Origin: Echinarachnius parma
Taxonomy: Eukaryota; Echinodermata; Echinoidea; Clypeasteroida; Echinarachniidae
Direction: 5' to 3'
DNA: 64,000 nt
NCBI GenBank assembly: GCA_037951105.1
Contig: JBAMJV010008890.1
Location: forward strand, 62,001-126,000
A program made the translations under genes and the position numbers. This document shows positions 1-64,000 of this stretch, piece after piece; position 1 is the first letter of the stretch, and the number at the start of each line of letters is the position of its first letter. The notes under the pieces were generated by a model. The model did not search any database. It worked only from the letters and a program-made list of their open reading frames with translations, and was not told the origin of the DNA.

Positions 1-600
1 ACCATAAACACATACACACCCACACCGACACACATATTATATTGATTATATAAACTCACTCCAACATACAGGCAAGCGCACGCACAGACTCACAAGAACT
101 TCCATACTGTAATTATTCATGAATCACAGACCCTGCAGACAGAGAAACTCAAAGGCAATAATGTAGTTGTGCGTTAAAAATGGAAATTTCAAGATTTCGT
201 CCTTGAATTTTCAAACCGTAAAACTTAGAACAGCTAAAACACACATTTTAAACCCACGTCTCATATATATATAATGGTACTTGTGACGCCAGATTGCGTC
301 AACGTAAAGTGTAGATTAAGATAACTTTCTTTCTTTGGGGAGATTTGGAGGAGTTTCTTTTTGATGTTGTATAAACTGACGTCCCTCGTCGCATCATATC
401 AAACGGAGCCACCAATCGCGCAGCAGACCATCGATATGCAGCTGCACATTTGCATAAACCTGAAATAAGTAGGACTATGTTTCTGGGAAAGCGATGAATG
501 TAATATGCACGAATGAAGTTCAAGGGAAGAGAATTATGAATAAAGCAGGCTCCTGTGAACCCTCGGTAAACAGGGTGTTAAAGAGCAGCTACAGTCGTTC
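1..600. other. No recognised feature
   Basis: A+T-rich sequence with short dinucleotide-rich patches. The open frames here are short and show no recognisable domain. I see no repeat shared with the rest of the window. Confidence 0.5.
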
Positions 601-825
601 CCCCACGAGGGGACTTTTGCCGTTTAAATTGTCCAAATCATTAAAATCCAATTGGAATTCTAGCGGTTCTCTCTTACCTTGTTGTATTCGTATTAACAAT
701 AACATCATGGGACAGGTTTCGGTTTTTCAAATTTCCCTTTCGTTAAAAAGATATGTACGATTGAAGTGTTCAGATGTTGAATAATCCACTGGATCGTCAA
801 AACCGTGTACAAAGTGAGTGTAATG

Positions 826-2144
826 TTGACTGGAAGTCCGCAATAGTGAGCCCTATCTTTAAGAAAGGAAACAAACATGAAGCTTGTAACTACAGACCAA
901 TCTCACTGACATCTCATATCTGCAAAGTTATGGAGCATGTCATATTCTCTGAAGTCATTAACCATCTTGAGCGCCATGGCATCCTCTCAGAGAAGCAACA
1001 TGGGTTTCGCAAACAACATTCATGCGAGTCTCAGCTACTTCTAACCATTCATGACCTAGCCAAAGGTTTAAATGATAGACAACAGATCGATGCCATACTG
1101 CTAGACTTTTCAAAGGCCTTCGATAAAGTGCCTCATGAACGGCTCCTACTTAAACTCTGTCACTACGGCATCCGTGGCAATCTCCTTCGATGGATACGAG
1201 ACTTCCTTTCTGGTCGGCTACAGCAAGTTGTCGTTGATGGCAAGATGTCAGACCATACCAGAGTTACTTCTGGTGTACCGCAAGGGACCGTCCTTGGACC
1301 CCTTCTCTTCCTCACCTACATCAACAACCTCCCAGAGTGTGTCTCTTCAGAAGTCCGTATGTTTGCCGATGACTGTCTACTTTATAGATGTATATCTAGC
1401 CAAGCTGATGCCGATGCTCTCCAACAAGACCTAGTGCACCTTCAGGACTGGGAATCAACATGGCAAATGGAATTCAACCCATCTAAGTGTGAAGTTCTGA
1501 GAGTGACAAACAAGTTGAAGAACATCATCCAATCATCCTACACTCTAGATGGGACTGAGCTGCAGATAGTCAACAATGCAAAGTACCTGGGAGTCACGAT
1601 CAACTCAAAGATGGAATGGAAGCCTCATATTGATAACATCTGCAAGAAAGCCAACAGAACAAGAGGCTTCCTACAAAGAAACCTACATGGCTGCCCTCAA
1701 AAGATAAAAGAACAAGCCTACACTACATATGTTCGTCCAACTCTCGAGTATGCTGCTACGGCATGGGACCCACATACCAAAGATCACATCAGAAAGATAG
1801 AAATGGTGCAACGACGCGCAGCTCGGTTCGTACTGAGGGACTACCACCAACTTCATAGTGTCACTCATATGCTTCAGACCCTAAAATGGGAGACACTCCA
1901 TGAAAGACGAGCCCAACTCAAGGTTATTATGATGTACACAATCTTAAATAACCTGATTGCCATACCATCTGGACCACCATACATCTTTCCTGTGATATAC
2001 CGCTCTAGACGACAACAAGCCCAGTTTCAACAACAATACTGCAGGATCATGCAGCTATCAATCTTCCTTCTTCCCAAGCGCCATCTGCCTGTGGAACCAG
2101 CTACCAGTCTCAACAAGATCAGCTCCTACAATCGACCATTTTAG
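826..2144 (+). pseudogene. LINE ORF2 fragment: reverse transcriptase
   Basis: Encodes a reverse transcriptase that copies element RNA into DNA at a nicked target. Visible in order: an NYRPISLTS block, the GFRKQHSCESQL block, the first catalytic aspartate in DFSKAFDKVPHE, GVPQGTVLGPLLF, and the FADD catalytic box at 1362-1373, followed by the thumb and a C-terminal region ending at the stop near 2144. The frame is open throughout. The open frame starts upstream at 774, but those first codons come from the family B repeat and are not LINE protein. There is no endonuclease domain and no credible start codon, so this is a dead 5'-truncated copy despite the intact frame. Confidence 0.9.
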
Positions 2145-2350
2145 GAGCGAGCTGGTAGGACTGAAGCTACGCCAAAACTAAGAAACAAAGATGGTTTTTT
2201 ACTTGCACTTTCGCACTTTTTATGACTGCCTATTCAAGTATATTTTCCTGGCTCTCTCCTGGAGTTCTGCACGCTGCACTTCCGCACCGCACAACAGTAC
2301 GATAATACTCCACTCAGAGGACTGTACTGCACTTGGAAGAAGAAGAAGAA
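826..2350 (+). mobile_element. 5'-truncated Jockey/CR1-type LINE
   Basis: A non-LTR retrotransposon that lacks its endonuclease half and begins just upstream of the first reverse transcriptase block. It ends with about 200 bp of 3' UTR and a GAA-repeat tail at about 2336-2350. Both borders are fixed by the interrupted family B repeat: sequence before 826 and after 2350 joins into a normal B element, with about 4 bp of target missing and no clear target-site duplication. The fragment at 45095-46890 belongs to the same broad group. The clade within the Jockey superfamily is not resolved. Confidence 0.88.
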
Positions 2351-2519
2351 GTGAATATCACTTTTCTTTCTTGCTCATTACTCGGCCACATAACGTCCAT
2401 TTAACTTGAAATTTTCACACAACACCCAGTGGACATATCATATAACAACAATATATATACATTGTATCAATCACTCATCACTTTTTGCACATGTCAACAA
2501 AGTTACTAGATCCCTTTAA

Positions 2520-3399
2520 AGGTCATGACACACGCTGCAACATCAGACCTCTAGCATTGATTGCAACACAAATTTGCATCGTGTGAGAGGTCTTGGTACC
2601 AGGCTCTAAAACTGTTTCCAGTGCAGGGACTATACAGTTTCCGTTTTTTTTATTTATTAATCATGTTCACAATTTTGGACGCGCGCACGAGACTTCTTGC
2701 AGCTCTAGTTTCATGCAATTCTAGTCGCAAGCTTTCAGTTTCATCGAGTGATAGTTCATTAAAGTCAATACCATTTCACATCTACTAAACCCGTTTATCC
2801 CTGTAATGATACATTCACACTGACACCCACACAAAACCCCTTTGAAACCTAGCTTCTGCTGATGAAAGAGTCATCCCAACCATTTTGTGGAAATAAATAC
2901 AAAAACAAAATATAATCCCCTACGAGTTAGTTCGGTTCAACCGTAGTAGGGTCCATGGTTCAACCTTGCAGACTGCCACTCACGCGATGGATTGTAAAGA
3001 TGGCGCTTACAAATCGTCCACCACCACAAACCAACGTCCTTGTATCTTGTTTTGTAATTGACATCATTAATTTATTTGGACATGTAATTTGAACAGATCT
3101 CGTGGGCGAAGGCAGACTTTTTACAAGGGCGAATTAACGATTTAAAAGAGAACCTGTTCATTTCGTTCAGAGAATTCCGTTCTCGGGAAACCACCAGAGG
3201 CTCAAATATCAGAACAATAAAACAGGCTGAATAATTAAATATTGCAAATAAGTTTATCCCCATTTTTCATTTCGGAAAAGTATTGTAATTGTCTTGTGTT
3301 TTGTTCGATTTTATTTGACGTATAAGGACAGGAAGGAATGTTACCTAAATCGCAAAGAGGTAACACAGGTCAAATCGAATGATATCAACTCAACCTTTT
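2520..3399. other. No recognised feature
   Basis: About 0.9 kb with no ORF of interest and no repeat I can match elsewhere in the window. A weak B-box-like GGTTCAACC near 2970 has no matching A box or cloverleaf. Confidence 0.45.
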
Positions 3400-3838
3400 A
3401 CGTATACTGGCTAAGTTAGAAGGCCGTTCTTTTTTTAAAAGCAGCCGTTTACACAAGAGGGCACTCTCTATAGGCACCTGAATGTTACGACCATTTCTTA
3501 TAAAAAAAACATGGTCAATATGATATTTAAAAAATGTATGATTCAATAGAGAGATCATAAAAAACAATTTTGAAACCTCTTTGGTAAATTTACGACGATG
3601 TGTAGACTTTATAAACATTTTCTTAAGATATCGAATAAAATACTGGGGCCCGACAGTTATTCCAATCGGATATATTTATGGATATTTCTTTCTGTTTCTG
3701 GACCGATTTAATAACAATTTTTGTTTCGTGTTAAAAATCATGTGCCCTTTCAATTCATATACTGAACTTAGTTTTTCGTTACCTCACACATAAATAATTT
3801 TTAGAAGCGCGCCCTCTAAACCAAAACTGCACTATCTC
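3400..3838 (+). mobile_element. Decayed family A MITE copy
   Basis: Shares with the better family A copies the ACACAAGAGGGC segment, the central TGGGGCCC, the block around CCGTTTCTGGACCGATTT, and the terminus CCAAAACTGCACTATCTCTT followed by TTAA at 3839-3842. The left terminus is no longer recognisable. It is the most diverged A copy in the window and therefore probably the oldest. Confidence 0.7.
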
Positions 3839-3959
3839 TTTAAGTTGTCTACTTTGTCAAGAGGTGCAAAGCCGTCAATACATGGTTCACCTTTTGGGAT
3901 ACAGCAGCATATGAGATGGGATAATTAATGGGAGAGGGAGAGAGCTGTACTTCACCATG

Positions 3960-4830
3960 CGTTCACACAGTGCTGATCTATAAACATTGCGCCGACACAG
4001 CATACTTGTTTCGGGTAAAATAACCGCTCACGTAACCATGCGTCCATACAAAATATCTGATTCTAAGTCTCGGGTACAATAAACGCTGATCTACCCTTGC
4101 GTCCACACATCATTATGTCTGATACCGAGTCTTGGGTGCAATGAGCGCTGATCTAACCCTGCGTCCACACAGCAATATGCCTAAACCAGAGTCTTGTATA
4201 CAATGAGCGCTGATCTAACCCTGCGTCCACACATCATATGCCTGACCCCGAATCTCGTTTACAATGAGCGCTGATCTAACCCTGCGTCCACACAGCATAT
4301 GTCTGACCCCGAGTTTTGCTACAATGAGCGCTGATCTAAACCTGCGTCCACACAGCATATGTCTGACCCCGAGTTCCGGGTACAATGAGCGCTGGTCTAA
4401 TCCTGCGTCCACACAGCATTATGCCTGACCCCGAGTTTCGGGTACAATGAGCGCTGATCTAACCCTGCTTCCCCACATCATTGTGTCTGAAATCAAGTCT
4501 CGTGTCCATTGGGCTTTTATCTAACCCTGCGTCCACACAGCATATATAATTATAAAATTCTGATCCCGTGTCTCGGATACAATGAGCGCTGATCTAACCC
4601 TGCATCCACACAGCATTATGTCTGATCCCGAGTCTCGGGTACAATGAGCGCTGATCTAACCCTGCGTCCACATAACATTATGTCTGACCAAGAGTCTAGG
4701 AAGCGCTGATCTAACCCTGCATCCACACAGCATTATGTCTGATCCCGAGTCTCGGGTACAATGAGCGCTGATCTAACCCTGCGTCCACATAGCATGTCTG
4801 ATACCGAGTCTTGGGTGCAATGAGAGCTGA
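3960..4830 (+). repeat. Minisatellite, about 61-bp unit
   Basis: Around 12-14 tandem units. Each carries GAGCGCTGATCTAACCCTGC, then GTCCACACAGCAT, a CCGAGTCTCGGG segment that is a short palindrome, and GTACAAT. Units diverge at the left edge and near 4500-4570. Because a ~60-bp unit is close to a multiple of three, the minus strand stays open for stretches and gives repetitive short ORFs, which I treat as by-products. No flanking gene suggests a function. Confidence 0.9.
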
Positions 4831-5916
4831 TTTTACACTGGCTCGAAACACTTCACTGTGAGACAAAGAGTTTCGGTCCTGTCGGGTGCAAAGAATGCTC
4901 TCTGTTTTTATTATCGGGCTTTTGTTTGGGTTTAGTGTGGATGCAAAGTAAGATGATTGCCCTAGTACTTCTATACTGTCCCCGAGATGTTGACACGACA
5001 TCGTGTTGACATGTAACCAACGGCGGCAATAATTATTCCTGGAAGGAACCATCCATGTCCGATTCTATCTTGGATTGATTTGATTGAAGGAGCGCTTGAT
5101 TTGAAGTATGCTCTTGCCTTGGGTAGGAAAATAGTCGGTGTTGTTGTGGGCTACTTTTTCAAACAAACATCCCCCGACATAACGAGGTAATCACTTTCTA
5201 GATGTTTTCTTTGTAACATTTATTAAGAATTGTCTTCCACCAACCTCATCCTCTGTAAATGAGAGTCCAAACCCAATATATTTACGTCGCAGTTACAATC
5301 CAATCCCTTCCAATATTTCTTTTCGCTGAAGTGACAAAGACGGCTCTTTAAACAAAATCCTCTCCACATACTACAAGCTTAATGCGAACAATCTCAACCA
5401 AGACAGTCATGTTCGTGCTATTTCCAGTTTTGAGAAAATCTATTTAATCCAATGCCGCCTTGAAATAAGAAAAACACTTCATGATTCGCTCCTGCAACAT
5501 GCCAATACAAAAACAAATTTTTAGTAAACAACTGGATTAGAAAGATAAAGGAATACTTTATTAAGAGAAGTTATTTTCGGCAAAACATGTTTCTTCTAAC
5601 TAATAAAGTCACCTGGAGTCAGCTTACATGTATTTCGTGGGATATTTAAAATGTTGTCGCTCATTACGAGGATAACGTTATAGCCCATATTTTAAGTGAA
5701 GAACACTCGTTCTCAAGAGGTACTCAAAGGTAGTAGTGTTTTTGTGACAAAATATATCCGACCCCAAATAAAATATTAAAGTTTTGTTGATAAAAAAACA
5801 TCTGAAGTAAAAAATCTATAAACAAAATTATTTCGGGTGAATTTTGGATTTTCGCAATGATAACCCTTTACACAGAATGCAATAACATTTAATGCCGAGC
5901 GGTAGGACTATCCCAC
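4831..5916. other. No recognised feature
   Basis: About 1.1 kb without a coding signal or a repeat found elsewhere in the window. Confidence 0.45.
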
Positions 5917-6475
5917 TAATGCTTAGGTCACAAATGCTCCAATTTGGGATGCGGCGCCCGTACGATGCCACTTTTAGGTGAAATCTTGCGGGAATCTTGC
6001 GGCGCCCGCAAGGGTGCCGTGGCTATCGTGTGGTTGCCGTTGTATTTTTCCTCGCCGTACGATGTCAACATATTAAAAGAAATACATCGTACGATTTTGT
6101 TACTTGCCGTAAGCCCGTAGACACGTCGTAGAGAGCATCGCACTGGCACCGCACGGACACAGCACGGACACCGCAGCCCTTTTCCCCCCTCGAATATCGC
6201 ACGATTTTGAGACTGAATATTTGGCCACTCAAATCGTACGGGTACCGTGGAGTCACCGTAAGAGCACCGTACGGCACCCGTATACGGGCACTAAGATTGT
6301 GTTCACGGGAGCCGTGCGATTTATGTTTTATTTTAAGACAAAAGTCATCGTACGGGCCCCGGCAAATATGTGACTGCTACTCTAAGATACCACAGACATC
6401 GTACGATATCACAATTTTGTAGAAATCGTAGAAAAATCGGATACGGCGCCCGGATCATCTTGTGACCTACGCATA
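5917..6475. mobile_element. Inverted-repeat element rich in CGTACG palindromes
   Basis: The left end reads AATGCTTAGGTCACAA and the right end is its near-complement (TTGTGACCTACGCAT); a GGCGCC lies just inside both. Between them the palindrome CGTACG occurs about seven times (near 5960, 6057, 6089, 6233, 6269, 6349, 6399), usually inside a longer palindromic context. The terminal AATGCTNNGGTCACAA resembles the ends at 21583 and 24375, so I group them as family F. There is no coding sequence. It is probably a foldback or MITE-like DNA transposon; the superfamily is unknown. Confidence 0.65.
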
Positions 6476-7560
6476 ACTGGAACAAATCACACTAAGGACC
6501 TTGAAGATGGTGCAGGAACATGTATATTATTATTGCTCTTGAACGCGTGAAGATGACACCCCGTCGCTTCGTGACTTTTTCTGTCAAGTCCAAGCGCATC
6601 TTTTTAAATTTGCAAGCATCGGACCTACCGTGACGAAATTACCTGACCTTTTATCTTTGCATTGTTAGCCCGAAAATTGCTAATTTTCGTGATTTGTGTA
6701 CAACACATGATATTGAAATATCATTTTTCCTAAAAAGAGATAAATCATTGGTTATTTGGTCTTGATTTTATTTTAGGTGTTTGATTTGGGGGTCAAAACT
6801 GTTGAAATAGGTAGAAATAAAATAACACAAACAACACAAACAATAAAATACATAAGTTAAAAAACAGAGAAATACATAAGAAATTATCAAAACAATAGAA
6901 ACCTTAAGGAATAAGCTGGCTCTTCCCAATATTCTTGTTGTGTTATTATTAAAAAATAGTCTAAAGAATATGTGTAGTGAACAACAACGTATAATTATGG
7001 AAAAATAGATGATTAATCGGCAAAAATGTTAATTTTATGACCTTATTTGTATTATTTACCACAAATATGCAACGATTTGGTTGTTGGTGTTGTTGTTGTT
7101 TTTGTTGTTGATGTTGTTGTCGTATAGTAGTAATAGGATATACTGTACATAGCTTATTTGCACGTGGTATACTAAATATGATTTATGATGGTTAGTGATG
7201 TGATTTGTGCATTTCGTGAATGCTGATGTTGTATACATGATTACATGATGTTGTTGTAAACATGCTTTGTTGTGTAATGTAGTGATAGTGGTACAGACGT
7301 TTACAACGTTACCTATATTATGGTGTTAGTGATGTCGATTGTGTGATCAATTTCGTAATGGTGCTGTTTTGGCGATGATGATGGTAGTGATGGTGTTGGT
7401 AGTTGCGATGTACTTGCAGGTTTTGTGGTGGCGACGGACTATAACAAGAGCATTGCATAGTGCGAGGGTGTATTTGTGCAATTATAGAGGTTAACTTAAG
7501 ACTAGTTAGCAGTGATGGATGAACATAATTATGGAATCTGTGCACGGTATAGTTTACCTC
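6476..7560. repeat. A+T-rich sequence then GTT/GTG-rich low complexity
   Basis: To about 7050 the sequence is plain A+T-rich. From about 7072 to 7560 it is low-complexity, rich in GTT and GTG triplets with no pure tract. Minus-strand ORFs here are asparagine/histidine-rich by-products. Confidence 0.55.
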
Positions 7561-8440
7561 GGAGCGGATGTATAGGATACTTGATGTTGAGCACGTCTGG
7601 TTGTATGGGCGAAAGTGTCTAGTTGATTAATTGGATAGCAGCCCTGTAGCTATCAATTTTCACACCCCCACTGTACGCCTTTGCGGTCACTTCTTATGCT
7701 TCAGTTTGTAAAAGAAACAAACAGTGAACACCGTTGCCCTTTGGGTGGGCCGAAAGGACAAATCCAAATTGTAGATGCGATGAAAGAAGTTTGTACGCTG
7801 AATTGATATGCGATAAATGACACAAGATGAACTCAGAAGCGAAGTCTAATCAATAATTGATCCAATCGCATCCCTGCGGTGGCGCCCGGCGGTGCATACG
7901 TGACACTGTTCGCATCGCAACGTCAGACCAGCAGACCACAGAACATGAAGAACGAACTACATCAGCGACTGACAATATACAAGTTAGAAACGTTAGTGCG
8001 TTGATGGTCAGAGCTCAGATGTTGATTAGAAGCCACAGTCAAGTTTGTTTTGATTCTTACCTATCCGCGGGCTGAATGCCTGATTTATATCCGCGCCATA
8101 AGCAGGTTAAGTTATTGGTGCCTTTATGAGTGGACACTTGATTGTCTACAATTACTGTGAGTGAATGACCGTCCGTGCATGCATGTGTGCGTGCGTGCGT
8201 GCGTGAGTGCGTGCAGTTCGGAGCTTCCTGCACTATATAATGAGAAGATGCTTTAATTATCCACCAATAGTAGCACATCAATATTTCAGAAGCGGATAAT
8301 AAGATCATGAAAGGCGTTTCATAATTCCCATCATTATCCCATCTCACGTTTACCATACATGTATAATGACATTATGACGCGTCTGTCAGAATATTGAAGA
8401 AAGGATCAAATCTAGTATTACTAACATACATTTTAAAACG
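7561..8440. other. No recognised gene; short GTGC/GTGT tract
   Basis: A short GTGC-type microsatellite lies at about 8175-8215. Nothing else is recognisable. Confidence 0.45.
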
Positions 8441-9520
8441 ACAAGTTTGTATCCTCACACAATACTATATCCATTACATAATTTCTTTCCAAAGTTTTAA
8501 AATGTTTTTATTATCTAAACTTTTTCACATATGCTCTTTGTTTTTGCGTATATTTGTATGCTCACACAATAATATATTCATTACTTAAAGGGAGAGATCC
8601 ACTTTTGCAAGCCAAAATTCAAAAGTTGCGAGGTTATTGTCTTATATGAAAGGAAATGTCATTTAATAGCATGCCTGAAGAAATTAGGGCTTGAAATCTC
8701 TTTTTCGTGGAGTTATAGACCTAAAACTGAATAAACTGAGGGACGTCGGTTAATTAGGTACATAAGTATTTTCGGCCGGTGAGTAAGTTCGTACATAGAT
8801 TTCACGGAGTGCCAGATCGGTATGCATGACCCCTACGTGACCCGCGCTAGCTACGTGACTCGCGCATAAGTACTAATGTGTGAGCGTTTACCAAGCAAAA
8901 TACCCAAACATCGCTTAAACTGACTACATGTAATTATATATTCTTTCTTTTTGAGATCTTTTTCCGTGACATACGTTAACAAATGTCGGCTTCACAATAC
9001 CTTTACGAGAATTAGTACTATATTGTTGTGATATTATGCTAAATCAGTTGAACTCCTTTATTGACCGATATATAGTTTAAATGGAGGGACGCATTCGTTT
9101 TTCATTCGTAGAATCCAAATTAGAGGGCTGTTCGCTCTGATTTTTTTTTTGCGTGTTACATTGATCCCCATCCGTCAACTGAAAGCTGTTCAGACGTTTT
9201 GTTAAAGTGGACCTGTCCCTTTAATTTCTTTCCAAAGTTTTAAAATGTTAGTTTTTATTATCCAAACATTTTCATAAATATGCCTATTCGTTTTTGCGTA
9301 TTATTCGAATCCTCACACAATAATATATTCATGAATTAATTTCTTTCCAAAGTTTTAAAATGTTAGTTTTTATTATCTAAACATTTTCATATATGCCTAT
9401 TCGTTTTTGCGTATTATTTGTATCCTCCCACAATAATATATGAATTACTTAATCCAAAGTTGTAAAATTTTAGTTTTTATTATCCGAACTTTTTCACCTT
9501 TGCTATTTGTTTTTGCGAAA
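8440..9520 (+). repeat. Tandem array, about 114-bp unit, interrupted
   Basis: Units begin TTAATTTCTTTCCAAAG and end ACAATAATATATTCATGAA. Starts lie near 8475, 9221, 9336 and 9449, giving periods of 115 and 113 bp on the right side. The first unit is separated from the rest by the MITE at 8589-9220. A partial unit precedes 8475 and a diverged one runs to about 9520. Confidence 0.82.
8589..9220. mobile_element. TTAA-flanked MITE (family H)
   Basis: Terminal inverted repeats AGGGAGAGATCCACTTTT and the complement of AGGGACAGGTCCACTTTA, flanked by TTAA at 8585-8588 and 9221-9224. The uninterrupted unit of the host tandem array has a single TTAA at this point, which proves a 4-bp TTAA target duplication. 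No coding sequence. TTAA duplication and an AGGG terminus fit a Kolobok-type non-autonomous element. Confidence 0.85.
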
Positions 9521-11360
9521 TATGAAACCTTCTTCTTGAGATTTCGTGAATTCTCCAATCGTCCTCTCTTAAAATGCTGACCATCATTTGCACTGTAGAA
9601 AGAGATTTAAAACATCTGAGTAGATGATAACAAGATCAAGATTAAACAAACTATATATAGATCTACTCAAATTGAACTGCAATTCGCAACATTCAATTGA
9701 TGTACATCTTTCTTTCAATTACTAAAACTACTCGCGGTAAACTGTACAAATGGGTATTTTCTGCGGAATGGAATTCTACTCTTTTAATACTGGAAAGAAG
9801 CTTTTAAACGGTTAGCCAGAAACAACCAGCTTTCATGACGCCATGATGATGCAGGCCAGCGTACAAATATCTACTTATAGATAAATATCAAATTATACGT
9901 ATATATTCTAATTTTGCAGCTAATCTAGTTGGAGGTCAATCGCGCTCATTTTCCTTTTGAGGGCACACATAAAGGTAGTTTTACATAATTTAATCCCCAC
10001 AAGATTAACGAAATCTCAAAAAGCATGCACTTATACTATACTCATGTAGGCATATCTCAAGCATTTCTTTGATCCGTTCATAAAATTAACCTTATTTCCA
10101 TGGAATCCATACTTCGTAGCTCACGATGAACCGTCGTATTTACTTTGAAGTCCCATGTTATTGTCAAAACGAAAATAGAGAAAATACAGAGAAATGAGTC
10201 CCATATATTTCATTTTTTTGTTGTTCTCAATTGATTATATAGGTATCCTTCCTTCCTACGGAGATACAACCAACATTTTATTTTGTCTAAAAATCAAAGT
10301 GTAATATCAATTAAAGGGTCTGTGCACAAAAGAATGTGAAAACACATTAATTCTGTAAGATTATTTCATACAGACATAATATTATCATCAGGTCCACTGC
10401 AAAGTTGACAGGCAAGACAAACTGTTCCCAATGACAAGATTAAGGTCTGTGGTGGACTATATATGATATATTTTGTAAAGTGTAGATATTTGATATTTTA
10501 AAACCTGAATAAAACAGAAGTAAGCAACGGCGATGGATGTTTGATGTTACACACTGACCCTTCACAAACACAAGAATGAGTGCGCATGCGCGGTGAGAAA
10601 CTGACATCCACGTGTATAGCTTCTGCTCTCTGGTGATCTGTTTTAGAATAGCGAAAGAGTCAGATATTTTTTTAAAAATATTTTCCATTTATTTGTATTG
10701 CACGGTCAACCCTACTCAATGACAGTTATTCTTTGCTTGAGGGTATCATATTGTCTATTAAGCTGCTCTCATTTTTTAAATGAAATATTTCATCAATTTC
10801 TCTCGTCTATCTAGTTCAAATCACTTGAAAAATAGAGCAATCTTCAAGTACATTTGATCCGTGACCATAATTAAGGCCGCCACTAAACGCTGCAAACCGC
10901 TCGGTTCAAAACATATCAAATATTAATAAGAAATGCCGCTTTACAGACAAAAACAAAGATGTGTATGAAGAAAAAAATACACATGTACTGTTACATTACG
11001 TATTTAACTCATTTATTGGTTAAAGAGATATAGTAACTATAGGGTGGACGTGCAAAAAATAATAAATGGAAAATGAAAATGAAAACTGAAAGTGATCCAT
11101 TAACTTGGTAAAAGACAAAGTTACTCGGAATGATGTTGGTTGGGAGGGAGGGGGGGGGGGGGGGGGGGGAGCGAATTATGGGGAGGGGGGCCACCTAAAT
11201 GTTGTCCTTTTTGTATTGTTTTTATGATATTATTGGGGGAGGGGCACGGGGAGCTAAGCCACTGACTAAATCCTTTTAGTCCCCGTCATGTGGTTAATAT
11301 TGTTACTTGCAGTTATATTATTATGACAATTTAACATGAAATAAATGAAGGAAAACTCGC
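9521..11360. other. No recognised gene; poly-G tract
   Basis: Plain sequence with one poly-G run at about 11150-11170 and a G-rich shoulder to 11250. A TTAAAGGG near 10315 looks like a MITE end, but I cannot find its partner. Confidence 0.45.
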
Positions 11361-11760
11361 TTTTACAATTGACTACTTCAACATCTACTGAAGATAACAT
11401 TATATCCACCTGGGAGTACGTTTAAAATGATCGTCCAAATCCACTAAACTTACGCAGAACTGTAATGGACAGTTCTCTCATACCTTTTTGTACACGTATT
11501 ACCAACAGAAGCAAGGAAAAGTTTTCAGTTTTTTGAAATTCTCTTCCGTTTGAAAGATATTTACGTTTGAAGTGTTTGGAATTTTAATTATCCACTGGAT
11601 AATGCCATCTATGTCCAGATTTAGTGCAAGGAGTTAGGCGGCAATACGAAAATGAAAGAAATGAAAGAAAGAGAATCCCTTTTTCATTGTACTACTTTTA
11701 CATCTACTCAAGATAACATTCTGGGACTACGTTCAACTTTCAGATCGATTTAATATTCAT
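11361..11760. repeat. Diverged family B fragment and ~75-bp direct repeat
   Basis: About 11430-11610 resembles family B internally, including its central hairpin (ATTATCC-ACT-GGATAAT). A ~75-bp stretch at 11361-11440 (containing CATCTACTGAAGATAACATT) recurs with changes at about 11681-11755, 320 bp downstream in the same orientation. No intact termini remain. Confidence 0.55.
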
Positions 11761-11959
11761 TAAATTGTATATGATGTGACATATATCATGACATACACGC
11801 AAGGCTGCACATTTGAATAAAGATACGAAAAGCGAGGCCCCTATTAGTCGGACCGCTATACGTCACTATGCTCGACACATTATATCCCTTTCTGTATCGC
11901 TGTTTCGAATGATGTTGTACAATGAAATACCATTAAGTTATGAAGTATATGTCGTCAAT

Positions 11960-12835
11960 AATTACCCACGCCGATGAAATCGGCAGGGGGTTATGTAAAG
12001 GGTTCCGTATGTTTGTTTGTTTGTTTGTTTGTTTGTTTGTCTGTTTTTTTTGTTTTTTGTTTGTTTGTTTGTGTACAAGATAACTAGAGAACGGGTGAAC
12101 GGATTTGCACCAAATTTTCAGGGAATGTTTGGATAGTGACATGGAAGAATCGATTAGATTTTGGTGATGATTGGTTGACCCCTGCAAATTCTGTGGAACC
12201 TTGAAGTTTGAGTATGTATTTAATGCACGTGTGTGCCTAAATAATATCTGCACGTTATAGGCGCGGTACGGTAACCTCGCTGAATCCAATCGAGCAGCAA
12301 CTAACAAGTTTAGTCCAGGTGTGCATCGCGATCGCGCGCACGGTACCATATGTTATGGTACGGTACTTTCGATTCCGGGTTAATTAATACGGAACGGAAT
12401 TGAATTGCAACACGCTGATCTGAACTTTGAAGCGCCAAGAAATTGGTAAGTTTCCGAAAAATACATTTATTTATTTAATAATTATTATTGACCCGACACT
12501 AATGTGAAGATGAACAGATGTTCATTTTTACATATTGAATACATCTAGACTGGTTAGAATCAGGAAAATAGGGGAAAATGGATTGATTATACAAAAGTAA
12601 AACAGTGTGCAGTCTCATTGTCAATAATTTTGTACACTGCCTCGCCATGGGGCTGCCGCGCCGCAAGCAAGCGGCCTACACCCTGGCCTAGGCATTTTCA
12701 CCAAATCGTGCCTAAAACGCGCTGGTTAGCCTGCGGTAAGCAAAACAGGGTTGAGGCCGACGAAGGGGTAGAACAGGGCTAATGGGAGGCGTGGGTATGC
12801 TGACTTTGTCGGCCTTCTAGTTATGTTATAAAGTC
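11960..12835. repeat. Interspersed repeat with internal TTTG tract
   Basis: Contains a (GTTT)n tract at about 12005-12070, followed by AACGGATTTGCACCAAATTTT. The ends carry CGCCGATGAAATCGGC (about 11970) and GTCGGCC (about 12810). This looks like a decayed interspersed repeat; a related (AAAC)n-bearing repeat lies at 17655-17910. Class unknown. Confidence 0.4.
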
Positions 12836-12839
12836 ACGT

Positions 12840-13580
12840 TTTCCAGTCTAAAACTTAGTCAACGCTTTCTATGAAAAAAGAAAATATCCAAAGTTTTCTT
12901 ACAATAATTATGGTATCATTAAAATGATAAGGTGAATGGCGTAACACGGTTACAAAGCAAAGCAAATAAAGGGAACATACCCAGTGATAGCATTGTCGAA
13001 GCTTCGGCATTATAAGGGGTAGCTCAGACCGAGGGATGGAGGGGGGGGGGGGGGGGGCAATGCTTCTCATACAATGGGAGCCGAGGGTACGTGTACCAAA
13101 TCATTCTATTTCACCCGATAGAGAGGGGCTCTGAGGGGTGGGTCAGGAATACAAAAAGGGGGGTGGCATTACCCCCCCCCCCCACCCCTTGTCAGAGCTC
13201 TCCTCTACGCCTCCGCTGTGAAGCCCTTCGTAATTATAGATGAAGAAAGGACTACGCCACGGGGCAACGTGCGCTCAATGTTTCATGACTTGTGTGGGAT
13301 TACGGAAACTATGGCGGAGCGGAAAATATAAAATACATCACGATGCTTTAACTCTTAAAGGCTCGATATATTTTCCCCCTTACCAATAGTTTGTGCATTA
13401 TCTTGCGCTAGTGGCATCGGATGAGTTAACCACAGGTAGCATTGCGAAACGGTAACTTGAAGGCTTGAGGCGATGTATACGATGTTAACATGGCAATATC
13501 TTAACAAGTATGGCTCTTACAAATTATGCACAAAGAACTTAGAGGAAATTTCCCCTGTCATGGAAAACAATTATTCAGCT
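12840..13580. other. No gene; poly-G and poly-C runs
   Basis: A G run at about 13040-13057 and a C run at about 13173-13186, inverted with respect to each other. Nothing coding is seen. Confidence 0.45.
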
Positions 13581-13583
13581 TAA

Positions 13584-13962
13584 AGGGATCTAGTAACTTT
13601 GTTGACCTGTGCAAAAAGTGATGAAGGGTTGATGCAATGTATATTGTTGTTATCTCATATGTCCACAGGGTATTGTGTGAAAATTTCAAGTCAAATGGAC
13701 CTTGCATGGCCAAGTAATGAGCGAAAATGCAAAGTGATATTCACTGACTCACTGCACTCACTTTGTACACGGTAAGAAAAACTCCGGGGGAGTTTTTCTT
13801 ATCTGAATACTTCAATCGTACATATCTTTGTAACGAAAGGGAAATTTGAAAAACCGAAACCGGTCCCATGATTTTATTGTTAATACGAATACAACAAGGT
13901 ATGATGGAACCGCTAGAATTAAAATTTTATTTTGAGGATTTGGACAATGTTACTAAGTCCCT
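13584..13962 (+). mobile_element. Family B MITE copy with altered central hairpin
   Basis: Starts AGGGATCTAGTAAC after TTAA at 13580-13583 and ends ACTAAGTCCCT before TTAA at 13963-13966. The body matches other B copies except at the centre. There, the usual short hairpin (CTATCC-ACT-GGATAG) is replaced by a perfect 12-bp-stem hairpin at about 13772-13798 (AAGAAAAACTCC, loop GGG, then its complement). Non-coding. Confidence 0.85.
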
Positions 13963-13966
13963 TTAA

Positions 13967-16470
13967 AAAAGTAAACGCGTTGGTTTACCACTCGCTTTAC
14001 AAGATGAATTGCCATAATCCATCGCCCGTAGGATCCAGCAAGGCCTGTTTGATATCAATTATACGTGTAACTATAACAATGGAAGAATAAACCAGTTAAG
14101 TTATGATATCGGACGTAGCCCCGAGGCTGTAAATTTAAGATTGGCTATCCAGCTACAATGTATATTCTGGCCTAAATAATCTTTTCACTCCATGCTGCTA
14201 GCTCATAAGATTTAAATTCCAACCATAAGTCCATAACATTTCAATTACATTTGAATTTACCTAGCTGTTAAACAAAGGTATGACTACAGAGATTTGTTTT
14301 CAATTTTCAGTAAATATAATCATGATGAAGTACAAAGAAACAAATAAAAAACAATATAAGCAGGTTTGTGTTCGGATTATTGTGTATTTTACGATTGTAG
14401 GGCCTATAATAGTATGATTATCTCCAAGGAAAGAAAGTTACAGTTCTGGAATTTCGACAAAAGAAGATGACTATTGGTTTATAAAGTACATTAAAACTAT
14501 ATAACGAAGATACGTAACCTCTCCCTAAACATGGTGGCATCCAAAGTACTTAATGGTATCTTTCAATTAAAATACTGTAAATTATGAGATAGCATTGCAC
14601 TTATACTTGCTCAATAGAATTCAAGAAGACGTCCACTATTCATTCAGCGCACACATTCTTGTAGCAGAAACACGCAACTCCAAGTACTCATTATTCATTT
14701 CAATTACATGTATTACTTCACAAGATTATATTCTTCAAAGATAAACACAACTTTGAAAACCCAGGAACTACTCAAGGGTTTGATCTTTCACATTAACGGC
14801 AAATTGTTCATCTGGAATATGAATTTTGCCAAAAGCAGGAATTCGGGGTTTGGCTAGCATTAAAAAGTAATTTGTGTAATTCATTATTTCACATCACTAT
14901 GTGTAGCACGTTGAACGAACAAACAACAGTCAGAATCTAACCAAACAAAGATACACCACACATGGCAAAGCTAAGAGCAAGAAAGAAAATAGTGTCAGCA
15001 CTCGGAGCGTAGCCGGAAAGAAAAGGCGGGAACTCAACTTAACCACCACCTTTGATCTTTATAGTGTACCGTATTAACAGAAATGAATAGCATAAGCACA
15101 TTGTCTCCCCGTTAGCGTTACAAGACATCTTCCTCATGTTACATTGTGGCACCCACGGCAGAAAGCGGGTTAGCTCATCCCGTAAATTAAATTTGCACTC
15201 CATCATAAAAAAAAACAAAAAAAAAACGAAACATATTGTGAAGTGTGACAACAAAATAGGGTCCATTATAAAGGCCAACAATGATGCGTTTATCACACAA
15301 CAAGATGGTCGAGGTGTTCTGCATGGTTATGGCAAAACGCTTATTGATAAACATAACACGAAACGATAATTCTCGGTTGCTACGGTCAAATAATTAATTG
15401 ATAACCCGGCTGTAACCGAGAATCTCGCATACTCGAGACAATATTCGGGATAATTTCGCAAAACCAGAGCAATTTCAGCAAATTTAGGATAATATTTAGT
15501 TTTTATTGAACATTTTTTTATGATTGGATCTCAAGGGATCTGAAATTACGCAGGAAAAACGAGTCAACGCTCGTGGAAATGATGTTATCATGTTTACTAT
15601 GCATGTTCACACGAAAAGGCTCACAATGTGTTTAGTCACTTAGTTAAGTAGGCATCATCGCTTTGCTATCATGACGCTGAGAGCAGTTTAAGAGTGAGCA
15701 TAAATGTCATCGTGAATAAAGTAAAATGGGAAATTGGAACATTCTGGTATCATTTAGATCGAATTATCAATGTTTATTGGTTTAATCAGAACTCAGACGT
15801 GATGTGCACACGTTGAATTTGATAGAACAACTCCGTAAAACATCGAGTATAGAATTTCAATAAATGATCATCTTTTTATGATATCTTCTACATACGTAAT
15901 ATAGTAATCTAGTTTTCTTTCCAATAACGCTATTTTTAAAACTAGAACTCTTTTGATGGACCTGATTATATGACTCAATGTTAACTATTGGGGTTGACTC
16001 GCATCAGAGTTATTCTTCGAATCCGAAGATGATTCCGAGTTGACGCGTTGGGGTTATCTCGATGGTTGACAGGTGGAGAATAATAAGAATGATACCCCAG
16101 TCTCACGTGGTAAGTAATCTGTCGGGCCCGCCCAATATTGTCGCCACCAAGGATTACCAGAGTGACAGACTGATTCCAGTTTGATATCAGTCCAATTCCT
16201 AGCTGACCCCTGCTCGCTTTGATTTCCAATTTGACATAATTCAGCTTCAATTTGATCCCTTGTCTCTCTTAAATATAAAACTCAAAGTCGTTGACATGGC
16301 CCAGACATCGAGACATTCCCCGCATGCAAAATTCATCTGCATCAGTGTTCTGAGAGACGTACCAGTGGCGGAGGGGGTTGTTGGGGGCTGCCCTGAAGAG
16401 TTTTATAAGTGACAATATTCGGGAAAATGTCGCATTATCATGATTATATTTACGTTTATATACATTTTGA
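13967..16470. other. No recognised feature
   Basis: About 2.5 kb of unique-looking A+T-rich sequence. I see no coding frame with a recognisable domain, no terminal repeats and no family shared with the rest of the window. A single-copy regulatory or intronic region cannot be excluded. Confidence 0.4.
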
Positions 16471-16474
16471 CTTA

Positions 16475-16766
16475 GGGGCCTTGCAAAATAAAAACATTTC
16501 CAAACATCCAAATAAGATTTGGAAGTGGGTGCTGGGTGGGTCCAGGGCCATTTTAGATAAAAAAAATAAAACATTGGAAAACCCCCCAAAATAAAGATTT
16601 AGTGTCAAAACTACAATTTACTCGTCTCAAATTTGAGTTTTCTGTCCATGTCGGAGATAGATTAAAAAGAAAAGAAAAAAGGTTTGGGTAGGGGGGTGGG
16701 TGGGTGGGGTGAGTTCTATCCAAATTTTATTTGGATGTTTGGAATTTGTTTAATTTTGCAAGGCCC
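16475..16766. mobile_element. Foldback MITE, Harbinger-like
   Basis: About 50-bp terminal inverted repeats. Left starts GGGGCCTTGCAAAAT and continues through ATTTCCAAACATCCAAAT; right is the inverse, ending ATTTTGCAAGGCCC. TTA flanks both sides (16472-16474 and 16767-16769). A 3-bp TTA duplication and GGG terminus fit PIF/Harbinger. At ~292 bp the arms occupy about a third of the element. No coding sequence. Confidence 0.78.
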
Positions 16767-16769
16767 TTA

Positions 16770-17480
16770 AACACATAAGCTCCCATTTAATGTTGTCTTG
16801 ACTCAACAAGAATGATTATTATTCTAGAAATAGGCCACATCTCAGCCCACAGCGTATAATATTTTGGTACATATATTTGGATGGTATTGCAAGGAATATT
16901 CCAGTTCCATGTATATGTTATTCCTACGTATGCTATTGATTAGAGATTATATATTATAAATATACAATTTGTTAAAGTTTTGTCCTCACATTTTGAATTA
17001 GTCCCACGTATACCTATGGATGTATTTCATTAAACTATTACATTGTTTTGCCTACTGAACAGGCTCTGCTGAATAAATATTATGGAAATATATAAAACAA
17101 TAAAAACAAATACATCCACGTCCATATCCAAGTATATAGGACATGAGCTATGCGACGCCATCTAAGCGATCCACTATAAATTCACAATAGTTATTCCATG
17201 AATCGATCTTGTTCAAGAAAATGTCACCTTCAAGAATACCAAACCGTCATGTGTTATTCCAAATTGGTATAATTCAAAATCGTCTTTGTATGGCCTTCAA
17301 AATGAAGCTTACTTCAACTGGTGTACGTTGATATCATCTAGAAGCACTCTAAGAAAAAATGTCATGCAATACATTTTATTCTAATATTCACGAATTGGAC
17401 GAAACATTTTTTGTTATAGAAATGGACTTATGAATCGATCGTTTGAACGGAATGTGTTGCCGCCATCAATGTTAATTTGT
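16770..17480. other. No recognised feature
   Basis: A+T-rich unique-looking sequence with no coding or repeat signal. Confidence 0.4.
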
Positions 17481-17654
17481 TTGCATGTTATTTCCAGCCC
17501 CCATTATCCTACCCCTTCCATTATTCAAAGTCCATGCATGTCATCCCGCGGTTCCATGACATAAACCTCCGGCCGCCATTGCTCCAGCGAAATGCTTGGC
17601 ATCATTAATTATTCTCAGAAAATTGAAACATTATTTTGCTCTGCGACAGAATCT

Positions 17655-17910
17655 CCGCCAAAACAAAAAAAAACTAGACGCAGTGCACTCAGGGAGTGCA
17701 TACCTCCGCCAACACTCAAATTTTGATGTTTGCGTGACCTTGACCTTGCCCCTTGACTTTTTACCTTAAAAATTGAAAGGGTTATATTCTAGATGAACAC
17801 GAAGCTTCTGTAAAATTGTGCGCAGGAGACGAACAAACAAACAAACAAACAAACGGGACCGAAAACATAACCTCCTCCAACTTCGTTGGCGGGGGTAATA
17901 ATATCCGTAG
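17655..17910. repeat. Interspersed repeat with AAAC tract
   Basis: Starts around GACGCAGTGCACTCAGGG, contains GCATACCTCCGCCAA and (AAAC)n at about 17833-17855, and ends with CCTCCAACTTCGTTGGCG and GGGGGTAATAA, which has a short palindrome (CCAAC...GTTGG). I recognise it as a common type of dispersed repeat but cannot assign it to a class. Confidence 0.5.
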
Positions 17911-18335
17911 ACAAAATGTCCGCGCGACAAAATTAATGCTCTGGCGACAAAGCCTCTGCGCGAGATACTGTCGAGGAGCAAAAGTCATTGTCAGCAAATG
18001 TTATTGTCAAGGATCAAGTGTCATATTCATGGAACAAACATCGAAATAAGCATTATGTCGTAGGACTAGGAGCAATTGAGTCCGGAGTATTTGTCGCATC
18101 ACCAATCACGTATATATCAAGAGAGTACCAAAGCCTAATATATCAATATGTGCTTGTAAACATGGCTTATATTTGGCCATGAACCTAGAGTAAGCGTTGC
18201 AAATTGGACGAAATTAATGTATTATTCCAATTTAAAACACATTTTAACTCTTAAATTGGTTTGTAGACAAACGAATGCCGCCGTCAATCGAGCGATATCA
18301 GCGCGCTATTTTGTTTTCCAGTTTGGCATCATTAA

Positions 18336-18833
18336 AGGGGTAGTTCAGATTTGGTATAGAGGGCACTGCACGAAATAATTTGTTTGTGAGATAATGAAAA
18401 TCTGAGTGTAAAATTTGAAAGAGCATACAAATTTAATGGCAGAATAAACTTTATTTGATCAAAATCGGTTCAGAAACGGCTGAAATATCAATAAATATAT
18501 CCGATCAGAATAAATCTGGGGCCCAGATTTATTCAATGATTTTTCATTTTTTTTTTAGATAGTTGTTGATGATCTCTCTATTTAATCATTATTTCAACAA
18601 AACATTACATGCGTAATTTTGTATGAAAAATGGTTGAAATTAATGTTTTTTTTGAAAGCACCCTCTTGTGTTTTAACGGCTCTTTTTGAATGATAACAGG
18701 CTTTTTACTTAGTTGTTTGTAATTGTCTCTACATTTCGAGCATGGTGGAGTTATAACTATTAGTTTGTAATGTTGTTGTGCAGGTTTTGGTTACTAAAGC
18801 TCAGCCTTACCAAAACATTACTGTACTACCCCT
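18336..18833 (-). mobile_element. Family A MITE copy
   Basis: Flanked by TTAA at 18332-18335 and 18834-18837, with termini AGGGGTAGTTCAGATTTGGT and the complement of AGGGGTAGTACAGTAATGTT. Shares the body of the other A copies (GAGGGCACT, TTTATTTGATCAAAATCGGT, the central GGGGCCC palindrome). Non-coding, about 500 bp. It lies inverted relative to the copy at 19881-20414. TTAA and AGGGG suggest a Kolobok-like non-autonomous element. Confidence 0.85.
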
Positions 18834-18837
18834 TTAA

Positions 18838-19876
18838 ACTTCAATCGTTTTTTTCATTGTCTATTCGAATAAAAGTCACATATCTAATGAATACTGTCCT
18901 TCAAATGCATGGATATGACCTAGAAATAACGAATATGCATTCCAATCCAAACTGACGTACATGAATTTGACATATAGATAATTTGGGGAAACATTTTGAA
19001 TGCCCATGAAATGGCTCGCAGAGGAATGTCTGCCTGCTATATCAATGCGCTAGTGATTTTCTTTTTGACATCATTAAAATTCCATCTTTCGGTCCTATCC
19101 TTGGCCCTTTTCTATTGAAACGGTACTACAAATCCAACGTTTGCCATCTGCATGTACGCCAACAAGACCTAAATAAATAATACGATAAGTAATTAATATA
19201 GCGCGTTTCTATCTCAAATCCGCTCTCATGGATAAACGGAGTAAGAGTTTATATGCAAAACCTATAAACACCATTTTTGTTACTGCTTAGATAAAGGCAC
19301 CATAATAACACAACGTATTGGATTTTAAATGATTGTTATACTCGTTGCATATCACAGCATATGTTTGAAGATATGATTCAAAGTATCATATATGTTTTTT
19401 AATTGCTTTTCAGCAGGTTTATTCGCAGTTATCAACATTAAATTTTTTCTTTCTTTTTCCGTATCGTGTTTTTGTTTTTGGTCTAAATCCTTCATACGTA
19501 AGAGTTGAAGTGCTTATAATCAAATAGTCAAAGTTAAACAACTCTAAAGCAAACTCTAAAGTGGGTTATCCTTGTTACATCTGACGTTTCATGATTATGA
19601 CGACTTTCAGCGAGGACGGATTTGGTCTCACTGCACGGAACAACCGTCAACGCAGAGACTGACGTCTGGCCAATACAATCGATAAGAATCTAAATTATCC
19701 CACTGAACTCGCTGTACTTTTTTTTTAGGTAATATGAAAATGGTTTAATTTTGCAGCATGAATTAATTATATTCGGGATAGAGAAATTCACGTGGCTATC
19801 GATATTAGGTATTATAATGATGTTATTTTGATTCAAATTAGGTGAATTTCCCCTCCCTGAACAAGTATTTTTAGAC
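18838..19876. other. No recognised feature
   Basis: Unique-looking sequence. Weak similarity among the stretches near 17598, 18325 and 19065 (GGCATCATTAA) hints at a very decayed repeat, but I cannot define units. Confidence 0.35.
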
Positions 19877-19880
19877 TTAA

Positions 19881-20414
19881 AGGGGTAGTTTAGTTTTGGT
19901 AAGGCTGAACTTTAGTAGCCAAAACCTACACAGTAACATTATAAACTAATAGTTATAACTCCACCATGCTCGAAAGGTATACAAAATTACAAACGACTAA
20001 GTAAAAAGCCTGTTATCATTCAAAAAGAGTCATTAAAACACAAGAGGGCGCTTTTTAAAAAGGCATTGGTTTCAACCATTTCCATACAAAATTATGCATG
20101 TGATGTTTTATTGATATAATGATTAAATAGCGAGATCATCAACAACTATTTAAAAAACGCTTTTGAAAATTTTTGAAAAAGTGCAAGCATTTTTTGATTT
20201 TTTCTAAAAATCATCTAATTATTTGGGCCCCAAATAATTATAAGATCAGATATATTTATTGATATTTCAGCCGTTTCTGGGTCGATTTTGACCAAATAAA
20301 GTTTATTCTGCCATTAAAATTGCATGTTCTCTCAAATTCGACACTCAGTTTTTCATTACCTCACAAAAAAATTGTGATGTGCAGCGCCCTCTCTACCAAA
20401 ACTAAACTACCCCT
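19881..20414 (+). mobile_element. Family A MITE copy
   Basis: Flanked by TTAA at 19877-19880 and 20415-20418. Termini AGGGGTAGTTTAGTTTTGGT and the inverse complement at 20390-20414 are near-perfect over about 24 bp. The centre is the palindrome TTATTTGGGCCCCAAATAA. About 534 bp, no coding capacity. One of the two best-preserved A copies, with 41510-42044. Confidence 0.9.
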
Positions 20415-20744
20415 TTAATATGTGTTTTTTTAAATCACACACATAATCTTGTACGTCTAGATGACGCTCCACAAATTGAAATACGTCATTATAGTTGGAA
20501 TGTTCAATTAGTGATACACATCCATTCATTCAAAATGAATGTAGTATACGATGCATCTTTGCTTAATCTGTTTCAGAAACGGATTTTTCTTCTACATTTT
20601 ATTTGTTTATTGTCAACACCTGGCCGCGGATGACATGCATGGACTTTGAATAATGGAAGAGGTAGGATAATATAATGGGGGCTAGAAATAACGTGCAAAC
20701 AATGTAGCTAACATGTTTTTTTTTTTGCCTTCGACCATGTTTAA

Positions 20745-21091
20745 AGGGATCTAGTAACATTGTCCAAATCCTCAAAATCCAATTGGAATTTTAGCGGTCC
20801 CCTTTACCTTGTTGTATTTGTATTAACAATAGAAGCATTGGAAAGGTTTCGATTGTTACGATTGCAGTGTTCAGATGTTAAACTATCCACTGGATAGTCG
20901 TAACCGTGTACAACGTCAGAGCAATGAGTTAGTGAATATCACTTTGCATTTTTGCTCAATACTCGGCCATATAACGTCCATTTAACTTGAATTTTCACAT
21001 TATACCCAGTGGACATATCAGATAACAACAATATACATTGTATCAACCATTCATCATTTTTTGCACATGTCAACAAAGATACTAGATCCAT
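20745..21091 (-). mobile_element. Family B MITE copy
   Basis: Flanked by TTAA at 20741-20744 and 21092-21095; termini AGGGATCTAGTAAC and the complement of TGGATCTAGTATC. The central hairpin CTATCC-ACT-GGATAG lies near 20883-20898. About 347 bp, non-coding, and the best reference for the region interrupted by the LINE at 826. Confidence 0.9.
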
Positions 21092-21095
21092 TTAA

Positions 21096-21582
21096 CACGT
21101 AGTACTCGTCCTGTAGCCAATGTCGGATTTGGATCTGACAAGTCTTGATCATGCTTGTCAGTATTAGATGGTAAAATAAATGACTATATGGTTTCAAAGA
21201 ATATGCTCGCTCCCCCGTGATATAGTAATATCTCGTATACATGGTATATAATCATGGTATCATAAGTTCATGCCTCTGTATCTATCTGTAACATACTTGT
21301 CAGTATAAGATGGTAACAAGAAAATGTCTGTAAGATTGAAAGTTAAACAGATATAAAGATATACAAATAATAAGTTTCCTTCTCTAAACCGTTATATCAA
21401 AATATACCGTATAATAATAATGACACCATAAGTTACATGCCTCTTTAAGAATCTGTTTAGTAGACAATTCGAAACATACCTTGAAATATCATGTTTGCTT
21501 TCATAGATTATGCGAGGTGATTACGTAACCGTTGTGAATGACGTCATAACTTCGTATAATACGTATAGAGAGTCCTTCATCG
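21096..21582. other. No recognised feature
   Basis: A+T-rich. CTTGTCAGTATNAGATGGTAA occurs twice (near 21156 and 21296) as a short direct repeat. Nothing coding. Confidence 0.4.
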
Positions 21583-22169
21583 TAATGCTACGGTCACAAC
21601 TCAGAGCGGCGACCGGTCGATTTGTAGCCTGCTCGGTCGCCGCTGGAATTTAGGCATCGCCCAACGATTTTGGGGAAGTCGAGCAGGCTGTAGAGCCCCA
21701 GCGGTGCCTGGGCGGTGCCCTGTCGGTGTCCCACCGGTCACCGGTCAATTTTTAGGTCACAACTGGGCTAAATTAGGGAGTTTCTCCGCGCGGCGTCCCG
21801 GCAGTGACCGACCGATGACCCACCGGTTCCCGAGCGGTCTCCCACCGGTCACCGGCTGATTCTTAAGAAATCGCCCGGCGACCGGCGGGTCACCTGTAGG
21901 TGTCCCGTAGGCGTACCGGCGGCGACCCGCCGGGCTCCGCCGGGAATTTATCACGGGCAACCTGGGTTCCGTACATATGGCGTTCGATGGTAAATGTGAA
22001 AGTTTACCTGCAGTACTTTATAATGTTTGATAATTATACAACCTTGTATTTGTTTGTAACCAAAAGTGCGCAAGCGGGCGAGAAACATTACGGTAATTGC
22101 CTTGTTTGTATGATTTGTCACCTGAAAAAGAAATTCATGATGTGCCAAGTAAATCAAGCCTAATAGTAT

Positions 22170-22900
22170 TAAAGGAGGGGTGCAATCCCGGCTTTGATTC
22201 AGGTTTATAGCTTTAAATATGCGCCTTTATTGATATACCACCCTCTTTTTTTCAAAGAAATCCTAAGTTGGGAAAAAAAGGTAAATTTCATGCAACTTTT
22301 TTGCTTTATTACGCATCGGCGTTCCATGCTCCTAAAAAAAGTCATTTATAGCAGAGCGGAAATGTGCGCACGTGTCACCCGATTCATGACATCACATGCA
22401 GACCGCAACGCGGAGGAATGTGCATTGTTTACATGCAGAGCCTATGACTTGCTTGTAAAACAAACTCGTTTTTGCTTGTAAATTGAGGTTTTACTGAAAA
22501 TGCTTAAGAATTGCTAAGAAATGAATTGTAGCAGGATGCAGCTACACATCTGAGTGTATATTGTCCCATGATATAAACCTGAACAAATGTTTGCAAATAT
22601 TGAAACAAATGGAAATAATATCTCTGTGTCAACGTGAGTATTGTACTCAGCGTGTACGTCTATGACCGAGCTAAACTGCGATTGCCTGCAGGTGACGTCA
22701 CAAAGATGACGTCATTTTTTGTTCGCCCGGGACTCAGTTTTTTTACGGGGGTTCCGAAAGAGAATTTACAAGTTGATTTTTTTATTTTACCGGGTTTTCC
22801 CACGAGGAAAATATGTTTGTATTAGTAATCTTCATGAAAATCTACCTTAGATACAGTAAAACCCAATTTTGAGGCAGTTTTCTTGTCACCATACCTTTAA
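22170..22900. mobile_element. Candidate TTAA-flanked MITE
   Basis: Begins TTAAAGGAGGGGTGCAATCC and ends with the complement of TTAAAGGTATGGTGACAAGA. The ends match only partly, so terminal repeats are weak. Contains a TGACGTCA-like pair near 22691-22711. Non-coding. Low confidence, based on size, TTAA and partial symmetry. Confidence 0.35.
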
Positions 22901-23107
22901 CTGAATTTACACTGATCTTTCCTTGTACCTTATTCTTTTTTTTCTTTTTTTTAATGAAGAGTCTTTAATTTGCAGTAAAGTTAAAATGTAAGACTAGTGG
23001 GGTGTATTCTGAAAACCAGTTTAAGTTCAAATTAGCTTAAAATTGTATCTACGTCATACATGTATCTCCGTCACTAAAATATGTTTTCGCAAGTCGCTAT
23101 TCCTTAA

Positions 23108-23623
23108 AGTGATGCCTGTAAAGTGTCTAACTCCACAAAAAATACTTGGAGCTTCCTCGTTTCTCTTCTGCCGTGTTGTTTAGCTTATGGTAAGAGAAGA
23201 ATAAAATAGGGTTAGATTTTTTCAAATGTCCCTTTGGTATGAAGATAATTATCATTGAAAATAATTATTTCAAAACCGTTGATAGTCGTAGCTAAACGCG
23301 TCCGCATTGCAGCACGTGTGGCGGCGTGGGAACATTCCGGAGATTGAACTTTGAACGCGAATTCCATGAATTCTGTACTACGTCTGTAAACATACACGGG
23401 TGCGAATATCTCAAACGGCTGATTATTCCTGTGACAATGTATGGCAGACCAGTATTCGGTGATAAAATATGAACTCAATATTCGTTTTTTTCACTAGGTA
23501 AACAGTGTTCGTTTTCTTTCAAACTTTCACAAATCTTTCAATTGTATTTTACAATGATATTGATATACGATTGCAGTCTCAAATGTCTTTTTGTGCAATA
23601 TCTGACACTTTACAGGTATCACT
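23108..23623 (+). mobile_element. Family C MITE copy, diverged
   Basis: TTAA at 23104-23107 and 23624-23627. The left end carries CTGTAAAGTGTCTAACTCCA and the right end TGACACTTTACAGGTATCACT. Contains the family block CTTATGGTAAGAGAAGAATA. Longer (about 516 bp) than other C copies (about 360 bp) because the centre is different. It shares its right TTAA with the adjacent family A copy. Confidence 0.82.
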
Positions 23624-23627
23624 TTAA

Positions 23628-24181
23628 AGGGATAGTTGAGTTCTGGTAAGGAGAGTACAGTTTTGGTGAAACTGAATTTTAGTAACCAAAACCTGCATCA
23701 TTAGACTACAAACTAATAAGTAGTTATTCTAGAAGGGAACACAATATTACATATGACTTAGTAAAGATCATGTTATCATTCAAAAAGAGCCGTTAAAACG
23801 TCAGAGTGCGCTCTCTAAACACTCATCGGTTTCAACCATTTTGAATACAATATTGTGCATGTGATTCTTTGTGGAAATAGTGATTAGATAGAGAAATAAC
23901 CAACAACTATTTAAATACCTATTTTGTTACTTTTTGAAAAGAGGAAGCATTTTTTTGAATTTTTAACGGCTGGTTCAAAATTATTGAAGTGTGGGGCCCC
24001 ACATTTATTACAAATGACTATGATTATGGATATTTCAGCCGTTTCTGAACCGATTTTGATCAAATAAAGTTTATTCTGTCATTAAATTATTGTGCTCTTT
24101 AAAATTTTTCACTCAGTTTTTCATTATCTCACAAAAAATCATTGTGTGTAGCGCCCTCTCTACCAAATCTCAATTATCCCT
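23628..24181 (+). mobile_element. Family A MITE copy
   Basis: TTAA at 23624-23627 (shared with the C copy) and 24182-24185. Termini AGGGATAGTTGAGTTCTGGT and CAATTATCCCT. There is an extra TGGTAAGGAGAGTACAGTTT near 23643, as if the left terminus was partly duplicated. Central TGTGGGGCCCCACA palindrome. Non-coding. Confidence 0.85.
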
Positions 24182-24375
24182 TTAAGTACAGTGTCATATT
24201 TTAGTGACGTAGATATGACGTAGATAGAATAAATTTTAGCCTAAAATCGTTTTCAGAATTCAGGACTTGGGCCGTTCTTACATTAATTTTAAAGCGCATA
24301 GTGCGGTGGTACATGAAAGAACTCGCCGCCCGGCCGCCGAGCAGGCTACTTTTTGGGGTTGTGACCATAGCATTA

Positions 24376-25073
24376 GGTAAAGAAGTACGTTGTTTTTGAA
24401 CATCCCTGTTTTGTATGGATCGAAGTGAATGTTCATGGTCTCACGACATAGATATGTTTCTACATTAATGTATAAATACAATGGGAGGCATATACTGTTA
24501 TTTAATGACCACTACATTATTTGAAAGTGGCATGTTATTTGGGGGCGTAGGTGCACTATATACTGTCAGGGTCGGTCACGTCCGTCAATGCGATTTAATA
24601 AACGACCGTTATGAACCAATCTTTATTAAATTCAGAAACAAAATGTTATTTCATTTGATTTTGCTATTTCTGTCCTTGTGTCATATTACGCGACGTGTAA
24701 TTTGCGCTGAATGGCGTAACAAATCAAATTCCAAGCGCAGAGCTGCGGCACGTACTTCTTCGGGCGAGCCAAAAGCAATAATTTGATTTGGTGTCATTTT
24801 GTAGACTGAAATGTGCCCAAAGATTGCAAAACTACTTTCATACGTGCTATATTTAGCAGCTGCTCGTGATAGAGTGAATCAAGCTACACATACATGACAT
24901 TGGATTGGCCCATCGATATTTATCGATGGATTGGACATACTCATAATATGAGTATATGACATATACGGTGGGTCAGGGCTGAATAATTGAGCATGTATCA
25001 ATATTAGGAGGTTAGACTATCTATTGATACCGTGAACCCTAAAAAACTTGTATTTGTGGATCAGGGCCCATAA
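24376..25073. other. No gene; two adjacent short hairpins
   Basis: Two perfect hairpins lie side by side: CCATCGATA-TT-TATCGATGG at 24910-24929 and ATACTCAT-AAT-ATGAGTAT at 24937-24955, with TGGATTGG on either side of the first. The function is unknown. The rest is featureless. Confidence 0.45.
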
Positions 25074-25621
25074 TAATGAAACCCCGCCAGCTAAGTTACG
25101 TGCTAAGTCCATTTCAGATCAAACATTTTAATGAGCAATAACCAATTTTCCAGGTTCCAACTACAGCTATCTGGGTTACGATCACTAGGTTCATACGAGT
25201 TAACACTATTTAATCACCACAGGCTCATGTACAGTCAAACCTGCTAATGCGACCACCTGCTCATAACGACCGCTCTCTGGTTCCCCCTGCAAAATCATGT
25301 GTCAAGCGATCTGCATAATGCGACCACCTGCCTAACGCGACCAGCGACCACCCCATTTGATGTGACCAAGGCATCAACTCGGTCGCCTCTGGTCGCTCAA
25401 AGCTCCAATTCTGAGCATGTCAATGCATAAAACAAACTTTTAAAATGATAATGAACTTTAGACAGACGCCTAATTACCGACACCAAGTGCTTTGGACTCG
25501 TAACAAAGAGTATTCATGCCCTTCACAACCTTCACAGGCTCATGTAATGAATACCTAGCAATGTCATCAACCATGGACTTGGCATGAAACTAAGCTAGCG
25601 GGGTTTTATGAATATGGGCCC
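25074..25621. mobile_element. Terminal-inverted-repeat element J
   Basis: About 48-bp imperfect inverted ends: left starts GGGCCCATAATAATGAAACC and includes CTAAGTCCA; right is its inverse, with TGGACTTGGCATGAAAC and ends ATATGGGCCC. About 548 bp. The target duplication is unclear. It carries an internal segment flanked by a 14-bp direct repeat. Non-coding. Confidence 0.75.
25232..25533 (+). mobile_element. Segment flanked by 14-bp direct repeats, nested in J
   Basis: CACAGGCTCATGTA occurs at 25218-25231 and again at 25534-25547. The segment between starts CAGTCAAACCTGCTAATGCG and holds repeated GCGACCACCTGC motifs. A start like this is typical of pogo/Tigger-type ends, but a 14-bp duplication is more typical of retroposition. 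The class is undecided. Confidence 0.5.
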
Positions 25622-26190
25622 AGAGCAACATGTTTGTTAGTTTACATGTGAACCTCATTGGCAGGCTGTAATTGCTACCCTGTGTTGATATCATCCTTAA
25701 TACATTATTGTGTAACTTTTAATTTGATATTTGTTCCGCCAATCACATTTGTATGTATATGTCATTGTACATTCTCTGGCCACTCCCCTAAGCCGGTACT
25801 TTCTTGCATGCTATGTAGAGTAAAAGGAAATAATCTATGTTATATTCCTTATTTCCGGATAGGCATCTTGGAGAGGTTCTCTAGCGGTACTTGCAATTAT
25901 AAGTTCATTTCATTATGTATTGTACAGTAATTGTTGTCAATATGGATCAAATGCCGAATAAATAATAATAATAATAACAAACAAAATACTAAAGTACTAA
26001 GCCAGGAACCATAATTTGGTTCCACATGCACACGCATGTGGTATTGGGATTATTGGGAAATAAATGTCGTTATCATCTAATGTACTTATAAACATAATCA
26101 TAGAGCTAATGTGAAATTCCATGAAAAACTTTATAAAAAACATGGACACACGCACACACATCACAAATCAGAACACATGCAAAATGCAAA
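25622..26190. other. No recognised feature
   Basis: A short ORF at 25658-25930 has no recognisable domain. An ATA/AAT-rich patch lies near 25962. Nothing else is seen. Confidence 0.4.
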
Positions 26191-26202
26191 CACACACACA
26201 CT

Positions 26203-26203
<1 letters not shown>

Positions 26204-26275
<72 letters not shown>
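26204..26275 (+). repeat. AC dinucleotide microsatellite
   Basis: A near-pure (AC)n tract of about 70 bp. ORFs through it are histidine/threonine-rich by-products. Confidence 0.97.
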
Positions 26276-26278
<3 letters not shown>

Positions 26279-26279
26279 C

Positions 26280-27689
26280 CACACTATCTTACTCGTTCAT
26301 TTACTCACACAGATAATTGGAAAATAAACGATGGTTTCACCATAATGCACTTATAACAACAAACGAGCTAATGTGAGATTTAATTTATATGATGGTCCTA
26401 CCCGCTGGGAAAAGTGCAATCTCGGAACTGTAAAGTATTCATCCAAACTTGCACTACCGGGCGTTGAACTTTGGAATACGAACCATCTGCCACAAGTAAG
26501 CATTGCAGTATCAGTAGGTTTGAGGTTCGAATCACATGTTCTGTTCATTTTCCCGTTGTGTGTTGAAATGTGTAATCCGAGCATGCGATCTTACATTTTG
26601 TGTGTATTTATGTAACGCATTTCAGAAACTGCACATAATATTTACAACCGGTCGATGACAATGTTCATGAAATTGGTTGGCGGCTTTCGCTCGATCATAT
26701 TAAATGCATAACTCAAAACCAGCTCATATTATAACATAAATACCAAATTGAAGTCTCATACAATAAACAATTTGTCAACATAATGTACCCTTTGAGTGAT
26801 AAAACAGAGATAAAAATACCAACAGGTGTTTAGCGTATAAAGTAACACAAACAGTGCACACATTTTGTTGACGCCACCGCCGCGATAGCGCTTGATAACG
26901 CCACGGCGATAGAAGTTTATATATATATTTCTGTTTTACTTTTCGTATATACCTACTCGGGTATTTTTCTCAAATAATAAAAAACAAACATATTATACAA
27001 ACTTAAACAAATTACCAGAGAGGGAGAAAGAGTCATGACGTAATGAACTGAAATGCAGAACGATGACGAATTCCAGCGAATTCTTTCTGGTCAATTTCGA
27101 AGACTAGGTTTGAGCTAAATGACATTGATTAGCTCATCAATACTAATGGTGGGTTCAGACGAAGGTCGTGTACTTTCCCCGTCGTGCCAATTTCGGAATT
27201 TCGGAAAACCGAAACCTATTCCCTGCTTCTACGATTAATTCGACATGATTTTGTTTTTCTAGGAAAATTAAGGACTACTCTGATTTATGGGTAGTGAAAT
27301 GTTATCATCAGGGTGGTCATATTCATATAGTGAATGTTCCTAAATGTGAATGATATGCGACAGTTAAGTTTAAGTTGCTGACATATTAAACATGATAATA
27401 CTATATTCGACTTATATATAGCACCAGATATGATTGACTATAATCTGTATGCGTTTTACAATGATATTATGTTTCACCCCTGGTCATCTGACGCACTCAC
27501 ATTCATTCTGCACGTACCGTGCACTTTCTACGCCACCAGGAGCAATTATGCCTTCTTGGCAGCCATGCGCACACTACGGTATACATTAAGTTGTATACAG
27601 AGTCCACTCCAGACCCACCGGGTCTCCAATTAAACACGTGAGTAGACTCAGAGCAGTAGAATGTATTGACCTGTTGAAGGACAAAAGAC
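26280..27689. other. No recognised feature
   Basis: A GGTTCGAATC near 26524 resembles a tRNA T arm, but there is no cloverleaf. The CGCCGCGATAGCG and CACGGCGATAG segments near 26880-26910 are imperfect repeats of each other. No coding signal. Confidence 0.4.
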
Positions 27690-27820
27690 ATTGGCATACG
27701 ATGGCTTCGAACCCGGGGTCTTATGCAGACAAAATTTGTCCAATGACTGGCGGACGGATGATTCCCGCCTAAATTTGACGTCTGACATTTTGGCTGCAAT
27801 TGACTGAGCTACATTTAAAC
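27690..27820 (-). other. tRNA-like (possible SINE) sequence
   Basis: Read on the minus strand, an A-box-like TAGCTCAGTCAATTG is followed about 95 bp later by a B-box-like GGGTTCGAAGCC. The spacing is too long for a normal tRNA, and I could not fold a full cloverleaf. It may be the head of a tRNA-derived SINE or coincidence. Confidence 0.25.
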
Positions 27821-28890
27821 ATAGTTATGTTGATAGCAGGAAGTAGTCATGTACACATTCAATATGTTGTTTTAAAATAAAGAGTGAGACCACAAAGCTG
27901 GTTTCAATTTACAGTTTTATGGAGGGCCACGCGTTCATATCTCTCTCTCTCTCTTTCGTTTTTTAAAATTTTTATAAATGAGAAATATAATTCCGTTACA
28001 AACTGTCGTAACTACCAAATAATAACACTTTTGTTGTGAATTGAAAACAATAATTGTAATTCAATTCATTTCGTCACAGAATAACAGTTTATCTCACAAG
28101 TTAGACGTTTTTACTTTTCCTATCGTCCTTCCATGAATTTGTTTTAAAAAATCATGGTTAAATTTGTGAATTCCTAGTTTTCTAACTAAGAAGAATCACT
28201 GATAGGCCCACAAAGATGTCGTATTTATACGTTATGTACTATTGCCTGTATTTTATTTATTTTAAAAAAACTTTTGTCTTACCTAATATGAGCTTTAGTT
28301 CAGTATAGACAATGAATGTTTTATATCTATATTGAAGCTAGAGTCCTTGATCTTGAAGTTCATACCGCTTATTGAAACAAACATCCTTCTTAAAGATGGT
28401 TTTATAGACCTTTACCATTGAAGGTTCATCGTTATAAACCATATAGAATAACAATTACTTGGGTCATCAATATCGACATGACGTATCATTATTTAACATA
28501 CAAACAAAAATGATATAAAAAGCAACAAAAATGAGACCCACAAAATGTCTGTAATGCTCCAGATTATACCGAGCTGAACGATCTTGTTGGTCATTACGCG
28601 AATAAATTGCAAGAATAATTTCTGATATACGAGGATCGTAAATCATGAATCGTAAATAGATGATGTACGGCAGTGAACTTGATTCCGTTACCCCAGCAGA
28701 CCTTTGTTAGTTGTTAGTTCTTAGTTCTACATCTTTAAATCACCCCAGGGGTTTGGGTAGATTGATGCCTGGGATGAGAGTCAGGGCGACATCAGTGCGG
28801 AAGAGATGGAGAACAAGTGGTATTACAAACCTTTTATCATAGATCAGGCTGTGGTGTACCTAGGGCGACTGACTGCGACAATGCCCGCCT
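27821..28890. other. No recognised feature
   Basis: A short CT tract near 27940 and A+T-rich sequence. No coding or repeat signal shared with the window. Confidence 0.4.
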
Positions 28891-28893
28891 CTA

Positions 28894-29659
28894 CAGAGTG
28901 AGTCAGAAAAAATGTCCCATCTTTTAAAAGTTGTCTTGTTTGAAGTATGAACATTTAATCATGGGTTTTATTATATGTCTTGGTAAAGTTATCCTCCCAG
29001 CATATTTCGGTACCATTTTCATTTGAATCTCTGCACGCATGACTGAACATCAGACAATCTTTAGAAGACTGCAAAATCACACTTGCGCCAAGTGGCTGGG
29101 TGAGGAATAAAACAAATTGTGAAAGAATGTATAACTTTTACTGTCGGGACACCGAACATTGAAATAACGGCGGCATAACCCTTGCAAAACTTATGTTACA
29201 CTCTGAGTTCTTGCATACTCGGTGATCAAAAATTATCTCTGTTGCGGGGTGAACTGAGGACGAACCATAATTCCAGTACTTGTCCTACTCAAACAGGGCT
29301 CAACATAATTAACTGCTGCCAAATCAGGCAAGCCCTTTGGTGGCAAGTACAACAAAAGCACATATATGCATAATGCATTGTAAATTGCCATTGTTAACCA
29401 ACAAAAGACATAGACGAGATTCATTTTTATTGTTATTGTACCTACGTATTGAGATAGAACCTAGGATTTATGTGCACTTGATGATGATGATGATGGAGGT
29501 GGTGGTGGTGAATGTGTTAGGGGAAAGATTGTCAGGGAATTGCCACTTAAATATTCAGCGATCTTGTTAAAAATCAATGCTTAATCAGGAAAGGGGAAAT
29601 GTTAACACATTATGTTAATGCATTATGAAACAATTTTTACTGTGTGTGGGTGTGTGTGT

Positions 29660-29701
<42 letters not shown>

Positions 29702-29953
29702 CTCTCTGTCTGACTGTCTTTGTTCAAAACACTGTTTTATTCCTCACCCATCCACTTGGCGCAAGTGAGATTTTACAGTCTTTTAAAGATTGTATTTTGT
29801 TCAGTCATGCGTGCAGAGATTCAAATGAAAAGGGTACCGAAATATGCTGGGAGGATAACTCTACCAAGACATATCATAAAACCCATGATTAAATGTTCAT
29901 ACATCAAAAAAGACAACTTTTAAAAGATGGGGCATTTTTTCTGACTCACTCTG
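28894..29953. mobile_element. Mariner-type element with ~225-bp inverted ends
   Basis: Starts CAGAGTGAGTCAGAAAAAAT after TA (28892-28893) and ends with the inverse before TA (29954-29955). The inverted ends run about 225 bp with few differences, through segments such as CATGGGTTTTATTATATGTC and GCGCCAAGTGG. The TA duplication and terminus fit Tc1/mariner. The ~600-bp interior holds a GT microsatellite and no recognisable transposase, so it is non-autonomous. Confidence 0.88.
29640..29700 (+). repeat. GT dinucleotide microsatellite
   Basis: A (GT)n tract with a few GGGT interruptions, inside the mariner-type element. Confidence 0.95.
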
Positions 29954-30370
29954 TATGTGCATGGGTATTCTTAGAGCGCTTAGATATATACATCGAACCT
30001 ATTAACATTTTTGGATAAATGACGGTTCCTACCACCTCATCGGCATGAGATATATAGAAAATGTACCAAAGACTATTCTATCTCTAATAGACCAGTTCAT
30101 TATTATAGAGTTTAAGATTTGTCACTTTTAATATAATTTTGTTTGCAATAGTCAAAGATAAGACAGAGGCGAATTTTCCGGCCAAACTTTGAATAGTATT
30201 GAACACATTTGAAACCTAACAACCCAACTAAAACTACATTACCAAAAGTACTAACCATGGTGAAAGTTTCCTTGCAAAGGATTCCTTATCTAATGGTAAC
30301 TTTGGACGTATGCGTTCCATTTTTTTCTTCGAGGCTACCCTGTATATATAATGTATAGGAAACGGCTTAA

Positions 30371-30726
30371 AGGGATGCCTGTAAAGTGTCTAACTCCACG
30401 AAAATTACTTGTAGCTTCCTCGTTTCTCTTCTACCGTGTTGTTTAGCTTATGGTAAGAGAAGAATAAAATAGGGTTAGATTGTTTAAAATGCCCCTTTAG
30501 TATGACGATATCTATCATTCAGCTCAAAACCGTTAATGAACGGTCATAAATCTCATAAACGTCCGTTGTAAAGCTGACGCATATTTTCGCTTTTAAACAG
30601 GAAAGCAGTGTTCTATTTCAATGAAACTTTCACACATCATTCGGACATATCTTACAATGATTTCGGTACAGGATTGAAGTCTAAAATGTCATTTTGGGCA
30701 ATATCTGACACTTTACAGGTGCACCT
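30371..30726 (+). mobile_element. Family C MITE copy
   Basis: TTAA at 30367-30370 and 30727-30730. Termini AGGGATGCCTGTAAAGTGTC and GACACTTTACAGGTGCACCT. About 356 bp, with no coding capacity. Its counterpart in the second segment copy is at 33419-33780, so the insertion predates the duplication. Confidence 0.9.
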
Positions 30727-30732
30727 TTAAGC

Positions 30733-31082
30733 ACTAAACGTGACTGCATAGCACACGTAAGCAGGTATGATGAGTAGGCTTACTTAACCTTGTCTGGCTG
30801 TTTTACTTTTTCATAAAAGCAACCCACTCACATACAGCATAATGAAAGTCATCATCAGTGAATACCTACATTCAAGTAAATTGTGGGTTGTTTCATGGAC
30901 AACAGTCACTAAACGTGACTGCATAGCACACGTAAGCAGGTATGATGAGTAGGCTTACTTAACCTTGTCTGGCTGTTTTACTTTTTCATAAAAGGAACCC
31001 ACTCACATACAGCATAATGAAAGTCATCATCAGTGAATACCTAAATTCAAGTAAATTGTGGGTTGTTTCATGGACAACAGTC
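30733..31082 (+). repeat. 175-bp perfect-looking tandem duplication
   Basis: Units at 30733-30907 and 30908-31082 start ACTAAACGTGACTGCATAGC and end GGACAACAGTC. They differ at only two sites that I can see. The second segment copy has a single unit, so this duplication is younger than the segmental duplication. Confidence 0.93.
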
Positions 31083-31333
31083 ATGGCTAATAATGATAAT
31101 AATCATGGGTGCACAAGTATAATATGGGTTTCAGCACAACAATTAATATTGATATAACAAAATATGATTAAAAAGAAACCTTTTCAATATTCTCGACTAG
31201 AGTGCAATCTTATAAAAGGTTAATGTGGAAATCGTGACGATGTCAACATGGTCGAGATGATTATATCAATGCTAAGTCCGGTTCAATCAAACGTTTGGAG
31301 GCAAAAGATGTTATTCAACATCCGTCAATTAGT

Positions 31334-31650
31334 GGTACAGGGCCAGGGGTGTATAAAGCCATCGGGGGTGGGGTGGGGGTGGGGGGGGGGGGGGGGGGGG
31401 GGGACTAACAGTATGAAAATACACATTCCTACATCAGGGACTTTAATCAAATGGATTTTCTGTCCCATCAAATACCCTCGTAGCCCCATTTTGTTTTGCT
31501 GTTCCGGTAAACAACGGGAAAGATGATATTCGGGCAAAAGTCATGATAACAGTCATACTCCCATTGCATGTACCCCATGGCCCCATGTCAAAGGCCCCTG
31601 GTGCTCCCAACATCCAGGGAATATCCTACCTATGCCACTGCACAGGTTGA
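31334..31650. repeat. Poly-G tract and possible short element
   Basis: A G-rich run at about 31370-31403. CCAGGGGTGTATAAAGCC (31341) and, inverted, CAGTGGCATAGGTAG (about 31634-31648) could be degenerate ends of a short hAT-like element. Present in both segment copies. Confidence 0.35.
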
Positions 31651-31967
31651 ACCCATGAGCTTCCCCAGTGCCGTCCCCTTTCTAATCCACCTACTGATTA
31701 TGCTGATTCAATCCCATGTCTGCAATATACGGCTTCAGCCGTGCAGAATAAAAGGAAGTGTTTTAATCCTATCTTAAATTCCAAGACGGAATCGTGACAA
31801 AATATTTAGTTTGGGCGTAAAACAGGTATTCTTTCATTAGTTTGTTTGCGAAAATGGGCGTTCTCTCATTAATTTGAAATGGTTGATGTCCTGCAAAGTG
31901 ATTTCTGCATCAACTTTTGTTTTGACAAATGAACACATTTCGCCGTACGCTATACGTCTACATTTTT

Positions 31968-33075
31968 CAATTTCAAAGTTCACAAAGTGATTGTGAACTT
32001 TGACATAGTAAATTTTGACTTAACCATTATGGGAAAGTCCCATATATCCATATTATCCTTTACATGTTCAATCACCATCTCCTACCGGTACTTCCGTCCA
32101 TATCACACAAATATATACACATTATTTGACTACACATTCACGCGCTCATACACTCATTTACACACAATTAAATATTTGCGTAGTCTATATAATAGTCAGC
32201 GCATGTGCAACCGGTTAACCAGTCTCCTTGATCCAATTTGATTGGTTAGCTAGGCACACTGTATAAATATGTGAAATAAATAAATATAAAAAAACAACAC
32301 TCACTCAGATAATCTAGATTATATAGACACCTCTAGTCCAGGTCTAAATATCAGCGCTGAGTCGAATGAGGATACTCTTGCAATATGTTGTATTGAGTAT
32401 TGTGTTCGTCAGTTGTCACGGCTCAGAACTAGCTCAGACTAGTCAAGACTCCAGACATACCGAAGAAACAACATAACGAACATCATATATATATATATCA
32501 CTACTATACTAGTACTGTACAGCAGATCGGTCATATGCACGCACACACGTTGCTAAGCCAGGGGCGTAGCTACGGGGGGGGGGGGGGGGGGGAGGTCTGG
32601 GGGGGGGGGGCACGCCCCCCCACAAATTTTCTGTGCCCCCCAGGTGCCCCCCACTGAAAATTCATGCTTGAAAAAAATAAATTTTGAATTAAAAACAATG
32701 CCGTTAGAACAGTATAATACAAAGAAAGAGGGTTCGAACCACATCTCTGGTTCGAAGATGCGCCATCATGACCTAGATTAGATACCGATCCCGCAATAGT
32801 TTACACACTTTACTTCACAAACGTCCGTTACCGTAAGTCAATTACCCCCTCCAAAACCCTCCCCCTCCCCCTCTGGCTTTGCCCCGGCCCTTGGTCGTTT
32901 CGTTCCCTCGGGACTCATTCTTGGCTGTATTCTATGTTGTTGGATCATACATAATGTGGCATATGGTTTATGTTGGAAATGTGTATGACACTAAATACAA
33001 TATTTGTGTGTATGTTGGGGTGCATCTTACGCCTGAATTTCCTATCTAGGTATGCACCAGATTGCACCAGATTGC
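31968..33075. other. No gene; G/C-run cluster near 32560-32660
   Basis: A CCAGGGGCGTAGCTACG motif at about 32561 is followed by poly-G, then poly-C-rich sequence. It resembles the CAGTGGCGTAGC-type elements at 36.3-37.3 kb. The remainder is featureless. Confidence 0.4.
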
Positions 33076-33157
33076 AACAAAAAACAGAGTACAGGGATAT
33101 TCTGCCGAAAGGTGGCAATTATTCGTAACGCTATGTTGTTTTTGGACTTTACTGGAT

Positions 33158-34865
33158 TTTAAGATTTGTCACTTTTAATATAATTTTGTTTGCAATAGTC
33201 AAAGATAAGAAAGAGGCGAATTTCCGGCCAAACTTTGGATAGTATTGAACACAATCATTTGAAAACTAACAACCCAACTAAAACTACATTACCAAAAGTA
33301 CTAACCATGGTGAAAGTTTCCTTGCAAAGGATTCCTTATCTAATGGTAACTTTGGACGTATGCGTTCCATTTTTTTTTTCTCGAGGCTACCCTGTATAAT
33401 GTAGTGGAAACGGCTTAAAGGGATGCCTGTAAAGTGTCTAACTCCAAGAAAATTACTTGGAGCTTCCTCGTTTCTCTTCTACCGTGTTGTTTAGCTTATG
33501 GTAAGAGAAGAATAAAATAGGGTTAGATTTTTTAAAATGCCCCTTTAGTATGACGATATCTATCATTCAGCTCAAAACCGTTAATGAACGGTCATAAATC
33601 TCATAAACGTCCGTTGTAAAAGCTGACGCATATTTTCTCTTTTCTGACCAGGAAAGCAGTGTTCTTTTTCAATGAAACTTTCACACATCATTCGGACATA
33701 TATTACAATGATTTTGGTACAGGATTGAAGTCTCAAATGTCATTTTGGGCAATATCTGACACTTTACAGCAGGTGCACCTTTAAGCACTAAACGTGACTG
33801 CGTGGCACATGTAAGCAGGTATGATGAGTAGGCTTACTTAACCTTGTCTGGCTGTTTTACCTTTTCATAAAAATTGATCGACAGAAACCCACTCACATAA
33901 AGCACAATGACAGTCATCATCAGTGAATACATTCAAGTAAATTGTGGATTGTTTCATGGACAACAGTCATGGCTAATAACGATAATAATCATGGGTGCAC
34001 AAGTATAATATGGGTTTCAGCACAAATATTGATATATCAAAATATGATTAAAAAGAAACCTTTTCAATGTTCTCGACTAGAGTGCAATCTTATAAAAGGT
34101 TAATGTGGAAATCGTGACGATGTCAACATGGTCGAGATGATTATATCAATGCTATGTAGAGAAGTCCGGTTCAATCAAACGTTTGGATGCAAAAGATGTT
34201 ATTCAACATCCGTCAATCAGTGGTACAGGGCCAGGGGTGTATAAAGCCATCGGGGGGGGGGGGGGGGTGGGGGTGGGGGGGGGGGGGGCTAACAGTATGA
34301 GAATACACATTCCTACATGAGGGACTTTAATCTAATGGACGTCCCCACATTTTCTGTCCCATCAAATACCCTCATAGCCCCCATTTTGTTGGTGTTTCGG
34401 TGAACAACGGGGAAGATGGTATTTGGGCAAAAGTCATGATAACAGTCATATATACTCCAAGTCCCATGTACCCCATAACGAAAATGCAAAGGCCCCTGGT
34501 GCTCCCAGCATCCATGGGAACATGCTACCTATGCCACTGCACAGGCTGAACTCAGCTTCCCCAGTGTTGCCCCCTTTCTGTTCCACCTATATACTGATAA
34601 TCATTCAATCCCATGTCTGTAGTATACGGTTTCAGCCGTGCAGAATAACAGGAAGTCTGTTAATCCTATCTTTAATTCCAAGGCAGAATCGTGAACAAAT
34701 AATTAGTTTGGGCGTAAAATAGGAATTCTTGCAATAGTTTGTTTGCGTAAAATGGGCGTTCTCTCATTAATTTGAAACTGTTGATGTCCTGCAAAGTGAT
34801 TTCTGCATCAACTTTTGTTTTGACAAATGAACACACTTCGCCGTACGCTACACGTCTACATTGTT
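33158..34865 (+). repeat. Segmental duplication, copy 2
   Basis: Direct-orientation match to 30111-31967, with small indels and a differing poly-G tract (about 34252-34288). Contains the family C MITE but only one 175-bp unit. No coding potential. Confidence 0.92.
33419..33780 (+). mobile_element. Family C MITE copy
   Basis: TTAA at 33415-33418 and 33781-33784. Termini as in the copy at 30371. About 362 bp. Confidence 0.9.
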
Positions 34866-35205
34866 TGTACAAAATGTTTTGTAGTCGCGAAGCCAATAAT
34901 TCTCTGTAGAAGAAAGAGAGATACTTTTAATGAAATTATCTGCAGACATTATTTGATACTTTTATCTTTTAAAACGAAATCTGCATTTATATTGTCATTC
35001 TTCTTAAACTCCGTCACCCCAAAACATTACAGGTTTAACTAACTGTTTATCTACTTTAACAACATTGTATTCATTGCTGGGGTGTTGTTCGAATAAAAGG
35101 TCAGACGAAATGATGGGGGAAAAAAAACAACAGAGTACAGGCATAGATATTCTGCCGAAAGGTGGCAATTATTCGTAACGCTCTGTTGTTTTTGGACTTT
35201 CCTAA

Positions 35206-36195
35206 CATGCTTGATTACATCCTTCCATTCAGTTACTGTTCAAGTCTGAATTAAACAAAAGTTGGTGGAGATAGTGACGTAAGTAAAACATTTACATATC
35301 TGAGCGGATTCTAGTTAACATGGTTAACGAAGTAAGTCACCTTGGAAGAGTTTTCCAGCATGTCCAATTATTTGAGGACGGGCGTTTGGTGTGAAAACAT
35401 GTTGAAATACTGACCATGCATTATTAACTCTGCCTGTAGCTGTAAAATGTAATTACACTTCTCTTGTACATGGTTTGCCCACTAGATGATACAATTAATG
35501 TTTTTTGTTTTGTTTTATTGAGGTCGAATTTACTTCCACGCCTTCTGACCTGGATAAACAGCAAATGAAAACAAGTAATTAATAGAAGGATATTTTGTTT
35601 GACACTGAAGCATATTTATTGAAATTCATTATCCCTGAGAAAGACATTGCTATGTTTGATGACCATTGTTATTCCCCCATATTTTAAATATTGTAAACTA
35701 CTTCCTAAAATGTTAATACTTTAATGTAATGTTACATTCATTTAGTTACTTTAACATTTTAATTGTTTAATTAACTGTTTTATTCAGATTTGGAAATAGA
35801 CTTGGAACTTGAAACCTGGTTGAAACAGTATGTTGGTGACACCTGAGCCAGCCGTTTGACAGTATACGTAATACGGTAGTTCTAAGCTAAATAGAAAACA
35901 ATTTCCTTGCATACCAACACGGAAGTGGAAATCAAAGTAATTAAAATGCAACCTTAAATCACAAATGTGCAATGAAGAATTGGTTGGATGTACAAGTCGA
36001 AATGTACTAGAAGAAGAAATACTATATACCTAGTGGTAGTATGTTTACATAAAATATTTCACTCACAACCAGAAACATTCAGGCTGAACCAAGTGCACTA
36101 TGTTGCGTCATATATCGCATAACATTTTTGTCTGTAAACATAATTTATTGTCCATGAAAGGAAACTTATTCCATAATAAAAAAGGATGATTTTCA
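35206..36195. other. No recognised feature
   Basis: A+T-rich with no coding signal and no shared repeat. Confidence 0.4.
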
Positions 36196-36201
36196 AAAGA
36201 G

Positions 36202-36320
36202 AAGCTGGAGGTGAGTAGCATCTTGGAGAAGGTCAGGTGGATGAAGTTGAGATGGATTGGACATCTGGAGAGGGCCAAGAGAGGAAAACCTGCAAATGAT
36301 ATCATGTCACGTGCAATTGG
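36202..36320 (+). pseudogene. LINE reverse transcriptase C-terminal fragment
   Basis: A short open stretch translates to a segment containing KVRWMKLRWIGHLERAKRGK, the basic W-G-H motif typical of the C-terminal part of RTE-type and related LINE ORF2 proteins. The fragment is only about 38 codons. It is not close enough to the RTE-like copy at 38.6 kb to call them the same subfamily. Confidence 0.6.
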
Positions 36321-37330
36321 GGCAGTGGCGTAGCGCGCGTGGTCGGACTGATTTGGAGCACACAACTTTTTTTTTTTTTTGGGGGGGGGGGGGGAGGAGG
36401 GGGGGGGGGGGCACCCTATATATTTCTTATTTTTGTTCACAGTTTGTTTCCTTCATGTAGTTGTTAAATTTGTTTCTTGGCAAAGTATTGGTGGCACAGT
36501 TACGCCACCGATGGAGGTATAGTGGCGCAGCGTGGTCGGACTGATTGGGGACAAATCATATATTCGGGGGAACCCTATGTACTTGTTTATTTATTAAACG
36601 ATTTCCCCTTTTGTTATTAACTATTTGTTTCAAATCATTGGGGGCACGAGACCCCCCCCCCCCCCCCCCTCCTCCCGTAGCTGCGCGGATGAATGGATGG
36701 TATACGAGACGTAGGAGCCGGTAGTAAATACAGACTTACCATTATGTATTTTTTTCTTCAAATCTAATATTTAATGAAAATGGCACAGGTATGCACTTAA
36801 TAATGATGAGCAGTCTGTAAGGTTACCCCCTCCCCCGCAGATTTCTCTAGATGCTGTCCTTCCATAGTATATTGCCATGGTTAACTCTCACGGAGTCGAT
36901 CCTTCAACTGTGCGCATACTATAAATACATTACCAGCAAAAACAATACATGGAGCGACGATAACTCCGGTGAACCAGGGGTTAATACCACGTGACCCCTG
37001 AAGCGCCAAGACGAGGGGGGTTGCTAATTAATTAAGTGGATCATATCCTTCATCCATCATGGTCTTGGTAAAAGGACCTCCGCGTATCTCCCATTGACGT
37101 TCAGCCTTCCAGGTCCTTCCAAGCAGTCTACTAAACAACAATCATGTTCCATCTCATGTTTCATGTTTCGGTGATTAGAATCGCTCTGCCGCTAATCACC
37201 ATCCTGGAATGACCGCCTTGCACTATGTGCACTTCCGCCGACAGTGGCGTAGCCCTGGCTTGCTGGTGGAGGTGGGGGGGGGGGGGGGGGCGGGTCTCTA
37301 TTATTCAGTGGCGTATCATGGTTGTACTGA
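36321..37330. repeat. Cluster of CAGTGGCGTAGC-type short elements
   Basis: CAGTGGCGTAGC-like starts occur at about 36323, 36523 (AGTGGCGCAGC), 37243 and 37309. Inverted partners are GTTACGCCACCG (about 36498) and CGTAGCTGCGC (about 36676). Poly-G or poly-C runs lie inside (36381-36410, 36652-36668, 37274-37291). GGTCGGACTGATT is shared by the first two. These look like short hAT-type non-autonomous elements, an inference from the terminus. Confidence 0.5.
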
Positions 37331-38044
37331 TGTAGTGGGGAGCACACGCAAATTATTGGTGGCACACGTTATGTACTTCTTTATTTGTTACTATCTTATA
37401 TCTTTCTTTACTGTTGACCCAATTATCAAATTATTATTTTCAGCACCACCTGATGACTGCTACGCATTCACGCCGGTCCGCTAGTCCTAGTAGCGTGTCC
37501 AGCTCGGTTTGACCAGAAGGAAGGCAAAACAAACAATAGTTATACACATGTTGTCTTAATTAAGTTTGATGGACAAATTGGTGATATTATTATTAGCTAA
37601 CAGAATGGAATCAAGAAAATCAGATAGGATCATCACTCAACCTACGTATGCGTGGTATCCGTTTGTGAGCATCGATATATTCTTCTGCACGCCTGTAAAT
37701 TTATAATGGTTTAAATTACAGTCCACTGCGATTCAGAGGGGCGCTTTCCAGCACATGTGTTTTAGACATGCCAGGGTCATATGTCTCGAATGATTACTGT
37801 CAAAGAAAATGTATTTATATACTGTACATGCATGAGCTGTGTCGGATGACCATTTTAATTGCGTTTTAATAATAAGACACACTAGTGTATATATCATGTG
37901 ATACACATTCTTGTTCGGGTTGTCATAACATTTCCGTCTAAAATTTGATTTCTGCCACCCCAGCGAAGAAACATATTAATGATGCATTAACATGCATTAT
38001 AACCATTTTTTTCCTATTCGACTCACAAGTTGACAAAAAGTGCA
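37331..38044. other. No recognised feature
   Basis: Nothing coding or repetitive recognised. Confidence 0.4.
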
Positions 38045-38048
38045 TTAA

Positions 38049-38420
38049 AGTGAAACCAGTAAAGTGTCTTAACTCCAAGAAAATTACTTGGAGCTTCCAC
38101 ATTTCTATTCTACCGTGTTGTTTGGCTTATGGTAAGAGAAGAATAAAATAGGGCTAGATTTTTTTAAATGCCCCTTTAGTATGACGATATCTATCATTGG
38201 TCATCATTCAGCTCGAGAGCGTTAATGAACGGTCATAAACCTCATACACGTTATACAGTAATTCGTTGTAAAAGCTGACGCACATTTTCGCTTTTTTAAC
38301 CAGGAAAGCAGTGTTCTTTTTCAATGAAACTTTCACACATCATTCAGACATATCGTACAATGATTTTGGTATAGGATTGAAGTCTCAAATGTAATATCTG
38401 ACACTTTACAGGTGCACCTT
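38049..38420 (+). mobile_element. Family C MITE copy
   Basis: TTAA at 38045-38048; the right flank is degraded (TTATT). The left terminus is altered (AGTGAAACCAGTAAAGTGTC). Includes CTTATGGTAAGAGAAGAATA and ends ACACTTTACAGGTGCACCT. Confidence 0.83.
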
Positions 38421-38549
38421 TATTGAAGTGTGAAAATGAAATGGCAAAAATACAATGTATATAGCATGAAGCATCATCTGTAATGGTATCTCATATCATT
38501 TTAATATTTTGATCACAATACAAATACATACCTTCCTTTTTTTTCTTCA

Positions 38550-38618
38550 GGTCACAACACTGACGAAGGCTGTAGATGACAGCCGAAATCGTTTGAATTT
38601 AATATTTGTATATTTTGA
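38550..38618 (+). other. Short repeat-like sequence before the RTE LINE
   Basis: Contains CTGACGAAGGCTGTAGATGA followed by CAGCCGAAA, a small hairpin-forming motif (GGCTGT...ACAGCC) that I associate with 3' regions of some retroelements. Whether it belongs to the adjacent LINE is not clear. Confidence 0.3.
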
Positions 38619-40939
38619 TCGAAGATTAGGAATGACAGAGGAGACAAACTAGCAGAATTCTGTCAGAGAACAGGATTATTTGCCACAAACACCTGGTTCG
38701 AACACACCAAAAGACATAGATACACATGGAAACAACCAGGTGATGTACGTAGGTACCAGATTGACTTTATCCTAGTCAAAAAGAGATACCGGAATAGTGT
38801 GCTGGATGCCAGAACCTACCCAGGTGCAGATGCCAACACAGACCACAATCTTGTAGTTGCGAAGGTGCAAATTAAACTCAAGAAAATATGCATTGGTAAG
38901 CGAAAACCATGCTGGAATCGGGAAAAGACTAAAGGGCCAGAAGGCCAGCTGTTCCGAGAGGCAGTTGAACATATTCTTATAGAGGAGACAGATGAAGACA
39001 GGGCTGATACAGTAGAAGAAAAATGGGAAAGACTGAAGAACGCCATACAAACTAGTGCAATGCAAAATATTGGCAAGGAATCTAGAAGAAAAGGAAAAAA
39101 ACCATGGGTCACTCAGGAAATGCTAGACAAAATGGACGAAAGAAGGAAATGGAAAAATGTGGACACAGATTATGCCAAGAAGGAGTACAGGCGACTGAAT
39201 AATGAACTGAGAAGAGTAACCGAGAACAAGAATGTAAGGAGCTGGAAGAGCTAGCACAGAGAGGCCGACATGATTTGGTATATGAACACGTGAGAAGATT
39301 GTGTCAACAGAAGAAAGGTGCTGTAAAACAGAAAGGGGTACTCAGCGAAACAGGCGAGCTTCTGACTGAACAGGATGACATCAAGAAACGATGGGTAGAG
39401 TACATCGAACAGCTCTATGCTAAGGAAGACAAGCCGGATATAATCTTGCTGGAAGAAGAGCTGGCACTTGATGTTGATGAAATTGGCCCTGCAGTCCTCA
39501 AAGCAGAGATAGAAATTGCGCTGAAAGAGCTGAAAACGGGCAAGGCTGAAGGAACTGACAACATCCCATCAGAACTGATCAAAATACTAGGAGAAGGAGG
39601 GAAAGAAAAACTAACAGAACTCTGTATGAAAATGTACGATGAAGGAAAGTGGCAATCTGATTTTCAGAAAAGTATTCTGATTCCTATAGAGAAGAAAGCC
39701 AATACCAACAAATGTGAAGAACACAGGACTATAAGCCTAATATCACATGCATCAAAAATTATGCTAAAAGTATTACATCGTAGGCTAGAAGCAAAAGCAG
39801 AAGAATATCTAGGAGAGGATCAGTTTGGCTTTCGTAGAGGGAAAGGTACCAGAGAAGCCATTGCAATGATGAGGGTCCTCAGTGAAAGAAATATCGAACA
39901 CAATCAAGACATATACGTTTGTTTTGTTGATTTCGAGAAAGCTTTCGACCGTGTGATGTGGGAGAAGCTTATGGAGATACTCAAGAAAATTGGAGTAGAC
40001 TGGAAGGACCGAAGGCTCATTGCTGAACTGTACATGAACCAAGAAGTTACAATCAGAGTCAATGGAGAGGAGTCAAGTCCAGGCACAATTGGACGAGGCG
40101 TGAGACAAGGATGCCCACTCTCACCTCTACTATTCAACATCTATGTAGAAGAAATGGTCAATAAGGCACTTGAAACAGTAGAAGACTGCATTACAGTGGG
40201 TGGCTGCTCTCTTCAAGCTGTGCGGTATGCAGATGACCAGGCAATGATAACGAGCACTGAAGAAGGACTACAAGAAATGGTAACACAACTCAATAACACC
40301 AGCGAACAATATGGAATGAAGATTAACATCAAGAAAACCAAGGTGATGAAGATTGGAAAACTGCCATCCAACCTGAGAATCAGTATTAATGGACAAATAT
40401 TAGAACAGGTTACAGAGTTCAAGTATCTAGGAAGCGTGCTGTGCGAAAGTGGAAGATGCTCGAAAGAGATCAGAACTAGAATTGGAATGGCAAAGAATGC
40501 TTTCATGAAGAGGAAGGAACTTTTCACACGGAGCATAAATCTCAATCTGAAAAAGAGATTAGTGAAGTCCCTGGTATGGAGCATCCTTCTCTATGCATCT
40601 GAAGCATGGACCATCATGAAATCAGACATCAACAGATTGGAAGCCTTTGAGATGTGGTGCTGGAGACGCATTCTGAAAATCAAATGGACAGATAGAATCA
40701 ACAACGAAAGAGTGTTGGAGACAGTCGGAGAAGAGCGGAAACTAATTGGAATCATCCAGAACAGAAAGAGGAAATGGGTGGCACACAGCATCAGACATAA
40801 CAATTTGCTCAGACTGGTACTGGAAGGAAGAATACCAGGAAAGAGATCAAGAGGAAGGAAACGCATCATGATGTTGGATTCTGTTACGAATGGCCCATAT
40901 GGAGACTTTAAAAGAAGAGCCATGAGAAGAGAGGTGTGA
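38619..40939 (+). pseudogene. RTE-like ORF: endonuclease C-terminus + reverse transcriptase
   Basis: The first part (38619 to about 39225) encodes the end of an APE-type endonuclease: FATNTWFEHTKRHRYTW, QIDFILV, then PGADANTDHNLVVAK, which carries the catalytic D-H pair. It continues through a linker to a frameshift at about 39217-39227; the downstream frame reads on without a stop to 40939. The RT part shows LISHASKIMLKVL, GEDQFGFRRGKGTREAI, VDFEKAFDRVMWEKL, GVRQGCPLSPLLFNIY and the YADD box at 40226-40237. A W-C-W-R region (MWCWRRILKIKW) and a basic C-terminus follow. Only one frameshift separates the two halves, so inactivation is mild, but the 5' truncation makes it non-autonomous. Confidence 0.88.
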
Positions 40940-41005
40940 TGGTGATAAGGACCTGCTCCTGAGCAGAATCACCAGAAGAAGAAGAAGGAGAAGAAACACA
41001 CATTG
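38619..41005 (+). mobile_element. 5'-truncated RTE-like LINE
   Basis: Begins inside the endonuclease domain and runs through the reverse transcriptase to a short 3' UTR, ending in an AGAAGAAGAAGG tail at about 40975-41000. The short 3' UTR and simple-repeat tail fit the RTE group. One frameshift near 39220 interrupts the single ORF. No target duplication was identified. Confidence 0.85.
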
Positions 41006-41505
41006 AGGAGTATTAAGACACTAATAGGATGTGTCTGTTATACTGATGGAAAGCTCGTGAGAGAAAGAGGGAGTGTGGGAGGTAGTGAGTCTGTTAACAT
41101 TTGTTATTTGATTCAGTCATGAGGACGCAACAAATTATGAATGACATAACAAACATATTTGAACTTTGCGAAGAAAGTAGCGCACTCCCATGCAATTACT
41201 CCGTCTTCGCTCTTCGGTAAACTAAAGATAAAGTTGGGGAAAATACTGTTAAGTGGTTGGATATAAATCGACATATCATATGACATATGATTCCAAGTAT
41301 TTCTGCATACTGTCTTATTATAAAAATATATATAAATATCACCAGCAATGTGAGGTATATTGTTCTGTCAAGTCACCGTTATTAGTTTGATTTTTTAGCG
41401 AGTATCATATTTATACTGGTATGCATGTATAGTCATACTGAGCAAACTTACTAAAATTAAAAGGAGTAAGGCCGATGGCAAGTCCAATTATTGTTAGAGT
41501 CGACT
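41006..41505. other. No recognised feature
   Basis: A+T-rich, nothing recognised. Confidence 0.4.
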
Positions 41506-41509
41506 TTAA

Positions 41510-42044
41510 AGGGGTAGTACAGTTTTGGTAAGGCTGAACCTTAGTAACCAAACCTGGACAGTAACATTATAAACTAATAGTTATTACTCCACCATGCTCG
41601 AAAGGTATACAAAATTACAAACGACTAAGTAAAAAGCCTGTTATCATTAAAAAAGAGCCATTAAAACACAAGAGGGCGCTTTCTAAAAAGGCATTGGTTT
41701 CAACCATTTTACATACAAAATAATGCATGTGATGTTCTATTGAAATAATGATTAAGTAGATAGATCATCAACAACTATTTAAAAAATGCTTTTGAAAATT
41801 TTTGAAAAAGTGTAAGCATTTTTTTTATTTTTTGAAAAAATCATCTAATTATTTGGGCCCCAAATAATTATAAGATCAAATATATTTATTGATATTTCAG
41901 CCGTTTCTGGACCGATTTTAACCAAATAAAGTTTATTCTGCCATTAAAATTGCATGTTCTCTTAAATACGACACTCACTTTTTCATTATCTCACAAAAAA
42001 ATTGTGATGTGCAGCGCCCTCTCTACCAAAACTAAACTACCCCT
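41510..42044 (+). mobile_element. Family A MITE copy
   Basis: TTAA at 41506-41509 and 42045-42048. Termini AGGGGTAGTACAGTTTTGGT and CTAAACTACCCCT. Closely similar to the copy at 19881-20414. Shares its right TTAA with the family B copy that follows. Confidence 0.92.
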
Positions 42045-42048
42045 TTAA

Positions 42049-42387
42049 AGGGATCTAGTTACTTTGTTGATATGTGCAAAATGTGAAGAAGGGTAATGTG
42101 TAATATGTCCAATTTGTGGTGGGAGAAAATTTACCATGATGGTCAAATGACCGAGTAATTAGCAAAATGCAAAGTGATGTTTGGTAACTCACCCTACTGA
42201 CTTTGTACATAGTTATGATCTTCCACTGGATAATTATACATTTTAACAGTTCAATCATACATATTGGAATAGAAATGTGGAAAACCGAATCCATGTTTCT
42301 ATTTGTATTATACGAATAATGAGGTACGTGATAACCGTTAGAGCTCCAAGTAAGTTTGGGGGATTATGGCAGTGTTATTAGATTTCT
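42049..42387 (+). mobile_element. Family B MITE copy
   Basis: TTAA at 42045-42048 (shared with A) and 42388-42391 (shared with C). Starts AGGGATCTAGTTACTTTGTT and ends GTTATTAGATTTCT. Internally the most diverged of the complete B copies. Confidence 0.85.
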
Positions 42388-42990
42388 TTAAAGGTGCACC
42401 TGTAAAGTGTCTAACTCCACAAAAATAAATTTGAGCTTCCACATTTCTCTTCTACCGTGTTGTTTGGCTTATGGTAAGAAAAGAATAAAATAGGGTTAGA
42501 TTTCTTCCAATGCCCCTTTAGTATAACGATATCTATCATTGATAATCATTCAGCTCACGAGCGTTAATGAACGGTCATAAACCTTATAAGGGTCATTCTT
42601 CGATAAGTGTATAGTTTTGTATCCCGCTACTTTGGTGTCGCATAGAAAAAAAAATTAAAGCTTTTTTTGTGTTACCTCTTTTTGTTGACTTACAAGTAAG
42701 TAAAAAATCAAAAAATACAAACAAAAAGTAAAGTGATAACTCTTATACTTTTTTTTAAAATTATTTTGTTTAATGTTCCACCCCCCTCAAACTCGCATGT
42801 CCCGATGGCATCATGTAAAAATATCATAATATAGCATTTCAAAAAAGATGCATATTTTGTGTCCTAATATACCTTAATAAATTCAATTTGATGAGTTGAC
42901 TACGAATACCAAGATTAAATACGCACACACGCAACGATTTAAAAAAAAATAAAAAAAAAGGAATCTGTTTTGTGTGTCCCGATATTTTGC

Positions 42991-44131
42991 GTCATCTCCG
43001 TCACGCATTTTGAGTCCGTCATCTACGGTACAAAAATATGCTAAATTTGAGTGATCGTGGTGGCAACATGTCGGGTGACTAGGTAGTAGAAAGAAGAGAC
43101 ACGTTTTCCCCCGGTCTATAGGTAAGTAACATTGTTTTTTTGAGATCTTTGTCAAAAACCAGGTCCGTACCTTTATTAAGCGTCATCTCCGAACGCTTTA
43201 TATTAGCTAGATAAAGATATTAGATTGAATTTCTAATCATGTGTATGAATGTGCCCGCGGAACAACTATACAAAACTATCGCTTATTTGTATTGCATACA
43301 TTGCTATAAGCTATCAGCGATTTAAATGTGTCTGAATGTCATCTCCGTCACGCATCATCTCCGTCACGTTTTTTTTGGTGACGGAATCATCATCTCCGAA
43401 CGATTGATATTAGCTAGATAAAGATGTTAGATTTAATTTCTAATCATTTGTATGAATGTGCCCACGGAACAACCATACAACACTATCGCTCATTTGTATT
43501 GAATACATTGCCATTAGCTATCGGCGCTTTAAATGTGTCTGATAGTCATCTCCGTCACGCGTCATCTCCGTCACGGCTCTTTTGTGACTGAGATGATGAA
43601 TTTGAGTTGGATTGTCAACTCAGTTAATTGACACACAATGTTGTTCAAAATTGACAAATATTCTATGACAAAGCTTAGTTTGCATGAATTTTAGATTATT
43701 ATATAACATGAGATTATAATGTATTAAATACACGCTTCAGTCATTTCCGTCACGCTTCAGTCATCTCCGTCACGCTGAGTTCAAATGCATAAATTTCAAC
43801 AAAGATTATACTCTGGTAACAAATATTTGTATTGGTATTTTTAGCGATCTATTTACTCGTAATCATGTACCTCTCTTCATCCTAATTTCCTGAGAAAATT
43901 TCATCACACTGATAGAAAGCAAAACTATTTGGCAAAATTCACTATTTATTCAGCAAGGCAAGTATAAATGGTGGCTCTAGAGAAAAGAAATGTGATTATT
44001 GTTGACCAATGTTTTTTTTTCTTTTCACAGTCACCCTTTCTTTCCAAACAAAGATTGAATAAGAAGTGAATTATGTTCTTCAGTTAAAATGCGACGATCT
44101 AGTTGTGCAAAAATGTCGTGACGGAGATGAC
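42991..44131. repeat. Dispersed 15-bp motif GTCATCTCCGTCACG
   Basis: Copies at 42991-43005, 43338-43352, 43354-43368, 43545-43559, 43561-43575, 43740-43754 (one change) and 43760-43774 on the plus strand, and at 44117-44131 inverted. Variants ending GAACG lie at about 43181 and 43389. Several occur as adjacent pairs 16-20 bp apart. Each motif contains two TGACG-type half-sites when read on the minus strand (TGACGGAGATGAC plus a following G). All lie inside transposon K. Confidence 0.9.
43181..43600 (+). repeat. Two ~207-bp tandem units inside K
   Basis: Units start at about 43181 and 43388 with CATCTCCGAACG, share GATATTAGCTAGATAAAGAT-like and TATGAATGTGCCC segments, and each ends with the paired 15-bp motif. 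They differ at roughly one position in ten. Confidence 0.85.
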
Positions 44132-44498
44132 GCATTAACAGTGTACATGTTAATAAAATCCCCAAAAATATTACATAGCCCTATTAAAGATCGCGCCAAA
44201 CAATATTTCCCTAATCTACAGATGTTAACATATATTAAACACACAGAAAGAAAGTGGAGAAATAGTTTCGATTTTCACGACCTCACGATGGTCGAAAATA
44301 CACTTATCGAAGAATGACCCAAACGTCGTACAGTAATTCGTTGTAAAAGCTGACGCTTTTTTAACCAGAAAAGCAGTGTTCTTTTTCAATGAAACGTTCA
44401 CATATCATTCGGACATATCTTACAATGATTGTGGTATAGGATTGAAGTCTGAAATGTCATTTTGGGCAATATCTGACACTTTACAGGTGCACCTTTAA

Positions 44499-45094
44499 GA
44501 AAATACCAAATTTTGAGAATCATGAAAAATATCTGTATGTAATCAAAACTTGGTTTGTTATGAAATGGAAATAGAAACCAGTCCGTAATTAAACGAACGA
44601 GACGCGGTAGAAGTTGTGGTTGAACAGCGCTAGTATATATTACAACCCTCTTGCTTGACACTTAATTAATCGTGTTTTAGTACATAACATAACCTTTTAG
44701 AAGTTCTATCATAGAACAAACTGGCCTTTTATGTTGATCGATGTAAACAGGAAGAAATGTTTCCCAACGACAAAGATTACATGTATTGTGACAACATATT
44801 GCATTGGTTTTTGTTAATATTTGGACGTTATTGCACTCGGCAGTTCAATGAAGCCCGGCTATATACCCTGATGCGATGATCAAAGAAGAACAAATTATTA
44901 TATCATAAGAGAAAAAAAAGAAGAAGAACGAAAAGTAGGTTAGAAGAAGTAAGTGCAATATCGAACGGAATTGTGTTAAGTTATTAAGCTACCCTAAATG
45001 TCATTTTTAAAGATTGTATTACAAAGTTTTTTGACAAAGTTTAAATTCATCTTTTCTTTGTAAGTATAAGTATGAGAAGGTTGAATTGAAGCTA
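44499..45094. other. No recognised feature
   Basis: Plain sequence between the MITE train and the next LINE. Confidence 0.4.
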
Positions 45095-46750
45095 GAGGAT
45101 TAGCATTGTTTGAGGCAACATTGAACAGTTTATCTCCTAGGATCATTATTTCACCCTATCCATCTATTGGTAAATTAACCATCGACCCTCACGGTGTCTT
45201 GAAACAACTCAAAGGACTGAAAGTCAACAAGTCAAGTGGACCAGACGAACTTCCTGCTAGAATGCTTCATGATTATGCAGAGGAACTCTCACCTGCCTTG
45301 ACTCACCTGTTTCAACAGTCCTGTGATACTGGGATCCTACCAAGTGACTGGTTGAAAAGAAGGGTATCTGCCATCTACAAGTCAGGACCAAACTCAGACC
45401 CATCAAATTATAGGCCAATTTCACTCACAAGTATAGGCTGTAAAGTGTTTGAACATATATTGCTGAGCCACACATGCAAACATCTTGCTAACAACAAGGT
45501 ATTGATCGATAATCAGCATGGTTTTCGCCAGAAGCTGTCCTGTGAAACTCAGCTAATAGAAGCAGTGTACGACTGGGCCTGTAACGTCAACAGCAAACAC
45601 CAAACAGATGTAATCCTGCTAGATTTTAGCAAAGCCTTTGACCGGGTAGATCACAAGAAGCTTCTATACAAGCTGGATTTCTGTGGCATCCGAGGACCTA
45701 CTCTTCACTGGATAAAGGGATTCCTTTTGGGAAGAACTCAAGTCGTTTCAGTGAATGGATCACAATCTGCACCAGCAGAGGTCTTGTCGGGTGTATCACA
45801 GGGGTCAGTTTTGGGACCGCTCTCTTTTTACTTTACATCAATGACATCGGGGAAGGAATTAAGTCCACATTCAGACTATTTGCCGATGATTGTGTACTTT
45901 ATCGCTGCATCAAATCAAAACAGGATCAACTTACTCTAAACGAAGACCTCCAGAAGATAAACCAGTGGGCAGAGTCATGGAACATGAAGTTCAATGTCAA
46001 GAAGTGTTCCCATGTCACGATCACACTAAAACGACAGCCGCTACTTCACACATACAACATCAAAGATCAAATGATTTCCAGAGTGAAGACAGCAAAATAT
46101 TTGGGAGTGGTCATATCTGAAAATTTAAGCTGGAACAGCCATGTTGAACAAGTCCGTATACCAAGGCAGCAAGAACTCTTGGCCTGATTAGAAGAGCTCT
46201 TGGTACCTACAACAGACAAGTGAAGGAGATAGCGTACAACCAGTTAATACGACCTCAACTGAAATATGCATCATGTGTGTGGAACCCATGGACTGAGAGG
46301 AGTGTGCAGAGATGGTGGAAAGTATCCAGCGGCAGGCTGCGCGGTTTGTCATGAGCGACTACCGCAGGGAGTCCAGTGTAACCCACATGTTTACTACTAA
46401 TAGGCTGGAACACCTTACAGCAGAGGCGACTTCTGTGTCAAGCTGAAATGATGCACAAAATTCACCATGGGATTGTTAACATCAGTTTCCCTCCGCACAT
46501 CACTCCAGTCACATCCCGTCATCAACTTCGCACACATCGCCTTTCTTACCATCAACCGAAGTGTCGAGTTGACTGTTACCTGTACAGTTTCTACCCAAGA
46601 GACATTCGACTTTGGAACATGCTCCCCTTACCTATAGTTATGTTACCAAACGTCCCAACATCTTACAAATGGCGGCGCCTCCCACTCAGTGGACACTTTA
46701 CACACAACCAACAGAAAATGCACCTGCACAGTAGCACCAAGCACCTGTAA
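45095..46750 (+). pseudogene. Reverse transcriptase pseudogene, at least three frameshifts
   Basis: Segments in three frames together give a reverse transcriptase. First: SSGPDELPARML, NYRPISLTSIGCKVFEHI, GFRQKLSCETQL, LLDFSKAFDRVDHKKL. A frameshift at about 45825-45832 sits in a T run just after GSVLGPL. Second: the FADD box at 45879-45890 and KTAKYLGVVISE. A second shift lies near 46155 and a third near 46310. Last: QRQAARFVMSDYRR and a C-terminal FYPRDIRLWNMLP at about 46590-46630. Not functional. Confidence 0.88.
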
Positions 46751-46890
46751 ATAGAACATCACATCCACGCACTTCACTGGCACTTCACTGGCACTGCACT
46801 GCCTATCCAGGACAGCACCGAATGGCGCTTTTAAGGAGACATTTACTTCAAGTATCAAGTATCTGACTAACACCGGAACAAAGAATGTGG
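45095..46890 (+). mobile_element. Decayed 5'-truncated Jockey/CR1-type LINE
   Basis: Related to the copy at 826-2350. Lacks the endonuclease and starts shortly before the first RT block. Coding ends near 46750; the 3' UTR contains repeated CACTTCACTGGCA. The exact 3' end is not clear. Confidence 0.82.
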
Positions 46891-47214
46891 AAAATAACGT
46901 ACTTGACTTTTTTTTTTTTTTAAAGGCTTATGCGAAAAAGCAGGTGATTGTACAAATAAAAACAGAAACTTGATTGATTTGCCCGAAAAGCACACTTACC
47001 TGACAAACATTTTTGTATTTTTACATTAATCGCGCCTGCTTACGTTACCATTTTATTTTTTAGAGAAAAAAGAAAAAGATGAAAAAAGTAGGGGAGTTGA
47101 AATGTAAATGAAAATAGGCTATATAGAGGGGTAGAGAATGATACAAAGGGAGGGTGGCGAATGTAAAGAACGATAAAGATAGGGATTTTATAAATAAGTA
47201 TATGGTTAGATAGA
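46891..47214. other. No recognised feature
   Basis: A T run at about 46909-46921, then A+T-rich sequence. Confidence 0.4.
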
Positions 47215-47225
47215 TAGATAGATAT

Positions 47226-47296
<71 letters not shown>

Positions 47297-47297
47297 G
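47215..47297 (+). repeat. TAGA tetranucleotide microsatellite
   Basis: A nearly pure (TAGA)n tract with one ATGA interruption. Confidence 0.96.
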
Positions 47298-50045
47298 AAT
47301 AGATAGATGGATATGTTTATGATTTTAAAAGAGAAAGCGGAAACGCGTAATGATATTGCTTTATTTCGCGGAGGGATTTGCGGTCATAAAGAGGCAGCAG
47401 ACGGTGGGTATGGCGTTAAAGAAGTGATTATTAGGGTTAGAAAATCGATCGAAAAGGGTAATTGTTTCGAGGAGAATGCTCGAATAATGTTAGATCCATA
47501 AGGGGAAGATTAGTTTGGAAGAAATGTATAATTATATTATGATGGAAATGTTCATCGTCTACCTTCAACTCACAAGAATGCGTGGGTAAACAAATCATAC
47601 ATTTTCTTCTTTGTTTATTGCTTAAAAGCAATTATTCAATTTCAATTTGTCAACTCGTAATAAGTCTAATTTTTCAAAGACGTGTGCAACAGTCAAGAAG
47701 AAAATCGTATGACTGGATTTATTCATGGAATAGCAATACCAATTATTAAATTAATATGCAATATGTTGAGAGTCTTTCTAAATAAGGGAAAATGTGAGGT
47801 AAGTTTTTGTTATTATTTCTGGCACACTTTTAGGAAGCAAAGAGACATTTGAAATATCAACGATGCTCCGCAGTTTGCAAATGTTTAACAAATTCATGTT
47901 TCAACTATAAAACCTGTGGCTATTTATTGTTCTATACAACTTTAGAATACAGCCACGAAATCCTCTCAAAACACTCTAGGGATTTTCCCCTTAGCTTTGG
48001 ATTTCCACTTTAATAAATGGGACACCCTCCCGCGAATATCTAAAAGGATTTAGGGGTTAGAAGTTTGTCTTGTTTTTAAGGTCGTTTAAAGACTATTTTG
48101 TTATTGTGCTCAACGTCAAGTAACTTATTTTAAGTGATTGCGTGGTTGTTGTAATGTATAAGTTAGTTAAGCGCACGGGGAATAATTACTTATCTATATG
48201 CGCTTCATACGAGCTTATGACATATCATACCAATATTTAGTGTTTAATCATTGATAGTACATGGCTACTTGAACGGTTTTGATGAATCCTACTCCGATAC
48301 AGAGTCATGATCAGGGGATTGAGAAATTCACACTTTGCTCAAATCCCGTCATTTTGTCACTGGGGTTAAAAGTTCCTATAGCGCCCCTCTCTAATTATTG
48401 TTGGCATGAATTGACTAATCATTTTCATATTTTGATATCTTCAAAACAACTGTATCTTATTTGCAATTGTCATTGTTAGTATTTCAAAAGGACTGTATCC
48501 AATATCCCATTGTTAATATTATCACCAGGCACATCTGTATGAATGTATTGAAATTATGCAAATATCCGGCGAAAACAAGAACAGTTTCGCACTTATGTGT
48601 ACGACACCTGGTAGATAAGACTCAATTTTGCAAATGGCTTTACCAATTCTAATGATTTTGCAGCTCGTTGAATAGGCTGGCGAGGCAGCACGATTCGTGC
48701 AAATAGACATACCATATCGCATGCAAAATCATTCATTATTTCCTTACTAGCATTCCGAGGCACCAGACCTGATTAGTAGTAGTAATAACTGTAGCAGTGG
48801 AAATTTTGCTCCTGGGGTAGTTTTATGGTATAAGTTGAAATATATAAATCGGAAATAACTTTAAAGAACGGTATTCACCTGTATGATGTATAGTTTGGTT
48901 CTATACTCTTCCCAGAGACTTTAGTTTCTAATAAACCGCCTTGGAATTTTTATCAGGTTCAAAAGTTCGGATAAGAGATCCGTGCGACTGATGAACTGCG
49001 ATATTGTAACCAGTTCAAATATTGATTATATCTGTATTCATCCATTGGAGCAATGCCATGTCATCCATTACTCATAATTGCAATGTCCACTAGATACCCG
49101 TTTAATTTCCTGTATGGATCCATACCTTGTTACTAAATGATTCCCAGGGTGGCAAAGAACATTATTAACCCAATCACAACCGATATACGGTATTGAAACT
49201 CTAACAGAACCTCTAAATACAGTATGTCACAGCAGACTACCGTATACAATTGGTTAATACATGAACCAATACACCACACTACAGGGTCATGTAGCCAGGT
49301 ATAGATAACAGGCCCAATACAAGCTGAGTAAATTAAACTTCATTATTTGAGACGGCAACTTAAAAAGTCGATATGGGAATAAAGAGGCTCGGGGTGAAAA
49401 GGGCACATAAATCGAGACATAGGTTGCTGAAGGCTACGATATTTTGATTACTAGTGGCCAAGCGTCACTCCGTGACACCGTGCGTGCGCACATAATGATC
49501 CTGATATACAGTAATCGCTTGCGCTCTGAATCTTTTTGATGAGCGTATTGTCGCATAAATAAACTTCGCTCACAGTGCGTACGAACATATGCGTGATTGA
49601 CCCATCGAACCGTTTTCCCGTGATCGGTATTTAGACACCACTGAGATATATGTATATTTAAAGTGATTGCCTCTAATCAACGTCATTAAATAGGTATTCC
49701 ACGCCAGGTTTAGATAATGTCTTGCTGAATATTAAGACAAACGAGAAGAATAATCGGTGAAAATTGGATCAGAATCGGACTTAAACCAGAAAGCTTGTCT
49801 ATTGCGCCACCATGCACAATTGAGCGCTCATTTTTAACATGAACGAGCAACTCGGCAAAGTTTCCACGGACTCATGACGGAATATTTATGGGCCATTATG
49901 TTGACATGTAAAAGCTCAGAAAATTGCTTTGTAATTAAGAGAAATATAAAATTGTTCATAAATCTCAATGCAAAAATCACAATGACAGCAACTCACAAAT
50001 AACGTAAGGCCAATAGCAATTGCGAACGACACACAAATCTGAACA
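47298..50045. other. No recognised feature
   Basis: About 2.7 kb with no domain-bearing ORF, no terminal repeats and no shared family. Together with 13967-16470, the most unique-looking part of the window. Confidence 0.4.
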
Positions 50046-50089
50046 AAGTCATCAACATCATCATCATCATCATTATCATCATCATCATT

Positions 50090-50130
<41 letters not shown>

Positions 50131-50675
50131 ACAAATTCTTCAACAAAACGACGATTCTAATATTATTTTCATTCGAGATAACTCCAAAATGTGTTTAAGA
50201 AAGAACTCGTGTAGGTCCTTTCAACTTTCACTGACAGTTTCAATAGTCCATTAAGAAGCCTTAAAGTACCCTCATATTTCCCCAGGGTATTTCGAGATAA
50301 GATGGCTGTGCCATGATGAGTAGCATTAAATTCTTGCGACCTTTGTGTGTGGTCACCGACCAAAAACATGCCATCATCAACAAGAACATCATTAATAATA
50401 TCACCACCATCATCATCATCATCTTCATCATCATCATCATCATCATAGTCATCATCGTCAACATCATCATCGTCATCATCATCATCACTACCACAATCAT
50501 CATCGTCATGATTATCATCATCATCATCATCATCATCGTCATCATCATCATCATCATAATCAACATCAGCAGCATTGCTATAATGTTTTTCTTCTGCTTC
50601 TTCTTAATCTCCTCCATCATCATCATCATCACCACAATCACCATCATCATCATGATTATCATCAGCATCATGATT

Positions 50676-50716
<41 letters not shown>

Positions 50717-50758
50717 AAGCAACAGAAGTAACATTGCTATAATGTTCTTCTTCTTCCT
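50046..50758 (+). repeat. Compound ATC/CTT microsatellite, partly duplicated
   Basis: ATC-type tracts at 50046-50130, 50407-50560 and 50611-50716. A unit of ATC tract, about 30 bp unique sequence containing GCATTGCTATAATGTT or ACATTGCTATAATGTT, and CTT-rich sequence occurs twice (ending near 50605 and 50757, about 155 bp apart). Confidence 0.92.
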
Positions 50759-51011
50759 TTTCTTCTTCTTCTTCTTCTTCTTCTTCTTCTTCTTCTTCTT
50801 CTTCTTCTTCTTCTTCTTCTTCTTCTTCTTCTTCTTCTTCTTCTTCTTCTTCTTCTTCTTCTTCTTCTTCTTCTTCTTCTTCTTCTTCTTCTTCTTCTTC
50901 TTCTTCTTCTTCTTCTTCTTCTTCTTCTTCTTCTTCTTCTTCTTCTTCTTCTTCTTCTTCTTCTTCTTCTTCTTCTTCTTCTTCTTCTTCTTCTTCTTCT
51001 TCTTCTTCTTC
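50759..51011 (+). repeat. Long pure TTC microsatellite
   Basis: About 250 bp of uninterrupted (TTC)n ending exactly where the Tx1-like element begins. Long poly-Phe and poly-Glu ORFs through it are by-products. Confidence 0.97.
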
Positions 51012-51242
51012 TTTTTTTGAGGTAGGTCGTGTATTTTTTAGGCTCCGGATTTGTTCTTTTTTGTGGGTGTTTTTGACCTTCGTGGTCCTTGATTTTTTAT
51101 AGGTTGTATCTTTTTGATGCACTGATTACTTTAGACCAGTCCTCGCTTTGTCAGGTTTATTAATTTTTCCGTATTTTGAGGTGTTTTTTTTTTTTTTTTT
51201 TTTTTTTTGGTTGTGTGTTGCTTTTCGTATTGGCTGTGCTGT

Positions 51243-52799
51243 ATGGCCGGCCGATCGGATCGCCATGTACAGGGCCAGGCACAAGGCCCTATTGGTAACC
51301 CTACTATTGTAGGTGTTGAACAGTTTAAACTCGTAACGAGGGACAATGGGGTTTCTTTTAGCGCCATTAACAATGTCTCGATTCAAACGTACATTGATGC
51401 GTTCGTACAGAACATTCCACCTGAGCATATTGTCTCTGCTTCTCGAATCTCGAACGGTCGCATTGCTATCTATCTTAATTCCAAAGAGTCAGTGGTGCGT
51501 GCTGTGAATCGTGGATTGAATTACGAGGGGGCTTTCATCGAATTAACCCCTCTCGTACGCCCCACCACTAAGCTCATTTTGTCTAATGTGTACCCAGAGA
51601 TACCGAATTCTGTCTTAGTTGAGAATATAGGTTCGTTTTGTAAGGTTGTCTCTCAATGTAGGCCCATTCCACTAGGGTTGAAGAATAAGAAGCTCACACA
51701 TGTAATGAGCTTTCGGAGACAAGTTCAAGTGCTCATGAATCCAAATGTTACCCCTCCCGACCATATTAATTTTACCCACTCGGGTACTAATTATCGTGTG
51801 TTTGTGTCTACGGAGTCTGCACGGTGCTTTAATTGTGGGGAATTTGGACATATTTCGCGCTCATGCAAAAAGCCGAAATCTCAAGCCAACATTGTCCCAC
51901 CCCCTACGACTTTGAACAAACCTACTACTTCGACAGACGGCCGACCCCCCTTCGGGCCGACCCCCGCTACTGGAGTGAAGCACACTGCCCCTCCCCCGCC
52001 TCCCCTTGTTGGGATGACTGCTAGTTTAGCTCGTGACGCGCCCCCTCCTGTTGAGGTGCCCCAATCCGGCCCTTCGCGTCCCACCTCCCCCCAGCCTTCT
52101 TGCTCCTCGCTGAACCCACCACCCTCTGTAGCTTCATCAGCCCTTCCACCCAGTCCATCGGGGGTTAAGGGTCCCCAAATTGATGTTGTACGTGAGGGTG
52201 ATGGGGGTCCCTCCCCATCTCATAAACTTGGCTCCCCCAAACCCACTCCCCCCTTGTGGAGTGAACCTCCCTTGCCCAGGAGGTCCTTTTCGGATGTTGT
52301 CTCCAAGCGGAAACAGACTGCAGCCACACCTGCAGAAGAGATTTATAATACCCTTACACCACTCAAAACCCCATCCCCTCAGAGGAAAATGCAGAAGAAG
52401 TCTCTTACCCCTTTGGTGAACAAGTCCCCTACGCTTACACAGGCCCTCGACACCCCGACTCCTGAACCCCCCTCCACCCCATTGTCCTCGACCGAGGACC
52501 CCGCCGCAGACTTGACAGACACTGACTCTATGACCTGGGAGGATACCCAGTCCCAGACTGATGAAGAGTCGATACATGAAGAGACCCTCCCCCTCACACC
52601 AGGCCCCCTGTCGGCTTCTGAAATTATTAAGTTTTTAGCTTCGGTTAAAGGCAGGAAAAAACCAACTCAAATAGCTCGCAAATACACTTCCAATATTCCT
52701 GGTTTAGTGAAACAATTGAAGCCCTTGAAGAATAGTCCGCTATTTAAGAAAAGCATGCAACAGAGGATTTATAAATTAGTTAACACGCTAGACGTGTAG
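51243..52799 (+). CDS. Tx1-like ORF1: zinc-knuckle RNA-binding protein
   Basis: 518 residues from the first in-frame ATG at 51243 (MAGRSDRHVQGQ); the open frame extends 12 codons upstream without an ATG. Probably packages element RNA with ORF2 protein into a ribonucleoprotein. The first ~190 residues form a gag-like region with little recognisable sequence. A CCHC knuckle (C195-X2-C198-X4-H203-X4-C208, CFNCGEFGHISRSC) follows. Residues ~215-440 are rich in Pro, Ser and Thr and look disordered. The C-terminus is basic (GRKKPTQIARKYTSN). ORF2 starts 50 bp downstream in a different frame. The intact frame suggests a young copy. Assignment rests on the knuckle and on the position before ORF2. Confidence 0.88.
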   Translation: MAGRSDRHVQGQAQGPIGNPTIVGVEQFKLVTRDNGVSFSAINNVSIQTYIDAFVQNIPPEHIVSASRISNGRIAIYLNSKESVVRAVNRGLNYEGAFIELTPLVRPTTKLILSNVYPEIPNSVLVENIGSFCKVVSQCRPIPLGLKNKKLTHVMSFRRQVQVLMNPNVTPPDHINFTHSGTNYRVFVSTESARCFNCGEFGHISRSCKKPKSQANIVPPPTTLNKPTTSTDGRPPFGPTPATGVKHTAPPPPPLVGMTASLARDAPPPVEVPQSGPSRPTSPQPSCSSLNPPPSVASSALPPSPSGVKGPQIDVVREGDGGPSPSHKLGSPKPTPPLWSEPPLPRRSFSDVVSKRKQTAATPAEEIYNTLTPLKTPSPQRKMQKKSLTPLVNKSPTLTQALDTPTPEPPSTPLSSTEDPAADLTDTDSMTWEDTQSQTDEESIHEETLPLTPGPLSASEIIKFLASVKGRKKPTQIARKYTSNIPGLVKQLKPLKNSPLFKKSMQQRIYKLVNTLDV

Positions 52800-52849
52800 T
52801 CTAGCTTGTTTTGGTTTTGTGATTGTTGTTTTTTTTTTGTTTTTTACGT

Positions 52850-55800
52850 ATGGCTCTGTTTATGGTTGGTTGTTTTTCTTTTGTGATGGCTTTGTCACTG
52901 CTGACCCTCAATACGGGTGGGTGCTCGGCGATTTCGCAAAATGCGTCTTTTAAAGTTTTTGTTGATCATTTGACCTCTAACCCAGATATAGTCTTTTTGC
53001 AAGAGACTTATCAGCTAAATGAAAATAGCTCTTGTTGGAGGGAATGGTCTTATGTTCCTTTTTGTTCGCCAAGCTCCTCTCGTGGGTCAGGGGTCACAAC
53101 GTTATTGAATAGCTCAAAAATAGAGTGTTTGTCTTCACTTTCTGTTTGTGATGGGTATATTTTATATCATAAAATTTGTTTCAATAGGGCCATATATCAC
53201 ATTTATAATACCCTCATCCCCCATGATGATCGGCTGGCTTTACGTACCATAACAGCCCTTCATGATCATGTTTCTAGCTGTAATGATGGCACTATTGTCA
53301 TTGGGGGCGATTTTAATTGCACGGAGAACCCAGTACTTGATCGTTTTCATATGTCAGTAGAACACAGGGCTAAAGTTTCAGTTGCTTTGAAGAATGTATT
53401 TAATTCGTTTTCGCTTTGTGATACTTGGCGTAGATTGAATCCTGGTGTAAAGAAATTTACTTGGTTTAGAAATAATTCGGTTAGTGTTCATGGGGCTTCT
53501 AAGTCCAGGCTAGATCGTTTTTATGTACCGCTATGTTTATTTTCTTCTGTTCATTCATGTGATATTATTCCTTGTTCCCTTTCTGATCATTCAGCGGTGC
53601 TGTTGAAATTTAAGCCCCCTTCAATTCGTGGAGGAAGTGCTTATTGGCACTTTAATAATACTTTATTAGAGGATGAGAATTATAGGGAAATTATAAAATC
53701 CTTTTGGTTAGATTGGCAGAAGGAAAAGAATAATTTTGTGGAAGTTGCTTCTTGGTGGGATTTTGGTAAAGTTCATATTAAGTCTATTACTCAAATGTAT
53801 AGCTCTAAGATTAGGCAAGAGAAACGGTCAGCTTTATTTGATATTAATAGAAGGATCGATGAACTTCAGTCTACACCAGACTTTACTCTTGAGATTAGAA
53901 ATGTACTTGCTGAACAAAGAGATGCACTTAATTTATTATTGAAAAATGAGGCACAGGGTGCTCTCATAAGGTCTCGCTTTAGATACACGAATGAGTCTGA
54001 TTCTTGTTCTAGTTTCTTTTTTAATCTTGAAAAGTCGAATTCGAATTCTAAAAATATGTCTCGCATTCGTCTCCCTTCTGGTTGTATAACAGAAGATCCG
54101 AATGAAATAAGAATGCATGTTCGTAATTTTTATGAGTCTTTATACTCGTCTTCTGATGTCGATAAGAGTGCCCTAGAATATTTATTACCCGATTCCATTG
54201 TTTATGACCCCTCTCTATTAGAGGATCTTGAAGACCCTCTTTCGGAGGAGGAGTTTGATGTTGCAGTACAGCACCTTGGCAAGAATAAGTCGCCCGGTTT
54301 AGATGGGCTCACATCAGAATTTTTTCAGGTCTTTTGGCCTACTTTACGTGATGATTTTTTCTCTGTTATTTGTTCGTCGTTTGAGTCGGGGGCTCTGCCT
54401 CCCTCTCTTAGACGGGCAGTTATAACGTTGCTCCCTAAAAAAGGAGATTTGGCGGATGTTTCAAATTGGCGCCCCGTTTCTCTTTTGAATACGGATTATA
54501 AAATTCTTGCCAAGGTGCTGGCTGGCAGGCTAACGCAATATATTGGCAATGTTATTGGTGAGGATCAAACATACTGTATTCCTGGCCGGTCCATTTATGA
54601 TAATATTAATTTAATTCGTGATGCTATTTTTTATGCAAATGCTGAAGATATACCCTTGGCCTTGATTAATTTAGATCAGAAAAAGGCTTTTGATAATGTG
54701 GATCACTCTTATTTGTTCAACGTTATGAAGAAAATGGGGTTTGGTGATCGTTTTATTTTTTATATACAGACTTTGTACGAGGGTGCTGAGAGCCTTATAA
54801 AAGTAAGTGGGTCACTGACTTCCCCCTTCCTTTTTGAGAAGGGAATTCGTCAGGGGTGCCCCCTCTCAGGACTACTCTATACTATTGCAATCGAACCGTT
54901 TTTAGTTACTTTAAGGAATACTTTGATTAATCATGGTTTATGTATACCTGGAACTAATGTGAATTGTGCTATATCTGCGTATGCAGATGATGTAACTGTT
55001 TTTATTACTTCGGACCCAGGGTTCGCTGTGGTTGAGAAGGCTTATGATTTGTTTAGCCGCGCCTCTGCTGCTTGTCTTAATACACAAAAGTCTCAGGGCT
55101 TATGGGTTGGCCGATGGATGGGGCGCAATGATTCGCCCTTGAATTTTATGTGGAATAATGAAGGTCTCCCGTTTCTTGGAGTTCATTTGGGAAACACAAT
55201 TAATTATGTGCGTCAGAATTGGAGTAAGTGTAAAGATAAATTAATTAAAACGTTTGCTTCTTGGTCTCGGCTTGTTTATTCTTTGTCTTTTAAAGGGAAA
55301 GTTTTAATTGCAAATCAGCTGGCAGCCTCTAAGGTTTTCCACTGTTTAGCGGTTCTTTCTCCCCCAGACAATATTCTAAATGAACTCCAGAATTTACTTG
55401 TTGATTTTGTGTGGTCTAAGAAGCGACATATGTTGAAAAAATCAGTTCTTTTTGAACAACCTGACAAAGGAGGACTTGGTCTAGTTTGCCTCCAAGCACG
55501 CGTTTTTTCTTTTAGGTTCGGTTTTCTTCAACGTTTTTTCAATCTTACTTCACATCCGGCTTACCTTTTTATGAAATGGTTTTTTCGACAATATTGTAAG
55601 TTGGGTTATGATTATCAATTGTTTCACGTTGAAATTAACCCTAAATTTCTTGTTAGTTTGCCGGTTTTTTATGGTGAGGTTTTGCGTGCTTGGATGGTGT
55701 CCGGAGCCCGTATAGATACACGATCTATCTCGTTTAATTATGCTGCCAATATGCCATTAACTTGTTTTTTGTTACCAAATGATAATTATGTTGGTTGCTG

Positions 55801-56752
55801 CCCCCCTGCTCGACCATTGGCGTGCGGGGCCCAACTAGTCCGCCACTTGCTTGACCCCCTGTCTGGTCTGTGGCTTGACCCCTCCGCTTTACATATATTT
55901 TTTAAAGGACTTCGCCCGCCTTCCCTTCGTCTCCTCCGCCGCGAACTCCAGCACCTGCGCCTTGCCATCACTAGCGCGTTTCCAGCCTGGTTCAACGAGC
56001 TTGGGTGCAAGATATCGACACATGTGGATCTACAGACAATTTCATCTTTCCCATCGGTTGCGATCGACGTCTGCTTGCCGATGCTTGAAAATGGAAGCAA
56101 AGCTTCGTCAAAATCTATCTACAGGATGTTCAACAAGATCATTAACAAACTTTCCGACCATGTTTCGCACTGGCACCGAATTGGGTCCGTCGACGAGTCA
56201 ACCAAGCTGCAGTGGGCCCTTGTCTACAAGCTACCGACGTCGAAGAAGGAAGGCGATGTCCAGTTTAAGCTTTTTCACAATATATTGCCCTCACTTACTG
56301 TTTTGCATCATATAAATCCTGATATTTTTTCGCGACACTGCGGCTGGTGCAAGGATGCACCAGGTACAATCGAACATTTATTTATTCAATGCCCGGCCAT
56401 TCAACCGGTCCTTACTCTTTTGTCCGTATTATTGAATCGTTTGTTCCCATCTTTACTTTTAAATTTTGATTTATACTGGTCCCTTGTCCCGTGCGCAGGT
56501 GGTCGTAGCAGGGAGGCGGTGCGCCTCGCTAATTTTTTGATCATTAGTTGCAAGTGTGTCATTTATACTTTGTTTCGTACGAATTCTTTTTCCAATCCTG
56601 TGATTATTTGGCAGCATCGGTTAAAAAGCAGGATTTTATATGAATTTCATTATTATCATTTGTGCCACAATGTCGATGCTTTTTTAAAAACGTGGTCACA
56701 TAATAATACTCTGTTCCTTTTCGATGATTGCAAATTGATTTGGTTGTTTTAG
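52850..56752 (+). CDS. Tx1-like ORF2: endonuclease-reverse transcriptase
   Basis: About 1300 residues from the ATG at 52850; in-frame ATGs at 52862 and 52886 are alternatives, the last being just before the endonuclease core. It nicks target DNA and primes reverse transcription there. The APE-type endonuclease shows N21, E52 (FLQETYQ), GGDFN at 152-156, SRLDRFY at 219-225 and SDH at 245-247. The RT shows KSPGLDGLTSEFF, LLPKKGDLADVSNWRPVSLL, DQKKAFDNVDHSYLF, GIRQGCPLSGLLY and the YADD box at residues 711-714 (54980-54991). A C-terminal zinc finger is C1164-X2-C1167-X8-H1176-X4-C1181. All key residues I know to look for are present and there is no stop or frameshift, so the protein may be functional. 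Confidence 0.93.
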   Translation: MALFMVGCFSFVMALSLLTLNTGGCSAISQNASFKVFVDHLTSNPDIVFLQETYQLNENSSCWREWSYVPFCSPSSSRGSGVTTLLNSSKIECLSSLSVCDGYILYHKICFNRAIYHIYNTLIPHDDRLALRTITALHDHVSSCNDGTIVIGGDFNCTENPVLDRFHMSVEHRAKVSVALKNVFNSFSLCDTWRRLNPGVKKFTWFRNNSVSVHGASKSRLDRFYVPLCLFSSVHSCDIIPCSLSDHSAVLLKFKPPSIRGGSAYWHFNNTLLEDENYREIIKSFWLDWQKEKNNFVEVASWWDFGKVHIKSITQMYSSKIRQEKRSALFDINRRIDELQSTPDFTLEIRNVLAEQRDALNLLLKNEAQGALIRSRFRYTNESDSCSSFFFNLEKSNSNSKNMSRIRLPSGCITEDPNEIRMHVRNFYESLYSSSDVDKSALEYLLPDSIVYDPSLLEDLEDPLSEEEFDVAVQHLGKNKSPGLDGLTSEFFQVFWPTLRDDFFSVICSSFESGALPPSLRRAVITLLPKKGDLADVSNWRPVSLLNTDYKILAKVLAGRLTQYIGNVIGEDQTYCIPGRSIYDNINLIRDAIFYANAEDIPLALINLDQKKAFDNVDHSYLFNVMKKMGFGDRFIFYIQTLYEGAESLIKVSGSLTSPFLFEKGIRQGCPLSGLLYTIAIEPFLVTLRNTLINHGLCIPGTNVNCAISAYADDVTVFITSDPGFAVVEKAYDLFSRASAACLNTQKSQGLWVGRWMGRNDSPLNFMWNNEGLPFLGVHLGNTINYVRQNWSKCKDKLIKTFASWSRLVYSLSFKGKVLIANQLAASKVFHCLAVLSPPDNILNELQNLLVDFVWSKKRHMLKKSVLFEQPDKGGLGLVCLQARVFSFRFGFLQRFFNLTSHPAYLFMKWFFRQYCKLGYDYQLFHVEINPKFLVSLPVFYGEVLRAWMVSGARIDTRSISFNYAANMPLTCFLLPNDNYVGCCPPARPLACGAQLVRHLLDPLSGLWLDPSALHIFFKGLRPPSLRLLRRELQHLRLAITSAFPAWFNELGCKISTHVDLQTISSFPSVAIDVCLPMLENGSKASSKSIYRMFNKIINKLSDHVSHWHRIGSVDESTKLQWALVYKLPTSKKEGDVQFKLFHNILPSLTVLHHINPDIFSRHCGWCKDAPGTIEHLFIQCPAIQPVLTLLSVLLNRLFPSLLLNFDLYWSLVPCAGGRSREAVRLANFLIISCKCVIYTLFRTNSFSNPVIIWQHRLKSRILYEFHYYHLCHNVDAFLKTWSHNNTLFLFDDCKLIWLF

Positions 56753-56957
56753 AGTTTGCATCTACCTTATGTAGATGCGTTTGTTATTACATGTACGTTG
56801 TATTGTTTTTACATTGTTTACTTCGGTAACAATGTTTATACTTGTATAACCTTTGTAAACAAACTTTACGTTTGTATTATGTACTATTCTTTTATTGTAA
56901 ACTTCTGACTTTGATTTATAGTTTGTAAATAAAGATATCCTTTTGAAAAGTCAAAGT
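56753..56957 (+). promoter_or_regulatory. Tx1-like 3' UTR with three hairpins and poly(A) signal
   Basis: Three hairpins in ~120 bp: GCATCTAC-CTTAT-GTAGATGC at 56758-56778 (8-bp perfect stem); CATTGTT, a bulged T, AC-TTCG-GT, AACAATG at 56812-56834 (UUCG loop); and ACAAAC-TTTAC-GTTTGT at 56859-56875. AATAAA lies at 56928-56933, about 25 bp before the microsatellite. In some LINEs a 3' stem-loop is recognised by the reverse transcriptase; that role here is inferred. Confidence 0.7.
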
Positions 56958-57083
56958 CTTCTTCTTCTTCTTCTTCTTCTTCTTCTTCTTCTTCTTCTTC
57001 TTCTTCTTCTTCTTCTTCTTCTTCTTCCTCCTTCTTCTTCTTCTTCTTCATCATCATTATCATCATCATCATCATCATCATCA
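56958..57083 (+). repeat. CTT then ATC microsatellite
   Basis: (CTT)n to about 57048 with one CCT interruption, then ATC-type repeats to 57083. The order mirrors the upstream side. Confidence 0.96.
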
Positions 57084-57600
57084 TTTAGGAAATACAGTGT
57101 AGTAACAATATGACATACCTAGAGGTAGTTCTTATGTAAAGGGTAGACACAGGAAAAGAACAAACATCACGTCATAAATCACATTTCCAAAATAGACGAC
57201 TCTTTAGAGATATTTATTTAAATTATTAAGTCTGACAACAATTATTTGAAAACTATTTCAGTACTGATTTTTGGTGGGGCGATAACCACTCATAACAATG
57301 CAGACATCGATTATCTCACCAGAGATATAACCATGGTCAAGTATTCATGAATTTACTCGTCTGGTGTAAAATCTGTTCGTTTTGCGTTACTTAATTTTCA
57401 GTATGGATATATAATTATATGTAAACTTCGGTAAGAGAAAAGAAGTTTGCATCTGCTCCGCGTTGGACAACACCACGACAAGGGGAGTTTATTCTTTTGA
57501 GGGAAAGTGAAACTTGAGTTCTTAGGTAACATTTATATGCCACCAAGTAACTGTATCAATGACAATAAGTGAAATAAATATACCTTAAACATACCTTGAA
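57084..57600. other. No recognised feature
   Basis: Plain sequence between the microsatellite and the next LINE fragment. Confidence 0.4.
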
Positions 57601-57614
57601 GGCCACGCCTCACC

Positions 57615-57850
57615 TCACCGTCTTGCGGCAGGGTTTAGGGGGCCCTTTTGAGCCAATTTTAAAAACCCAAGTTGGATCTGTTTCTTAAAACTTAGGAGTG
57701 AGGGGGCTTGGACTACACTTTGTGGGAGTTTGTTCCATATGCTGACAATCCTTTGACTGTAAAAGTTTGTCCTGACATCCAGCCTGCTTCTGAACTTTAT
57801 GAACATAACACATGCATTAATAATTTTGTGCAGATTTATGCTAGCGTAAC
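57615..57850 (-). pseudogene. LINE ORF2 C-terminal fragment (CR1/L2-like)
   Basis: On the minus strand, residues RLDVRTNFYSQRIVSIWNKL then PQSVVQAPSLLSFKKQI match the conserved C-terminal tail of CR1/L2-type reverse transcriptases (F-x-S-Q-R-x-x-x-x-W-N-x-L-P). The frame stays open from 58019 to 57615, but only this part is recognisable. No RT core is left nearby. Confidence 0.75.
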
Positions 57851-58508
57851 GCGTGGGACAAAATTGGAAAAAAGGTTGGGCTTGCCCTGGGGGGAAAAGG
57901 GCGCTATATGTTGCGTTTTGACTAAATTTATCTGCATACTGTCTTGTAGCTCGTGGCCGTCTCTCTGCGATGCCAAATTCCAGACAATAATCATTTCTTT
58001 TGGGGGGATATTTATCCAATTTGAATAGTGCTTAATGGAGTTTCTACAAGTCTACTACTAATGTGTAACATATGATTATCTCGGAAGTACAAACATGACT
58101 TAGCGCCCTTCTCTTTCTCAACCAACATTTACACTTTTATTCTAAAGAGCATGGTGATTTGGAAACCAACATGTTTGCACATTTTGGAATCTACACAAGG
58201 AATATTCAACCAATGATCGCTAATAGCTTAACAACAATTGGTCAAACAATATGAAAGAATACTCGAACAGAAATATAAAACATAATGATCATTTTATTCT
58301 CAACAAAACGAATTTATTTTACTGTGACTATATTATATACGATACCGATATTTGTTTCTGTGAAAATCATTAATACTCAATTTTAATCATATCCGGAACG
58401 ACTACTAGTAGTTGATTGTTTCATGTAGATTTACCAAGATACAACTGAATACAGGATATTTTAGTATGGTCCATGAACACAAATAGCATATTGTTCAAAA
58501 ATATTTTA
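57851..58508. other. No recognised feature
   Basis: Possibly some LINE-derived sequence near 57850-58019; otherwise nothing recognised. Confidence 0.35.
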
Positions 58509-58510
58509 TA

Positions 58511-58941
58511 TAAACCCCTCACAAAACATCTCGCAATTCAAGTTTGAGCATTCATAACCCTCTTGTACCTATATTACCTTACATGAATTTGGTATCATTG
58601 AAAAGCCTGTTAATTATTGTTTTAAATTGATACCCCATTTGTAATGGTTATATAATTATCGAATGTTCATTACACCTAAGTATGGGGCGAGTTAAAATTT
58701 AAATCTTGCAAAATGCATTGCTATTGTACGACCATTCAAAACACATACAAATCTTCAAACAAATGAAGAATTACGTTGTATTTTGCGACAGTTAGGTTTT
58801 GACATTGTCCCATAGTCAAGTGTACTGCACTTTCCAAAATTAGATAACCGTTACAAATGAGGCATCGATGTAAATGAAAATAAACATGCTTGTTAATCAT
58901 ATCAAATTACATGAATTTCGGAACTTTTTGTGAGGGGTTTA
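58511..58941. mobile_element. TA-flanked MITE (family N)
   Basis: Terminal inverted repeats TAAACCCCTCACAAAA, perfect for 16 bp then imperfect to about 35 bp, flanked by TA at 58509-58510 and 58942-58943. About 431 bp, non-coding. The TA duplication suggests Tc1/mariner-type mobilisation. Confidence 0.75.
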
Positions 58942-58943
58942 TA

Positions 58944-59546
58944 TACAATTAAGGATATATGAATAGTGACCAAGACTTTCGATTTGTTGATGCACATTTA
59001 GACATGGTTGAGAATAATGAATGTTATGTATTATATGGCTATTGTTTTAATCTCTATGTTCATCATGAACGATAATTATTATCGCTATTACATACAAACC
59101 CAACTATTATCAGCAATACAAATTTATTACGTTATACGTGCAACGATTGCCATCATTTGTAACACATTTTGCATAAGGGGATTACGAACTAAAAAAAGAG
59201 AAAATAAGTATGAAAAACTACATAATTCATCATTTGAGAAAAATCTTTGACGGTGAAATTGTCAACATGTTTTTAATTTATTCTTTGTCATTAGTTTATT
59301 CGGTCACATTATCTTAATAAAGTAAATGATACATGTAACATCATTTTTTTCCAATACACAATTCTTGTATTACCCAAATAACTTGGAAATGCATACATAG
59401 TAATATAATGTTGGAGAAACACGCGTAGTGATCGTGAGAAACAATCATTAGCATACAGCAACACTTTCATTGGTTAGGGAGAATCATGTACATAGATTAC
59501 AGCTTCCACTAACATTAACTTATTGACTGACAAGGTTTCGTATCCA
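58944..59546. other. No recognised feature
   Basis: A+T-rich; an 80-codon ORF at 59008-59250 has no recognisable domain. Confidence 0.35.
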
Positions 59547-59705
59547 ATTCAAGTTCAAGTTCAAGTTCAGTTTATTTCTCATCATATTAAAAATACATCA
59601 AAATATATATACATAGGAAACAATATAGAAAACAATATTCAAGAGTATCTAAAACATCTACACACAGCAATACAAGGACATGATAAAATAGTAATAATAA
59701 GCCGT
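59547..59705 (-). mobile_element. LINE 3' end fragment, minus strand
   Basis: Read on the minus strand, an A+T-rich UTR ends with GAGAAATAAACTGAACTTGA and continues as (ACTTGA)n, a typical LINE 3' simple-repeat tail. No coding part is attached. Confidence 0.6.
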
Positions 59706-59945
59706 AGTGGATGTTTGTCACTGCAACTCTAATACACGTGTTCAATGTTTGTATGTTTGTATATTACACATAAATTCTGAATTGTTCTACATGGCTATGT
59801 CCAAGCCCGAAAAGTCACAATTTCAATGTTAATTAGATCAATATTACAATTGTTTGATGATGATTCTTTCGTGTTCTTCGGTTTATGATGAATTGGAATA
59901 TCAGATGTTACCGGTTCCCATAACCTTTCAATATTAAGTTAATCA

Positions 59946-60200
59946 AAAAGGGAAAGGCCTTGACAGGCCAATGGCCTTTGCCTTTCCTTTTTTGAGCTAC
60001 AACTTATTGAAATGAATCTAAAAATGAATTACAAAACATACATAACACTTACAAACACATAACAGGCAGGCGTATAAATTAATAGAGCTATTGTAATGAC
60101 GTATTATTTAGAAATCCTTTCGACTTCCTTTTAAAATAACCTAGAGTTGGACAGTTCCCTGGCTACAGGCATGATATTAATATTACAATGTTCATAAACT
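59946..60200 (-). mobile_element. Possible LINE 3' fragment, minus strand
   Basis: The minus strand shows a short TLGYFKRKSKGFL stretch, reminiscent of the last residues of CR1/L2 ORF2, then a UTR and the imperfect palindrome AAGGGAAAGGCC...GGCCTTTGCCTTTCC at about 59950-59990. It abuts the plus-strand LINE head to head. Confidence 0.35.
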
Positions 60201-62104
60201 GATTTAGGAGACAGTCATTGGACTGGCAGATAATGCAAATCCATTATCTGTCATGAGTTAGTACATGAACCCGTCAAGCATCATAGTTATTATGCAACAA
60301 TTAATTAAAAACATTGACAACTTAAAACGTAAATACATTTGCCAACACCCGAGGACCAGCAACCTAGGGTTGACTGTCGTTTATCCAGCTTTGCGCCAGC
60401 ATCAGAGAATGAAGTCGCCAGAATCATCAAGAATTCGCCATCTACATACAGCCCTCATGATCCAATTCCAACGTGGCTGCTTAAGAAACATTTTGAAGAC
60501 ATTGTACCACATGTTACATTAATAGTTAATCGGTCCCTGGAATCCGGTTTATTTCCTTTATATTTCAAGAAAGCAATCATAAAACCACTTTTGAAGAAGC
60601 CAAGCCTTGATCAGGATTCTTTCCAGAACTACCGACCGGTTTCAAACTTGAAATTCCAGTCCAAATTTCTGGAACGAGTCGTCGCTTATCGCCTCCAGGC
60701 CTATCTGGATCATAACAGCTTAACAGAACCTCTTCAGTCTGCTTATAGAAAGTACCATAGCACTGAATCCGCCCTCACAAAGGTTCATAATGATATCCTT
60801 CTCTCCATGGATTCAAAGCACGCTGTATTCCTTGTATTGCTCGATCTGTCAGCTGCGTTTGACACTATTGACATTGATCTCCTTATCCATCGATTTGACA
60901 TGCTTGGAGTGGAAGGATTAGCACTATCTTGGATAAAGTCATATTTGTGTCACAGGAAGCAATCAGTCCGAGTCAATGACTCATTCTCCTCTGAACAGGA
61001 ACTCCTATACGGAGTTCCCCAAGGTTCACTCTTAGGACCGTTGTTTTTACTATCTATAATACTCCCCTTGCAGAAATAGCTCGTCGTCATAATGTAAATG
61101 TTCATTTATATGCCGACGATATACAGCTTTACATATTATTTAAACTTTCCGAATCTGATAGTGAAGTTATGGCCAAGAGAAAAGTTGAATCCTGCATAGC
61201 AGATATAAGACGATGGATGATAAACAATAAACTCAAGTTAAATGATGATAAAAGTGAATTTATAGTTGTTGCATCTCAAAGGCACCGTAGTAAGATTCAA
61301 TGTAATTCGATTCAAATTGGTGGCGTAGAAGTCCCAGCAGTGTCCAATGTTAGAAATCTAGGTGTACAATTTGATTCCACTATGTCAATGTCATCTCACA
61401 TTAATGCAACGTGTCGTTCAGTGTACTATCATATTCGCAATATTAGTAGTATTCGTAAATCACTTTCAAAAGAAGTAGCTCCCTATGTTATTCATTCTTA
61501 TGTTATATCACGTTTAGATTATGGTAATGCATTGTTATATAATGCACCAGTTACACAACTTGCTAAGTTACAGAGGGCTAAGAATGCTGCAGCACGAGTT
61601 CTTACTGATATTCCTAAGTTTTCTCACATAACTCCTATTTTAAAGGACTTGCATTGTTTACCTGTGAAAGAGAGTATAATGTACAAAATACTTATTATGA
61701 CATGGAAAGCTCTCAATGGTCGTTCTCCTCAATATGTATTAGATTTGGTTAGTGTATATGTACCAAATAGAAATCTTCGCTCCCTGAATTGTAATATGTT
61801 ATCAGTACCAAAAGTTCAATCGTTGGCAGGTGAAAAGTCCTTTCTGTATTCAGCACCAACATTATGGACTTCTTTGCCAGTTAATGTTAGAAATGCGACA
61901 TCAATTGAGTCTTTTAAAATAGGTATAAAGACAATTTTGTTTAAATTAGCATTTGATTAGGGACTATATTTCTATTTCTCTCTCCTTTCCTTTCCTTTTC
62001 ATTTCTATTTGCGCCTGAGAATAGTTTACTAGATTCATGGCGCATTATAAGTGCTCTTTATTTTATTTACTTAAACACATACTGCATGTTGGCAACTTTA
62101 AAAA
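60200..62104 (+). mobile_element. 5'-truncated L2/CR1-like LINE
   Basis: Reverse transcriptase plus about 140 bp of 3' UTR (CGCATTATAAGTGCTCTTT near 62040). No endonuclease. It lies wholly between the arms of the 59711-62761 inverted repeat. The left border is approximate. Confidence 0.75.
60339..61960 (+). pseudogene. L2/CR1-like reverse transcriptase, one frameshift
   Basis: The N-terminal part shows SFAPASENEVARIIK and DPIPTWLLK, then NYRPVSNLKFQSKFLERVV, QSAYRKYHSTESAL, VLLDLSAAFDTIDIDLL and GVPQGSLLGPL. A frameshift follows in the T run at about 61040-61046, and the downstream frame restores the expected IYNTPLAEIARRH and the YADD box at 61109-61120. It continues through RRWMINNKLKLNDDKSEF and VRNLGVQFDSTMS to the C-terminal YSAPTLWTSLPVNVR, ending at 61960. 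DLSAAFDTID and the overall layout place it in the L2/CR1 group. A second frame change may lie near 60330. Truncated and inactive. Confidence 0.9.
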
Positions 62105-62150
62105 ATAACTGAATATTGAAAAGTTATCGGAACCGGCAACATAATGATAT

Positions 62151-62567
62151 GAGCCCATGCACCACACTTTCGGTCATAAGTCGCTGTGGATCTTTAGTAC
62201 ATAGAGCCACAAAATCATACAAAATTGTCTCTGTGTGAAAATTTCAATTTTACGGGAATTGATACTTGCACATTCTCTGAAATTGCAGGTCCTAATTCGA
62301 ATTTTGTATACCTTAAATAATGATTTCGCTCGATGTGTGAGAATGCTTTTCTGTATGAATCAAAACTTTAGAAGCGATTTTCTCTGTTGTTTAACAAATA
62401 GCGAGGCTCCTGTCCATGTTATTAAATTGCATTTGTATGGCTTTGAACAAACTAATACGTATCAAGTTATACATCATTTTCAAGCTGACATCCTAGAGAA
62501 TTAAAAACACTAACAATCTCAATTTTCATATTTCCGACCATTAACCGAAAGTGTTAGAGGCGGACCC
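62151..62567. mobile_element. Short inverted-repeat element in the right arm (family M)
   Basis: 417 bp interrupting the right arm. Ends GAGCCCATGCACCACACTTT and, inverted, GGGTCCGCCTCTAACACTTT; the inner ACACTTTCGGT is perfect. Comparison with the intact left arm shows ATAT on both sides (62147-62150, 62568-62571) where the intact arm has one, so a target duplication of up to 4 bp is demonstrable. Non-coding; superfamily unknown. Confidence 0.78.
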
Positions 62568-62767
62568 ATATTCCAATTCATCATAAACCGAAGAACACGA
62601 CAGAATCATCATAAAACAATTGTAATATTGATCTAATTAACATTGCAATTGTGACTTTACTGGCTTGGACATAGCCATGTACAACAATTCAGTATTGATG
62701 TGAAATATAAACAAATACAAACATGTGACACATGTATTAGAGTTGCAGTGACAAATGTTTGTATCAC

Positions 62768-63095
62768 AACAGCCAAAGTTATATTTTAAAGATTTTTTTC
62801 AAAAGAATAAAGAAGGAGTAGGTTTGACTCAACATAAATACAACACGATTGGCACTTAGTCCATGCTTAATGCCAATGCCAATGGCATAAATGATGATGA
62901 CGATTTTCCTATCAAGTATAGAATAGCCTTATTCTACTTGCGTAATGGCTAAGGTTCACAACAGTGTTTTCCATTGAATACATGGTTCAAACAGCCAATT
63001 AACGTTTGTATGTAGCGACGTAAGTTCATTTCAATTTCATAATAAAATGTTAGGATTACAGAACTACTAACTTTGATACCACGAACAAAGGGGCT
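62768..63095. other. No recognised feature
   Basis: Plain sequence; GCCAATGCCAATGGC near 62871 is a small imperfect repeat. Confidence 0.4.
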
Positions 63096-63099
63096 CTTG

Positions 63100-64000
63100 T
63101 TGTATTATGCATAGCGATCCTCATTTCGTATTATGAATAGCAGCCCTCTTCTGAGTGTTGAGTGTGCGCACCTATGCAGGTTGCCCCTCAAAACTGCTCC
63201 AGTAAATGTGCTGTTTTTAATGCCTTTTTAGTGAGGCTGACCTTTACTGTTTGTGTTAAACGTTTATTTGGGATGTTTGGACACTTTTAAGTTTGATTTA
63301 GTGTGATATCTGGACACGAAACAGTTGTAATTTGGAGATTGTGTTTTCAGCATATTCATGTACTGTAATGCATTTGCTGTTAGCCATTTTGCCATAGACT
63401 TTGTATATATCTCACACTGCTGTATCATTCAAGTGAATACTCTTTTCATCGATTGCTGGTGATCTATTGAGGGAAGCTACACACTGCACCGTACAATGGA
63501 TCTGAAAAGGGGAGTTTTCATTGTGCTCCTTTTAATCCTTTTGAGCTCAACTGACTCTGGCTGTTGTGTGTACTTTGCCTATTCACACTCACTTTCTAAT
63601 CATGACTTCACTCATACATTGAAAGTGAAAGGATACTGTAATCAGCGAGTTTCATACTACAACAACTCAACAGCAACTTTTCAATTGACTTTACTCATAT
63701 GTGGGGATATCAACCCCAACCCTGGTCCTGAGAAAGAAAATGGCTTGCACTGCAGAACACATGCAAGGAAAACATACGAGCGCAACGATCTGCACGAACT
63801 GAATCCGGCATGCACGAGGGGTACTTGTCTTACAAAAGTGGACAGAAATGTGTGGGTCATAATTCACAAACTTGGGATTGCACGCAAGCGCAAAACTCAC
63901 AGAGGACGAAAAGGCCGCCGCCATCACGATCCAATTCCTGTCCTTATCCGTGATAGAAATCCCCGGCGCTCTAGACCGCGAGAAAACATATCTGTTCTCA
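63100..64000 (+). mobile_element. 5' part of a CR1-like LINE, cut by window edge
   Basis: A presumed 5' UTR (about 63100-63495) precedes an ORF with the N-terminal layout of CR1/L2-type elements carrying a 2A-like motif. The left border is not defined by any repeat, so the start is a guess. The endonuclease and reverse transcriptase would lie beyond the window. Confidence 0.7.
63496..64000 (+). CDS. LINE ORF N-terminus: signal peptide + 2A-like motif (partial)
   Basis: 168 codons open to the window edge from the ATG at 63496. Residues 1-24 (MDLKRGVFIVLLLILLSS...) look like a signal peptide: basic start, hydrophobic core, small residues. GDINPNPGP at residues 70-78 (codons 63703-63729) matches the 2A-like ribosome-skipping motif (D-x-E-x-N-P-G-P) except that the usual Glu is Asn; skipping would fall between G77 and P78. 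Downstream is a basic region (KLGIARKRKTHRGRKGRR) typical of the start of CR1-type ORFs before the endonuclease. If skipping works, one ORF gives a short secreted-type leader and a separate replication polyprotein. Such motifs are known from APE-type LINEs of several invertebrates; activity here is untested. Confidence 0.78.
   Translation, partial: MDLKRGVFIVLLLILLSSTDSGCCVYFAYSHSLSNHDFTHTLKVKGYCNQRVSYYNNSTATFQLTLLICGDINPNPGPEKENGLHCRTHARKTYERNDLHELNPACTRGTCLTKVDRNVWVIIHKLGIARKRKTHRGRKGRRHHDPIPVLIRDRNPRRSRPRENISVL

What the first reader, a model, noticed from the sequence alone, without database searches (positions are those of the whole stretch)
50759..57083. Intact Tx1-like LINE embedded in a TTC microsatellite
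Both ORFs are open with all visible catalytic residues. The element is bordered by CTT repeats on both sides, outside which ATC repeats occur on both sides, so the target was an interior CTT tract of a compound microsatellite. Some Tx1-clade lineages are target-specific, and a TTC/GAA-repeat-specific lineage would be a distinctive biology: a LINE that uses a simple repeat as a safe home and may help it expand (upstream tract ~250 bp).
Basis: partly seen in the sequence, partly recalled or inferred. Interest (0 to 1): 0.85.

Follow-up and report, generated by a model that had tools for sequence, protein, structure and literature searches.

The report
LINE that homes into TTC repeats
A young family of self-copying genomic parasites in an unnamed animal, probably an echinoderm, was found only in TTC simple repeats and always in one orientation; target-choosing LINEs of this kind are known, so this is a clear new example and not a new kind of thing.

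Summary
Window 51013-56956 is a full-length LINE with both ORFs open (CCHC in ORF1; apurinic-type endonuclease and RT in ORF2) inside a TTC tract. Its RT resembles Xenopus Tx1 (362 bits) far more than human L1 (143) or R2 (67), and falls in an unnamed clade beside vertebrate Tx1. In the window's own 1.2-Gb assembly, a flank-blind search for the 5' terminus gave 42 hits; one is a chance match, the other 41 abut TTC on the same strand. All 43 matches of a flank-blind 3'-end search run into TTC. Of 77 3' junctions selected for nearby TTC, 69 end GTC|TTC. 5'-truncated, tandem and 81-93% identical relatives also lie in TTC. Fourteen compared copies differ by 0.04-1.9%; 7 keep both ORFs open. A TTC tract without the element exists. 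Whether the element lengthens TTC is only hinted at: upstream tracts are longer in 15 of 19 untied pairs. I recall, unverified, a TTC-targeting fish Tx1 element (Koshi, 2004), hence 'new member of a known kind'.

The parts
50400..50716 (.). ATC array upstream of the target tract
   Evidence: Tandem Repeats Finder
50745..51013 (.). upstream TTC target tract
   Evidence: Tandem Repeats Finder, 98% match; other copies also abut TTC here
51013..56956 (+). full-length Tx1-like LINE (5' boundary ambiguous within a T run, 51012-51018; 21 of 28 fetched 5' ends read TTC|TTTTGAGG)
   Evidence: alignment to other genomic copies and their junctions
51184..51208 (+). oligo(T) run in the 5' UTR
51243..52799 (+). 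ORF1, 518 aa
   Evidence: ORF list; relatives over the whole length
51825..51872 (+). CCHC zinc knuckle of ORF1
   Evidence: Pfam PF00098, 24.8 bits, cut-off 20.8
52850..56752 (+). ORF2, 1300 aa
   Evidence: ORF list; P0001, same length, from another public contig
52901..53590 (+). apurinic-type endonuclease domain of ORF2
   Evidence: Pfam PF03372, 1.6e-8; L1 endonuclease structures match weakly
54434..55186 (+). reverse transcriptase domain of ORF2
   Evidence: Pfam PF00078, 2.8e-32
56198..56401 (+). C-terminal zinc-binding stretch of ORF2 (weak)
   Evidence: Pfam PF13966, 22.3 bits, below its cut-off of 27.5
56753..56956 (+). 3' UTR, ending AATAAAGATATCCTTTTGAAAAGTCAAAG
   Evidence: sequence
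56956..56958 (+). GTC trinucleotide joining the 3' A-run to the TTC tract; its G is not part of a TTC repeat
   Evidence: same in 69 of 77 3' junctions selected for nearby TTC
56957..57049 (.). downstream TTC target tract
57048..57084 (.). ATC array downstream

Best explanation
This is a recently active, target-specific LINE of the Tx1 group whose insertion site is (TTC)n/(GAA)n simple sequence. Shown: TTC location at every end examined, single orientation, phase-locked junctions, 5'-truncated copies with TTC on both sides, and head-to-tail copies in one tract. [quoted passage not shown] Annealing of the RNA's 3' GUC (or GUC followed by read-through UUC repeats) to the GAA strand sets the start of copying. 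The G at the joint cannot come from a pure TTC target, so the RNA is its likeliest source. TTC tracts act as a low-harm home, and each insertion leaves TTC on both sides, so the same tract can take further copies.
For: 5' census, flank-blind: the terminal 22-mer with up to 2 mismatches gave 42 hits (reversed-pattern control: 1). Thirteen were read by script, C2165 by eye and 28 after fetching. 41 abut TTC in sense orientation; the 42nd (C9773) matches the element over only 21 bp. 3' census, flank-blind: one search gave 43 matches; 41 were read by script (all 42 rows of the script, one of them a further fragment at C2481, have CTTCTTC within 45 nt), the other two, 81% relatives on C268, by eye. 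69 of 77 3' junctions selected for nearby TTC end GTC|TTCTTC, with an A-run of 3-9 in the 45 sites of standard form. The 5' joint is TTC|TTTTGAGG in 21 of the 28 newly fetched. Truncated C12426:70935 and C268 copies have TTC on both sides. Relatives 82-90% identical at the 5' end (L080, L081, L082) are in TTC. Two copies in one TTC region: C12171, C10506, C3000, C801, C2481. Divergence is 0.04-1.90% among 14 copies; 7 of 14 have both ORFs open. A TTC tract without element lies beside the same right flank as two occupied sites (C1268 near 287765). Tx1 affinity: 362 bits to Xenopus Tx1, 143 to human L1 and 67 to R2 over the same 501 aa; tree.
Against: No biochemistry. Eight of 77 selected 3' junctions do not end GTC|TTC (5 ATC, 1 GAC, 1 GCC, 1 GGC; one of the five ATC, C5615:25443, reads GGTC at its first TTC), and the pattern itself excluded other variants, such as GTG at C2312. 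Five sites join at an internal GTC without an A-run, which a deletion between repeated AAAAGTC words could also give. AATAAA stands about 20 nt before the A-run, so the A-run may be a true poly(A) tail, and the constant G then needs another source. C2273 keeps only TCTTCTTC on its downstream side. The number of independent insertions is below 41, since some sites share flanks (for example the two on C972), and assembly errors through near-identical 6-kb copies are possible. The element-free tract shares only its right flank with occupied sites.
Confidence: 0.9

Rival explanations
1. The TTC repeats are part of the element or are made by it (carried at its ends or added during insertion), and the insertion site is otherwise unrestricted.
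For: Every end examined has TTC beside it. Upstream tracts are longer than downstream ones in 15 of 19 untied pairs of 26 (sign test p 0.019).
Against: A TTC tract with the same right flank exists without the element. Tracts carry site-specific interruptions and lie in differing host contexts (ATC arrays, CCT-rich repeats). C2273 has only TCTTCTTC on the downstream side. 5'-truncated copies, which lack the 5' end, still have long upstream TTC. The uninterrupted run next to the joint is not significantly longer upstream (16 against 10 of 26, p 0.33).
Confidence: 0.07
2. An ordinary, randomly inserting LINE that landed in a microsatellite here, with other copies elsewhere.
For: None beyond the single window.
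Against: 41 of 41 genuine 5' ends and 43 of 43 3' ends are in TTC on one strand. Outside the two flanking tracts the 64-kb window has no other TTC tract by Tandem Repeats Finder; the genome-wide number of TTC tracts was not obtained.
Confidence: 0.01
3. Copies spread mainly by duplication or recombination of TTC-containing host repeats, not by repeated targeted insertion.
For: Some sites share a flank: C1098 and C12426 upstream, C1098 and C1268 downstream, two C12426 sites downstream; the two C972 sites share the upstream flank.
Against: Of 14 sites, four have another copy's 3' end upstream in the same tract and the other ten have upstream flanks that differ from each other by eye. Truncation points and A-run lengths differ between copies, as separate reverse-transcription events would give.
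Confidence: 0.05

Closest known systems
Tx1 group of LINEs (Xenopus Tx1; also, by recall, Keno, Mutsu, Kibi, Koshi)
   Same: Apurinic-type endonuclease, RT similarity (362 bits to Xenopus Tx1), two ORFs, target-specific insertion. PMC4640811 (passages read) lists the Tx1 clade among the main target-specific groups and gives U2 genes as Keno's target; PMC3706591 (passages) gives 5S rRNA genes as Mutsu's.
   Different: The RT lies in an unnamed clade separate from the vertebrate Tx1 rows; the target is TTC repeat. I recall that Koshi targets (TTC)n and Kibi (TC)n (Kojima and Fujiwara 2004, not held), but no call confirmed it.
SART1/TRAS telomere-repeat LINEs (R1 clade by recall)
   Same: Insertion into a short tandem repeat at a fixed place, the endonuclease domain as main determinant; repeat-like motifs at the RNA 3' end proposed to anneal to the target (PMC7265360, abstract and Discussion read).
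   Different: Different RT group; the target here is dispersed TTC and not (TTAGG)n telomere.
Togen, HERO and other microsatellite-specific LINEs with restriction-like endonuclease
   Same: Microsatellite targets, such as (TG)n for Togen (PMC4640811, passages).
   Different: Those encode a PD-(D/E)xK-like endonuclease; this one an apurinic type.

Membership tests
Tx1 group | RT closer to Tx1 than to L1 or R2 | tested here: met
   362 bits to Xenopus Tx1 against 143 human L1 and 67 R2 over the same 501 aa. The tree (quick method) puts it in a 29-row clade (SH-aLRT 99) apart from a 22-row clade with Xenopus Tx1 (98). No L1-clade row was in the tree.
Tx1 group | apurinic-type endonuclease at the N-terminus of ORF2 | tested here: met
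   Pfam PF03372; L1 endonuclease structures
Tx1 group | two ORFs, ORF1 with CCHC | tested here: met
Tx1 group | target-specific insertion (usual, not universal) | tested here: met
Koshi (TTC-specific, as recalled) | TTC target and sequence kinship to Koshi | not testable with these tools
   TTC target met. No sequence labelled Koshi appeared in the homolog lists; full-text searches for the name listed no relevant paper. Whether P0061 (Tetraodon Q76IM5) is Koshi, Keno or Kibi is unknown.
L1 clade with loose target preference | insertion at many dispersed, non-repeat sites | tested here: not met
   41 of 41 genuine 5' ends in TTC
HERO, R4, NeSL microsatellite-specific LINEs | restriction-like endonuclease | tested here: not met
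   an apurinic-type domain is found instead

The most novel reading that the evidence does not exclude
The RNA's own 3' end (GUC plus read-through UUC repeats) guides the element by base-pairing to GAA tracts, and insertion lengthens the upstream TTC tract. The LINE would then both need and enlarge its habitat and build tandem arrays in it, a microsatellite counterpart of telomere-repeat LINEs that has persisted through several diverged subfamilies in one invertebrate lineage.
Probability: 0.15. Interest if true: 0.7.

Novelty: new member of a known kind. Interest (0 to 1): 0.45.

Why it matters
Endonuclease-directed homing of a LINE to a simple repeat offers a natural candidate for a GAA/TTC-recognising nuclease and a way to study how LINEs adopt safe targets. 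(TTC)n/(GAA)n tracts are also expansion-prone (established knowledge), so an element living in them lets one ask whether reverse transcription into a microsatellite changes its length. The strict specificity, recent activity and phase-locked junctions make the family a convenient natural case for target-primed reverse transcription in a repeat.

Tried and rejected
Random insertion: rejected by the junction censuses. TTC repeats made wholly by the element: made unlikely by an element-free tract and by truncated copies. A repeat-expansion effect: total tract length is longer upstream (15 against 4 of 26, 7 ties at the 215-bp cap, sign test p 0.019, Wilcoxon p 0.005; 11 of 14 without the cap, sign test p 0.057, Wilcoxon p 0.011), but the uninterrupted run is not (16 against 10, p 0.33), so it is left as a lead. 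A scan of viral contigs for relatives confirmed none. Literature: nine searches on Kibi, Koshi, Keno, Tx1, TTC and GAA repeats with LINEs; one search found no paper, the others gave lists mostly capped at 8-20 of up to 252 papers, and no listed title, abstract start or passage that I read describes a TTC-specific LINE. That is not proof of absence, and the 2004 paper that probably describes one is not held. PMC4176376 proved irrelevant (passages). PMC4746887, PMC6515669 and PMC5753468 (passages) gave only accession, name or clade mentions, and PMC3747384 (passages) background on the Tx group. An unflanked count of all 3' termini, a genome count of TTC tracts, a pattern search for element-free copies of the host repeat and an ORF2 protein search of the own genome did not complete.

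Full report
What is there. The window lies in a 1.2-Gb assembly of 14,790 contigs. At 51013-56956 is a LINE of about 5.94 kb with two open frames. ORF1 runs from ATG 51243 to 52799 (518 aa, zinc knuckle PF00098). ORF2 runs from ATG 52850 to 56752 (1300 aa) with an apurinic-type endonuclease domain, a reverse transcriptase and a weak C-terminal zinc-binding stretch. It is bordered by TTC tracts at 50745-51013 and 56957-57049, with ATC arrays outside them. The 5' boundary is ambiguous by a few T, since this copy has seven T before GAGG where 21 of 28 fetched ends have four.

Is it specific for TTC? Two flank-blind searches answer this. For the 5' end, a 22-base pattern with up to 2 mismatches gave 42 hits on both strands of the whole assembly, with one hit for the reversed control. 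I read the upstream side of all 42: 13 by script, C2165 by eye and 28 after fetching 247-794 bases each. 41 abut TTC in the sense orientation. The one that does not (C9773) matches the element over only 21 bp and is a chance hit. Of the 28 newly fetched hits I tested only four beyond the pattern (C9773, and relatives C8000 at 82.6%, C972 at 90.5% over 116 bp, C12816 at 86.3%); about a dozen of the others are the 5' ends of long matches, and the rest rest on the pattern and the TTC beside it. For the 3' end, one search gave 43 matches (40 of 300 candidates scored, so a lower bound of the family). 41 were read by script and the two diverged C268 pieces by eye; all 43 run into TTC. The weakest is C2273, with only TCTTCTTC downstream but about 530 bp of TTC-like sequence upstream. 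These are places and not proven independent events, because some share flanks.

Junction anatomy. The 3' joint reads AATAAAGATATCCTTTTGAAAAGTC-A(3-9)-GTC|TTCTTC. In a list selected for TTC nearby, 69 of 77 sites end GTC|TTCTTC, five ATC, and one each GAC, GCC and GGC. The A-run varied from 3 to 9 in the 45 sites of the standard form. Because (TTC)n has no G on this strand, the G is most simply copied from the RNA. Five sites (C3000 twice, C3722, C10581, C12999) join at the upstream internal AAAAGTC with no A-run, which looks like a start at a second GUC but could also be a deletion between repeated words. The 5' joint is TTC|TTTTGAGG in 21 of the 28 newly fetched. Truncated copies (C12426:70935, starting inside ORF2, and two C268 copies of a relative) have TTC on both sides, as target-primed reverse transcription inside a TTC tract predicts.

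Arrays. C12171, C10506, C3000, C801 and C2481 each hold two copies or pieces of copies head to tail in one TTC region. C5564 lists three 3' ends spaced about 5.2 kb (not read further). Each insertion leaves TTC on both sides, so a tract remains a target.

Did the TTC precede the element? In locus L036 (C1268), the right flank CAGACCTTTCGAAAGG of an occupied site recurs about 1.2 kb further on behind a long TTC tract with no element. Its left flank is not the same as that of the occupied C1098 site, so this is an element-free tract beside the same flank and not a strict allelic empty site.

Activity. Among the 14 copies that I held near whole, the pairwise differences are 0.04-1.90%. In 7 of 14 both frames are open; in 2 more ORF2 is open (one of these has ORF1 cut by a contig end, the other a shortened ORF1); in 5 ORF2 is interrupted. 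A nearly identical 1300-aa ORF2 is in a 6,016-bp ENA contig (P0001), and a 99% identical ORF1 is in another collection (P0121). Whether these are transcripts is unknown.

Kinship. Over a 501-aa RT region the scores are 362 bits to Xenopus Tx1 and 143 to human L1 and 67 to R2. An RT tree of 59 rows (quick method; the window, 55 of the 120 listed homologs, three distant window RTs as outgroup, no L1-clade row) puts the element in a clade of 29 rows, the others without names (SH-aLRT 99), beside a clade of 22 with Xenopus Tx1, Tetraodon Q76IM5, other vertebrate rows and a few unnamed ones (98); five further rows are unresolved. The best named relatives of ORF1 are from sea urchins (Lytechinus variegatus, 50% over 70%; Diadema setosum, 40% over 70%), so I infer an echinoderm host; this was not tested otherwise.

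Mechanism. Shown: place, strand, phase, truncation, arrays. Inferred: the ORF2 endonuclease nicks the GAA strand and the GAAGA-3' end primes copying of the RNA from its 3' GUC, perhaps aided by UUC read-through. For SART1 the authors propose annealing of AGG or GGUU motifs to the telomeric target, and note that R1 needs downstream target sequence for accurate starts (PMC7265360, Discussion read). They also found a long poly(A) tail important for accurate starts, which would fit the A-run as a tail and leaves the constant G here unexplained.

Does it enlarge its home? Total TTC-like tract length is greater upstream than downstream in 15 sites, less in 4 and tied at the 215-bp cap in 7 (sign test p 0.019; 11 of 14 uncapped, sign test p 0.057, Wilcoxon p 0.011). 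Uninterrupted run length is not significantly different (16 against 10, p 0.33). Site preference near the tract's right edge, assembly effects or growth are all possible.

Novelty. Target-specific Tx1 LINEs are known, and microsatellite targets are known for LINEs (PMC4640811 and PMC3706591, passages). I recall that Kojima and Fujiwara (2004) described Koshi for TTC and Kibi for TC repeats in fish; that paper is not held, only its title was seen in reference lists, and nothing here confirms the recall. Nine searches of the held library (most lists capped) showed me no TTC-specific LINE. I therefore call it a new member of a known kind, well documented and in a lineage apart from the vertebrate rows.

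Noticed in passing
L042 (C1098), L063/L020/L046 (C12426), L036 (C1268): Flanks are shared in mixed combinations: C1098 and C12426:96k share the upstream flank but not the downstream one, and C12426:71k shares only the downstream one with C12426:96k. This suggests exchange through TTC tracts or the element, or misassembly through near-identical copies.
   Followed up: partly
26 paired sites: TTC tracts upstream of the element tend to be longer than downstream ones; cause unknown.
   Followed up: partly
G000 C5564:11064, 16305, 21581: Three 3' ends about 5.2 kb apart with a GGTC joint, a possible tandem array of a diverged subfamily.
   Followed up: no
L018 (C268:107300-107990): Two 5'-truncated 3' ends of a relative (81%) with nearly identical sequence, each between TTC tracts; possibly a TTC-plus-element unit duplicated in tandem.
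   Followed up: no
L036 and L042, CTTTCGAAAGGAACGAGTGCA flank: A dispersed host repeat with a TTC tract on its left edge serves as target more than once.
   Followed up: partly
L020 (C12426): Short tandem units of the kind ATCTGACCTATAGCCACTAA downstream of the copy, interspersed with the same GTAGCAACTT word that abuts TTC elsewhere.
   Followed up: no
window 774-2144, 39275-40939, 45106-45939, 60339-61960: ORFs that look by eye like other LINE reverse transcriptases in the same window (three used only as tree outgroup).
   Followed up: no
window 4066-4831: 62-bp minisatellite, about 12 copies.
   Followed up: no
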